DNA of 40,242 nucleotides from Bacteroidia bacterium. Its GTDB lineage: Bacteria > Bacteroidota > Bacteroidia > UKL13-3. The notes below the pieces were generated by a model. The model was not told the DNA's origin. It did no database searches and saw nothing but the letters and a program-made list of their open reading frames with translations. Every line of letters starts with the position of its first letter. Within the stretch, counting starts at the first letter, position 1. Made by a program: the position numbers and the translations under genes. This document shows positions 1 through 40,242 of the stretch, one piece after another. Where the stretch lies: assembly GCA_023151275.1 (NCBI GenBank), contig JAKLJI010000026.1, positions 1 through 40,242 of the forward strand, given 5' to 3'.

Positions 1-17
1 TGTTTATTCCATTCATT

Positions 18-237
18 GACCCAGAATGGGTCACACGTTTATAGAATAAATAGGGGTTGATTTAATCTCCACGACCCAGAATGGATCGCAGGTTTATAGA
101 CCAATATGTTAGTTCATGAAATTAATTGATACGAAATGGATTAAAGGTTTGTTTAACTATTGGGTTATTGATTGAATTTCTTGTACCCGAACCGGATTGG
201 ACATCTAAAAACCAATATTGACCCGCATATTTTTCCA
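18..237. repeat. Degenerate 55-bp tandem repeats (four units)
   Basis: Four related units begin at 18, 73, 128 and 183, exactly 55 bp apart. Units 1 and 2 share GACCCAGAATGG followed by GTTTATAGA. Unit 3 keeps GAAATGGATTAAAGGTTT and unit 4 keeps ACCCGAACCGGATTGGA. The copies are heavily diverged, so this is an old array, and it may continue to the left of the window. I see no gene in it. Function unknown. Confidence 0.6.
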
Positions 238-244
238 ACCCTAT

Positions 245-273
245 AAAAAGAAAAAGGCCTCCCGCAGGAGGCC
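245..273 (-). terminator. Rho-independent terminator of the 1322-aa cargo gene
   Basis: Arms GGCCTCC (256-262) and GGAGGCC (267-273) form a perfect 7-bp stem with a 4-nt loop. Read on the minus strand it is followed by a run of T broken by one C (245-255). It lies about 55 bp past the stop codon at 328. Confidence 0.85.
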
Positions 274-327
274 CATTCTGTCGATCAAAACAGAGCTTAT
301 TTATTCAACAAGCTGTGTTTCGGAATA

Positions 328-3300
328 TTATTTTACAATCATCAAACGGCTATTGCTGGTGCTGTTTCCACTTTGCAAACGGATGATGTAAATGCCTTGT
401 GATAGGCTTTCTGTGCTCAGGTCAATTTCATACGAACCTGCATTCACCTGATTTCTGTTTTCGCTCATCAACTCTTTACCGGTTGCATCCAAGATGCTAA
501 TGCTTAAGTTCTCGGTTGTGTTAAGCTCAAAAGAAACAGTTACGTTATTGGTAGCAGGATTTGGATAAACCTGTACAGCGTTCAACTGCTTGTTCATTTC
601 CCTGTTTCCAACCGTTGTAACATTAATTTCCTGCTCGGTGCTGTAGGTTAATCCTTCGGTGTTTTTAGCTGTTAGTTTAACGGTATAAACACCATTGGCT
701 TTGTAAGTATGAACAGGATTTGTTGCATCAGATGAATCACCATCGCCAAAGTTCCAGGTATAGCTAAGTGTTTGTCCTTTGCTAACTGTAGTATTGGTGA
801 AGCTTACCTCAAGCGTTCCAGCTTTGCGTGTCCAGGTAAATGATGGAACAGGATTCAAGGTTGTGTCGTTTACGGTAACATTTTTGGTAATCATGTTGTT
901 TCCGCAAGGACTGAAGGCAATCAAGGTTACTGCATACGTGCCATTTCCAGGGAAAGTAAATTCAGGATTTGGATTTGATGTAGTATCAGTTGCTGAGGTT
1001 CCAAAGTTCCATAGTACATGTTTGCTAAAGCTCGAGCTATTGGTAAAGCTAACTTTGGTATTGTTCATGCTTGTTGCAAAAGTGAAGTTGGCTTCTGCAG
1101 CAGGATTCACAATAGGTGATGAATTGTAATCGCTGTTTTGTGGGTCATAGTTCGACCAGCAATTGGTCCAGTTGCTATCTGCATGCGGGCCAACAGCTCC
1201 TTTAAATGGAACCTGAGCAAAGAAAGGATCGCTGATTTTTGTTCCTGTATAGTTTGCACCGCTAACTACTGATGCAGCAAGGGCTCTGAAATCGGGTTGG
1301 TTGTAGTTGAATGGATTCACCAATACTCCGGCAGATGAGAAAATCGAATCGTTGTCGGCCATGATTTTGCCACGGGCTTGTGAAGTAGGAGCAGAGCTGT
1401 TGTTAACTGCACGCAGGTTACCTGCAAGTACATTGTTTTTGAAGAACAAGGTATCGTTCATCAATTTGTTTCCTGAGCGTGCTCCATCAATAAATACTGC
1501 ATCGTTCCAACCCATGAATACCGAGTTAAAGATTGATGTTGATGAGTTTCTTCTCAAGCGAGCTCCATTTTGGAAAGAGTTGCTATATGAAAGCGGTGTT
1601 CCATTGGCCAATGGTCCCAAAATGGTCATGTTAGAGAAAGTAGGATCGGTGAAAGGTTTTGCTTCTGTTCCGCTTCCGTCGTTATCCGATTCAAATCCGT
1701 TGGTTGTTGGACCAGAACCAATATCGTACAAAGATGAGTCGCGTAGTGCAATACCAAATTGTACCTTACCTGAGAAGCCAAAGTCTACGTCAAAGTCATC
1801 GTCAACGTTGCGGTAAGAAATCAGGTTTTTGGCATCTACATTTCCGCCAAACCATTCAAATGCATCGTCGTCTGCAAACGATACCTGAATATGGTCAAGC
1901 TTTGTACCTTTACCTAAAGCACCCATGGTTAAACCATTGATCTCGTTGCCTGGTGTGATTACAGTGCCGGCAAATTCAATACGTACATAGCTAAATGTTC
2001 CTGAGCTGTGGTTGTTGTCTGTACCTCCATACAAGGCATCACCAGATGCATTGTCAAGATCACCTTCAATGGCTGCCTGAATTCCATCTTCATTTGCAGC
2101 AACTGCGGCTCCCGGACAAGTTGAACAATCGGTAGGACGGTTAATTACCGCTTTACCTAAAATGATTACTCCACCCCAATCGCCTTTTGCACGTTGTCCT
2201 GCAGGTTTAGCAGAGGTAAATACAATTGGAGAGTTCTTGCTTCCTTGGGCATCAATTCTACCGTTACGGGTAATGATTAGGGTTGCTTTATTGGCTCCAC
2301 CTTTGATAATGGTTCCAGGTTGAATGGTTAAGGTAGCGTTGTTTTTAACAAAGGTATATCCATTGATAATGTAGATACTGTCTTTGTAGAAGGTTGTATT
2401 GCTGGTAATGTCGCCGGTAAATGCTCTAACTGGTGAAGCAACGCCTGATACATTGATTGATTTCTTTACGGATGCGCTGCATGAACCGTTGAATGCAGTT
2501 AAGGTAACTGCATATACACCATTTGCTGCATACGTATTACTTGGGTTTTGTGAAGTTGATGTGTTGCCATCTCCAAAGTTCCAGCTGTATGATGATGCGT
2601 TGCTGCTGGCATTGGTAAAGTTAACTTGTCCGTTGCTTCCAAGGCTTGATGTGAAATCTACTGTTGGATTTGGAGTTACATTAATTACTACAGTATCTTT
2701 TAAAGAACATCCGGTGATGGAATCAGTTACTGTTACAACGTAAGTTGTGGTTGCTGTTGGACTAGCAACCGGACGTGCAGCATTGGCATTTGAAAGGCCT
2801 GTTGCAGGTGCCCAGCTAAATTTGTAAGGACCAGCAAGTGTTTGTCCAAGCGTTACGGTTTTACCAGCACAAATGCTCGAATCTTTACCTGCATTAAAGC
2901 TTACAGGCATCAGGTTGATAGGACTTGAATACGTTGTAGTGTTGGGGTTGAAATTACACCAGCAAGCTGTCCAGTTATCGGTTCCAACTGCACCGCGGAA
3001 AGTAGTTTGTGTAAAGAATGGGTCTGCAACACGAGCATCAGCAAAAGATGCACCTGTGCTGGCAGAATTGCTCAGTGCAGAGAAGTTAGGATTGGTATAG
3101 TTAAATGGATCTGCTAATACGCCTACTGATGATAGCAAGGAGTCGTTTTGGTTCATAATTTTGGTTCTGACAGAACCACCTGCCGGAGCAGAGCTATTGT
3201 TTACTGCACGTAGGTTACCCGCGAGTAAGTTGTTTTTGAAGGAAAGCGTATCGTTGATAAACTTGTTTCCACTGCGTGCACCATCAATAAATACACCATC

Positions 3301-4296
3301 ATTCCAACCCATAAAAATGGAGTTGTAAATGGAGTTAGAAGAGTTTCTACGAATACGTGCACCATTCTGGAAGGAGTTGGAATAAGACAATGCGGTTCCG
3401 TTGGCCAATGGACCAAGAATGGTCATGTTAGAGAAAGTAGGATTGGTATAGGGTTGTGATTCTGTACCCGATGCATCATTGTCAGATTCAAAACCATTGG
3501 TGGTTGGACCAGAACCAATATCATACAAAGATGAATCGCGCAGGGCAATACCAAATTGTACTTTACCGGTAAAACCAAAATCGGTATCAAAGTCATCATC
3601 TACGTTGCGGTATGAAACCAGGTGTTTGGCATCTACTGTTCCACCAAACCATTCAAAGGCATCGTCGTCGGCAAAAGAAACCTGAACATATTCAATTTTG
3701 GTTCCATTACCCACACCGCCAAATGTAATTCCGTTAATTTCATTGCCGGGAGTAATTACTGTTCCTGCAAATTCAACACGTACATATCGCAAGGTTCCAG
3801 AGCTGTGGCTGTTATCTGTTCCGCCATAAAGGCCATCACCGTTGGCATTGTCTAAGTCGCCTTCAATGGCATTCTGAATACCGGTTTCGTTAGCAGCAAC
3901 AGCTGCGCCCGCGCACGATGAGCAATCGGTTGGTCTGTTAATAATTGCTTTTCCAAGAATTACCAATCCTCCCCAATCTCCTTTGGTACGATTGCCTGCG
4001 CTTTGGTCAGAGGTCATAACAATTGGCATGCTTGCAGTACCATTGGCTTCAATGCGTCCGTTGCGTGTAACAATCAACGTAGCTTTGGTTCCTTTTTTAC
4101 CCTGAATCAACGTGCCGGGCTGAATGCTTAAGGTTGCATTGTTTTTAACAAACACATATCCATCCAGGATATAGGTGGTGTCGTTAAAAAGTGTGGTGTT
4201 CGAGGTAATGCTTCCACTTAGTGTTCTCACTTTTTGTGAGAATCCCTGGAGTGCAATCATTACAAATAAAAGAATGAGTAAAACAGGTTTTTTCAT
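328..4296 (-). CDS. Large secreted protein with duplicated beta-helix-like region, PKD domains and type IX sorting domain
   Basis: A 1322-residue exported protein. It has a signal peptide (about residues 1-20, ending GFSQ). A region of about 430 residues (22-455) rich in short beta-type repeats, with GDWGG, DDDAFEWFGG and NVDDDFD motifs, is repeated at about 622-1075. An Ig/PKD-like segment and a PKD domain with WNFGDG (about 465-620) lie between the copies. Two more PKD-type domains (about 1085-1240) and a C-terminal sorting domain starting YPNPATN (about 1253-1322) follow. The sorting domain predicts export by the type IX system encoded 9-18 kb away and probably attachment to the cell surface. 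The repeated region resembles right-handed beta-helix folds in many Bacteroidota surface proteins, but I know no biochemical role for it. The upstream gene is a TonB-dependent receptor with a similar 11-bp-phased regulatory site, so the two may work together at the outer membrane. Confidence 0.88.
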   Translation of the reverse strand: MKKPVLLILLFVMIALQGFSQKVRTLSGSITSNTTLFNDTTYILDGYVFVKNNATLSIQPGTLIQGKKGTKATLIVTRNGRIEANGTASMPIVMTSDQSAGNRTKGDWGGLVILGKAIINRPTDCSSCAGAAVAANETGIQNAIEGDLDNANGDGLYGGTDNSHSSGTLRYVRVEFAGTVITPGNEINGITFGGVGNGTKIEYVQVSFADDDAFEWFGGTVDAKHLVSYRNVDDDFDTDFGFTGKVQFGIALRDSSLYDIGSGPTTNGFESDNDASGTESQPYTNPTFSNMTILGPLANGTALSYSNSFQNGARIRRNSSNSIYNSIFMGWNDGVFIDGARSGNKFINDTLSFKNNLLAGNLRAVNNSSAPAGGSVRTKIMNQNDSLLSSVGVLADPFNYTNPNFSALSNSASTGASFADARVADPFFTQTTFRGAVGTDNWTACWCNFNPNTTTYSSPINLMPVSFNAGKDSSICAGKTVTLGQTLAGPYKFSWAPATGLSNANAARPVASPTATTTYVVTVTDSITGCSLKDTVVINVTPNPTVDFTSSLGSNGQVNFTNASSNASSYSWNFGDGNTSTSQNPSNTYAANGVYAVTLTAFNGSCSASVKKSINVSGVASPVRAFTGDITSNTTFYKDSIYIINGYTFVKNNATLTIQPGTIIKGGANKATLIITRNGRIDAQGSKNSPIVFTSAKPAGQRAKGDWGGVIILGKAVINRPTDCSTCPGAAVAANEDGIQAAIEGDLDNASGDALYGGTDNNHSSGTFSYVRIEFAGTVITPGNEINGLTMGALGKGTKLDHIQVSFADDDAFEWFGGNVDAKNLISYRNVDDDFDVDFGFSGKVQFGIALRDSSLYDIGSGPTTNGFESDNDGSGTEAKPFTDPTFSNMTILGPLANGTPLSYSNSFQNGARLRRNSSTSIFNSVFMGWNDAVFIDGARSGNKLMNDTLFFKNNVLAGNLRAVNNSSAPTSQARGKIMADNDSIFSSAGVLVNPFNYNQPDFRALAASVVSGANYTGTKISDPFFAQVPFKGAVGPHADSNWTNCWSNYDPQNSDYNSSPIVNPAAEANFTFATSMNNTKVSFTNSSSFSKHVLWNFGTSATDTTSNPNPEFTFPGNGTYAVTLIAFSPCGNNMITKNVTVNDTTLNPVPSFTWTRKAGTLEVSFTNTTVSKGQTLSYTWNFGDGDSSDATNPVHTYKANGVYTVKLTAKNTEGLTYSTEQEINVTTVGNREMNKQLNAVQVYPNPATNNVTVSFELNTTENLSISILDATGKELMSENRNQVNAGSYEIDLSTESLSQGIYIIRLQSGNSTSNSRLMIVK

Positions 4297-4341
4297 GATT
4301 GAAAATTTGATTCGAAATAACCTACTGCCTGTTTTGCCAAT

Positions 4342-4369
4342 CTTAACTTAATGTTATGATAAGGTTAAT
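4342..4369 (-). promoter_or_regulatory. Three 11-bp-phased TTAAC-like motifs upstream of the cargo gene
   Basis: On the plus strand, hexamers CTTAAC (4342), GTTATG (4353) and GTTAAT (4364) start exactly 11 bp apart. On the coding (minus) strand they read ATTAAC, CATAAC, GTTAAG. The proximal motif lies 22 bp from a weak -7-like box TTATTTCG (4320-4313), the same spacing as at the TonB-dependent receptor gene. An 11-bp direct-repeat period is typical of PhoB/OmpR-family response regulator sites. The regulator's identity is inferred. Confidence 0.5.
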
Positions 4370-4522
4370 TGAGCACCTGATTTTTCAAGGCTTTTCAAAG
4401 CATAATGACATAAAGCTAAAGTAAGGAAACCTTCTTTCAGCATCCTTGTTAAACATTCACCATTCCGCTTCAACTGTAACTCATTTTTAATCATGGATAT
4501 CTTGCATGCCAACTGGTTTTAT

Positions 4523-4722
4523 GGGGCGTGCCGCTTGCTTAGGTCAATTCCTCATTTCGTCAAAAAAACGTTTCGCAAGCGGCCGGGCTGTTTGTTCCTA
4601 CTCCCCGTGGCCTAAGCCAGCTGCATGCAAGCGCCTGTCCGGGCTTCCTGCGGTCGCCGGCCCTGCGCTGCATGCAGCAAGGCATAGGCCACGGCGGGTA
4701 TCCACTTCCATCCCTCACGCAA
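4523..4722. repeat. Structured GC-rich intergenic element, copy A
   Basis: A GC-rich block in the 550-bp gap between the cargo gene and the receptor terminator. It starts GGGGCGTG and ends TCCCTCACGC. Inside are two hairpins. One is short: CCGCTTGC (4531-4538) with GCAAGCGG (4575-4582). The other is long: CCGTGGCCTA (4605-4614) with TAGGCCACGG (4685-4694), extended by GCTGCATGC (4620-4628) with GCATGCAGC (4670-4678). Between them come GCCGGGC and TACTCC. The same order of blocks and hairpins recurs at 36222-36415 with different arm sequences. It resembles a dispersed element I associate from memory with Bacteroidota genomes. Either strand could be the functional one. Short open frames crossing it are not credible genes. 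Confidence 0.7.
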
Positions 4723-4797
4723 CGTACTATGGGTAAATTCTTCAACCCATTAAACGTACTAAATATGTTCCGGGATAAGTCAAGTTACCAGGCAAAC

Positions 4798-4823
4798 AAA
4801 AAGCCAGTCATGTGCTGACTGGC
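4798..4823 (-). terminator. Terminator of the TonB-dependent receptor gene
   Basis: Arms GCCAGTCA (4803-4810) and TGACTGGC (4816-4823) with a 5-nt loop. On the minus strand the stem is followed by TTTTTGTTTG. It lies just past the receptor stop codon. Confidence 0.88.
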
Positions 4824-4849
4824 TTCCTGATTAACGAGTAGTTTATGAA

Positions 4850-7771
4850 TTAAAACTTGTAGCTAACACCTGCTGAAATGGTATAACCCATTTTGTAGCG
4901 GAAAATCACATTGTCCATATTCGTTTTTTCTGCTGTTGATGTAGCAGGATTCAATAGTGCAGCCTTGTTGAAGTTATCCAATTTGCCATTCTCGTTGTTG
5001 TCTTGGTAGAATACCAAATCTTGAGCAAGCAAATCTCCAATTCCCAGTTTTGCTTCAAACTTGTTGTAGAAACGTTTTGAAATTGACAAATCAATCACAG
5101 TTCTTGGATTCTCCCACATATCTGGAGCTAAACCATTTTTCTCTCTTACAAAAGCAATGCGACGTCCAATGCGGTTAATGAACAATGCAAAGGCTAGGTT
5201 GCTTTTTTCATTGTAGTATTGGAAGCTTCCGTTTAAAATATAGGGCGATTGTCCTTGTAATGGACGATTGCCTGCAATCGATACAGCCTGATTCAATTCA
5301 ACTTTAGAAAGGATATAAGCGTAGTTAAAGGTTACTGAGAATCTTTTTGCCCAATCAGTACTCATCCATTTGTCAACAAAGTCAAAGTTCTTACGCAATT
5401 CAATTTCAAAACCATAGTTGTTTGCTTTGGCATCACTTGAATAACCTTGTACCAAATCAGAGCCCGGGAATTCATATACCACTTCAATGGGGTTGGTAAA
5501 CTTTTTATAGAATGCAGATGCCGAAATCATTTGTCCTTCTCCAGGATAAAATTCATAACGTACATCGTAGTTGTCAATACGGGTTCTAACCAATGCCGGA
5601 TTTCCGGTTACCACGCTGTTTAGGTTAAAGTCATAAAACTGGAAAGGAGCAATTTCACGAAACTCAGGACGAGCAACTGAACGGCTTGCAGAGAAACGCA
5701 GGTTTGTTTTTTCGTTCAACTCATAGGTAAAGTTCAAAGACGGTAAAATGTCGTTGAATACAGTATCTACTTTCAAAGGCTTTGGAGGATTGCTGTTCAA
5801 TTCAAATGAGTTCAATTGTTGGCGGTAGCTTTCCAAGCGAACACCATAGCTCATGCGTATGCGTGCACCAATTTTTTGATCGGCCATCAAGTAAGCCGCT
5901 GCAAGTTTTGAACTTGCCGAGTACACGTCCTGTGCGCGGAAGTCTTCTTTGAAGAAGAAATTGTTAGTGTATCTGCTTGCAGCAAACAAGGTGTCGAGAG
6001 AAGCTTCCAAGATCGCTTGGCGGCCGGGTGTGTTTTGATTCAGGATTGGGGCAAAGGCGCGTGCCTCAAAATCCCTACTTCTGACTTGATAAAGTGCTCC
6101 GGTTTTGAAACTGGTTTTTACACCTTTGATTTTTATGCGGTCTGCAGGAATAGATAAGTTGATGGCGGCAGAGCGAATGGTTTCATCCAATTTTGAGAAG
6201 AAACGTCCCATCTGAGTAATGTCGGGATTGCTACTTGATATGCGGGCTGCGTAGTTGGTGTAAACACCATCGTTTGCTCCCGGATCAATTAAGTTAGCTG
6301 TAGTTGTGAATCTTCTAAAGTCTGGAATATTGCGTTGAATAATGTTGTTGTTCAATACCCAATTGGCTTTTATTTTCAGGCTATTGATAAAGTGGTCTCC
6401 AATTAATTGTTGGGTAAGCAAACGACTCTCAGAGTAGTTGTAAAAGGTTCCACGCATCAAAGGCAATGACTCGGTTAAGTAATCATCGTTTCCTGAACGT
6501 AGAATGGTATTGTCTTCTGAGTTAACGATGTAGGAATTTTTGAAAGAGATTTTATGCTTGTTACCCAATTTCAAACCCATATTTAACATAGCTCCTGCCA
6601 ATACTTCGCGTTTGGTGATGGAGTCCATGTATGAATTTTTGATTTGGTTGTCAATTTTACCCATGGGGTTATTGAAGCTGTTACGCTCCACATAACTGTT
6701 CCTGTAAGAGTTGCTATGTGAACCGGATACAATAAATCCAAACTCGTTGTTTTTACCCATTTTGTAAGAGTTTCCTCCCGATACCTGAAATGAGCTGTTT
6801 ACAGGAAGTGCAGCAATACGCTCGGTTGCCCAGGAACTATTGAACTGCTTGGCCGAGTTTACAAATTGCTCGTTGCTTTGGTTATTGAATTCTCCACGAG
6901 CAGGAATGCCTGAAGGAAGTGCTCTTTTTCCATCGTCAATGCCCAACCAATCGGTGTTTCCACCTTCGTAAGAGAAGCCGGCTTTACCGGTTGTCAAGCT
7001 ATGTGAGCTACCACTTAAAGATGCGCTTACAAAACGTTTTTCAGGAATATCTTTGGTATTGATGGTAATCAAACCACCTGCAAAATCACCCGGTAAATCA
7101 GGAGATGCACTTTTTGTGATTACCATATTGTCAATCATGCCCGAAGGGAAAATATCGAAGGAGAATGCTTTACGGTCGCTTTCGGTTGAAGGCAGTGGTG
7201 CACCATTGATATAGGCTACATTGTAGCGGTCGTTCAAACCGCGAATGATAGCGAATTTGTTATCCTGTATGGATGTTCCACTCACACGCTTCATCACATC
7301 AGAGGTTGTGGCATCGGGAGTACGCTTGATCATATCAGCAGATACCCCATCCGAAATGGAGATATTTCGTTTTTGCTGAATCAATAAGGCGGAAGCATTT
7401 TCTTTTTTAAGTTCACCGGTAATAACAACTTCATTCAAATCTCTTTTGCTTTCTGATAAAGAAGTGTTTACCTGCGTTACTTCGTTGGCTTTTACTTCAA
7501 CACCGGAGATGGTTTTCTTTTGGTAGGAGATGAATGAAATAATCAGGTTGTATTTACCTGGTTTTACATTGTTTATGCTGAACTTGCCTTCATAATCGGT
7601 AGCGGCTCCAAAGCTGGTGCCTTCAATTACCACAGTAGCCCCTAGGATTTCTTCTCCTGTTTTTTGGTCGATTATCTTACCGGCAATTTTTCCGGTTTGT
7701 GCCTGAGCAGCAAATGCCGTCAGGAGCATAATCATGAAAAACTTAATAACGTGTTTGTTGCTGAAATTCAT
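4850..7771 (-). CDS. TonB-dependent receptor with carboxypeptidase-regulatory-like N-terminal domain
   Basis: Outer-membrane receptor of 973 residues from the ATG at 7771. That start is preferred to one seven codons upstream because the signal peptide (hydrophobic FFMIMLL, ending AQAQ) then begins normally and the -7 box keeps a short leader. Order: signal peptide, CarboxypepD_reg-like beta-sandwich (GKIAGKIIDQKTGEEI and following, to about residue 105), plug domain (about 120-250, with RGLNDRYN and GDFAGGLI), then a 22-strand-type barrel ending in an aromatic terminal strand (VSYKF). Such receptors import scarce ligands using TonB-ExbBD energy. The ligand cannot be read from sequence, but the 11-bp-phased motifs upstream point to a nutrient-starvation response, phosphate being the leading guess. 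No SusD-like partner is adjacent. The next gene downstream is a type IX cargo protein. Confidence 0.9.
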   Translation of the reverse strand: MNFSNKHVIKFFMIMLLTAFAAQAQTGKIAGKIIDQKTGEEILGATVVIEGTSFGAATDYEGKFSINNVKPGKYNLIISFISYQKKTISGVEVKANEVTQVNTSLSESKRDLNEVVITGELKKENASALLIQQKRNISISDGVSADMIKRTPDATTSDVMKRVSGTSIQDNKFAIIRGLNDRYNVAYINGAPLPSTESDRKAFSFDIFPSGMIDNMVITKSASPDLPGDFAGGLITINTKDIPEKRFVSASLSGSSHSLTTGKAGFSYEGGNTDWLGIDDGKRALPSGIPARGEFNNQSNEQFVNSAKQFNSSWATERIAALPVNSSFQVSGGNSYKMGKNNEFGFIVSGSHSNSYRNSYVERNSFNNPMGKIDNQIKNSYMDSITKREVLAGAMLNMGLKLGNKHKISFKNSYIVNSEDNTILRSGNDDYLTESLPLMRGTFYNYSESRLLTQQLIGDHFINSLKIKANWVLNNNIIQRNIPDFRRFTTTANLIDPGANDGVYTNYAARISSSNPDITQMGRFFSKLDETIRSAAINLSIPADRIKIKGVKTSFKTGALYQVRSRDFEARAFAPILNQNTPGRQAILEASLDTLFAASRYTNNFFFKEDFRAQDVYSASSKLAAAYLMADQKIGARIRMSYGVRLESYRQQLNSFELNSNPPKPLKVDTVFNDILPSLNFTYELNEKTNLRFSASRSVARPEFREIAPFQFYDFNLNSVVTGNPALVRTRIDNYDVRYEFYPGEGQMISASAFYKKFTNPIEVVYEFPGSDLVQGYSSDAKANNYGFEIELRKNFDFVDKWMSTDWAKRFSVTFNYAYILSKVELNQAVSIAGNRPLQGQSPYILNGSFQYYNEKSNLAFALFINRIGRRIAFVREKNGLAPDMWENPRTVIDLSISKRFYNKFEAKLGIGDLLAQDLVFYQDNNENGKLDNFNKAALLNPATSTAEKTNMDNVIFRYKMGYTISAGVSYKF

Positions 7772-7789
7772 AGCAGTTTTGATCTGCCA

Positions 7790-7797
7790 CAAAAGTA
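7790..7797 (-). promoter_or_regulatory. Bacteroidota-type -7 box of the receptor gene
   Basis: TACTTTTG on the minus strand matches the TAnnTTTG -7 consensus and lies 18 bp before the ATG at 7771. Nineteen bp further upstream, where TTTG is expected at -33, the sequence is ACCT. The promoter therefore lacks a -33 box, and the phased motif array begins at that point. This fits an activator-dependent promoter. Confidence 0.6.
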
Positions 7798-7818
7798 GAG
7801 CGGCTATTCGGGCCGGAG

Positions 7819-7879
7819 GTTAATGCTAGGTTAATCTTAAGTAAAGTGAATGTTAGCCCTGCGTTAAGCGAATGTTAAG
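7819..7879 (-). promoter_or_regulatory. Six exactly 11-bp-phased TTAAC-like motifs (Pho-box-like array) upstream of the receptor gene
   Basis: Plus-strand hexamers start at 7819 GTTAAT, 7830 GTTAAT, 7841 GTAAAG, 7852 GTTAGC, 7863 GTTAAG and 7874 GTTAAG. On the coding strand these read CTTAAC, CTTAAC, GCTAAC, CTTTAC, ATTAAC, ATTAAC. The exact 11-bp period is that of PhoB/OmpR-family operators. The motif is close to the known Bacillus PhoP (TTAACA) and cyanobacterial SphR (CTTAACCT) boxes. The array ends 22 bp upstream of the -7 box, in activator position. Confidence 0.7.
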
Positions 7880-7921
7880 CAGAAAGGCTTTCTAATGGAT
7901 TCCGGCTGCTTACCAAACGAC

Positions 7922-7953
7922 AAAAGGCCGCTGCATGCGAGCAGCGGCCTTTT
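7922..7953 (-). terminator. Terminator of kbl (symmetric)
   Basis: Arms AAAAGGCCGCTGC (7922-7934) and GCAGCGGCCTTTT (7941-7953) are perfectly complementary with a 6-nt loop. It is A-rich on one side and T-rich on the other, so it could work both ways. It lies 45 bp past the kbl stop codon. Confidence 0.88.
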
Positions 7954-7997
7954 CTCAAATTGTTTTTGTATTCTATGAATTTGGGTTCAGTTAACAA

Positions 7998-9188
7998 TTA
8001 GTTAATCACACCCAATTGTTTTCCAACTTTTATAAAGGCTTCAATAGCACGGTCAAGATGTTCACGCTCATGTGCTGCACTTACCTGCACACGAATACGT
8101 GCTTGTCCTTTTGGAACTACCGGATAATAGAAACCAACCACAAAGATTCCTTCTTCCAACAATGCTGCTGCAAAATCCTGAGATAACTTGGCATCATACA
8201 ACATCACAGGTACAATCGGATGTTCTCCCGGTTTAATGTCGAAACCGGCTTCGGTCATCTTACTTCTGAAATACTGTGTATTGTCCCACAGCTTATCACG
8301 CAATGCAGTGGTTTCGGTAAGCATATCCAGAACCGCAATGCTGGCTCCTACAATAGAAGGAGCAAGTGTATTTGAGAAAAGGTAAGGTCTTGAACGCTGA
8401 CGAAGCATATCAATAATTTCTTTTCTTCCCGAAGTGAATCCACCCATGGCTCCACCCAAGGCTTTACCTAATGTGCCGGTGATGATATCAATTTTACCCA
8501 TCACATTTCTGAATTCATGGGTTCCACGTCCGGTTTTTCCCATGAATCCACTCGAGTGGCACTCATCTATCATGATAAGCGCATTGTACTTTTCGGCTAA
8601 GGCTACAATATGGTCCAATTGTGCAATGGTTCCATCCATCGAGAATACGCTATCCGTTACAATGATGCGGTTTCTGCAATGTTGCGTTACTTTAAGCTTT
8701 TCTTCTAAATCCGCCATGTTGTTGTGCTCGTACCTATGGCGTTCTGCTTTGCAAAGGCGCACTCCATCAATAATAGAAGCATGGTTCAAGGCATCGCTAA
8801 TTATGGCATCTTCTTCATTAAAAAGAGGTTCAAAAACTCCACCATTGGCATCAAAGGCAGCTGCATACAAAATAGTGTCTTCTGTACCCAGGAATTCAGC
8901 AATTTTCTTTTCAAGGGTTTTGTGAATGTCCTGAGTTCCACAAATAAAGCGTACAGAACTCATGCCATAGCCATGGCTGTCAATGCTTTGTTTAGCAGCT
9001 TCCAAAACACGTGGATGGCTCGACAACCCCAGGTAATTGTTGGCACAGAAAATAAGTACATCCTTGCCATCGCTAAGTTTTACTTCAGCACCTTGCGGAG
9101 AAGCAATAATGCGTTCTTGTTTATAAAGACCTGCTGATTCAATTTCGGCTAATTCTTTTTTGAGTTGATCCTGTAATCCTCCGTACAT
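7998..9188 (-). CDS. kbl: Glycine C-acetyltransferase (2-amino-3-ketobutyrate CoA ligase)
   Basis: PLP enzyme of the alpha-oxoamine synthase family. It cleaves 2-amino-3-oxobutanoate with CoA to glycine and acetyl-CoA, the second step of threonine breakdown in the cytosol. The 396-residue length matches the family. The PLP lysine is K242 in GTLGKALGG, the cofactor aspartate is in MIDECHSSG (D208), and the glycine-rich NYLGLSSHP is near residue 51. The ATG at 9188 is preferred: the frame is open 14 codons further, but that extension runs into the terminator of the upstream gene and lacks similarity to the family. The partner dehydrogenase Tdh is encoded at 27378-28328 rather than next door. 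The two steps usually go together because the intermediate is unstable. Confidence 0.95.
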   Translation of the reverse strand: MYGGLQDQLKKELAEIESAGLYKQERIIASPQGAEVKLSDGKDVLIFCANNYLGLSSHPRVLEAAKQSIDSHGYGMSSVRFICGTQDIHKTLEKKIAEFLGTEDTILYAAAFDANGGVFEPLFNEEDAIISDALNHASIIDGVRLCKAERHRYEHNNMADLEEKLKVTQHCRNRIIVTDSVFSMDGTIAQLDHIVALAEKYNALIMIDECHSSGFMGKTGRGTHEFRNVMGKIDIITGTLGKALGGAMGGFTSGRKEIIDMLRQRSRPYLFSNTLAPSIVGASIAVLDMLTETTALRDKLWDNTQYFRSKMTEAGFDIKPGEHPIVPVMLYDAKLSQDFAAALLEEGIFVVGFYYPVVPKGQARIRVQVSAAHEREHLDRAIEAFIKVGKQLGVIN

Positions 9189-9210
9189 GGTTTTGGTTAT
9201 TGGTGGAGCA

Positions 9211-9247
9211 AAAATAAAAAACCCCGTCAAATCGCAAAGTGACGGGG
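9211..9247 (-). terminator. Terminator of the FG-GAP repeat gene
   Basis: Arms CCCCGTCA (9222-9229) and TGACGGGG (9240-9247) with a 10-nt loop. On the minus strand they are followed by a long T-rich run. It lies between the FG-GAP gene and the kbl start codon. Confidence 0.88.
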
Positions 9248-9264
9248 CTTAACCTATTGGTTCA

Positions 9265-11562
9265 TTAGTTCTTAATGATTTTACGAACGAGTGGCTCTGC
9301 CTGGTCTGGAAAAACCCTTAAGGTATAGAAGCCTGCCGGCAAATGAGCGACGGAAATGGATTGTTGGTAATTGCTCAACTTGAATTGCATCAGTTGCTTT
9401 CCGCTAATGTCGAGAATTTCACAGGTAGCGCCCATCAAAATTGCCTCTGCATCAATTTGCAGGATATCATCCACCGGAATTGGATAGGCATTCATGAAAT
9501 AATTTTCTTTCAAGTTCTCTGCAACCGAACTCACAATACCATTCGAACTAATGCCGAATACTTCAATTCCTCCGCGAGTATTTCCAACAAATAAGTCCAG
9601 TTGGCCATCTCCGTTCACATCTCCAATTGCCGCCGCAGATTTTCGGCCAAAACGCAGGTTGAAACCTTCATCCCCGCTGGTTTCGTAATAGGCTTTGGTG
9701 ATTTCCGGACATTTTCTGCCCGGGTTCAAATCAAAGTTGGTAAAGAATTTCAAGCTTCCATCGTCTCCTCCCAGGAAAAGTTCATAGGTTCCGTCTTTGT
9801 CAATGTCAACAACTGTTGGGTTTGAGTAACCATCAAAATAAAAAACAAAAGTTCCGCTTACCGATTTTTCGGCTGAGCTTACTTTGCCAATGGAGTCAAT
9901 ATCGGGACTTGAATTAAAATTGGGCTCGGTTAAACTGCCTTTGTTTTCAAAATAAACCAAGCTGCCGTTTTTACGTCCGGCAACAATATCCAGCTTGCCA
10001 TCTTTGTTCATATCCACCAATTGTGGAGTGATAAAGGTTCCTCCATACATCGAAAAATAATCGGAGCTTTTCTTGGTGAATGAAGTGATTCCACTTGAGC
10101 CGGTATTCTCATAGAAATGCAATTTTCCATTTCCATCACCTATCAGTAAATCAGCTTTTCCATCACCGGTAAGGTCGCCAAAGCTGGGGTGAATTGAAAA
10201 GATAGGATTGGAGCTGTTCAGGTTGATTCCAAGAAAATTGGTATCCGCCAAAACATAGTTCGCCTTTCCTGAAACCAGGTCGTTTCGATACAGTACAAGC
10301 CTATCGTTGTTGTTTTGGGTTTGGGTGAATTCACCCTGGGTGGCAATTACCAAATCCAAGTCTGAATCGTTGTCAACATCTACCAAGATAGGTTTTGCAC
10401 CTCCACCTAAATCAAGTTGCTCTCCAACAAACAAGCTATTGTTTTGGTAGGTGAATTGGGGAACTTGTGTTGTGCCTGTATTGCGGTAGTAGTTTACCAT
10501 GTTCTTGTTTTTTGCTGCAACATCCGCATTAGGTGCAACTATCAAATCCTTCTTTCCATCGCCATCTATATCTACGAAATAAGATGCCGGGAAAATATCT
10601 TCTCCCGCTCTGTTTTGTGAAGTTGGGAAGTTTAAATTTTCTTCACTGATAGAATCTCTTCCCAGCGAATTTTGGGTTTTGCCGTTTCTCAAAAAAATAA
10701 TGTCTTTGAAACCAACGTCTCCGTAGAGAATATCTTTATCTCCGTCGTTGTCCGAATCAAACAAGGCGATGGTGCTTCCATTGTGCTTTTTGGTTTTGTA
10801 GTTTTTGTAGCAATTGGAATTGTCCTGAAGCTGGAAACCATGCGTATTTACTTTGTAATAGGTATATCCCCAACAATCATCACGAAAAACAAAAAGAAGT
10901 GAGTCTTTTTTGAAGCCGGATTCGACGCTCACATTCTGCGCATAGGAAAAGGTGTTTTTTCCATAGCCCATGTAAACAATATCCAAATCTCCATCATTGT
11001 CCATGTCTTCAAATGCAGGAATATCCAGGTTTTGAATGGCTATATTGTTCGGAGGAAGGGTTGCACTGCCTGTATCAAAAACCTGATTTCTCCATTGGTA
11101 AAACTTGAGTTTTCCATCGCTACCGGAAACGTTTCTTAATACTCTTACACCTTGCGACCAAATGGATTTATCGGGTTCTGGAGTGGCATTGTAATCCACC
11201 TCGGTAAAAATATCTTCTTTGCCATCACCATCGTAATCGCGCAATAAAGCCCAGTAAATTAGGTTCGGAAATTGCGCAGCATAGTGAGGAGCAAATGTGA
11301 AGGTGTTGTCTGTGTTTCTAAGAAAGCAGCTCACCTTTGCACCCGCGCGATCGAAAATGAAAATGTCTTTTTTATTGTCGCCGTTCAAGTCAATTTCTGA
11401 GATCTGTGGCGCGTTCAGTCCTCCAGCAAAACTGTATTTTAGGGTGTCTTGGTTCCCCTCTTTTTTTACAACGGCAGGGAAACTTCTTTGAAATCGAACA
11501 GTTTGGGCAGTAAGGTCGGGTAGAAAAGCAATGCATGCAAGGAGTAAAATAAGCGGTCTCAT
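9265..11562 (-). CDS. Secreted FG-GAP/VCBS repeat protein with type IX sorting domain
   Basis: A 765-residue exported protein beginning at the ATG at 11562 (a TTG lies two codons upstream). Its signal peptide ends around LTAQ. Ten or so calcium-loop motifs of the type D-x-D-x-D-G-x-x-D are spread through the chain (for example DLNGDNKKDIF, DYDGDGKEDIF, DMDNDGDLDIV, DIDGDGKKDLI, DVNGDGQLDLF). They mark FG-GAP/VCBS repeats that usually fold as an integrin-like beta-propeller. The last 75 residues, from YPIPVDDIL to VRKIIKN, form a type IX C-terminal sorting domain. It is probably a surface or released adhesin-like protein. Substrate or partner unknown. It is transcribed divergently from murF across a 62-bp gap. 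Confidence 0.9.
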   Translation of the reverse strand: MRPLILLLACIAFLPDLTAQTVRFQRSFPAVVKKEGNQDTLKYSFAGGLNAPQISEIDLNGDNKKDIFIFDRAGAKVSCFLRNTDNTFTFAPHYAAQFPNLIYWALLRDYDGDGKEDIFTEVDYNATPEPDKSIWSQGVRVLRNVSGSDGKLKFYQWRNQVFDTGSATLPPNNIAIQNLDIPAFEDMDNDGDLDIVYMGYGKNTFSYAQNVSVESGFKKDSLLFVFRDDCWGYTYYKVNTHGFQLQDNSNCYKNYKTKKHNGSTIALFDSDNDGDKDILYGDVGFKDIIFLRNGKTQNSLGRDSISEENLNFPTSQNRAGEDIFPASYFVDIDGDGKKDLIVAPNADVAAKNKNMVNYYRNTGTTQVPQFTYQNNSLFVGEQLDLGGGAKPILVDVDNDSDLDLVIATQGEFTQTQNNNDRLVLYRNDLVSGKANYVLADTNFLGINLNSSNPIFSIHPSFGDLTGDGKADLLIGDGNGKLHFYENTGSSGITSFTKKSSDYFSMYGGTFITPQLVDMNKDGKLDIVAGRKNGSLVYFENKGSLTEPNFNSSPDIDSIGKVSSAEKSVSGTFVFYFDGYSNPTVVDIDKDGTYELFLGGDDGSLKFFTNFDLNPGRKCPEITKAYYETSGDEGFNLRFGRKSAAAIGDVNGDGQLDLFVGNTRGGIEVFGISSNGIVSSVAENLKENYFMNAYPIPVDDILQIDAEAILMGATCEILDISGKQLMQFKLSNYQQSISVAHLPAGFYTLRVFPDQAEPLVRKIIKN

Positions 11563-11624
11563 ACTCAAAAATTTATGTAAAAATAGCGAATTTGCCTGCT
11601 GATAATTGTGTTAAATGTTACCTA

Positions 11625-12920
11625 ATGATTGATATCAATAGTCTTTATTCCAAATTCCTAAATTCGGGTTCTGTAAGTACGGATACCCGGAAGATCACAC
11701 CTGGTTGTATGTTCTTTGCCCTTAAAGGACCAAGTTTTAATGGAAATGCCTTCGCTTCAAAAGCACTTGAGCTAGGTGCTACTTATGTGGTTATTGATGA
11801 AGGTGAGGCTTTGGATGAGCGTTACCTGAAAGTGGATGATGTATTATCAACATTACAACAACTCGCTTCCCACCACCGCCAGCAATTAGGGATTCCAGTA
11901 ATCGCAATTGTTGGTTCAAATGGAAAAACCACAACCAAAGAGCTAATCAAATCAGTGTTGTCAACCCGTTTCAAGGTATTGGCTACTCCGGGAAATTTCA
12001 ATAACCATATTGGGCTTCCGCTAACCTTGTTAATGCTTGATGAAAGCCACAACATAGCTGTAATTGAAATGGGTGCTAACCACGAAGGTGAAAATGCCCT
12101 GCTTTGTGAAATTGCATTACCCGACTACGGCATTGTTACCAATAATGGTAAAGATCATTTGGAGGGATTTGGTTCTATTGAAGGTGTGATTCGCTCAAAC
12201 AGTGAATTGTATTCTTATTTGGCCAAACACAAAGGAACCGCTTTTGTGAATGCCTATGATGATACCTTAATGCATGAATCTGCACAAGTTGATAAGCGTA
12301 TTACCTATTCCGGGATTTCACCAGGTAGAATTCCTATCAATGCTGATTTTAGCTTACTTGCAGAGATTCTCCAACCCACAATTCGCTTTAGCATGAATGG
12401 AGAAACTACGGAGAGTATTTTAAGTGGGGACTATAATTTTGATAATATCACTGCGTCTATTTGTATTGGTCATCATTTTGGGTTGAACAGTACGGAATTA
12501 TCTAAGGGGGTTTCCTCTTATCAACCTGCTAATCTGCGTTCGCAATGGATACAAAAGAAACAGAATACCATTTTTCTTGATGCTTACAATGCAAACCCCA
12601 GCAGCATGGAGTTGAGTATTCGTAATTTTATGGGCATGCCGCAATCCAATAAGCTGTTAATTCTTGGTGATATGTTTGAAATGGGTGCTTACGAGGCCCA
12701 AGAACATCAAGCATTGGCCGATTGGTGCTTGCAATTCAAGCAGGCAGAATTTTGGTTGGTTGGCAAGGCTTTCTCTGCCACGCAATCTGATTTCCGAAAG
12801 TTTGCCAGTACAGAAGAGGTTGCGAATGAACTTCAAAACTATCCTTTAACAAATAGGCTTGTGTTCTTGAAAGGCTCTCGGGGAATGAAACTGGAAAGCC
12901 TTTTAGATTGGATTGAGTAA
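11625..12920 (+). CDS. murF: UDP-N-acetylmuramoyl-tripeptide--D-alanyl-D-alanine ligase
   Basis: Cytosolic Mur ligase that adds D-Ala-D-Ala to the UDP-MurNAc tripeptide using ATP, the last soluble step of the peptidoglycan precursor. The 431-residue chain starts at the ATG at 11625; the frame upstream has only a TTG. The N-terminal domain has SVSTDTRKI. The ATP loop is GSNGKTTTKE (residues 97-106). The central domain has NNHIGLPLTLL, and the C-terminal domain starts near DAYNANPSSM and LGDMFEMG. Length and motif order are normal. It stands alone between a divergent cargo gene and the convergent gldJ. In other Bacteroidota murF is also found near gldJ (recalled, not checked). Confidence 0.95.
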   Translation: MIDINSLYSKFLNSGSVSTDTRKITPGCMFFALKGPSFNGNAFASKALELGATYVVIDEGEALDERYLKVDDVLSTLQQLASHHRQQLGIPVIAIVGSNGKTTTKELIKSVLSTRFKVLATPGNFNNHIGLPLTLLMLDESHNIAVIEMGANHEGENALLCEIALPDYGIVTNNGKDHLEGFGSIEGVIRSNSELYSYLAKHKGTAFVNAYDDTLMHESAQVDKRITYSGISPGRIPINADFSLLAEILQPTIRFSMNGETTESILSGDYNFDNITASICIGHHFGLNSTELSKGVSSYQPANLRSQWIQKKQNTIFLDAYNANPSSMELSIRNFMGMPQSNKLLILGDMFEMGAYEAQEHQALADWCLQFKQAEFWLVGKAFSATQSDFRKFASTEEVANELQNYPLTNRLVFLKGSRGMKLESLLDWIE

Positions 12921-12943
12921 AAGTCTCATTAAGTTTAGCGCAT

Positions 12944-12974
12944 AAAAAAAGCTGCCTTTGAAGCAGCTTTTTTT
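12944..12974. terminator. Bidirectional terminator between murF and gldJ
   Basis: A-run (12944-12950), GCTGC (12951-12955), loop, GCAGC (12963-12967) and a T-run (12968-12974) form a symmetric hairpin. The A and T runs add up to seven further base pairs. It lies between two convergent genes and can serve both. Confidence 0.88.
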
Positions 12975-12990
12975 ATAGATATCAATCGAA

Positions 12991-14436
12991 TTATTTTCCT
13001 TTTTTGGTCATCTCTCCAACGCGGTCCATTACACAACGGAAACCAACAGTTGCTGTAGATTGTTCCTGATCCAAATACCTACGAGTTCCAGGACTCAACC
13101 AGTATGCGCGATCTGCCCACGAACCTCCTTTGTAAACACGAGCGGCATTGTCAATCAATGTACTTGCACCGTAATCGTATTTCTGCTCAATATCGGTATA
13201 GGTAAGTTCGTCTTTGAATCCAATATTGTCGGCTCTTTGGTAGTTGCGACGTTTGATGTTTTCTTCTTCAGTTACATCCACGTAAATCAAACGACCCAAG
13301 CTGTCTTTTTCAGAGATGTATCCATCTGCATCAGTTTTGTATTTCTTATACACGTTACCGCGATAAGGGTTAAAGCTGGTATTGTCTTCCAAAGAAAGTG
13401 GACGATAAACATCATTTGTCCATTCGCTCACGTTACCCGACATGTGGAACAAACCGAAATCGTTAGGAAGGAATTTTTTGTCTTTTACTTTGTGGGTGTA
13501 AAGAGCTCCGTCGTTCAGGTTACCTGCAATACCGGCTCCGTCACCACGTCCACGGGTATAGTTGGCATACATACGTCCACGTGATTTTTCAGTATCACTG
13601 CGACGAAGTGTTAAGCCATTCCAAGGATAGATACGTTTAGCATCAATGTTTTCATTGAATGAAGCTGAGCGGTAGGCACCTGCTGCATATTCCCATTCTG
13701 CTTCAGTTGGCAGGCGGTAGCTTGGTAATAAGATACCATCTTCCATGCGCACACCACGGGTTTTTCCACCTGGAGCATAATCACGAAGTTCTTTCTTAAC
13801 AGAAGGCGTGTACAAACCAAGCAAATAAGCTTCAGTATTGAAGTTTTGATCACCTGTTTGTTTTTGAATATCAAGGTTGATTAGACCTTCACGAACCATG
13901 ATCATTTCATTAACACGGTCGGTACGCCATTTGCAATACTCAGCCGCCTGAACCCAGTTAACACCTACAACTGGATAATCCCTATAGGCAGGGTGACGCA
14001 AATAGTACAATACATAAGGCTCGTTGTAAGAAAGCTTATCTCTCCATACCAAAGTATCTGGAAGGGCCTTGGTATAAACTACAGGATTATCAGCATACTG
14101 ACGCATCAGCCAATGCAAATATTCCAAGTAATGGAAATTGGTTACTTCAGTTTCGTCCATGTAGAAACTGCTCACCGAAATACGACGCTTGTATGAATTG
14201 TGGTCGAATGTCAAATCTTGCTCGGCAAGACCCATGGTAAATGTACCACCTTCAATAAACACCAAACCTGGTCCAGTTTCCTGGTCCTTGAATTTGTGTT
14301 TTTCAAAGCCACCCCATTTGGCATCGTTGTATTTCCAACCGGTGGTGCTTGATTTTCCTGCACGATTGCAGGAAGTTCCCCAGATTGCAAGGGCTCCTGC
14401 CAGTGAGAATAACAGCGCTTTTGAACGTATTTTCAT
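12991..14436 (-). CDS. gldJ: Gliding motility / type IX secretion lipoprotein GldJ
   Basis: A 481-residue lipoprotein with a signal peptide ending in the lipobox GTSC (lipidated Cys23). The rest is a formylglycine-generating-enzyme-like (SUMF1/FGE-sulfatase) fold: EGGTFTMG, FYMDETEVTN, YPVVGVNWVQAAEYCKWR, LPTEAEWEYAAG, MSGNVSEWTNDVY and VYKGGSWADRAYW. GldJ of Flavobacterium is needed for gliding and for stability of the GldK component of the type IX machine. I choose GldJ over its paralogue GldK because of the KFKDQETGPGLVFIEGG entry to the domain and the porU/porV neighbourhood. The members of this group in the secretion apparatus are thought to be structural, not enzymatic. It is convergent with murF and lies downstream of two porP/sprF genes on the same strand. 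Confidence 0.88.
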   Translation of the reverse strand: MKIRSKALLFSLAGALAIWGTSCNRAGKSSTTGWKYNDAKWGGFEKHKFKDQETGPGLVFIEGGTFTMGLAEQDLTFDHNSYKRRISVSSFYMDETEVTNFHYLEYLHWLMRQYADNPVVYTKALPDTLVWRDKLSYNEPYVLYYLRHPAYRDYPVVGVNWVQAAEYCKWRTDRVNEMIMVREGLINLDIQKQTGDQNFNTEAYLLGLYTPSVKKELRDYAPGGKTRGVRMEDGILLPSYRLPTEAEWEYAAGAYRSASFNENIDAKRIYPWNGLTLRRSDTEKSRGRMYANYTRGRGDGAGIAGNLNDGALYTHKVKDKKFLPNDFGLFHMSGNVSEWTNDVYRPLSLEDNTSFNPYRGNVYKKYKTDADGYISEKDSLGRLIYVDVTEEENIKRRNYQRADNIGFKDELTYTDIEQKYDYGASTLIDNAARVYKGGSWADRAYWLSPGTRRYLDQEQSTATVGFRCVMDRVGEMTKKGK

Positions 14437-14555
14437 TTCAGATGCTATTGTTTACTTCTATTATTGTTTCATTCTGAACGAACTTATCAACAGTGTCCAG
14501 AGATGGAATTTTCAAATATAACGGAATTTCACTAAAAAAAGTCTATTCAAAGATT

Positions 14556-15548
14556 TTATAAGTCTGGGCATCTCAATGTCTTGCTCGAACGACGACGACC
14601 TTTGTAGTCTGGCTTGATTTCCAGTACAATAGATAGCTCATGAGATCCAACTGCCGCAGTAGCTGCCTTTGAAATTACAGCATCGTAACTGTATCCAAGT
14701 TTAAAATTCGGGAAACGCATGCCCACCATAAAGATAGCAGCATCTGCATTTCGCGAGGTTTGACGGAACCAAGCGCCCAAAGTGAGAGCTTTTTGTTTAA
14801 CGTAGAAACCAACGTTCATCTGATAGAAATTCCTTTGCTGCATGAACAGGATATTCGGAGAAAGAATAATCCGGTCTTCTTCGTAGCGCGTTTGGTTTAG
14901 ATAAATATTGAATCCACCGTGAACGGTGTAGCGTCTGGGAAGACGAAGGGAAGAGGAGTCTGCATTTTGATAGAAGAACGACTGATTTGGCTCCAATAAA
15001 TTATGCATTGCAATACCTGCAAACATGCGGTTGCTGAAAATTAAGGTTCCGAATCCAAAATTGGCAAACGACCTGTTTTCAACCGGAATTACCTCTGCAG
15101 TAGGCAAAACGGCTCCCCTTACAGGATCTATCATGTCTTCAAAAATGAACTTGGATGCATCAAAACGCTTTTGAACCAAGCCTCCTTGAAGGGCTGCGTT
15201 AAATCCCCAGTCGCGATTTAAGCGCGCGTTGAATGAGTAGATTCCCGACACCGAACTGGTAGTTAAAAAGCCATCTCCTGCTACGTCTTGCATGGCAACA
15301 ACTCCAAATCCTGAATTCAGTGACGGTACGTATGCATCAAGTCCTGCAACTGCTGTTCGGTAATTGTTGCTTAAGCCGGTGTATTGTGACCTGCCTGAAA
15401 CGGCAAGTCTAATATTTCGGGAAGCACCCGCCATCGCTGGGTTGGTGTACAAGGATGCTGCGTAGTATTGACTTAGTTGGGGGTCTTGTGCGAGTAAACT
15501 CGACGCAGAACCAATCAACAAAAACAGAAAGGTGTAAATTTTTTTCAT
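14556..15548 (-). CDS. PorP/SprF family type IX secretion membrane protein (copy 1)
   Basis: A 330-residue outer-membrane beta-barrel protein of the PorP/SprF family. The signal peptide begins MKKIYTFLFLL and ends LLAQ. Then comes the family hallmark DPQLSQYYAASLYTNPAMAG and a run of amphipathic strands including GFGVVAMQD and FKLGYSYDAVIS. The chain ends LRCPDL, the Cys-Pro tail shared with copy 2. The start at 15548 is preferred because it gives a normal signal peptide; the frame is open 17 codons further upstream. PorP works with PorK/L/M/N in the secretion machine, while SprF-type paralogues serve particular cargo such as the SprB adhesin. Which role this copy has cannot be told. It lies 92 bp after copy 2 and ahead of gldJ. 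Confidence 0.88.
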   Translation of the reverse strand: MKKIYTFLFLLIGSASSLLAQDPQLSQYYAASLYTNPAMAGASRNIRLAVSGRSQYTGLSNNYRTAVAGLDAYVPSLNSGFGVVAMQDVAGDGFLTTSSVSGIYSFNARLNRDWGFNAALQGGLVQKRFDASKFIFEDMIDPVRGAVLPTAEVIPVENRSFANFGFGTLIFSNRMFAGIAMHNLLEPNQSFFYQNADSSSLRLPRRYTVHGGFNIYLNQTRYEEDRIILSPNILFMQQRNFYQMNVGFYVKQKALTLGAWFRQTSRNADAAIFMVGMRFPNFKLGYSYDAVISKAATAAVGSHELSIVLEIKPDYKGRRRSSKTLRCPDL

Positions 15549-15640
15549 TGCCCTGATTTCCCGTTCGATAAGATTCATCTTAAAAACAGGAGTTTGCAAG
15601 TTAGAAAAATCTTTTTGAAAACACTATCGAAAAAAAAGCC

Positions 15641-16669
15641 TTAAAAATCAGGACATCTCATGGCGCGAACTGTTTTCTTGCGCACCTTTTTATTGAGTTC
15701 AAAGGCAAATGAAACTTCATGCGAATTTGCAGCTCCCGGACGAGCTTCACTTAAAGTGGCGTCGTATGAATACCCTATGCGCACTTTTGGAGTACGAATT
15801 CCAAGTAAAATGATGGCGGCATCAGAATTTTGCATATTTGCGCGGTAGTATAAACCTGCCAGGAATGAACCCCTGCTTGCATAAAGACCCAAATTAAGTT
15901 GTTGAAACTGCCTTTGAGATTTTACCACCACGTTCGGGTATAGGTTTGATTGGTACTTGGGATTTCTACTTTCAACCAATGGAATTACCAAACCCACATT
16001 TCCTGTAAACCGTCTTGGAATGATATTTGGGCGCTCCACATCTGCCGTGGCAAAAAAGTCTTGAGTAGGTTCGAAGATATTGTGAGCTGCAAGTCCAAAA
16101 TAAAAATTCTTGCTGTATCCTGTAATACCAGCAGCAAAATTTGTAAGGTATATGGATGGGTTAAGATTTCCGCCTTGCAAGTAAACACCTTCGCTCGGTG
16201 GATTAACAAAACCCGTAGCTAGAACAATTTGGTCGTACCAAGTGAGTTTGGAGAAATCAACCGATTTTTGAGTAATACCTGCCTGAACCGCAGCGCGCAT
16301 CGTAAACTTACGCGTGATTGGAATCTGGTAGGAATACATCAAGTTCAAACTAACTGTTCTTAATGTGCCAATTCCTTGCTCATCAAACATGGCTTGAACT
16401 CCAAAACCACCATTGATGGCATCAAAATGTTCATCATAACTAATTGTTCCTGTTCGGAATGAACCGGGAATTCCTGGCCATTGTTGGCGGACATTGGTCA
16501 CAATTCTGCCTACAGTTTGAGTTCCGGCGAATGCAGGATTAATATAAATCGGGTTAGCGTAGAACTGCGAAAACTGAGGATCCTGAGCAAAAACTGAACT
16601 TCCGTGTACGGCCAAAAACAACAGGCTTACCTGAAGCGTTTTTTTCAGAAATGAATTCAATTTGGCCAT
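15641..16669 (-). CDS. PorP/SprF family type IX secretion membrane protein (copy 2)
   Basis: A 342-residue paralogue of the gene just downstream. Its signal peptide ends SVFAQ, followed by DPQFSQFYANPIYINPAFAG, the same opening motif as copy 1. Further shared segments are GGFGVQAMFDEQG, the AAHNIFEPTQ/MHNLLEPNQ pair and RIGYSYDATLSEA. It ends MRCPDF. The two copies agree along their whole length, which shows an old tandem duplication. It is transcribed divergently from porU across 146 bp, so secretion genes on both strands may share a control region. Predicted outer-membrane barrel. Whether it is the general PorP or a cargo-specific SprF is unresolved. Confidence 0.88.
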   Translation of the reverse strand: MAKLNSFLKKTLQVSLLFLAVHGSSVFAQDPQFSQFYANPIYINPAFAGTQTVGRIVTNVRQQWPGIPGSFRTGTISYDEHFDAINGGFGVQAMFDEQGIGTLRTVSLNLMYSYQIPITRKFTMRAAVQAGITQKSVDFSKLTWYDQIVLATGFVNPPSEGVYLQGGNLNPSIYLTNFAAGITGYSKNFYFGLAAHNIFEPTQDFFATADVERPNIIPRRFTGNVGLVIPLVESRNPKYQSNLYPNVVVKSQRQFQQLNLGLYASRGSFLAGLYYRANMQNSDAAIILLGIRTPKVRIGYSYDATLSEARPGAANSHEVSFAFELNKKVRKKTVRAMRCPDF

Positions 16670-16815
16670 CTTTTTATGAAAGACTCAATTTTTTAAGGTT
16701 TGCAATTATAAGGTTTCCGCTAACAATGTTTCAAACCACAGCACAATTTGTTTTAATTTGTTTGCGTTTTAACCCCATTAACGAATTTTCAATAATAAGA
16801 ATTTTGAATTTTAGT

Positions 16816-19800
16816 ATGCAAAATTTTAAAGGGCATTCCCTCAAAAAGAACTTAATACTTACAATTTTATGTTGGGTACTGGGTTCTGTTACACCTGTTA
16901 GTGCCGCAGAATTGCAGGTTTCGGGAAAGATTTCCTGGCATTCAGAGGGTACAGATGTTTTGCCAATTATTAAATCAGTAAGTCCCTTAGACCACCTCCA
17001 CGGCCCAGATTGGGTGGCTATGTGGGTAGAAATTGGTAGCGACGAGCTCATGAGTGTAGATTGGTTAAGGAAAGACACTAAACGTCAGCCTGTTGGAAAT
17101 CGTGCCCTCCTAAGTTCCCTTCCTTCAGAATTGACCCTGAAATTTTCGGTTCATACTGAGCGTAAGAAAAATAAAGTATTTATTAAGATTCAAGCCTTGG
17201 CACAAAATGCTGCTGGCGCGGAACTCTTGGAAAGCTTTGACCTGAAAATTGTAACGAAAGCGAAATCATCAGGCAATCTTCGTAAAAAAAGCTTTGCGTC
17301 AAATTCGGTGCTTGCCTCAGGTGATTGGTATAAAATAGCCACCACACAAAATGGAATTCATCGGATTGATTACAATTTTCTCAAAAACTTGGGCATCAAT
17401 CCAGATCAAATCAATCCACAACACCTTAAATTATATGGCAATGGTGCCGGAATGGTTCCTGCTCCGGTTTCAGATTTCAGATACGATGACTTACATGAAA
17501 TTCCTGTTTTTGTGCAAGGCGAGCAGGATGGGAGGTTCAATACCAGCGATTTTTTACTTTTCTATGGACAGTCGCAAACCGACCGTTGGACCTTTAATGC
17601 GCAAAGCGGAACCTATTCACACCAGTACAATTTCTTTAGTGATACCACATATTATTTTCTCCATGTAGGCTCTGCACCGGGAAAACGAATTTCTACTGTT
17701 TCGGAATCCTTAACTGAGAACCGAAGTACAACCAGTGGCGACTTTACTTATTTGTACGAAAATGAGCGTGTTAATTTGACAAAGTCAGGAAAGGTTTGGC
17801 TGGGAGAAGAATTTGATAGGGTACTTACCCAAAGCTTTAGTTTGAGTATTCAGGAATTGCAAACTGCTGAGCCATTGCGACTTGTTTCCTCAGTTACTTC
17901 GAGGTCTATAGTTCCCAGTACTTTTAATGTGATTGTGAATGGAACTCCCGTTCTAAGTCACAGTATGATAGGCATTGTAGGCGGTTACGATAAACCTTTC
18001 ACTTCAGGATTGAACTACAATGCTGCAAGTTTTACAACAAATGCTTCAAACCTTCAGGTAACTTACACGTACAACAAACCAGCAAGTGGCAGCATAGGCT
18101 GGCTTGATTTTTTTGAGTTAAGTGCACGCGTTAATCTCAGGAATATTTCCGGGAATTTTTTGGTAAGGGATAAGAACTCAGTTGGTGCGGGTAATGTTAC
18201 TAGGTATTCAATCAACAGTTCCAGAGCTTTGCGTATTTGGGATGTGAGTAATCCGGTTGAGCCATTTGAAATTAGTGGCTCTTTAACGGGTAATACCTTT
18301 TCGTTTTTGGCCAAATCAGATAGCTTGAGAACTTTTTCTGCTTTTGATGGAAGCAATTTCCTTCAGCCTAAAAGTGTTGGAAAAATTCAGAACCAAAATC
18401 TACATGGCTTGCCACTTGCAGAAGGAATCATCATTTCATATCCTGATTTTCTTGTGGCCGCAGAAAAGTTGGCAAAATTTCACAGGGAGAGATCCGGACA
18501 AACCATTCATGTGGTGAATGTTACAGATATTTACAATGAGTTCGGCTCCGGCTCCCAGGATATTTCTGCTATTCGTGATTTTCTGAGAATGTTTTACGAA
18601 CGTTCTTCTTCAGGAGGAAAACAATTGAAACAAGTTTTATTAATGGGCAGGGCTTCTTACGATTACAAATACCGCATCAAATCAAACTCCAATTTTATTC
18701 CCGTTTTTGAAAGTTTTGAATCTTTTGATCCAACGGAATCCTATTGCAGTGATGATTTTATTGGCTTTTTGGATGAGGGAGAAGGACGCTGGGATATGGG
18801 TTCAGATGCCGGGGAATTGATGGATATTGGACTTGGGCGCCTACCGGTTTCAAGTTCTTCAGAAGCCGATGCCTTGGTTGAAAAATTGATTTCTTACACC
18901 CAGTCAAGTGCCTTCGGTGATTGGAGAAATCGGATGGTGTTTATGGCCGACGATGAGGACTTCAATATCCACCAAAACCAATCTAACAATTTGGCAAATA
19001 CGGTCGGCACCCGATTCCCGGAATACAATATTCAAAAAATATTTTTGGATGCCTACCAGCGGGAATCAACCTCTGGAGGGGCACGCTATCCCGAAGCAAA
19101 TAAGGCCTTAAATAACGCAATTGAAAAAGGATGTTTGATTTATAACTACACCGGACATGGCGGAGAGGTTGGTCTAACAGCTGAACGGGTATTAGGAATT
19201 GAGGATATTAATTCCTGGACTAATAAGGACAAACTGGCTTTATTTATTACCGCAACCTGTGAGTTTAGTAGGTTTGATGACCCGGGTAGGGTTTCAGCTG
19301 GAGAGCAGGTTTTGTTAAGTACCAAAGGAGGAGGAATAGGCTTGTTTACAACTGTTCGTCTCGTGTATTCCGGTCAGAATGAAATTTTGAACGATATGTT
19401 TTTCCGCAATGCAGGTTTTGATTCTGCTTCACAGGTAAATCCGCCATCTCTGGGAACGGTATCCATGAAAACTAAGAATGCCTACCTAAATAAGAATACC
19501 CGAAACTTTACTTTTTTAGGAGACCCATTTTTAAGCCTTGCTTACCCCAGAAATCGCATTATTCCTGTAAGTGTAAATGGAAAACCTTTTGAAAGTTTTT
19601 CTGATACCTTGAAAGCCCTTGAGAAAGTTACCATAACAGGAAAAGTTACTGATAGATTGGGCAATGTGTTAACTGATTTTAATGGTGAGGTTTTTCCTGT
19701 TTTGTTTGATAAAGCAGAAACTTATAAAACTTTGGTCAACAATCCTGCCCAGAGTTACATGATGGAGTTTGCCATGCAAAACAATGTATTGTACCGTGGA

Positions 19801-20634
19801 AGGGCCACCGTAAGCAATGGCAATTTTAGCTTTAGTTTCATCATTCCCAAAGACATCAGTTACCAGTATGGATTAGGCAAATTTTCCGCTTACGCCTTCA
19901 GTTCCAGCACAGATGCAACAGGCTTCAACAAAAGCCTGATTGTAGGTGGAACCGGAGATTCGGTAGGATTAGATAAAAATGGTCCGGTATTGAACTTGTT
20001 TATGAATGATGAGAAATTTGTAAATGGAGGAATAACTGATGAGAATCCAACATTTATCGGCAAATTGTTTGATGACAATGGAATAAATACAACTGGAAGA
20101 GGAATTGGTCGGGATTTAACGCTGGTGTTAAATAATGAAGCAGCAAAGAGTATTGTATTGAACGATTATTACCAGGCTACTCTCAATTCCTACCAAAGTG
20201 GTGAAGTGCGTTATCAGTTCAGGGGTTTAAGTCCGGGCAAGCACAGCCTAAAATTCAGAGCATTTGATGCATTCAATAATCCGGCAGAAGCAAGTCTGGA
20301 TTTTGAGGTAAGACCACAATCTAAGCCCGAGTTGCAGCATGTATTAAATTACCCCAATCCATTTACCAGGAATACCGTTTTTCATTTCGACCACAACCAG
20401 GCAGGCCAAATGATTTCAGTACTAATTCAAGTATTTACCGTTACTGGTCAGTTGGTTAAGACCTTGAATTGGGAAGGAGTTGCAACTGGAAATCATTTTC
20501 AGGAATTGAGTTGGAATGGGAATGATGACTATGGAGATCGCATAGGCACAGGAGTTTATGTGTACAAGGTTCGTCTGAAATCAACTGCTGATAAGCCGGC
20601 AGAGCAATTTCAGAAACTGGTCATTTTCAATTAA
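16816..20634 (+). CDS. porU: Type IX secretion sortase PorU (C25 gingipain-family)
   Basis: Cell-surface sortase that removes the C-terminal signal of type IX cargo and joins the cargo to its lipid anchor. From the ATG at 16816 it has 1272 residues and a signal peptide (LILTILCWVLGS, ending VSAAE). The frame is open 55 codons further upstream, but that part is not signal-like and overlaps the divergent porP/sprF start. A beta-rich N-terminal half precedes the C25 peptidase domain (about residues 540-900). The catalytic pair is visible: His781 in YTGHGG and Cys815 in ATCEFSRFD. The C-terminal part has Ig-like strands and ends with a sorting-type domain (NYPNPFTRNT through GTGVYVYKVRL). It is followed after 60 bp by porV, its partner in the attachment complex. 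Confidence 0.93.
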   Translation: MQNFKGHSLKKNLILTILCWVLGSVTPVSAAELQVSGKISWHSEGTDVLPIIKSVSPLDHLHGPDWVAMWVEIGSDELMSVDWLRKDTKRQPVGNRALLSSLPSELTLKFSVHTERKKNKVFIKIQALAQNAAGAELLESFDLKIVTKAKSSGNLRKKSFASNSVLASGDWYKIATTQNGIHRIDYNFLKNLGINPDQINPQHLKLYGNGAGMVPAPVSDFRYDDLHEIPVFVQGEQDGRFNTSDFLLFYGQSQTDRWTFNAQSGTYSHQYNFFSDTTYYFLHVGSAPGKRISTVSESLTENRSTTSGDFTYLYENERVNLTKSGKVWLGEEFDRVLTQSFSLSIQELQTAEPLRLVSSVTSRSIVPSTFNVIVNGTPVLSHSMIGIVGGYDKPFTSGLNYNAASFTTNASNLQVTYTYNKPASGSIGWLDFFELSARVNLRNISGNFLVRDKNSVGAGNVTRYSINSSRALRIWDVSNPVEPFEISGSLTGNTFSFLAKSDSLRTFSAFDGSNFLQPKSVGKIQNQNLHGLPLAEGIIISYPDFLVAAEKLAKFHRERSGQTIHVVNVTDIYNEFGSGSQDISAIRDFLRMFYERSSSGGKQLKQVLLMGRASYDYKYRIKSNSNFIPVFESFESFDPTESYCSDDFIGFLDEGEGRWDMGSDAGELMDIGLGRLPVSSSSEADALVEKLISYTQSSAFGDWRNRMVFMADDEDFNIHQNQSNNLANTVGTRFPEYNIQKIFLDAYQRESTSGGARYPEANKALNNAIEKGCLIYNYTGHGGEVGLTAERVLGIEDINSWTNKDKLALFITATCEFSRFDDPGRVSAGEQVLLSTKGGGIGLFTTVRLVYSGQNEILNDMFFRNAGFDSASQVNPPSLGTVSMKTKNAYLNKNTRNFTFLGDPFLSLAYPRNRIIPVSVNGKPFESFSDTLKALEKVTITGKVTDRLGNVLTDFNGEVFPVLFDKAETYKTLVNNPAQSYMMEFAMQNNVLYRGRATVSNGNFSFSFIIPKDISYQYGLGKFSAYAFSSSTDATGFNKSLIVGGTGDSVGLDKNGPVLNLFMNDEKFVNGGITDENPTFIGKLFDDNGINTTGRGIGRDLTLVLNNEAAKSIVLNDYYQATLNSYQSGEVRYQFRGLSPGKHSLKFRAFDAFNNPAEASLDFEVRPQSKPELQHVLNYPNPFTRNTVFHFDHNQAGQMISVLIQVFTVTGQLVKTLNWEGVATGNHFQELSWNGNDDYGDRIGTGVYVYKVRLKSTADKPAEQFQKLVIFN

Positions 20635-20694
20635 AGGGTTTTGTTGTGATTCTTGCATAAGTTAAGTTGAACCTTATTTTTGTTGAGGAGAGAT

Positions 20695-21966
20695 ATGTAT
20701 AAAGTGAATAAATCGATTCTGGCCTTGAGCCTTGTCACCGTTTTTTCGGGAGTGATTACTCCGCTTGCCGCCCAGGTTACAGTTGGAGGTTCGAAGACAG
20801 GATTGGATGGCCGTCAAAATACCATCACAACAGCGGTACCTTTTTTGATGATTACACCGGATTCTCGTGCCGGTGGAATGGGTGATGTTGGTGCCGCAAC
20901 CCCCAATGATCCGAATGCCTTACATTGGAATATGGCCAAATTTCCCTTCAACGATAGGCCCGGTGCAGTTACTTTAAATTATACGCCTTGGTTGAAACAA
21001 TTGGTGCCGGATATTAATTTGGGATATTTATCGGTTTACGGAAAAATCAATGAGCAATCTGTTGTTGCAGGCTCCTTGAGGTATTTTTCGCTGGGTCAAA
21101 TCAATTTTACCGACCAGTTTGGAAACAGTACCGGAAACTACACCCCAAATGAACTCGCATTGGATTTGGGTTATGCCTCTAAATTATCCAAAAACTTCTC
21201 TTTAGGTATTGCATTCCGGTATATCCGCTCCGATCTAGCCGGAGGGTTTAATCAAAGTCAAACCCCAGTGGGTGCAGGTAATTCATTCGCAGGTGATATC
21301 ACTGCTTACTATCAAAATAAAACCAAGGTGAAGTATGAAGATAAATCGTATCGCCTGAACTATGGCTTCGGTGCTGCGATTACAAATATCGGAGCAAAGA
21401 TTTCATACACCAGTCAGCAGTATGAAAACTTCATTCCAATCAACCTTCGCTTGGGAACTTACGGACAAATTGAAATCGACCAATACAATACCATTGCTCT
21501 CGCTGCGGATATCACAAAGCTTTTAGTGCCTACCAATCCGGTTTATCAAACCGATTCTGCAGGACGTGTTGTGCTTTCGGGTGGTCAGCCTGTTATCCTT
21601 GAGGGGATGGATCCCAATGTTCCAGTTATTCAAGGCATGCTTCAATCCTTCTATGATGCGCCGGGTGGATTCAAAGAAGAACTTCGGGAAATCAATTATT
21701 CCATGGGTATGGAATACTGGTACGACAAGCAGTTTGCAATCCGTGCCGGATACTTTCATGAAAGTCCAACCAAAGGAAACAGAAATTACCTCACCTTTGG
21801 AACCGGATTCAAATTCAGCGTTTTCGGTCTGGATTTAAGTTACTTGGTTGCTCTGAAACAAAATCACCCATTAAACAATACTCTTCGTTTTTCTTTCCTG
21901 TTTGATTTTGATGCATTTGCAAGTCAAAAAGAGGAAAAGAAGAAAGAAGATTTTATTGCTGAATAA
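20695..21966 (+). CDS. porV: Type IX secretion outer-membrane protein PorV (LptO)
   Basis: A 423-residue outer-membrane beta-barrel of the FadL-like PorV family. PorV carries cargo from the translocon SprA/Sov to the PorU sortase. It has a signal peptide (SILALSLVTVFSGV, ending LAAQ), then the family opening with TAVPFLMITPDSRAGGMGD and GAATPNDPNALHWNMAK. Barrel strands such as ELALDLGYASKLS follow, and a short charged tail (EEKKKEDF). The ATG at 20695 is preceded by GAGGAGAG (20684-20691), an unusually good ribosome site for this window; the frame continues five codons upstream to a TTG only. Its stop overlaps the ispF start as TAATG, so the two are probably translated in tandem. Confidence 0.93.
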   Translation: MYKVNKSILALSLVTVFSGVITPLAAQVTVGGSKTGLDGRQNTITTAVPFLMITPDSRAGGMGDVGAATPNDPNALHWNMAKFPFNDRPGAVTLNYTPWLKQLVPDINLGYLSVYGKINEQSVVAGSLRYFSLGQINFTDQFGNSTGNYTPNELALDLGYASKLSKNFSLGIAFRYIRSDLAGGFNQSQTPVGAGNSFAGDITAYYQNKTKVKYEDKSYRLNYGFGAAITNIGAKISYTSQQYENFIPINLRLGTYGQIEIDQYNTIALAADITKLLVPTNPVYQTDSAGRVVLSGGQPVILEGMDPNVPVIQGMLQSFYDAPGGFKEELREINYSMGMEYWYDKQFAIRAGYFHESPTKGNRNYLTFGTGFKFSVFGLDLSYLVALKQNHPLNNTLRFSFLFDFDAFASQKEEKKKEDFIAE

Positions 21967-22445
21967 TGTATAGAATTGGCTTTGGATTTGATGTCCATCA
22001 ACTGGTTGAAGGACGGCCTTTTATTTTAGGTGGTGTTCGCATTGATGCACAGAAGGGTATTTTAGGGCATAGCGATGCAGATGTTTTGTTACATGCTGTT
22101 TCGGATGCAATTCTTGGGGCATTGGCTTTGGGTGATATCGGGCAACATTTTCCAAATACAGATAAGTCGATTGAAGGCATTGATAGCAAGAAAATTCTCG
22201 CGCGATGCATGGAACTTATCCAGGAAAAAGGATACGAAGTAAACAACCTGGATTGCTGTGTAGTTTGCGAGAAGCCCAAAATCATGCCACATGCACTTGC
22301 CATGCGTGAAACCATTTCAAGTCTGTGTGCAACGGAGCTCGACAATGTTTCTGTAAAGGCAACAACCAACGAGAAACTAGGCTTTATTGGCCGTGAAGAA
22401 GGTATTGTCGCTTATGCCACAGTTATGTTGCGCAAAAGAGGATAA
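21966..22445 (+). CDS. ispF: 2-C-methyl-D-erythritol 2,4-cyclodiphosphate synthase
   Basis: Cytosolic enzyme of the non-mevalonate isoprenoid route. It cyclises CDP-methylerythritol 2-phosphate with loss of CMP. The 159-residue length is standard. The metal ligands are D9 and H11 in GFDVHQL and H43 in the second helix. GHSDADVLLHAVSDA (residues 34-48) and the C-terminal KATTNEKLGFIGREEGI are family signatures. It overlaps porV by one base (TAATG), so it is co-transcribed with the sortase genes, although the pathway is unrelated. Confidence 0.96.
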   Translation: MYRIGFGFDVHQLVEGRPFILGGVRIDAQKGILGHSDADVLLHAVSDAILGALALGDIGQHFPNTDKSIEGIDSKKILARCMELIQEKGYEVNNLDCCVVCEKPKIMPHALAMRETISSLCATELDNVSVKATTNEKLGFIGREEGIVAYATVMLRKRG

Positions 22446-22489
22446 TTTATCGCCCAACTCTTTTAGAAAGCCATTAACTTGAGCCTCTT

Positions 22490-25400
22490 ATGAAGCTCAG
22501 GGAACATTATGAAAAACAGTTCAGGGAGATTTTAAATAGCCTGAATGCCAGTCAAAAAAAGGCTGTTGATACCATTGAAGGACCGGTTTTGGTAATTGCT
22601 GGGCCCGGTACTGGAAAGACCCAGATTCTTGCGGCTCGTATCGCGAATATTCTGGTTCAAACCGATTGTCTTCCTGAGAATATTTTGTGCCTTACCTATA
22701 CGGATGCAGGTACCATTGCCATGCGCAAAAGGTTAGTTTCATTCATGGGCCCAGATGCATACAGAATAGGCATTCATACCTTCCATTCGTTTTGCAATAT
22801 GGTTATTCAGGAGAACTTGGATGTTTTTGGATTCAGAAACCTGGAGCCGATTGATGAATTGGAGCAAATAACTGTTCTGCATGGAATTATTGATGATTTA
22901 CCCAAGAATCATCCCCTCAAGCGCTACACCGGTGAAGAGTACTTTGAGGCAGGACGCATGAAAGCTCTATTTGAAACCATGAAGCGGGAAGATTGGACTG
23001 CTGAGTATTTGATTGAAAAAGTGGAGGCCTACGAGAAAGATTTGCCCAACCGCGATGAGTATGAGTACAAACGCGCCGGAACGCGTAAGGACGGCACCAA
23101 GTATAAGAAGGGAGATTTGAATGAGGATAAGCTGAATGCGGAACTCGGGAAGATGGAATTACTTAAAGCCGCAGCCTTGTTGCTCAAAGAATATGATTCG
23201 CGATTGGCGGAGTTGAAACGCTATGATTTTTCAGATATGATTCTCTGGGTTATTCATGCATTCAAAACCAATCCCGGATTGCTTGCTACTTATCAGGAAA
23301 AGTACTTGTACATGTTAGTGGATGAGTTTCAAGATACCAGTGGTTCACAAAACGACCTATTGCAATTGCTGATTTCCTATTGGGATGAACCCAATATTTT
23401 TGCAGTGGGAGATGATGACCAGAGTATTTACAGGTTCCAGGGTGCTAGTGTGGAGAATGTACAGGCCTTTGAAAAGCAATTCAAGGGCAAGATGGAAATG
23501 ATAAGTCTGGATGAAAATTACCGGAGCACACAATTGATTCTCGATGCATCGGCCTCTCTTATTAGCCGAAATGAGCAGCGGGTTTTACCCGATAAGCAAT
23601 TTCTTGCTAAAGGTCCCAATGCAGCTTTGCAAAACCCACGGCCAACTATTTATGCCTGCATCAATCCAGTGCATGAAGCCGCTTTTGTGGGTGGAAAAAT
23701 TCTCGAACTTCAACAAGCCGGAACTCCTTTGAGTGAAATTGCGGTTTTGTACCGCAACCACAGTCAGGCTGATATGCTTATTCAATTTCTAAAGCATAAA
23801 GGGGTTGGCATAAATACACGGAAACGTGAAAATGTATTGCTTCAACCCGTAATTCGGAAAATTATTGGGTTGATGCGCTACCTGAGTGCAGAAACAAAGA
23901 AGCCGCATAGTGGCGAGCATTTCCTGTTTGAAATTTTGCATTACGATGAATTCCGAATTCCTCTTTCAGAGTTGGCAGAGCTTGCCGTGAAAGTAGCCAA
24001 AGAGAATTTTGAGGAGCGAAGAACCTCTTGGAGAGATGAGATTGCAAAGCTTGCCCAACGTAGAGCTGAAAGTCTTTTTGAACCTGTTAAAGATGTGAAA
24101 GCCTGGAAGCATTTTAGTAAATTAATTCAGGAGTTGATTGAAGCTGTTCATAATGTTACTGTTCAGGAATTGATTCAGGATATTATTAACCGCTGCGGAT
24201 TTTTAACTGAAGCCTTGGGCAAATCAGACCAAAGCTGGCAAATGGAATTAATCAATACTTTTTTTGGTTTTGTAAAAGCTTCATGTGCACGCAAGCCTTC
24301 ACATACTCTGCATTCCTTAACAGCAATGCTTGATTTGATGATTGAGCAAGAAATTTCGTTGCCTGCTGAACGGGTCTATTACAGTGAAAACGGTGTGAAT
24401 TTAATTACAGCGCATTCTTCTAAAGGATTGGAGTTTGATGTAGTTTTTATCCTTGGTGCCAACAGTAGCAGATGGGATTCGCAACGCAATTCAGGTAAAT
24501 ATAAAATGCCTGATAACTTGGTAACTTCTACTGAAAACGATTTTGAGGAAGCACGACGTTTGTTTTATGTAGCCATAACACGGGCTCGTAAGCAATTATT
24601 GGTTTGCTGGCAACAACAGGATTTAAAAGGCAAGGAACTTGAAGCTAGCTTATTTGTTGAAGAACTGAAAGAAAGTGGAAAAGTAAAAGAGGAGCTTATT
24701 CGGCTAGACGAAGCAGCATTAGGTGACTTTTTGGAAGAAGTGTACCGCGAGGAAAAGGAGGCATTGCCTGCCAACCTTCTTGATACTCCATATATTGAAA
24801 GTTTGCTTGAAAAGTATACACTTAGTGTTACCCACCTCAACGCTTATTTGCATTGTCCTTTATCGTTCTATTTTAATAACTTCATTAAGGTTCCTGCTGC
24901 CAAAAGCGGACCATTAACTTTTGGTTCTGCTGTGCATTATGCACTTGAGATGTTGTTCAAAAAAATGAATGAAAATCCGGAAAGGCAGTTCCATGATTCT
25001 ACTCAATTGCTGCGCGATTTTGCCTGGTTTATGCGCAAGCATCAAGACAGTTTTATGCCTGAAGCTTTTAAACGCAAAATGGAATATGGCGAAAAAATTC
25101 TTTCTGATTTTTATACCAAGTACATCAGTTTCTGGAACAAAGTTACCAGCATTGAGCGCAGTTATCGCAATGTTGTAGTTGGCGGTGTTCCCATGAATGG
25201 GAAACTGGATAAGCTTGAATTTGATGGTAAAAAGGTTAATGTAGTGGATTACAAAACGGGGAACTACAAAAAGGCATTAAAGAAATTTGGTCGCCCCGAT
25301 GAAGCCAAAGTAGAAGAAGCCATTGCCAAAGGAAAGGAACCGGCATTTGAAGATTTGTATGGTGGAGATTATTGGCGACAGGCTGTTTTCTACAAATTGC

Positions 25401-25705
25401 TCATGGACAATGATCCAACCAAAGATTGGGAGATGGAGAGTGCGGAATTTGATTTTGTAGAGCCCGATCAACAAGATGGGCATTTTCACAAAGAGAAAGT
25501 GACTATACTTCCCGGTGATTTGGAGATTGTGAAAAGGCAGGTAATTGAAGTGTACAAGAAGATTAAAGCCAGAGAGTTTACCCAGGGTTGTGGCAAAGAG
25601 GATTGTGAATGGTGCAATTTCACAAGCGATTGGATTAAGGGAAAAGACCTGTTAATGAGCCCAAAAGGAAAACCTGAGGAGGAGAGCGATAATGAACAGG
25701 ATTGA
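22490..25705 (+). CDS. UvrD/PcrA-like helicase fused to AddB/RecB-type iron-sulphur nuclease
   Basis: A 1071-residue superfamily 1 DNA helicase with a nuclease at its C-terminus. Helicase motifs: Walker A AGPGTGKT (37-44), Walker B DEFQDTS (278-284), GDDDQSIYRFQGA, HSSKGLEFD and the arginine finger of YVAITRARK (R698). From about residue 780 there is a PD-(D/E)XK nuclease core: D907 in GKLDKLEF and D920/K922 in VDYKTG. It is bracketed by C789 (YLHCPLSFYF) and C1034, C1039, C1042 (CGKEDCEWC), the four-cysteine pattern of AddB and Cas4-type [4Fe-4S] nucleases. Probable role: processing of broken or damaged DNA. No AddA/AddB pair is adjacent, so it combines helicase and nuclease in one chain. 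Its end overlaps the next gene by 14 bp. Confidence 0.9.
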   Translation: MKLREHYEKQFREILNSLNASQKKAVDTIEGPVLVIAGPGTGKTQILAARIANILVQTDCLPENILCLTYTDAGTIAMRKRLVSFMGPDAYRIGIHTFHSFCNMVIQENLDVFGFRNLEPIDELEQITVLHGIIDDLPKNHPLKRYTGEEYFEAGRMKALFETMKREDWTAEYLIEKVEAYEKDLPNRDEYEYKRAGTRKDGTKYKKGDLNEDKLNAELGKMELLKAAALLLKEYDSRLAELKRYDFSDMILWVIHAFKTNPGLLATYQEKYLYMLVDEFQDTSGSQNDLLQLLISYWDEPNIFAVGDDDQSIYRFQGASVENVQAFEKQFKGKMEMISLDENYRSTQLILDASASLISRNEQRVLPDKQFLAKGPNAALQNPRPTIYACINPVHEAAFVGGKILELQQAGTPLSEIAVLYRNHSQADMLIQFLKHKGVGINTRKRENVLLQPVIRKIIGLMRYLSAETKKPHSGEHFLFEILHYDEFRIPLSELAELAVKVAKENFEERRTSWRDEIAKLAQRRAESLFEPVKDVKAWKHFSKLIQELIEAVHNVTVQELIQDIINRCGFLTEALGKSDQSWQMELINTFFGFVKASCARKPSHTLHSLTAMLDLMIEQEISLPAERVYYSENGVNLITAHSSKGLEFDVVFILGANSSRWDSQRNSGKYKMPDNLVTSTENDFEEARRLFYVAITRARKQLLVCWQQQDLKGKELEASLFVEELKESGKVKEELIRLDEAALGDFLEEVYREEKEALPANLLDTPYIESLLEKYTLSVTHLNAYLHCPLSFYFNNFIKVPAAKSGPLTFGSAVHYALEMLFKKMNENPERQFHDSTQLLRDFAWFMRKHQDSFMPEAFKRKMEYGEKILSDFYTKYISFWNKVTSIERSYRNVVVGGVPMNGKLDKLEFDGKKVNVVDYKTGNYKKALKKFGRPDEAKVEEAIAKGKEPAFEDLYGGDYWRQAVFYKLLMDNDPTKDWEMESAEFDFVEPDQQDGHFHKEKVTILPGDLEIVKRQVIEVYKKIKAREFTQGCGKEDCEWCNFTSDWIKGKDLLMSPKGKPEEESDNEQD

Positions 25706-27335
25706 CCCCAAGTTGATTGCATTTCGTGTAGGTTCCAGCGCATTGCTTTTATATGTTGGTTTGATGGCCGGAGCTTTGATTTCGCTTCGCTTGAATTTTC
25801 CATTGCCTGTTTGGAGTTTTACTGGCCTTGTGATTTTTGGCCTAGCTTCTTGGTTGTTTTTTCGTAAAGAATCCTGCACAAGTGTTGAATCAGTTGGCTA
25901 TGCCATTCTGCCTCCATTGCTTGCCCTCTCATGTTTATGGATAGGAACCTGGAGCCAGGAACTTTTTTTTGATGCCATTTGGTACCACCACGATGGGGTT
26001 TACCAATTTGTATCCGGATGGAATCCCTATTCCGGTTCGGTGGAAGAATCAAAGACAGCTTACTGTGCAGATTATATCAACCATTTTCCAAAAGGGCATT
26101 GGGCCATAGGTGCACTTGCGTATCAACTTTTTACAAGTATTGAAGCTGGTAAAGGCTTTAATCTCTTTCTGATTTTGAGTGTGTTCCTGAGTGCACCTTT
26201 TTTATTGAAAAAGGGTTTCAACCTGAATGATTTTTGGGCCTGGGTAGGGGCTTTGATTTTAGCCTTAAATCCGGTGGCAACGCAAAACCTGTTTTCCTTT
26301 TATGCAGATGGACCCGTTGCCTCGCTAAGCTCCTTAGCCCTTTTGCATTTGTTCGCTTATTTCAAGGATAGGTCAGCGTCTTTTCTGTTTTTGATTCTTG
26401 CGGCTTGTTTTGGATTATTGAACCTAAAATTTAGTGCGGCTTTGGTTGGACTTCTTATTGGCCTTTTGGCATTTGCAGCCGGTTTTAAAGGCATTGAAAA
26501 GGAGCAAATCAAAAAACGTGCACTTGGCCTTCTTCTTTTTGCAGGCTTGGCTTTAATCCTTGCCGATTGGCATCCTTATATTACCAATTGGCAGGAGAAG
26601 GGCCATCCTTTGTATCCGGTAAGCAAACCTGATTTTTTCAAGGAGGACAATTACCCGGGCAATTTTGTTGGTAAGAATCGTGTTTTCAAATTTGCGTTTT
26701 CATTGTGGGCTGAGTCGGGTTGGATAAGGCATCCGGCCAATGCACAATTGAAATCCATTTTTGAATTTTCAGGTTTGGGAGTTTACGGAGATGGCTTGCC
26801 TGATTTATCGGGAATGGGCCCATTGTTTGCCGAAGCATTTACCTTGTCGCAGCTCCTTTTTATTTTCTGGCTGTTTTTGGGTGGCATTGATAGGAGACAA
26901 AAACTCAATCAGGCATTGGGTTTTGGTGTGCTTTGGATTTTTGTTTTGCTCATTCCCGAAGCTTGGATTTTTAGATATGTTCCCTGGCTTTGGTTGCTGG
27001 CGTTCTATCCAATTGCACTTGTTCTAAATGTTAAGGGCTGGAAATGGCCTGCCTATCTATTGGTATTACTTTTGGCATTTAATACCTATCGTATTTTGCC
27101 GGTGATTTTTAATAGTCAATATGCAAAAGCTTCAGAGCTAAAAAGGCAAATTGAGATGCTGAAGGGACATGAGGATTCGTATTCAATTGATGCCGGATGG
27201 TCGTACACCTTCAAAAACAGGTTAGGAGCCATGGGCATTGATACCTCCAAATTGATTTGGATAGCACCTGAGGATACGCCTTATGTTGAATTAAAGGGTT
27301 CCTTAGGTGGAAAATTCAAGGTAAAACATCAATAG
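25692..27335 (+). CDS. Polytopic membrane protein, possibly a GT-C-type glycosyltransferase
   Basis: A 547-residue protein with about a dozen hydrophobic segments and a soluble C-terminal tail. After the first membrane spans there is a loop with FFDAIWYHHDGVYQFVSGWN (about residues 94-113). Such an acidic loop after the first helices is typical of GT-C enzymes that use lipid-linked sugars, but no family signature I can name is certain, so the function is a guess. The start codon lies inside the end of the helicase gene (14-bp overlap) and is preceded by GAGGAGAG, so translation is probably coupled. I see no functional link to the helicase. The next gene, tdh, follows after 42 bp. Confidence 0.7.
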   Translation: MNRIDPKLIAFRVGSSALLLYVGLMAGALISLRLNFPLPVWSFTGLVIFGLASWLFFRKESCTSVESVGYAILPPLLALSCLWIGTWSQELFFDAIWYHHDGVYQFVSGWNPYSGSVEESKTAYCADYINHFPKGHWAIGALAYQLFTSIEAGKGFNLFLILSVFLSAPFLLKKGFNLNDFWAWVGALILALNPVATQNLFSFYADGPVASLSSLALLHLFAYFKDRSASFLFLILAACFGLLNLKFSAALVGLLIGLLAFAAGFKGIEKEQIKKRALGLLLFAGLALILADWHPYITNWQEKGHPLYPVSKPDFFKEDNYPGNFVGKNRVFKFAFSLWAESGWIRHPANAQLKSIFEFSGLGVYGDGLPDLSGMGPLFAEAFTLSQLLFIFWLFLGGIDRRQKLNQALGFGVLWIFVLLIPEAWIFRYVPWLWLLAFYPIALVLNVKGWKWPAYLLVLLLAFNTYRILPVIFNSQYAKASELKRQIEMLKGHEDSYSIDAGWSYTFKNRLGAMGIDTSKLIWIAPEDTPYVELKGSLGGKFKVKHQ

Positions 27336-27377
27336 AAAGAACCCTAATTTTTTATACGTTTGAAGACAAACTTAATC

Positions 27378-28328
27378 ATGGGTACGGAAAAAATTCTCAT
27401 TATAGGTTCGAATGGCCAGATTGGCCTTGAACTTGCAGCAAGCCTGCGCCAACATGTTGGATATGACAATGTGATTTGCAGCGATCTCAGGAAATTGGAT
27501 TTTCAAGAGGGGCCGTTTGAGTTGTTGGATGTTTTGGATAAAAACCGTTTTCTGGAGATTATCAAGAAGCACCAAATCACACAGGTTTATCTGCTGGCAG
27601 CGTTGTTAAGTGCCACGGCTGAGAAGAATCCTAAGTTTGCTTGGGATTTAAACATGAACGGCTTGTTTCATATCCTGGATGCAGCTAAAGAAGGTTTGAT
27701 TAAGAAAGTGTACTGGCCAAGCTCCATTGCAGTATTTGGTCCAAGCACTCCAAGGGCCAATACTCCCCAATATACCGTAATGGAACCCAATACCATTTAT
27801 GGCATTAGTAAACAAGCTGGAGAGCGTTTTTGTGAATACTACCATCAGAAGTACGGGGTTGATGTAAGAAGCATTCGCTACCCCGGATTAATTGGCTGGA
27901 AAAGTGCACCGGGTGGTGGAACCACAGATTATGCCGTACATATCTATCACGAGGCATTAAAAAGCAAAACCTATACTTCATTCCTGAAGGCTGGGACAAT
28001 TCTTCCGATGATGTATATGGATGATGCCATTCGTGCCACAATCAGTTTAATGGAAGCTCCCGCGGAATTGGTGAAAATCAGAAGCTCTTACAATATTGCC
28101 GGAATGAGCTTTGATCCGGAAGAAATTGCTGCAAGTATCCGGAAGTACATTCCTGAATTTACCATCAATTACGCCCCCGATTACAGGCAAGCAATTGCAG
28201 ATAGTTGGCCACAAAGCATTGATGATTCAGAAGCTCGTGAACATTGGGGCTGGAAACCGGAGTTTGATTTAGATAAAATGACTCAGGTGATGCTTGAAAA
28301 TCTAAAAGCAACATCCTCGCAGTCTTAA
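27378..28328 (+). CDS. tdh: L-threonine 3-dehydrogenase, NAD-dependent epimerase type
   Basis: Oxidises L-threonine to 2-amino-3-oxobutanoate with NAD, the step before Kbl. The 316-residue chain is of the extended short-chain (epimerase-like) type known from Flavobacterium frigidimaris and others, not the zinc medium-chain type. Visible are the Rossmann loop GSNGQIG (10-16), LAALLSATAEKNP, the serine in WPSSIAVFGP (113-122), the catalytic YGISK (Y141, K145), and substrate-loop residues in RYPGLIGWKSAPGGGTTDY. The C-terminal ADSWPQSIDDSEAR is typical of this family. The ATG at 27378 begins two residues before the first beta-strand; the frame upstream has only a TTG. A terminator follows. The partner kbl is about 18 kb away on the other strand. 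Confidence 0.93.
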   Translation: MGTEKILIIGSNGQIGLELAASLRQHVGYDNVICSDLRKLDFQEGPFELLDVLDKNRFLEIIKKHQITQVYLLAALLSATAEKNPKFAWDLNMNGLFHILDAAKEGLIKKVYWPSSIAVFGPSTPRANTPQYTVMEPNTIYGISKQAGERFCEYYHQKYGVDVRSIRYPGLIGWKSAPGGGTTDYAVHIYHEALKSKTYTSFLKAGTILPMMYMDDAIRATISLMEAPAELVKIRSSYNIAGMSFDPEEIAASIRKYIPEFTINYAPDYRQAIADSWPQSIDDSEAREHWGWKPEFDLDKMTQVMLENLKATSSQS

Positions 28329-28334
28329 CTTACT

Positions 28335-28367
28335 AATAGCCGGCTTAATGGGTTGGCTATTTTTTTA
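28335..28367 (+). terminator. Terminator of tdh
   Basis: Arms AATAGCC (28335-28341) and GGCTATT (28355-28361) with a 13-nt loop, followed by a T-run on the plus strand. It lies seven bases past the tdh stop codon. Confidence 0.75.
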
Positions 28368-28385
28368 CCTAATTGGGGTAAATGC

Positions 28386-28508
28386 TCAATGGCAGCCGCA
28401 ATCGGCTTTGTTACAAGAACTACTTTTTTTGGAAGGAATTGCCCGTTTTATCAAATAGGCCGCTGCCAATCCAACTATCACACCAACTACAATTATTTGC
28501 CAATCCAT
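28386..28508 (-). CDS. FeoB-associated Cys-rich membrane protein
   Basis: A 40-residue protein: one membrane helix (about residues 5-20, IIVVGVIVGLAAAYLI) after a short MDWQ start, then a basic stretch and a cysteine-rich tail (C32, C37, C39 in SSCNKADCGCH). This is the layout of the small family found next to the ferrous iron transporter FeoB in many Bacteroidota. The tail may bind iron or another metal (inference). The start codon comes one base after the stop of the metallo-hydrolase gene (TAG T ATG), so it is translated in the same operon. FeoB itself is not in the window, so the usual partner is missing here. Confidence 0.82.
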   Translation of the reverse strand: MDWQIIVVGVIVGLAAAYLIKRAIPSKKSSSCNKADCGCH

Positions 28509-28509
28509 A

Positions 28510-29148
28510 CTAGCGAAGGTAGGGGTTATTCAGCTTTTCTTCTCCAAGTGTAGTGGAAGGTCCGTGGCCTGAAAAGACAATGCACTCGTCCGGTAGTTTG
28601 AAAAGTACCTGCTTGATACTGTCAATCAATTGCTGGTGATTGCCACCGGGTAAATCCGTTCGTCCAATGCTTTGCTTGAATAAAACATCTCCAGCCAGCA
28701 AAATTTTGCTTTCTTTCTGGTAAAAAGAAACGGATGCAACGGAGTGTCCCGGTGTGAAAAGCACTTGGAAAGAGGTATTGCCAAATTTGATTTTCGAGTT
28801 GGGTTCCAGAAAAATCAGGTTTTCAGGAACTTGTGGCTTGGGGATGCCAAACATGGCAGCAAATGCGCTATTGCCCGTATAGGTTTTTAACTCTCCCTGG
28901 TGAAGATGGAGCGGAAGTTTCCAGGTATCAATCACAAAGTCATTTCCAAGCACATGGTCAATATGGCAATGGGTGTTTACGAGCAATTCCGGTTTCAGCT
29001 TATTTTCTTCAATAAAGGATTTCAATTGTTCCTTTTCCTCAGGGAAATAGCATCCCGGGTCAACCACCATGCATGAACCGGTTTCATCCCATAACACATA
29101 GGTGTTTTCCTGAAAATGATTGAATGTAAATCCTTGAATATGAAGCAT
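28510..29148 (-). CDS. MBL-fold metallo-hydrolase, glyoxalase II-like
   Basis: A 212-residue cytosolic hydrolase of the metallo-beta-lactamase fold. The metal motif THCHIDH (H60, H62, D64, H65) is intact. Other fold landmarks are VVDPGCYFP, FTPGHSVASVSFY, LAGDVLFKQSIGRTD and SGHGPSTTLGEEK. The sequence fits the small glyoxalase II-like/YcbL group that acts on thioesters or similar substrates, but the exact substrate is unknown. It starts 8 bp after yidD and is followed after one base by the FeoB-associated small protein gene, so it belongs to the rpmH-rnpA-yidD transcription group. Confidence 0.9.
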   Translation of the reverse strand: MLHIQGFTFNHFQENTYVLWDETGSCMVVDPGCYFPEEKEQLKSFIEENKLKPELLVNTHCHIDHVLGNDFVIDTWKLPLHLHQGELKTYTGNSAFAAMFGIPKPQVPENLIFLEPNSKIKFGNTSFQVLFTPGHSVASVSFYQKESKILLAGDVLFKQSIGRTDLPGGNHQQLIDSIKQVLFKLPDECIVFSGHGPSTTLGEEKLNNPYLR

Positions 29149-29156
29149 GATGTTGG

Positions 29157-29390
29157 TTAAGGTAAAGGGTCATGTCCATGGCCACCCCAGGGGCCACAGC
29201 TCGAAATTCGTTTTAAACTCAGCCAAAAGGCTTTAATGAGATTGTATTTTTGAAATGCCTGAATAGCATATTCACTGCAGGTAGGGGTGTACCGGCATGC
29301 ATTGGGTAACAAAGGCGAAATAAACCATTGATACAGTTTAATGGTCAGCAGAAAGGGTAGGCTGATTGCTTTTTTGAATACGTTCAACAA
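29157..29390 (-). CDS. yidD: Membrane protein insertion efficiency factor YidD
   Basis: A 77-residue protein peripheral to the inner membrane that helps YidC insert membrane proteins. The family core is complete: [31 protein letters not shown], and [15 protein letters not shown] at the C-terminus, with the three cysteines conserved. Its start lies inside rnpA (53-bp overlap in another frame), as is common in the rpmH-rnpA-yidD cluster. yidC itself, often next in line, is absent. A metallo-hydrolase gene follows instead. Confidence 0.94.
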
Positions 29391-29754
29391 GTCGGTTCAG
29401 ATTATGCAGAAAGTGCTGCTTAGTTTCTGCAAAGTTAAGATTTTCAGGTCCTGAATAGGAAATCATCAGGACAAGGTGTTTGTTTTGGCTTTCCAGTTCC
29501 GTAACAAGCAGGGATTTATTCAAGCGGTAAAGTTCGCGCAATTGTCTTTTTATGCGGTTTCGGGTATGGCTTCGTTTGTACCTTCTTTTGGGCACTAAAA
29601 AAAGAACCTGGCAAGGAACGGGCAATTGGTCATTCCCAATCCAACTAAACCTCACCGGGCCAGCATTCAAATAGGGATTTCCCTTTTTAAACAAATCGGC
29701 AATCAGGTACCTGTTGCAGAGTTTTTCTGATTTTGGAAATTCCTGTCCAGCCAT
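29338..29754 (-). CDS. rnpA: Ribonuclease P protein component
   Basis: A 138-residue basic protein that joins RNase P RNA to process tRNA 5' ends. The start region [21 protein letters not shown] matches the family opening. The RNA-binding RNR motif appears as [18 protein letters not shown] (about residues 59-76). The C-terminal part is somewhat longer than in E. coli RnpA and overlaps yidD. The start codon lies only two bases after the run of U that ends the rpmH terminator hairpin, leaving no room for a ribosome site of its own if that terminator works. Confidence 0.93.
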
Positions 29755-29756
29755 CT

Positions 29757-29780
29757 AAAAAAAAATCCGCCAGAGGCGGA
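29757..29780 (-). terminator. Terminator or attenuator between rpmH and rnpA
   Basis: Arms TCCGCC (29766-29771) and GGCGGA (29775-29780) with a 3-nt loop. On the minus strand a run of nine T (29765-29757) follows. It ends two bases before the rnpA ATG, so partial read-through would set the ratio of L34 to RnpA. Confidence 0.8.
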
Positions 29781-29814
29781 TAATATTGTTTTGAAATAAA
29801 TGGAAATGGGCCAA

Positions 29815-29976
29815 TTATTTCTTGTGACGTTTTTCGTCGGATACAGTAAGTTTTTTGCGGCCACGGGCTCTGCGCGCAGCTAACACTTTCCTGCCGGACT
29901 CACTAGCCATTCTTTCACGGAATCCATGCTTATTTCTTCTTTTTCTGATCGACGGGTTAAAAGTTGGTTGTGCCAT
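29815..29976 (-). CDS. rpmH: Large ribosomal subunit protein bL34
   Basis: A 53-residue, very basic protein of the large ribosomal subunit. It translates as [19 protein letters not shown] followed by [20 protein letters not shown] and [14 protein letters not shown], the standard L34 pattern with a slightly extended C-terminus usual in Bacteroidota. It heads the minus-strand group rpmH-rnpA-yidD-hydrolase-small membrane protein. A terminator-like hairpin separates it from rnpA. Confidence 0.96.
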
Positions 29977-30058
29977 GACCTTTAGTTTTTTTAAGGACTG
30001 CGAAGATAGGAATATTATTCGTTATCGCAAGTGGATTTTCAAATTTTCAGGACAAATG

Positions 30059-30095
30059 AAAAAAAAAGCTGCCAACCTCCGGTTGACAGCTTTTT
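30059..30095 (-). terminator. Terminator of the small lipoprotein gene
   Basis: AGCTGCCAACC (30067-30077) pairs with GGTTGACAGCT (30081-30091), with one mismatch and a 3-nt loop. On the minus strand it is followed by a run of eight to nine T. Confidence 0.88.
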
Positions 30096-30113
30096 CCGTC
30101 CTAATTGGTGAAA

Positions 30114-30305
30114 TTAGTTAGCAGGAGCAGCAGTTGTGTCCATTGGCATAGCAGTAGTGTCTACAGCCATAGCAGCAGTGTCAACAGCAACTTCTTCAGT
30201 AGCAGGAGCTTCAGTAGCAGGAGCTTCAGCAGGTTTGGTTTCACCACCGCAAGCTACGATAGCCAACATAGCAGAAGCGGCAAGGATTGATAATACTTTT
30301 TTCAT
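30114..30305 (-). CDS. Small Ala/Thr-rich lipoprotein
   Basis: A 63-residue precursor with a signal peptide ending in a lipobox (AIVAC, lipidated Cys19). The mature part is low-complexity and repetitive: PAEAPATEAPATEE, then three versions of VDTxAM (VDTAAM, VDTTAM, MDTTAA). No known domain. The gene has its own terminator and stands alone, typical of an abundant small envelope lipoprotein. Function unknown. The acidic repeat carries no cysteine or aromatic residue after the lipid anchor. Confidence 0.8.
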   Translation of the reverse strand: MKKVLSILAASAMLAIVACGGETKPAEAPATEAPATEEVAVDTAAMAVDTTAMPMDTTAAPAN

Positions 30306-30377
30306 TTTGCTTTTTGTTATTTGATTTCTAAAATTCGTTGCAAATATACAAGTCAGAAAAAAAATGTCAACAGTTTT

Positions 30378-31688
30378 TTATTTTTTTCTGAAAAAAATCT
30401 GAATTGGAACTCCGTTAAAATCATAGTTTTCCCTCAACTTGTTCTCCAAATAGCGCTTGTAGCTGTCGTTGATGTATTGCGGAAGGTTGCAAAACATAGC
30501 AAATTTTGGGGTTTTCCCTGGCAATTGTGTGATGTATTTGATTTTTACAAACTTGCCTTTCACCGATGGTGGTGGATATGCATCAATCACATTTTTGAAG
30601 AAATCATTCAACTCATGGGTGGCAATTCTCCGACTTCTGTTCTCGTAAACTTTCAGTGCATCTTCAACTACTTTAAATATCCTTTGCTTTTCTATGGCCG
30701 AAATGAACAATACGGGAACATCATCAAATGGACGAAGTCGCTCACGAATGGCAAGTTCAAAGGTTCTGGCAGTTTTGGTGTCTTTTTCAACCAGGTCCCA
30801 TTTGTTTACCACAACCATTAAGCCTTTCGAGTTTTTTACGGCTAAGTTTACAAGGTTAAGGTCTTGTTGATCCAATCCAACATTGGCATCAATAACCAAA
30901 ACAGCCACATCACAGTCTTCCAGGGCACGAATAGAGCGCATTACAGAATAAAACTCAATATCCTCTTCTACCTTCTTCTTCCTGCGAATTCCCGCGGTAT
31001 CCACAAGAATCAATTCTTTGCCATACAAATTGTAATGGGAGTGAATGGCATCCCGTGTTGTTCCGGCAATTTCAGTCACAATGTTTCGGTCTTCACCCAG
31101 AAGGGCATTCACCAACGAGGATTTGCCAACATTTGGTCGGCCAAGAACTGCAATTTTAGGTAGGGCCACTTCTTCGGTTTCAACCAAATCTTCTGCCGGA
31201 AGTAGTTTGATTATTTCATCCAGCAAATCTCCGGTACCACTTCCTGATGCCGAAGAAATTTCATGCAATTCCTTAAAGCCCAGACTGTAAAATTCTGCTG
31301 CATTTAACGAGCTTTCAAAATTATCTACCTTATTGGCAACCAATAAAACAGGTTTTTTGCTTCTGCGTAGTAAATCGGCGAAGGTGCTATCTAAATCGGT
31401 AACACCAGTTTGGGCATCTACCATGAACAATAGCAAATCGGCTTCTTGTATGGCAATTTTTACCTGCTGACGAATTGCAGCTTCAAAAAGATCCTCACTA
31501 TCCGGTACGTATCCGCCCGTATCAATTAATACAAATTCACGGGTTTGCCATTCTGCTTTTCCATAATGACGGTCGCGTGTTACTCCGCTGAAATCATCTA
31601 CAATGGCTTTACGGTCGCCCATAATACGGTTGAAGAGGGTAGATTTACCCACGTTCGGTCTTCCAACAATGGCAACAATATTTCCCAC
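30378..31688 (-). CDS. der: Ribosome biogenesis GTPase Der
   Basis: A 436-residue GTPase with two G domains in tandem and a KH-like C-terminal domain, required to mature the 50S subunit. Domain 1: GRPNVGKST (9-17), DTGG, NKVD. Domain 2: GRPNVGKSS (about 183-191), [17 protein letters not shown]. The C-terminal part (from about 350, with [17 protein letters not shown]) is the KH-like domain and ends in a basic tail. Length and motifs are normal. It is followed upstream by era on the same strand, so two ribosome-assembly GTPases lie side by side. Confidence 0.96.
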
Positions 31689-31765
31689 AGTTTCAAAAAA
31701 TTAGCCCGCAAAGTTAGGCAATTCAATTGGTATCCCGAAATTTAAGCTCGAATCAATGTGCGCTC

Positions 31766-32647
31766 TTATTCGCTTTCGTACCCAAACTGCTTCAGCAAAT
31801 AGTCGTTATCGCGCCAGTCCTCTTTTACTTTTACATAGGTTTGAAGAAATATTTTTTTTCTGAAAAATTTCTCCAAATCCCGTCTTGCAGCTATGCCCAT
31901 GTTTTTAATTGCGATACCACCTTTCCCAATGAGAATTTGTTTTTGGGAGTCACGCATAACATAAATCAAAGCAGAGATACGAATGATATCCGGATCTTCT
32001 TTGAAGCTTTCAATCTCAACCTGAACAGAATACGGAACTTCTTCCTTGTAGCGTAGCATTATTTTTTCGCGAATGATTTCCGATGCTACAAAGCGTTCCG
32101 ATTTATCTGTAAGTTGATCCTGATCGTAAAAAGGTGCGCCCTCCGGCAGGTACTCTAAAATGCAGTTTACAAGGGTGTCGGTATTGAATTTGTTGGAGGC
32201 TGAGGCCGGTATAATTCGTGAAAATATTTTTTTCTCCTCCCAAAAAGCCAATTTGCTTGCTACTTCTTCCTGGCTATGTTCATCAATTTTATTGAGAACC
32301 ATAATCATGGGTGTTTCAATCAATTTAAGCTTCTCAATCAGGTCTTCTTCTTCGTTGTAGGATTCAAAATCAGACATAAACAAAACCAGGTCAGAATCAG
32401 CTAAGCTCTCATTCACAAACTTCATCATGCTGCCTTGCAGTTTGTAGCGTGGCTGGATAATTCCCGGGGTATCTGAGAATACAATTTGGCAGGCAGGTGT
32501 GTTGTAAATGCCCTTTATCCGGTGCCGGGTAGTTTGTGCCTTCTGAGTGGCAATGGATAATTTCTCGCCCAAAATGGCATTTAGTAAAGTTGATTTGCCC
32601 ACATTGGGTTTGCCGATGATTGATACGAATCCGGATTTAAATGACAT
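31766..32647 (-). CDS. era: GTPase Era
   Basis: A 293-residue GTPase that binds the 3' end of 16S rRNA during 30S assembly. The G domain has [12 protein letters not shown] (12-23), TTRHRIKGI, DTPGI and NKID. The C-terminal KH domain has LIGKGGIAIKNMGIAARRDLE and VKVKEDWRDN. Complete and of normal length. It lies 77 bp upstream of der on the same strand, and a small membrane protein gene lies 33 bp upstream of it. Confidence 0.96.
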   Translation of the reverse strand: MSFKSGFVSIIGKPNVGKSTLLNAILGEKLSIATQKAQTTRHRIKGIYNTPACQIVFSDTPGIIQPRYKLQGSMMKFVNESLADSDLVLFMSDFESYNEEEDLIEKLKLIETPMIMVLNKIDEHSQEEVASKLAFWEEKKIFSRIIPASASNKFNTDTLVNCILEYLPEGAPFYDQDQLTDKSERFVASEIIREKIMLRYKEEVPYSVQVEIESFKEDPDIIRISALIYVMRDSQKQILIGKGGIAIKNMGIAARRDLEKFFRKKIFLQTYVKVKEDWRDNDYLLKQFGYESE

Positions 32648-32680
32648 ACTGCAAAGAAAGGGAAAAGCGGTTGCTTCTTC

Positions 32681-32917
32681 TTAGTGGGCCCCAGGTTTCC
32701 TTCCAAATAATACAATGATGGATGCAAAACATAGGCCACCTAATGCCAATTGTTGGGTGCTGCTTAGTCTAATTTCGAAATCTGGACTTAGGAAAATTCG
32801 GGTGAATGCATCTTGTTCATTTCCCCAAAACAAGAGAAAGAGTCCGGTTAACAGAATCAAAATTCCGCCTAATAGTAAGCCGAATCCTTGTAAGCGTTCC
32901 CGGAAATTTTGAAACAT
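32681..32917 (-). CDS. Small two-helix membrane protein
   Basis: A 78-residue protein from the ATG at 32917. Two hydrophobic helices (about 12-32, GLLLGGILILLTGLFLLFW, and 56-72) are joined by a loop containing QDAFTRIFLSPDF. It ends in a short basic tail. I do not recognise a family. It shares the strand and short spacing of era, so it may be co-transcribed, but no functional link is visible. Confidence 0.55.
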   Translation of the reverse strand: MFQNFRERLQGFGLLLGGILILLTGLFLLFWGNEQDAFTRIFLSPDFEIRLSSTQQLALGGLCFASIIVLFGRKPGAH

Positions 32918-33008
32918 GAAGCAAATTAGCAATTTTATTTTGCAGTTTGAATCAGTTTTTCGTCAGCTCAAAGGTGGAAATCCCTTTTAATTGAACACTT
33001 TAGGGCAT

Positions 33009-33030
33009 AAAAAAAGCCCTTTCAAGGGCT
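33009..33030 (-). terminator. Terminator after the initiator tRNA
   Basis: Arms AGCCCTT (33015-33021) and AAGGGCT (33024-33030) with a very short loop. On the minus strand seven T follow. It lies 10 bp past the tRNA 3' end. Confidence 0.82.
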
Positions 33031-33039
33031 TTTCTCTAG

Positions 33040-33111
<72 letters not shown>

Positions 33112-33210
33112 ATTTGGGACTGCAAAAGTAGGGTAAACTCTGATATTGCCAAAGTATTTATGAGAAAATTTCTTGAGTTGATGGTTTGTGTCTGGTATTC
33201 AGGTTGATAA

Positions 33211-35229
33211 TTAAAGAGAGGCAAGTTCTTTTTTTAATTCGGCCAATAAAATGGGTTTGGGCTGATAGGAATAATTCAAGTTTTGACTCAGCTTAATGGT
33301 TTTCTTTTCAAATGTTGGTCCCATTTCAGGATGAATACTCATGATAATCATGGTGATATCCATGTTTTTAGGCAGTGAACAATAAGCCACAGCTCCGTTG
33401 CAATAGGCATATATCAAGGAATTTATTCCGGGAACTTTAAAATAAACCTGAGTGCTTCCTTTGGTTTCCATCCGAAAACCTGCCATTTGGGTTGGAGGGA
33501 TATTGCTGAATTTATCGCAATTGTACAATCCGGTTTTTCCTATGCTGATACCATACACTTTTTCAATATCTTCATTGCTTGCGAATCCGGCCTCAATTCT
33601 TTTTTTCCGAATTTCAATTTCGGCATTACTGAACATTGTTAATAATTTAGGTTCCCTATCCAGCAGGTCCATGGCCAATGGATTTTCAAACCATTCAAAA
33701 TCCTCCCGATTGGGTTCAGTAAATAATATGAAGCTCAATTGGCCTTTGCACTTATTCATAACTTGGGTTAGACTTTTATTTTCAAGTTTTTGAATGGATT
33801 GATAGGCGACAGTTAACCGGTGAATCCATTCGGAATCCCTACGTTTGATATTGCTCAGGTGTTTAAACAATGCAAGTGGGGTCGGAGCAGTAAGTCCGTC
33901 CTTCTCGCTATTTGTGGCAAAATACTCAAGTGCAAAATTTAGGTTTTTGGCATGGTAAGGCTTTATTCGTTTTTCTACTTCAAGTTCCTTTTGGGCCAGC
34001 CAGGTTCTGAATTTTTCCAATTCCCGCTCTTCAAAGGCCGCAGAATCTGCTTTGTATTTTGCAATTAGTCGTTGGTAGTTTTCTACATTTCGATTGTACC
34101 TATCCAGTTTCGATTGATACAGTTTGTTCCTCCGCGAAAGTTCTGCCTGATACCTGTTTTCTTTTATCCATTCCGGTAGAAAAATGTTCTCAAGTCTTGA
34201 AAATAAAGCTCTTCGAACAGGTGGGTTGTAAGGTTTGGGTTTTACTCCAATTGCAGGTGGAAGAGGTGCTTTGGGGAATTTGTAGGTCCAGTTTATTTCG
34301 GTATGTTTTTCTTTATTGCTATCTACAATTACCATTAAACTCCGCAGGTATTTGCTGTCGAGGCGATAAGTAGGTAGTTGAACCGCAGAGGAGGGGCGAA
34401 TGGCAAATTCCTGACCTGTATTTTTCCATTCCGTTACGCCATTGGTATTCTTAACTGGTGTAAATAGAGTCATGCCCGATTTCAAATAGCTACTCGGCAT
34501 TTCAACGTCTACGTTTTTTCCGGGCCTTAGTTCAAGTCGCTTTCCTTCTGCACGAGCTTCAAAACTAAACATGCCTCCACTTTCCAAAGGTTTTCCATCG
34601 CTTACCGTTGAAGCATTGTGCTGAATGGCAGCCAAGGTGCTCAAGATTTCTTTTACTTCCAACTCCACTATCCCGGTGTATAAGGTTCCATCTTCAAAGC
34701 AAAAAGCATTTTCCGGAATCTTAAATCTTGTTCCTTCTTGTGCAGTTACTATATTAGCCTTTCTGGAATCAACCGTATAAACCTGGATAGATGCAGGGGT
34801 AGTCTGCTCTACCAGGTCGCTGATACTCTTGAGTTGATATTCGGTAACCACGATATCAACTCTCCGGTTTTTTTGTTTGCCTTGTTCACGGGCATTCGAT
34901 ACCAGCGGTTTTGTTTCTCCCTGCCAGTTCACGCGAAGTCGTTCGGCAGGAATGCCATTTTCTATCAGGTAGTTTTTTACCATGTTTGCACGTTGTCCCG
35001 AAAGCGCCTTGTTGTATGCATTAGACGCATCATGATCGGTATGTCCATTTATGCTAAGTTCGTAATAGTTTCGGGTGTTGAGTTGCTTACTTAGTGCATC
35101 CAGAATCCTTCGGTCTTCCTGGTCTAAACCAAATTCTTCCGATTTAAAATGAATGCGAATGGTTCGCTGTTCTTGTGCCCAGCCTTGTGTAAGCCAAAAG
35201 ACCAGGAAGAGGGTGTAAAGGGGTTTCAT
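33211..35229 (-). CDS. Exported protein with N-terminal OmpA-like domain and long C-terminal region
   Basis: A 672-residue protein with a signal peptide (MKPLYTLFLVFWLTQGWAQ). An OmpA-type peptidoglycan-binding domain follows at about 24-135: INGHTDHDASNAYN and SGQRANMVKNYL, with RRVDIVV at its end. OmpA domains usually close a protein; here about 530 residues follow. They include a beta-rich section (about 150-310), a highly charged stretch likely to form a coiled coil (about 340-440, rich in K, E and R), and a C-terminal beta-rich region. I recognise no family for this part. The ATG at 35229 is used; two codons upstream there is only a TTG. It is probably periplasmic and tied to peptidoglycan. 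Function unknown. Confidence 0.8.
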   Translation of the reverse strand: MKPLYTLFLVFWLTQGWAQEQRTIRIHFKSEEFGLDQEDRRILDALSKQLNTRNYYELSINGHTDHDASNAYNKALSGQRANMVKNYLIENGIPAERLRVNWQGETKPLVSNAREQGKQKNRRVDIVVTEYQLKSISDLVEQTTPASIQVYTVDSRKANIVTAQEGTRFKIPENAFCFEDGTLYTGIVELEVKEILSTLAAIQHNASTVSDGKPLESGGMFSFEARAEGKRLELRPGKNVDVEMPSSYLKSGMTLFTPVKNTNGVTEWKNTGQEFAIRPSSAVQLPTYRLDSKYLRSLMVIVDSNKEKHTEINWTYKFPKAPLPPAIGVKPKPYNPPVRRALFSRLENIFLPEWIKENRYQAELSRRNKLYQSKLDRYNRNVENYQRLIAKYKADSAAFEERELEKFRTWLAQKELEVEKRIKPYHAKNLNFALEYFATNSEKDGLTAPTPLALFKHLSNIKRRDSEWIHRLTVAYQSIQKLENKSLTQVMNKCKGQLSFILFTEPNREDFEWFENPLAMDLLDREPKLLTMFSNAEIEIRKKRIEAGFASNEDIEKVYGISIGKTGLYNCDKFSNIPPTQMAGFRMETKGSTQVYFKVPGINSLIYAYCNGAVAYCSLPKNMDITMIIMSIHPEMGPTFEKKTIKLSQNLNYSYQPKPILLAELKKELASL

Positions 35230-35329
35230 GAGCAATTTATTGATGCTCCTTAAACGGTGGTCAGTGTTAATTTGTTACATCTCTGTCACTCATTTTTTTA
35301 GGTATACTAAAGCTGTAAAGGGAACGTTA

Positions 35330-35548
35330 TCAGCCCTTTTTTAGTGGAGTTAACAAGTCTTCCAGACCGTTGATTTTTATTTCGTGGATGGTGCGCAATT
35401 GCATGCCCAGCTTGCCATCCGGAAATCCTTTGCGCGCAAACCATTCCAAATAGCTTACGGGTAAATCGCAAAGCAATCTGCCTTGGTATTTGCCAAAAGG
35501 CATTTTGTTTTTTACAAGGCTCAATAAAATTTCCGGATTTCCTTCCAT
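35330..35548 (-). CDS. DUF3820 family protein
   Basis: A 72-residue protein that matches the DUF3820 pattern from end to end: KMPFGKYQGRLLCDLPVSYL, then EWFARKGFPDGKLG and EIKINGLEDLLTPL. In larger proteins the same module follows exonuclease domains, which hints at a nucleic-acid role, but none is proven. The ATG at 35548 is taken; a GTG lies one codon upstream. It is divergent from aat across 32 bp. Confidence 0.85.
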   Translation of the reverse strand: MEGNPEILLSLVKNKMPFGKYQGRLLCDLPVSYLEWFARKGFPDGKLGMQLRTIHEIKINGLEDLLTPLKKG

Positions 35549-35580
35549 CACACAAAGCTAAGCCTTTGTATTTTTGACGC

Positions 35581-36216
35581 ATGTATTTTATTCAGGGCAA
35601 TCAGTTTCCGCATCCCTCTTTGGCCAACGAAGATGGACTCCTGGCCGTAGGCGGTGATTTATCGGTAGATACGCTGTTAACCGCCTATGCCAATGGAATT
35701 TTTCCCTGGTACAATGAAGATGAACCCATTTTGTGGTGGTCGCCAAATCCACGTCTGGTGCTATTTCCCAAAGAGATAAAGGTGAGTTCAAGCATGAAGC
35801 AGGTCCTCAAAAAACAAACCTTCAGCTATTCACTCAATTCCGATTTTGAAGCAGTAATTCGTAGTTGCCGAGACCTGCGTCGCGACGATGGAACCTGGAT
35901 TAGCGAGGATATTATTCAAGCTTACTTGGTATTGCACGAGCAAGGTTATGCCCACTCGGTGGAAGTATGGAGCGATGCCAATGAACTGGTTGGAGGGCTT
36001 TATGGAGTAGGAATGGGGAAGGTGTTTTTTGGAGAAAGTATGTTCTCAAAAGTGAGCAATTCAAGCAAGGCCGCGCTCATTTTTCTGGCTTACCATTGCA
36101 TGCAAGAGGGCATAGAATTGATAGATTGCCAGCAAAGCACTAATCACCTCAAGAGCATGGGGGCAAGGGAAATTAGCAGAGATGAATTTCTTGACCAATT
36201 AGCAAATCTTATTTGA
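35581..36216 (+). CDS. aat: Leucyl/phenylalanyl-tRNA--protein transferase
   Basis: A 211-residue cytosolic enzyme that adds Leu or Phe from aminoacyl-tRNA to proteins with an N-terminal Arg or Lys, marking them for ClpAP. Family blocks in order: FPHPSLANEDGLLAVGGDLS, YANGIFPWYNEDEPILWWSP, the acceptor-site DGTWISEDI, VGGLYGVGMGKVFFGESMFS, and the C-terminal IDCQQSTNHLKSMGA. Length is typical of the short bacterial form. It is the only plus-strand gene between tdh and queD and is followed by structured element B. Confidence 0.95.
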   Translation: MYFIQGNQFPHPSLANEDGLLAVGGDLSVDTLLTAYANGIFPWYNEDEPILWWSPNPRLVLFPKEIKVSSSMKQVLKKQTFSYSLNSDFEAVIRSCRDLRRDDGTWISEDIIQAYLVLHEQGYAHSVEVWSDANELVGGLYGVGMGKVFFGESMFSKVSNSSKAALIFLAYHCMQEGIELIDCQQSTNHLKSMGAREISRDEFLDQLANLI

Positions 36217-36221
36217 GTTTT

Positions 36222-36415
36222 GGGCGTGTCCCGGCTGTAATTTCATTTGGTTTCATTTCAAATTTACATGCACAGCCGGGCCGGGCCATCCGCTTGTACT
36301 CCTCGCCCCTGCGTTGGCTAATGCACCCTAAGCAAAGAGCTTCTAGGGTCGCTTTTGCTCAGGGGCATTAGCTTGGCCGCAGGTTCTGTGGGGTACCGCT
36401 GCTGTCCCTCACGTG
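36222..36415. repeat. Structured GC-rich intergenic element, copy B
   Basis: The second copy of the element at 4523-4722, filling the gap between aat and hipT. It starts GGGCGTG and ends TCCCTCACG. Hairpin 1: CCGGCTGT (36231-36238) with ACAGCCGG (36272-36279). Hairpin 2: CCTGCG (36308-36313) with CGCAGG (36378-36383), and GCTAATGC (36317-36324) with GCATTAGC (36365-36372). Between the hairpins are GCCGGGC and TACTCC, as in copy A. The arms differ from copy A while the pairing is kept. Strand unknown. A short open frame crossing it is not a credible gene. Confidence 0.7.
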
Positions 36416-36457
36416 AGAGATTCGTTCCGCGATTTTGCTTTACCTGTTTTATCCTTT

Positions 36458-37489
36458 TCATACTTTTTTGGCAAATGAAATGTTCAACATCTTCAAGCGA
36501 TCAAAGTAATGATTGGAATAAAGGTCCTTTACGGGCGGCGATAAAAACGAATTTTGAATGAGCACGATTGCCTGCTCATTCTTTGTTCGGTATTTTGTTA
36601 GTAACTGCTTCACACGACTTTCTATCATTCCTATTTTTAATCCGAATTCATAAAAATCATCATAGGCATAAAAGCCCAAGGATTTAAAGCTTTCCGATTC
36701 GTAATTGTTCGAGAACAGACCATCTTCCAAGGCAAAGAAACTGTCGGTTGGAATATGAATAGAAGTATTGATTAAATCGTATGCAGGGCTAAGTAAATAA
36801 TCTCCACGGTGGTTTTGCTGTAGGGAAAAGTTTTTTAAGTGTGCATCCCCATTGCAGAATAAATAATTGAAAATTATCCGTTCATAGTATTTTTCAACTT
36901 CAACAGCATAGGCTGCCACGTGTAATTTCATGTATTGTGCAATCTCTTCATAGCTGCCACTGTTTTTATAAGTTCCACCCATTTTTTCTTTCGACTTTCC
37001 GGTAATTGTTGCAAAATCTTCCTGGGCAATTTTCAATCCATTTTTTGCATAGTCAAAGCGTTTGGTAATGTATGCCGGTTCTCCATTCTTAAAGAAAACC
37101 AAGGCACATTCTGCAATTGGAATGCCAAAGGCTTGTTTAGCAATTTGCATGGTTAGATGTTCGTTAGCCGGCAACTCTTCTTCTCTTCCAAAGGCCGGGC
37201 GGAATGGAATGGGTTTAAGGATGTACATTCCTTGTTCCCCTGGTTCTGTTAGCCTGAGTTTATTGTTTTCAAGTACCAAAGATTGTTTAAATTGTACTCC
37301 GCTTATTGAAATGCTTTTGCTGTTTTGTCTTAATTTTTCAGCAACCTCTTTGTCTAGTTTGGGCGCATTAAAATCTAAAATAGGACTTACTTTTTTTCGG
37401 TTAAAAAGTAAGCGTAAAGCCGCAGGACTGTAGCTGTCAAAACCCTCCGACAAGGTGCATGGACAAAAGTTTAGCTTGTTCAGAATCAT
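36458..37489 (-). CDS. HipT-like serine/threonine kinase toxin (HipA kinase without N-terminal subdomain)
   Basis: A 343-residue HipA-family kinase that lacks the N-terminal subdomain 1, which is encoded separately just upstream. The nucleotide loop is SISISGVQFK (59-68), with serines like the SxS autophosphorylation motif of HipT. Catalytic NGDAHLKN (N213 to N220: D215, H217, N220) and metal-binding D238 (PAYDLI) are intact, so it should be active. HipA and HipT phosphorylate aminoacyl-tRNA synthetases (GltX and TrpS respectively) and stop growth; the target here is unknown. A CPC motif near the N-terminus (C9, C11) is unusual against E. coli HipA. The start lies two bases after the stop of the hipS-like gene. 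It is not a broken hipA: both pieces have clean starts and stops. Confidence 0.85.
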   Translation of the reverse strand: MILNKLNFCPCTLSEGFDSYSPAALRLLFNRKKVSPILDFNAPKLDKEVAEKLRQNSKSISISGVQFKQSLVLENNKLRLTEPGEQGMYILKPIPFRPAFGREEELPANEHLTMQIAKQAFGIPIAECALVFFKNGEPAYITKRFDYAKNGLKIAQEDFATITGKSKEKMGGTYKNSGSYEEIAQYMKLHVAAYAVEVEKYYERIIFNYLFCNGDAHLKNFSLQQNHRGDYLLSPAYDLINTSIHIPTDSFFALEDGLFSNNYESESFKSLGFYAYDDFYEFGLKIGMIESRVKQLLTKYRTKNEQAIVLIQNSFLSPPVKDLYSNHYFDRLKMLNISFAKKV

Positions 37490-37491
37490 TG

Positions 37492-37815
37492 CTAATCTAT
37501 TAGTTTGAGCGTTACTGCACCAATTGTATCAGTTCCGGCGGTAGCGCCAAGTAAGCGTATGGTATCTTGTTCATCAATTTTTAAATAGCGACTTTGAATC
37601 TCAAGGTTAGTTCCTTCTGCAATCATGTTGCTAAAGAAAGGGAAGATGGAGTCACTCCGATATTCTTGTTTTGTTTTAGGAATGGTTAAACTGATAGCCG
37701 GCAAATTGGAATCACGGTAATAGCTATCTGTATATCGAAAGACAAACTGATTTTGATTTTCTTCCACGAGTTCTCCTGCCAATATTTTATTGAAATATAC
37801 TTCCGCTTTCCTCAT
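37492..37815 (-). CDS. HipS-like protein (HipA N-terminal subdomain 1)
   Basis: A 107-residue protein equal to the N-terminal subdomain found at the start of HipA (couple_hipA type): AEVYFNKILAGELVEE, FRYTDSYY, ISLTIP, and FFSNMIAEG followed by ARLLGATAG-like sequence (IRLLGATAGTDTIGAVTL). In the E. coli HipBST system the equivalent free protein HipS is the antitoxin that blocks HipT. The same role is inferred here. It follows hipB after four bases and precedes hipT after two, so the three are one operon. Confidence 0.83.
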   Translation of the reverse strand: MRKAEVYFNKILAGELVEENQNQFVFRYTDSYYRDSNLPAISLTIPKTKQEYRSDSIFPFFSNMIAEGTNLEIQSRYLKIDEQDTIRLLGATAGTDTIGAVTLKLID

Positions 37816-37819
37816 TCAC

Positions 37820-38029
37820 TTAGTATTTCTTTTTAATTACTACCATAAGTTCCATGCCTAGAACCTCCAACAGTTTGTTAACTACCTCCAAGGAAGGATT
37901 TCCTTGGCCTCTTTCCAACTTATAAAGTGTATTGGTGCTTATTTGCGCCAATTCTGCCAAATGCGGTTGGGTAATACTCAGTTCCTTTCTTCGCGTTTTT
38001 ATGATTTGTCCCAAATGCTCAACTAACAT
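37820..38029 (-). CDS. HipB-like XRE-family DNA-binding protein
   Basis: A 69-residue Cro/C1-type helix-turn-helix protein: LGQIIKTRRKELSITQPHLA then ISTNTLYKLERGQGNPSLEVVNKLLEVLGMELMVV, ending in a basic tail. First gene of the hip operon and probable autorepressor. The inverted repeat TATAATGTGATTT/AAATCACATTATA upstream is its likely operator. In HipBST systems HipB mainly regulates and strengthens neutralisation by HipS. Confidence 0.88.
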   Translation of the reverse strand: MLVEHLGQIIKTRRKELSITQPHLAELAQISTNTLYKLERGQGNPSLEVVNKLLEVLGMELMVVIKKKY

Positions 38030-38094
38030 TATAATGTGATTTAGATATCAAAGTTAGTCGTTTTCTTTGTTTGAACAGAGAAAATCACATTATA
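38027..38094 (-). promoter_or_regulatory. Promoter and operator of the hip operon
   Basis: Two perfectly complementary 13-bp arms, TATAATGTGATTT (38030-38042) and AAATCACATTATA (38082-38094), flank the promoter. On the minus strand, TCTG, 19 nt and TAACTTTG (38056-38049) match the Bacteroidota -33/-7 consensus with one mismatch. The proximal arm covers the expected start of transcription and touches the hipB ATG (38027-38029). The distal arm sits just upstream of -33. ACATTATAATGT (38026-38037) is itself a 12-bp palindrome. Confidence 0.75.
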
Positions 38095-38449
38095 CTATGG
38101 TTTTTATTGTTGTTATTTTGAGTTGGGGAATGGTGTTTTTCGGGAAGCGCAATTCAATTGCCGTAAGGCCATTCGGAAGAACTCCGAATGAGTTACGGCC
38201 TGTTTATCTGAGTGAGTGACTCAAGTTCTTGTTTATGGATTTTGCGGGAGATGGGTTGTGTTTGATTTTTTTTCTTTCCTATCTACTTTGTATTCAATTT
38301 TGTTTTTCAATCAACCCAACCCATTGAATCCTTTAAAGAATATGGAGCCAAAAGCTCCATCCCCCTGGAATTATGTGATAAGCGTAAAACCATGATTCAA
38401 ATCAAGGTGAGACCGGAAATCCGTATTAACTTGCAGCAAAATTTGGTGT
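38095..38449. other. Intergenic region with two stem-loops, no gene seen
   Basis: A 355-bp gap between the divergent hip operon and queD. It holds a two-part stem-loop, GCCGTAA (38160-38166) with TTACGGC (38193-38199) and ATTCGGA (38171-38177) with TCCGAAT (38183-38189). A simple hairpin, ATGGAGC (38342-38348) with GCTCCAT (38354-38360), follows. Neither has a run of T, so they are not classic terminators. No open frame looks like a gene. Confidence 0.5.
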
Positions 38450-38806
38450 ATGCAAATCTTCAAACAGTTTACCTTCGATTCGGCTCATTTCTTGCCCAAT
38501 GTTCCTGATGGCCATAAATGCAAAGAGATTCATGGGCATACTTATCGGGTGATTTTTTATTTTGAAGGGGAGTTAAATCCGGAATTGGGTTGGGTAATGG
38601 ATTTTGGAGATTTGAAGCAGGTTTTGGAACCCACCATCAAGCGCATCGACCATAAGTTAATGAATAACATCCCCGGCTTAGAAAATCCTACCTGCGAGCG
38701 AATCGCCATTTGGTTGTGGGAGCAGGTAAAGCCTTCCTTGCCTATGCTTTGTAAAGTTGAGCTTCACGAAACTCCAACTTCCGGGGCGGTTTATGAAGGC
38801 AGGTGA
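38450..38806 (+). CDS. queD: 6-carboxytetrahydropterin synthase QueD / 6-pyruvoyl-tetrahydropterin synthase family
   Basis: A 118-residue pterin enzyme, probably QueD, which turns dihydroneopterin triphosphate into 6-carboxytetrahydropterin in the path to queuosine and other 7-deazaguanines. Zinc ligands H13 (FDSAHFL) and H28/H30 (EIHGHTY) are present. The catalytic cysteine is C24 in HKCKE. VMDFGDLK and the substrate-binding ENPTCE and HETPTSG match the family. Length is standard. It stands alone, without queC or queE nearby. Confidence 0.93.
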   Translation: MQIFKQFTFDSAHFLPNVPDGHKCKEIHGHTYRVIFYFEGELNPELGWVMDFGDLKQVLEPTIKRIDHKLMNNIPGLENPTCERIAIWLWEQVKPSLPMLCKVELHETPTSGAVYEGR

Positions 38807-38985
38807 AATCTTGGATGCTTGCTTTATTGTACCATGTTTGAAAACCAAATTTTTTAGCGTGAATGCTTCTAGAATTTTGAAATACAATAGCGGTAGAAGG
38901 CTATTCACTTGTTACTAGGTTTGGCTTTCGCTGTAGTTATTAATTTTTAAACTCCTTAACAGGGGTTAATATTTTTCATGGGTTT

Positions 38986-39564
38986 TCATGGCCATCTATA
39001 GCCTAATTTTAGTGAGGCTTCCGGGTTGATAAAGGGAAGAGTGTAGTGGTATTGATCAACGGGTACATTTTTATTTCCGGCAACGCGAAGGCTAATTCCC
39101 GCCCAGGGACTTGCATAAAAATGCTTACCAAGTGGAATCTGATATCCCAAACTTCCGTTTAACAGAAAATTGGAGAAATGTGCAGTCTCTAGGAGCTCTT
39201 TGCTTTGAATATTACTTTGCCAATACACAATGCCTCCTCCTAGCCACCAACCTTTCCAATCTTTGTTTTGGTAAATATCAAGTACCAATGCATAGGCTTG
39301 AATATGGTTGTTTCGGTAATTGTTGTTGATGCTCCAATTTGGTTTGTTTACCGATGCTGTCAAAGCTCGTACTCTGAATTGTTCGATTCCAACAAAGCCA
39401 CATGCGAAATAGCCCCCAGTTGCGTAGGGTAGTAAATCGAGTTCAAGACCTGCACGTATCTTGGATTGCTGTGCAGCTAAGGGGTTGGATTTTAGAATTG
39501 AAACTAGTAGAATCAAGCCAAGTAGGAAGTGAATGGTTTTAAGAGTTGATCTTGTTGCTCGCAT
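38986..39564 (-). CDS. Exported protein of unknown function, likely small outer-membrane barrel
   Basis: A 192-residue protein from the ATG at 39564, with a long basic start, one hydrophobic signal segment (HFLLGLILLVSIL) and a cleavage site near LAAQ. The rest alternates polar and aromatic residues (GLELDLLPYATGGYFA, WWLGGGIVYWQS, FLLNGSLGYQIPLG, ASLKLGYRW), which suggests a small beta-barrel of eight or so strands ending in an aromatic pair. I recognise no family. No operon partner: queD is convergent and the tandem repeats lie behind its start. Confidence 0.65.
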   Translation of the reverse strand: MRATRSTLKTIHFLLGLILLVSILKSNPLAAQQSKIRAGLELDLLPYATGGYFACGFVGIEQFRVRALTASVNKPNWSINNNYRNNHIQAYALVLDIYQNKDWKGWWLGGGIVYWQSNIQSKELLETAHFSNFLLNGSLGYQIPLGKHFYASPWAGISLRVAGNKNVPVDQYHYTLPFINPEASLKLGYRWP

Positions 39565-39667
39565 GGCCAACTATTTTGTAAGCAAGGTCCACATTGAAAG
39601 GGTTAGATTCAATGACTTTAAACAACCTAAGTGGAGCTTTCATCCCTCGCCTAATTTGGGTTAACCT

Positions 39668-40242
39668 TGAAGGGAATGAAGGCTAGACCTAGTCAAGTTG
39701 AGCTCTAAGTTGGTAATTCCCCAAAAGCTATCCAATTTGATAGCATTTTCTGCCATCGCCATAGCTGTTTTCCAGCCATAGCCTTTTTGGAATTAACCAT
39801 GAAAGGATGAAGGGAATGAAGGCTAGACCTAGTCAAGTTGAACTCTAAGTTGGTAATTCCCTAAAGCTATCCAATTTGATAGCATCTAAGGCCATCGCCA
39901 TAGCTGTTTTCCAGCCATAGCCTTTTTGGAATTAACCATGAAGTGATGAAGGGAATGAAGGCTTGACCTAGTCAAGTTGAGCTCTAAGTTGGTAATTCCC
40001 CAAAGCTATCCAATTAGATAGCAACTAAGGCCTTCGCCATAGCTGTTTTCCAGCCATAGCCTTTTTGGAATTAACCATGAAGGGATGAAGGGAATGAAGG
40101 CTAGACCTAGTCAAGTTGAGTTCTAAGTTGGCAATTCCCCAAAGCTATCCAATTCGATAGCATTAAAGGCCATCGCCATAGCTGTTTTCCAGCCATAGCC
40201 TTTTTGGAATTAACCATGAAGGGATGAAGGGAATGAAGGCTA
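39668..40242. repeat. 139-bp tandem repeat array, running off the window
   Basis: Units beginning TGAAGGGAATGAAGG start at 39668, 39808, 39947, 40086 and 40225, that is 140, 139, 139 and 139 bp apart. There are four full copies and the start of a fifth. They are highly alike. Each has a hairpin GCTATC-6 nt-GATAGC whose stem is the same in all four copies while the loop varies (CAATTT, CAATTT, CAATTA, CAATTC). A variable stretch of about eight bases follows, then two CCATAGC copies. The length is not a multiple of three, so it is not a coding repeat. Units are too long and unlike for CRISPR. Confidence 0.9.

Follow-up and report, generated by a model that had tools for sequence, protein, structure and literature searches.

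The window, by which we mean the whole 40,242-nucleotide stretch of DNA analyzed here, carries a TonB-dependent receptor gene with a six-unit repeat array in front of it, and the order along the receptor strand is kbl, receptor, surface partner (Table 1). The receptor belongs to the TonB-dependent class, as both its plug and its β-barrel domain exceed the Pfam cut-offs; assignment to the SusC/RagA receptors (TIGR04056) was rejected, at 62.8 bits against a cut-off of 368.25. A scan of named genomes with the host receptor returned no relative. The broad receptor alignment is too variable to serve as a search query, and a PDB search with the FII-like alignment gave no match at E 0.01. We rejected the array as a control element of kbl, because kbl, on the same strand, terminates upstream of it; the hairpin between the two could be the kbl terminator. 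Host contig C26 also holds two regulator genes, at 7992–8219 and 25016–25243, that lie 17 kb apart and have identical domain scores and open-frame lengths, the result of either a recent duplication or an assembly effect.

Table 1. Features of the receptor locus, with positions counted from the first letter of the window
Feature	Position	Strand	Remarks
Surface partner, 1322 aa, PKD domains and T9SS sorting tail	328..4296	-	related to FII-like proteins adjoining the receptor homologues of relatives
Weak -7-like box TTATTTCG, 2 mismatches	4313..4320	-	starts 26 bp after the last unit does; phase as at the receptor
Second array, three units TTAACCTTATC ATAACATTAAG TTAAGATTGGC	4336..4368	-	precedes the partner gene; matrix score 26.1
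TonB-dependent receptor, 973 aa from ATG at 7771	4850..7771	-	Pfam TonB_dep_Rec_b-barrel, Plug and CarbopepD_reg_2 above cut-off
-7-like box TACTTTTG	7790..7797	-	starts 26 bp after the last unit does
TTAAC-type array, six 11-bp units head to tail	7813..7878	-	proposed Pho operator directed at the receptor gene; evidence from positions, shuffles, conservation and matrix
Hairpin, 16-nt arms, 94% complementary	7919..7956	.	possible kbl terminator
kbl (glycine C-acetyltransferase), upstream gene	7998..9230	-	often adjoins the receptor in relatives

The array and core promoter of the receptor gene

Read in the direction of the receptor gene, from 7878 to 7813 on the minus strand, the units are TTAACATTCGC TTAACGCAGGG CTAACATTCAC TTTACTTAAGA TTAACCTAGCA TTAACCTCCGG, two of the six departing from the TTAAC core (TTTAC and CTAAC). 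They form direct repeats of 11 bp in tandem and in a single orientation, as in a Pho operator. The hexamers that the earlier note had reported, starting at 7819 (GTTAAT), 7830 (GTTAAT), 7841 (GTAAAG), 7852 (GTTAGC), 7863 (GTTAAG), and 7874 (GTTAAG), are placed exactly, and the 11-bp steps run without a slip. A motif-free test, which counts column matches over six consecutive 5-mers at periods 7–15 across the 40-kb window, supports this regularity: the score at period 11 is 28 of 30, the best at any other period is 25, and when the whole window was dinucleotide-shuffled 400 times, no shuffle reached 28 at any of these periods (maximum 27).

The last unit is followed by 15 nt and then by the box TACTTTTG. 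Counted from the nearest hexamer (7819), the box is 21 bases away, in agreement with the 22 bp given previously. Boxes were called with what we take to be the Bacteroidota -7/-33 promoter consensus. No TTG or TTTG starts 15–29 bases upstream of TACTTTTG, so the earlier claim that the -33 box is missing holds. The second array, in front of the partner gene, is also matched by a pattern allowing two mismatches; at this stringency control hits are equally frequent.

Conservation across relatives

The receptor was searched for in 40 genomes, host included, and 30 promoters were read, those of the host and 29 relatives (L003–L032). A matrix was trained on 15 of the relatives' promoters, comprising 92 units with the consensus TTAACATTnnn; the host promoter, which is outside the training set, scores 48.5. 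The earlier note had named, as evidence against its reading, absence of the array from orthologous promoters and from all phosphate genes of the genome. Of the 30 receptor promoters, 26 instead keep the array (score ≥15), 17 of them with at least six units; among the promoters used neither for training nor as host, 10 of 14 reach this score. The same-genus genomes G001–G003 retain the six-unit form. Four promoters score below 15, those of G021, G012, G031, and G024 (14.6); in G021 only 4 bases separate the receptor match from the contig end, so that the promoter lies beyond the contig.

The distance to the core promoter is also conserved. In 22 of the 26 receptor arrays the best -7-like box stands at phase 4 modulo 11, in every case at 15 or 26 bp. 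Partner promoters from a second set of loci, described below, keep the same phase: in 29 of their 31 arrays a -7-like box with no more than one mismatch is present, and in 28 of these it stands at phase 4 modulo 11 (15, 26, or 37 bp); the corresponding tally for phoB arrays is 4 of 6. The array thus lies in the upstream contact region of the promoter, at a set distance from the core.

The degenerate unit of the array is the third of six in G022, G011, G023, G004, G017, and G001–G003 (8 of 8; TTGATA, TTGACA/TTGACT, or TAAAT), and the fourth in the host.

Arrays before partner and phosphate genes

The matrix was run, with a threshold of 15, on ∼0.9 Mb of stretches picked for the receptor, regulators, or phosphate genes. 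In both promoter tallies (these stretches and the collection loci below), genes with less than 60 bp upstream and genes at stretch ends were excluded. The 26 receptor promoters, PiT2, PstA/B/C, PhoU, PhoR, kbl, and other regulators were placed in neither group of the 0.9-Mb tally; receptors apart, the highest score among these excluded labels is 14.8. Scores of at least 15 occur before 20 of 23 partner genes and 9 of 22 phosphate genes, against 5 of 283 other genes, with Fisher p values of 8e-24 and 1.5e-8, respectively, which flatter the association because gene labels were set after the hit list had been seen. By kind, the phosphate genes that pass are phoB (4/6), pstS (1/2), porin O/P (3/4), and Na/Pi transporter (1/8), with none of two PhoU-like genes; at three Na/Pi promoters of this tally a scoreable array is missing. 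The motif is thus shared with phosphate genes, although Na/Pi transporters mostly lack it. As a null, reversed sequence gives 21 hits at or above 14 (top 28.4) against 83 on the forward sequence. A few three-unit arrays, in both orientations, were seen before PhoU-like or PiT genes in a look at PiT promoters in 30 loci, and these were excluded from the counts.

One of the five other genes encodes an acyltransferase that adjoins the receptor of G009 and has a three-unit array; glycosyltransferase and metallophosphoesterase genes lie in the same cluster (L145:5420-10645). These are possibly genes of phosphorus-sparing lipid remodeling.

A second set consists of 80 loci of FII-like partners, the best 80 of 541; 47 are metagenome-assembled genomes by title, and one (Salibacter halophilus) is G027, already seen. 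With matrix and threshold unchanged, arrays precede 6 of 10 phoB genes and 31 of 80 partner genes, compared with 19 of 515 other genes. None of four Na/Pi transporters and only 3 of 70 receptor promoters in these loci have one, the latter probably because the partner gene stands first there. In G027 the partner comes first with the receptor close behind, and the array may head a partner-receptor operon where the partner leads. An 8-column score is passed at period 11 by 36 of the 80 partner promoters; at any other period from 8 to 14, no more than one of the 80 passes.

In several relatives the genes surrounding receptor homologues include phosphate genes. The homologue is near the partner, porin O/P, pstSCAB, and phoU in G028; near ppk, ppx, a Na/Pi transporter, and phoBR in G034; near a Na/Pi transporter and phoBR in G027; near a phoB-type gene in G033 and G026; and near pstB and phoU in G009. 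The homologues of G033, G034, G027, and G026 are distant, at 28–33% identity. The gap separating phoBR from pstSCAB-phoU in G033 contains an array, and at this site PstS, PstC, PstA, PstB, and PhoU exceed their NCBIfam cut-offs. The porin O/P-pst clusters of G026 and G015 are likewise preceded by an array, and in several genomes an array stands before phoB.

We also searched the 40 genomes with a strict pattern, four TTAAC units in which up to two mismatches were allowed. It gives 20 rows, which fall at 11 sites, and its reversed control gives 12. The sites comprise six receptor promoters, the G033 pst-phoBR gap, the promoter of an RprY-like system in the host, and three others. Looser patterns in the whole host genome give fewer hits than the reversed control in one case (7 against 12), and 6 against 5 in another; host hits with two or three mismatches were never used on their own, and pattern sites at C13:32.6 kb and C44:119.2 kb were inspected and set aside. 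Neither PhoU nor a Na/Pi cotransporter was found in the host genome, so the check before pst and phoU had to be made in relatives and, within the host, at the porin O/P-PiT locus. The host has two PiT genes. One of them follows a PhoU_div gene and is transcribed divergently from a porin O/P gene; the intervening gap holds a three-unit array directed at the porin. The motif is thus present at phosphate genes of relatives and at this host locus, and the phosphate reading withstands the refuting condition set by the earlier note. In the host genome at large, looser patterns are no commoner than the control, and the promoter of the host's own phoB-type gene scores only 10.9.

Candidate regulators and known Pho systems

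The host encodes a candidate regulator (G000:C11:667340-668014) beside a histidine kinase gene, with response-regulator and winged-helix domains above the Pfam cut-offs. Its best two NCBIfam models are both PhoB, TIGR02154 (225.5 of 296.2 bits) and NF053854 (217.2 of 270 bits), and since both scores fall below cut-off we call it PhoB-type rather than PhoB. A PhoB-type regulator with at least 51% identity is present in 38 of the 40 genomes, host included, and missing from G021 and G039.

Another OmpR-family regulator could occupy the array instead, above all the RprY-like one (G000:C11:514916-515605) of a kinase-regulator pair (G000:C11:513594-515605, or L039:6595-8609). Apart from the receptor array, the strongest one in the host is that of this system, a perfect four-unit TAAC array with 11-bp spacing that lies between the pair and a divergent gene for a small, Cys/Lys-rich, secreted-looking protein, and its units have the TTAAC core in common with those of the receptor. 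The letters after the core differ: the RprY-like array is of type TTAACAAG, the receptor arrays follow TTAACATT, and the host receptor array scores 48.5 with the receptor-promoter matrix against -7.7 with an RprY-like matrix built from 12 units only. TTAAC by itself therefore cannot name the regulator and the following letters do, with the same reservation as to those 12 units. Among nine relatives' loci scanned, the TTAACAAG type recurs at RprY-like systems, with four units each in G020 and G034 and with two each in G024 and G038. G001–G003, which keep the six-unit receptor array, have a best RprY-like match of 36–38%, compared with 79–81% for the PhoB-type regulator. Both observations led us to reject the RprY-like system as the probable main regulator, and we regard control by another family member as unlikely.

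It is slightly less likely still that the PhoB-type regulator binds the array in answer to a non-phosphate signal in this host. The missing PhoU and Na/Pi cotransporter would fit such a signal, as would the description of Riemerella PhoP, whose motif contains TTTAACA, as a regulator of hundreds of genes (PMC9603813). Yet the array recurs at the host porin O/P-PiT locus, and PhoU absence is usual in the group, since PhoU is present in 11 of 40 genomes and most array-bearing relatives are without it. A chance or mutational repeat lacking function is very improbable; TTAAC is A+T-rich and loose-threshold three-unit arrays occur at control level, but the shuffles produce no equal of the receptor array, and conservation and phase extend across genera.

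The reading that we favor, at a probability of roughly 0.8 from these sequence comparisons, is that the array is a six-unit Bacteroidota Pho operator, on which a PhoB-type regulator would bind head to tail and drive the receptor and its surface partner at low phosphate. The earlier proposal of a receptor activated by phosphate starvation thus gains support from the retained receptor arrays, the frequency of the motif before phosphate genes, and its presence at phoB promoters of the collection loci. Against it we count the sub-cut-off scores of the regulator and the low score of its own promoter, the Na/Pi transporters (1/8 and 0/4), the collection receptors (3/70), and the pattern counts on reversed sequence given above.

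We envisage that upon phosphate starvation the PhoB-type regulator would occupy the TTAACATTnnn units, perhaps cooperatively, with one protomer per 11 bp. The gene-proximal unit would sit at the -33 position, in constant helical phase with the TAnnTTTG box (15 or 26 bp start to start), such that the bound regulator could substitute for the missing -33 contact and recruit RNA polymerase. The receptor would be switched on in this way, and the partner likewise through the second array; together they probably take up and import a phosphorus compound. More tentatively, and in our judgment with slightly less than even odds, Bacteroidota may have a Pho grammar of their own, in which TTAACATTnnn units at 11 bp, placed 15 + 11n bp before TAnnTTTG, replace the -33 box and unit number is tuned for each gene. 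The six receptor units would then load a short PhoB filament, making receptor and partner top-ranked targets even where Pst-PhoU is lacking.

Such a rule of unit, 11-bp step, and set phase to the -7 box is testable and could guide the search for genes under phosphate control in the Bacteroidota, which matter in gut, soil, and sea. It would link the receptor and its surface partner, for which there is otherwise no explanation, to phosphorus acquisition, and would show how a promoter with a -7 box and no -33 box could be activated.

E. coli-type Pho boxes consist of 11-nt units with seven well and four less conserved nucleotides (PMC4415409). The PhoB boxes of Escherichia coli and relatives resemble the array in being 11-nt direct repeats that run head to tail ahead of the promoter core; they differ in that the 92-unit consensus here has TTAACATTnnn in place of the CTGTCAT core, the receptor has six units, and the TAnnTTTG -7 box comes without a -33 box. 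The cyanobacterial SphR box is built of CTTAACCT units, 8 bp with a 3-bp linker, at least three in tandem (PMC1906773), and shares this tandem arrangement, but differs in phylum, in promoter type, and in the up to six or seven units found here.

Within the Bacteroidota, the relevant parts of the literature covered, which includes few subscription journals, yielded no Pho box consensus beyond the TTTAACA core of Riemerella PhoP. The sole Pho box passage found in a paper on B. fragilis PhoB gives no sequence (PMC3547664), and Pho boxes predicted in plcP clusters of marine bacteria, Flavobacteria among them, come with no consensus in the relevant text (PMC4796936). In Riemerella anatipestifer, TTTAACA represents the most conserved letters of the PhoP DAP-seq motif, and EMSA was performed on a TonB-dependent receptor promoter and on PhoP's own promoter (PMC9603813); the consulted text of that paper describes neither an 11-bp array rule nor a six-unit array.

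For the gene pair, Flavobacterium johnsoniae offers the receptor Fjoh_0545 and lipoprotein Fjoh_0546, in a phoBR cluster and strongly induced by phosphate depletion, in a paper whose consulted text does not use the words Pho box (PMC8115612). The same paper likens FI/FII lipoproteins to a lipoprotein that Caulobacter makes at low phosphate (PMC8115612). Homologues of Caulobacter elpS and cc0171 are noted to co-occur; ElpS is induced by phosphate starvation, and cc0171 was reported to be constitutive (PMC2996285). The window partner is a large T9SS-tailed protein, unlike the lipoproteins Fjoh_0546 and ElpS, but by their descriptions both Fjoh_0545/Fjoh_0546 and Cc0171/ElpS are, like the pair in the window, a receptor with an adjacent surface protein, in those two cases a lipoprotein.
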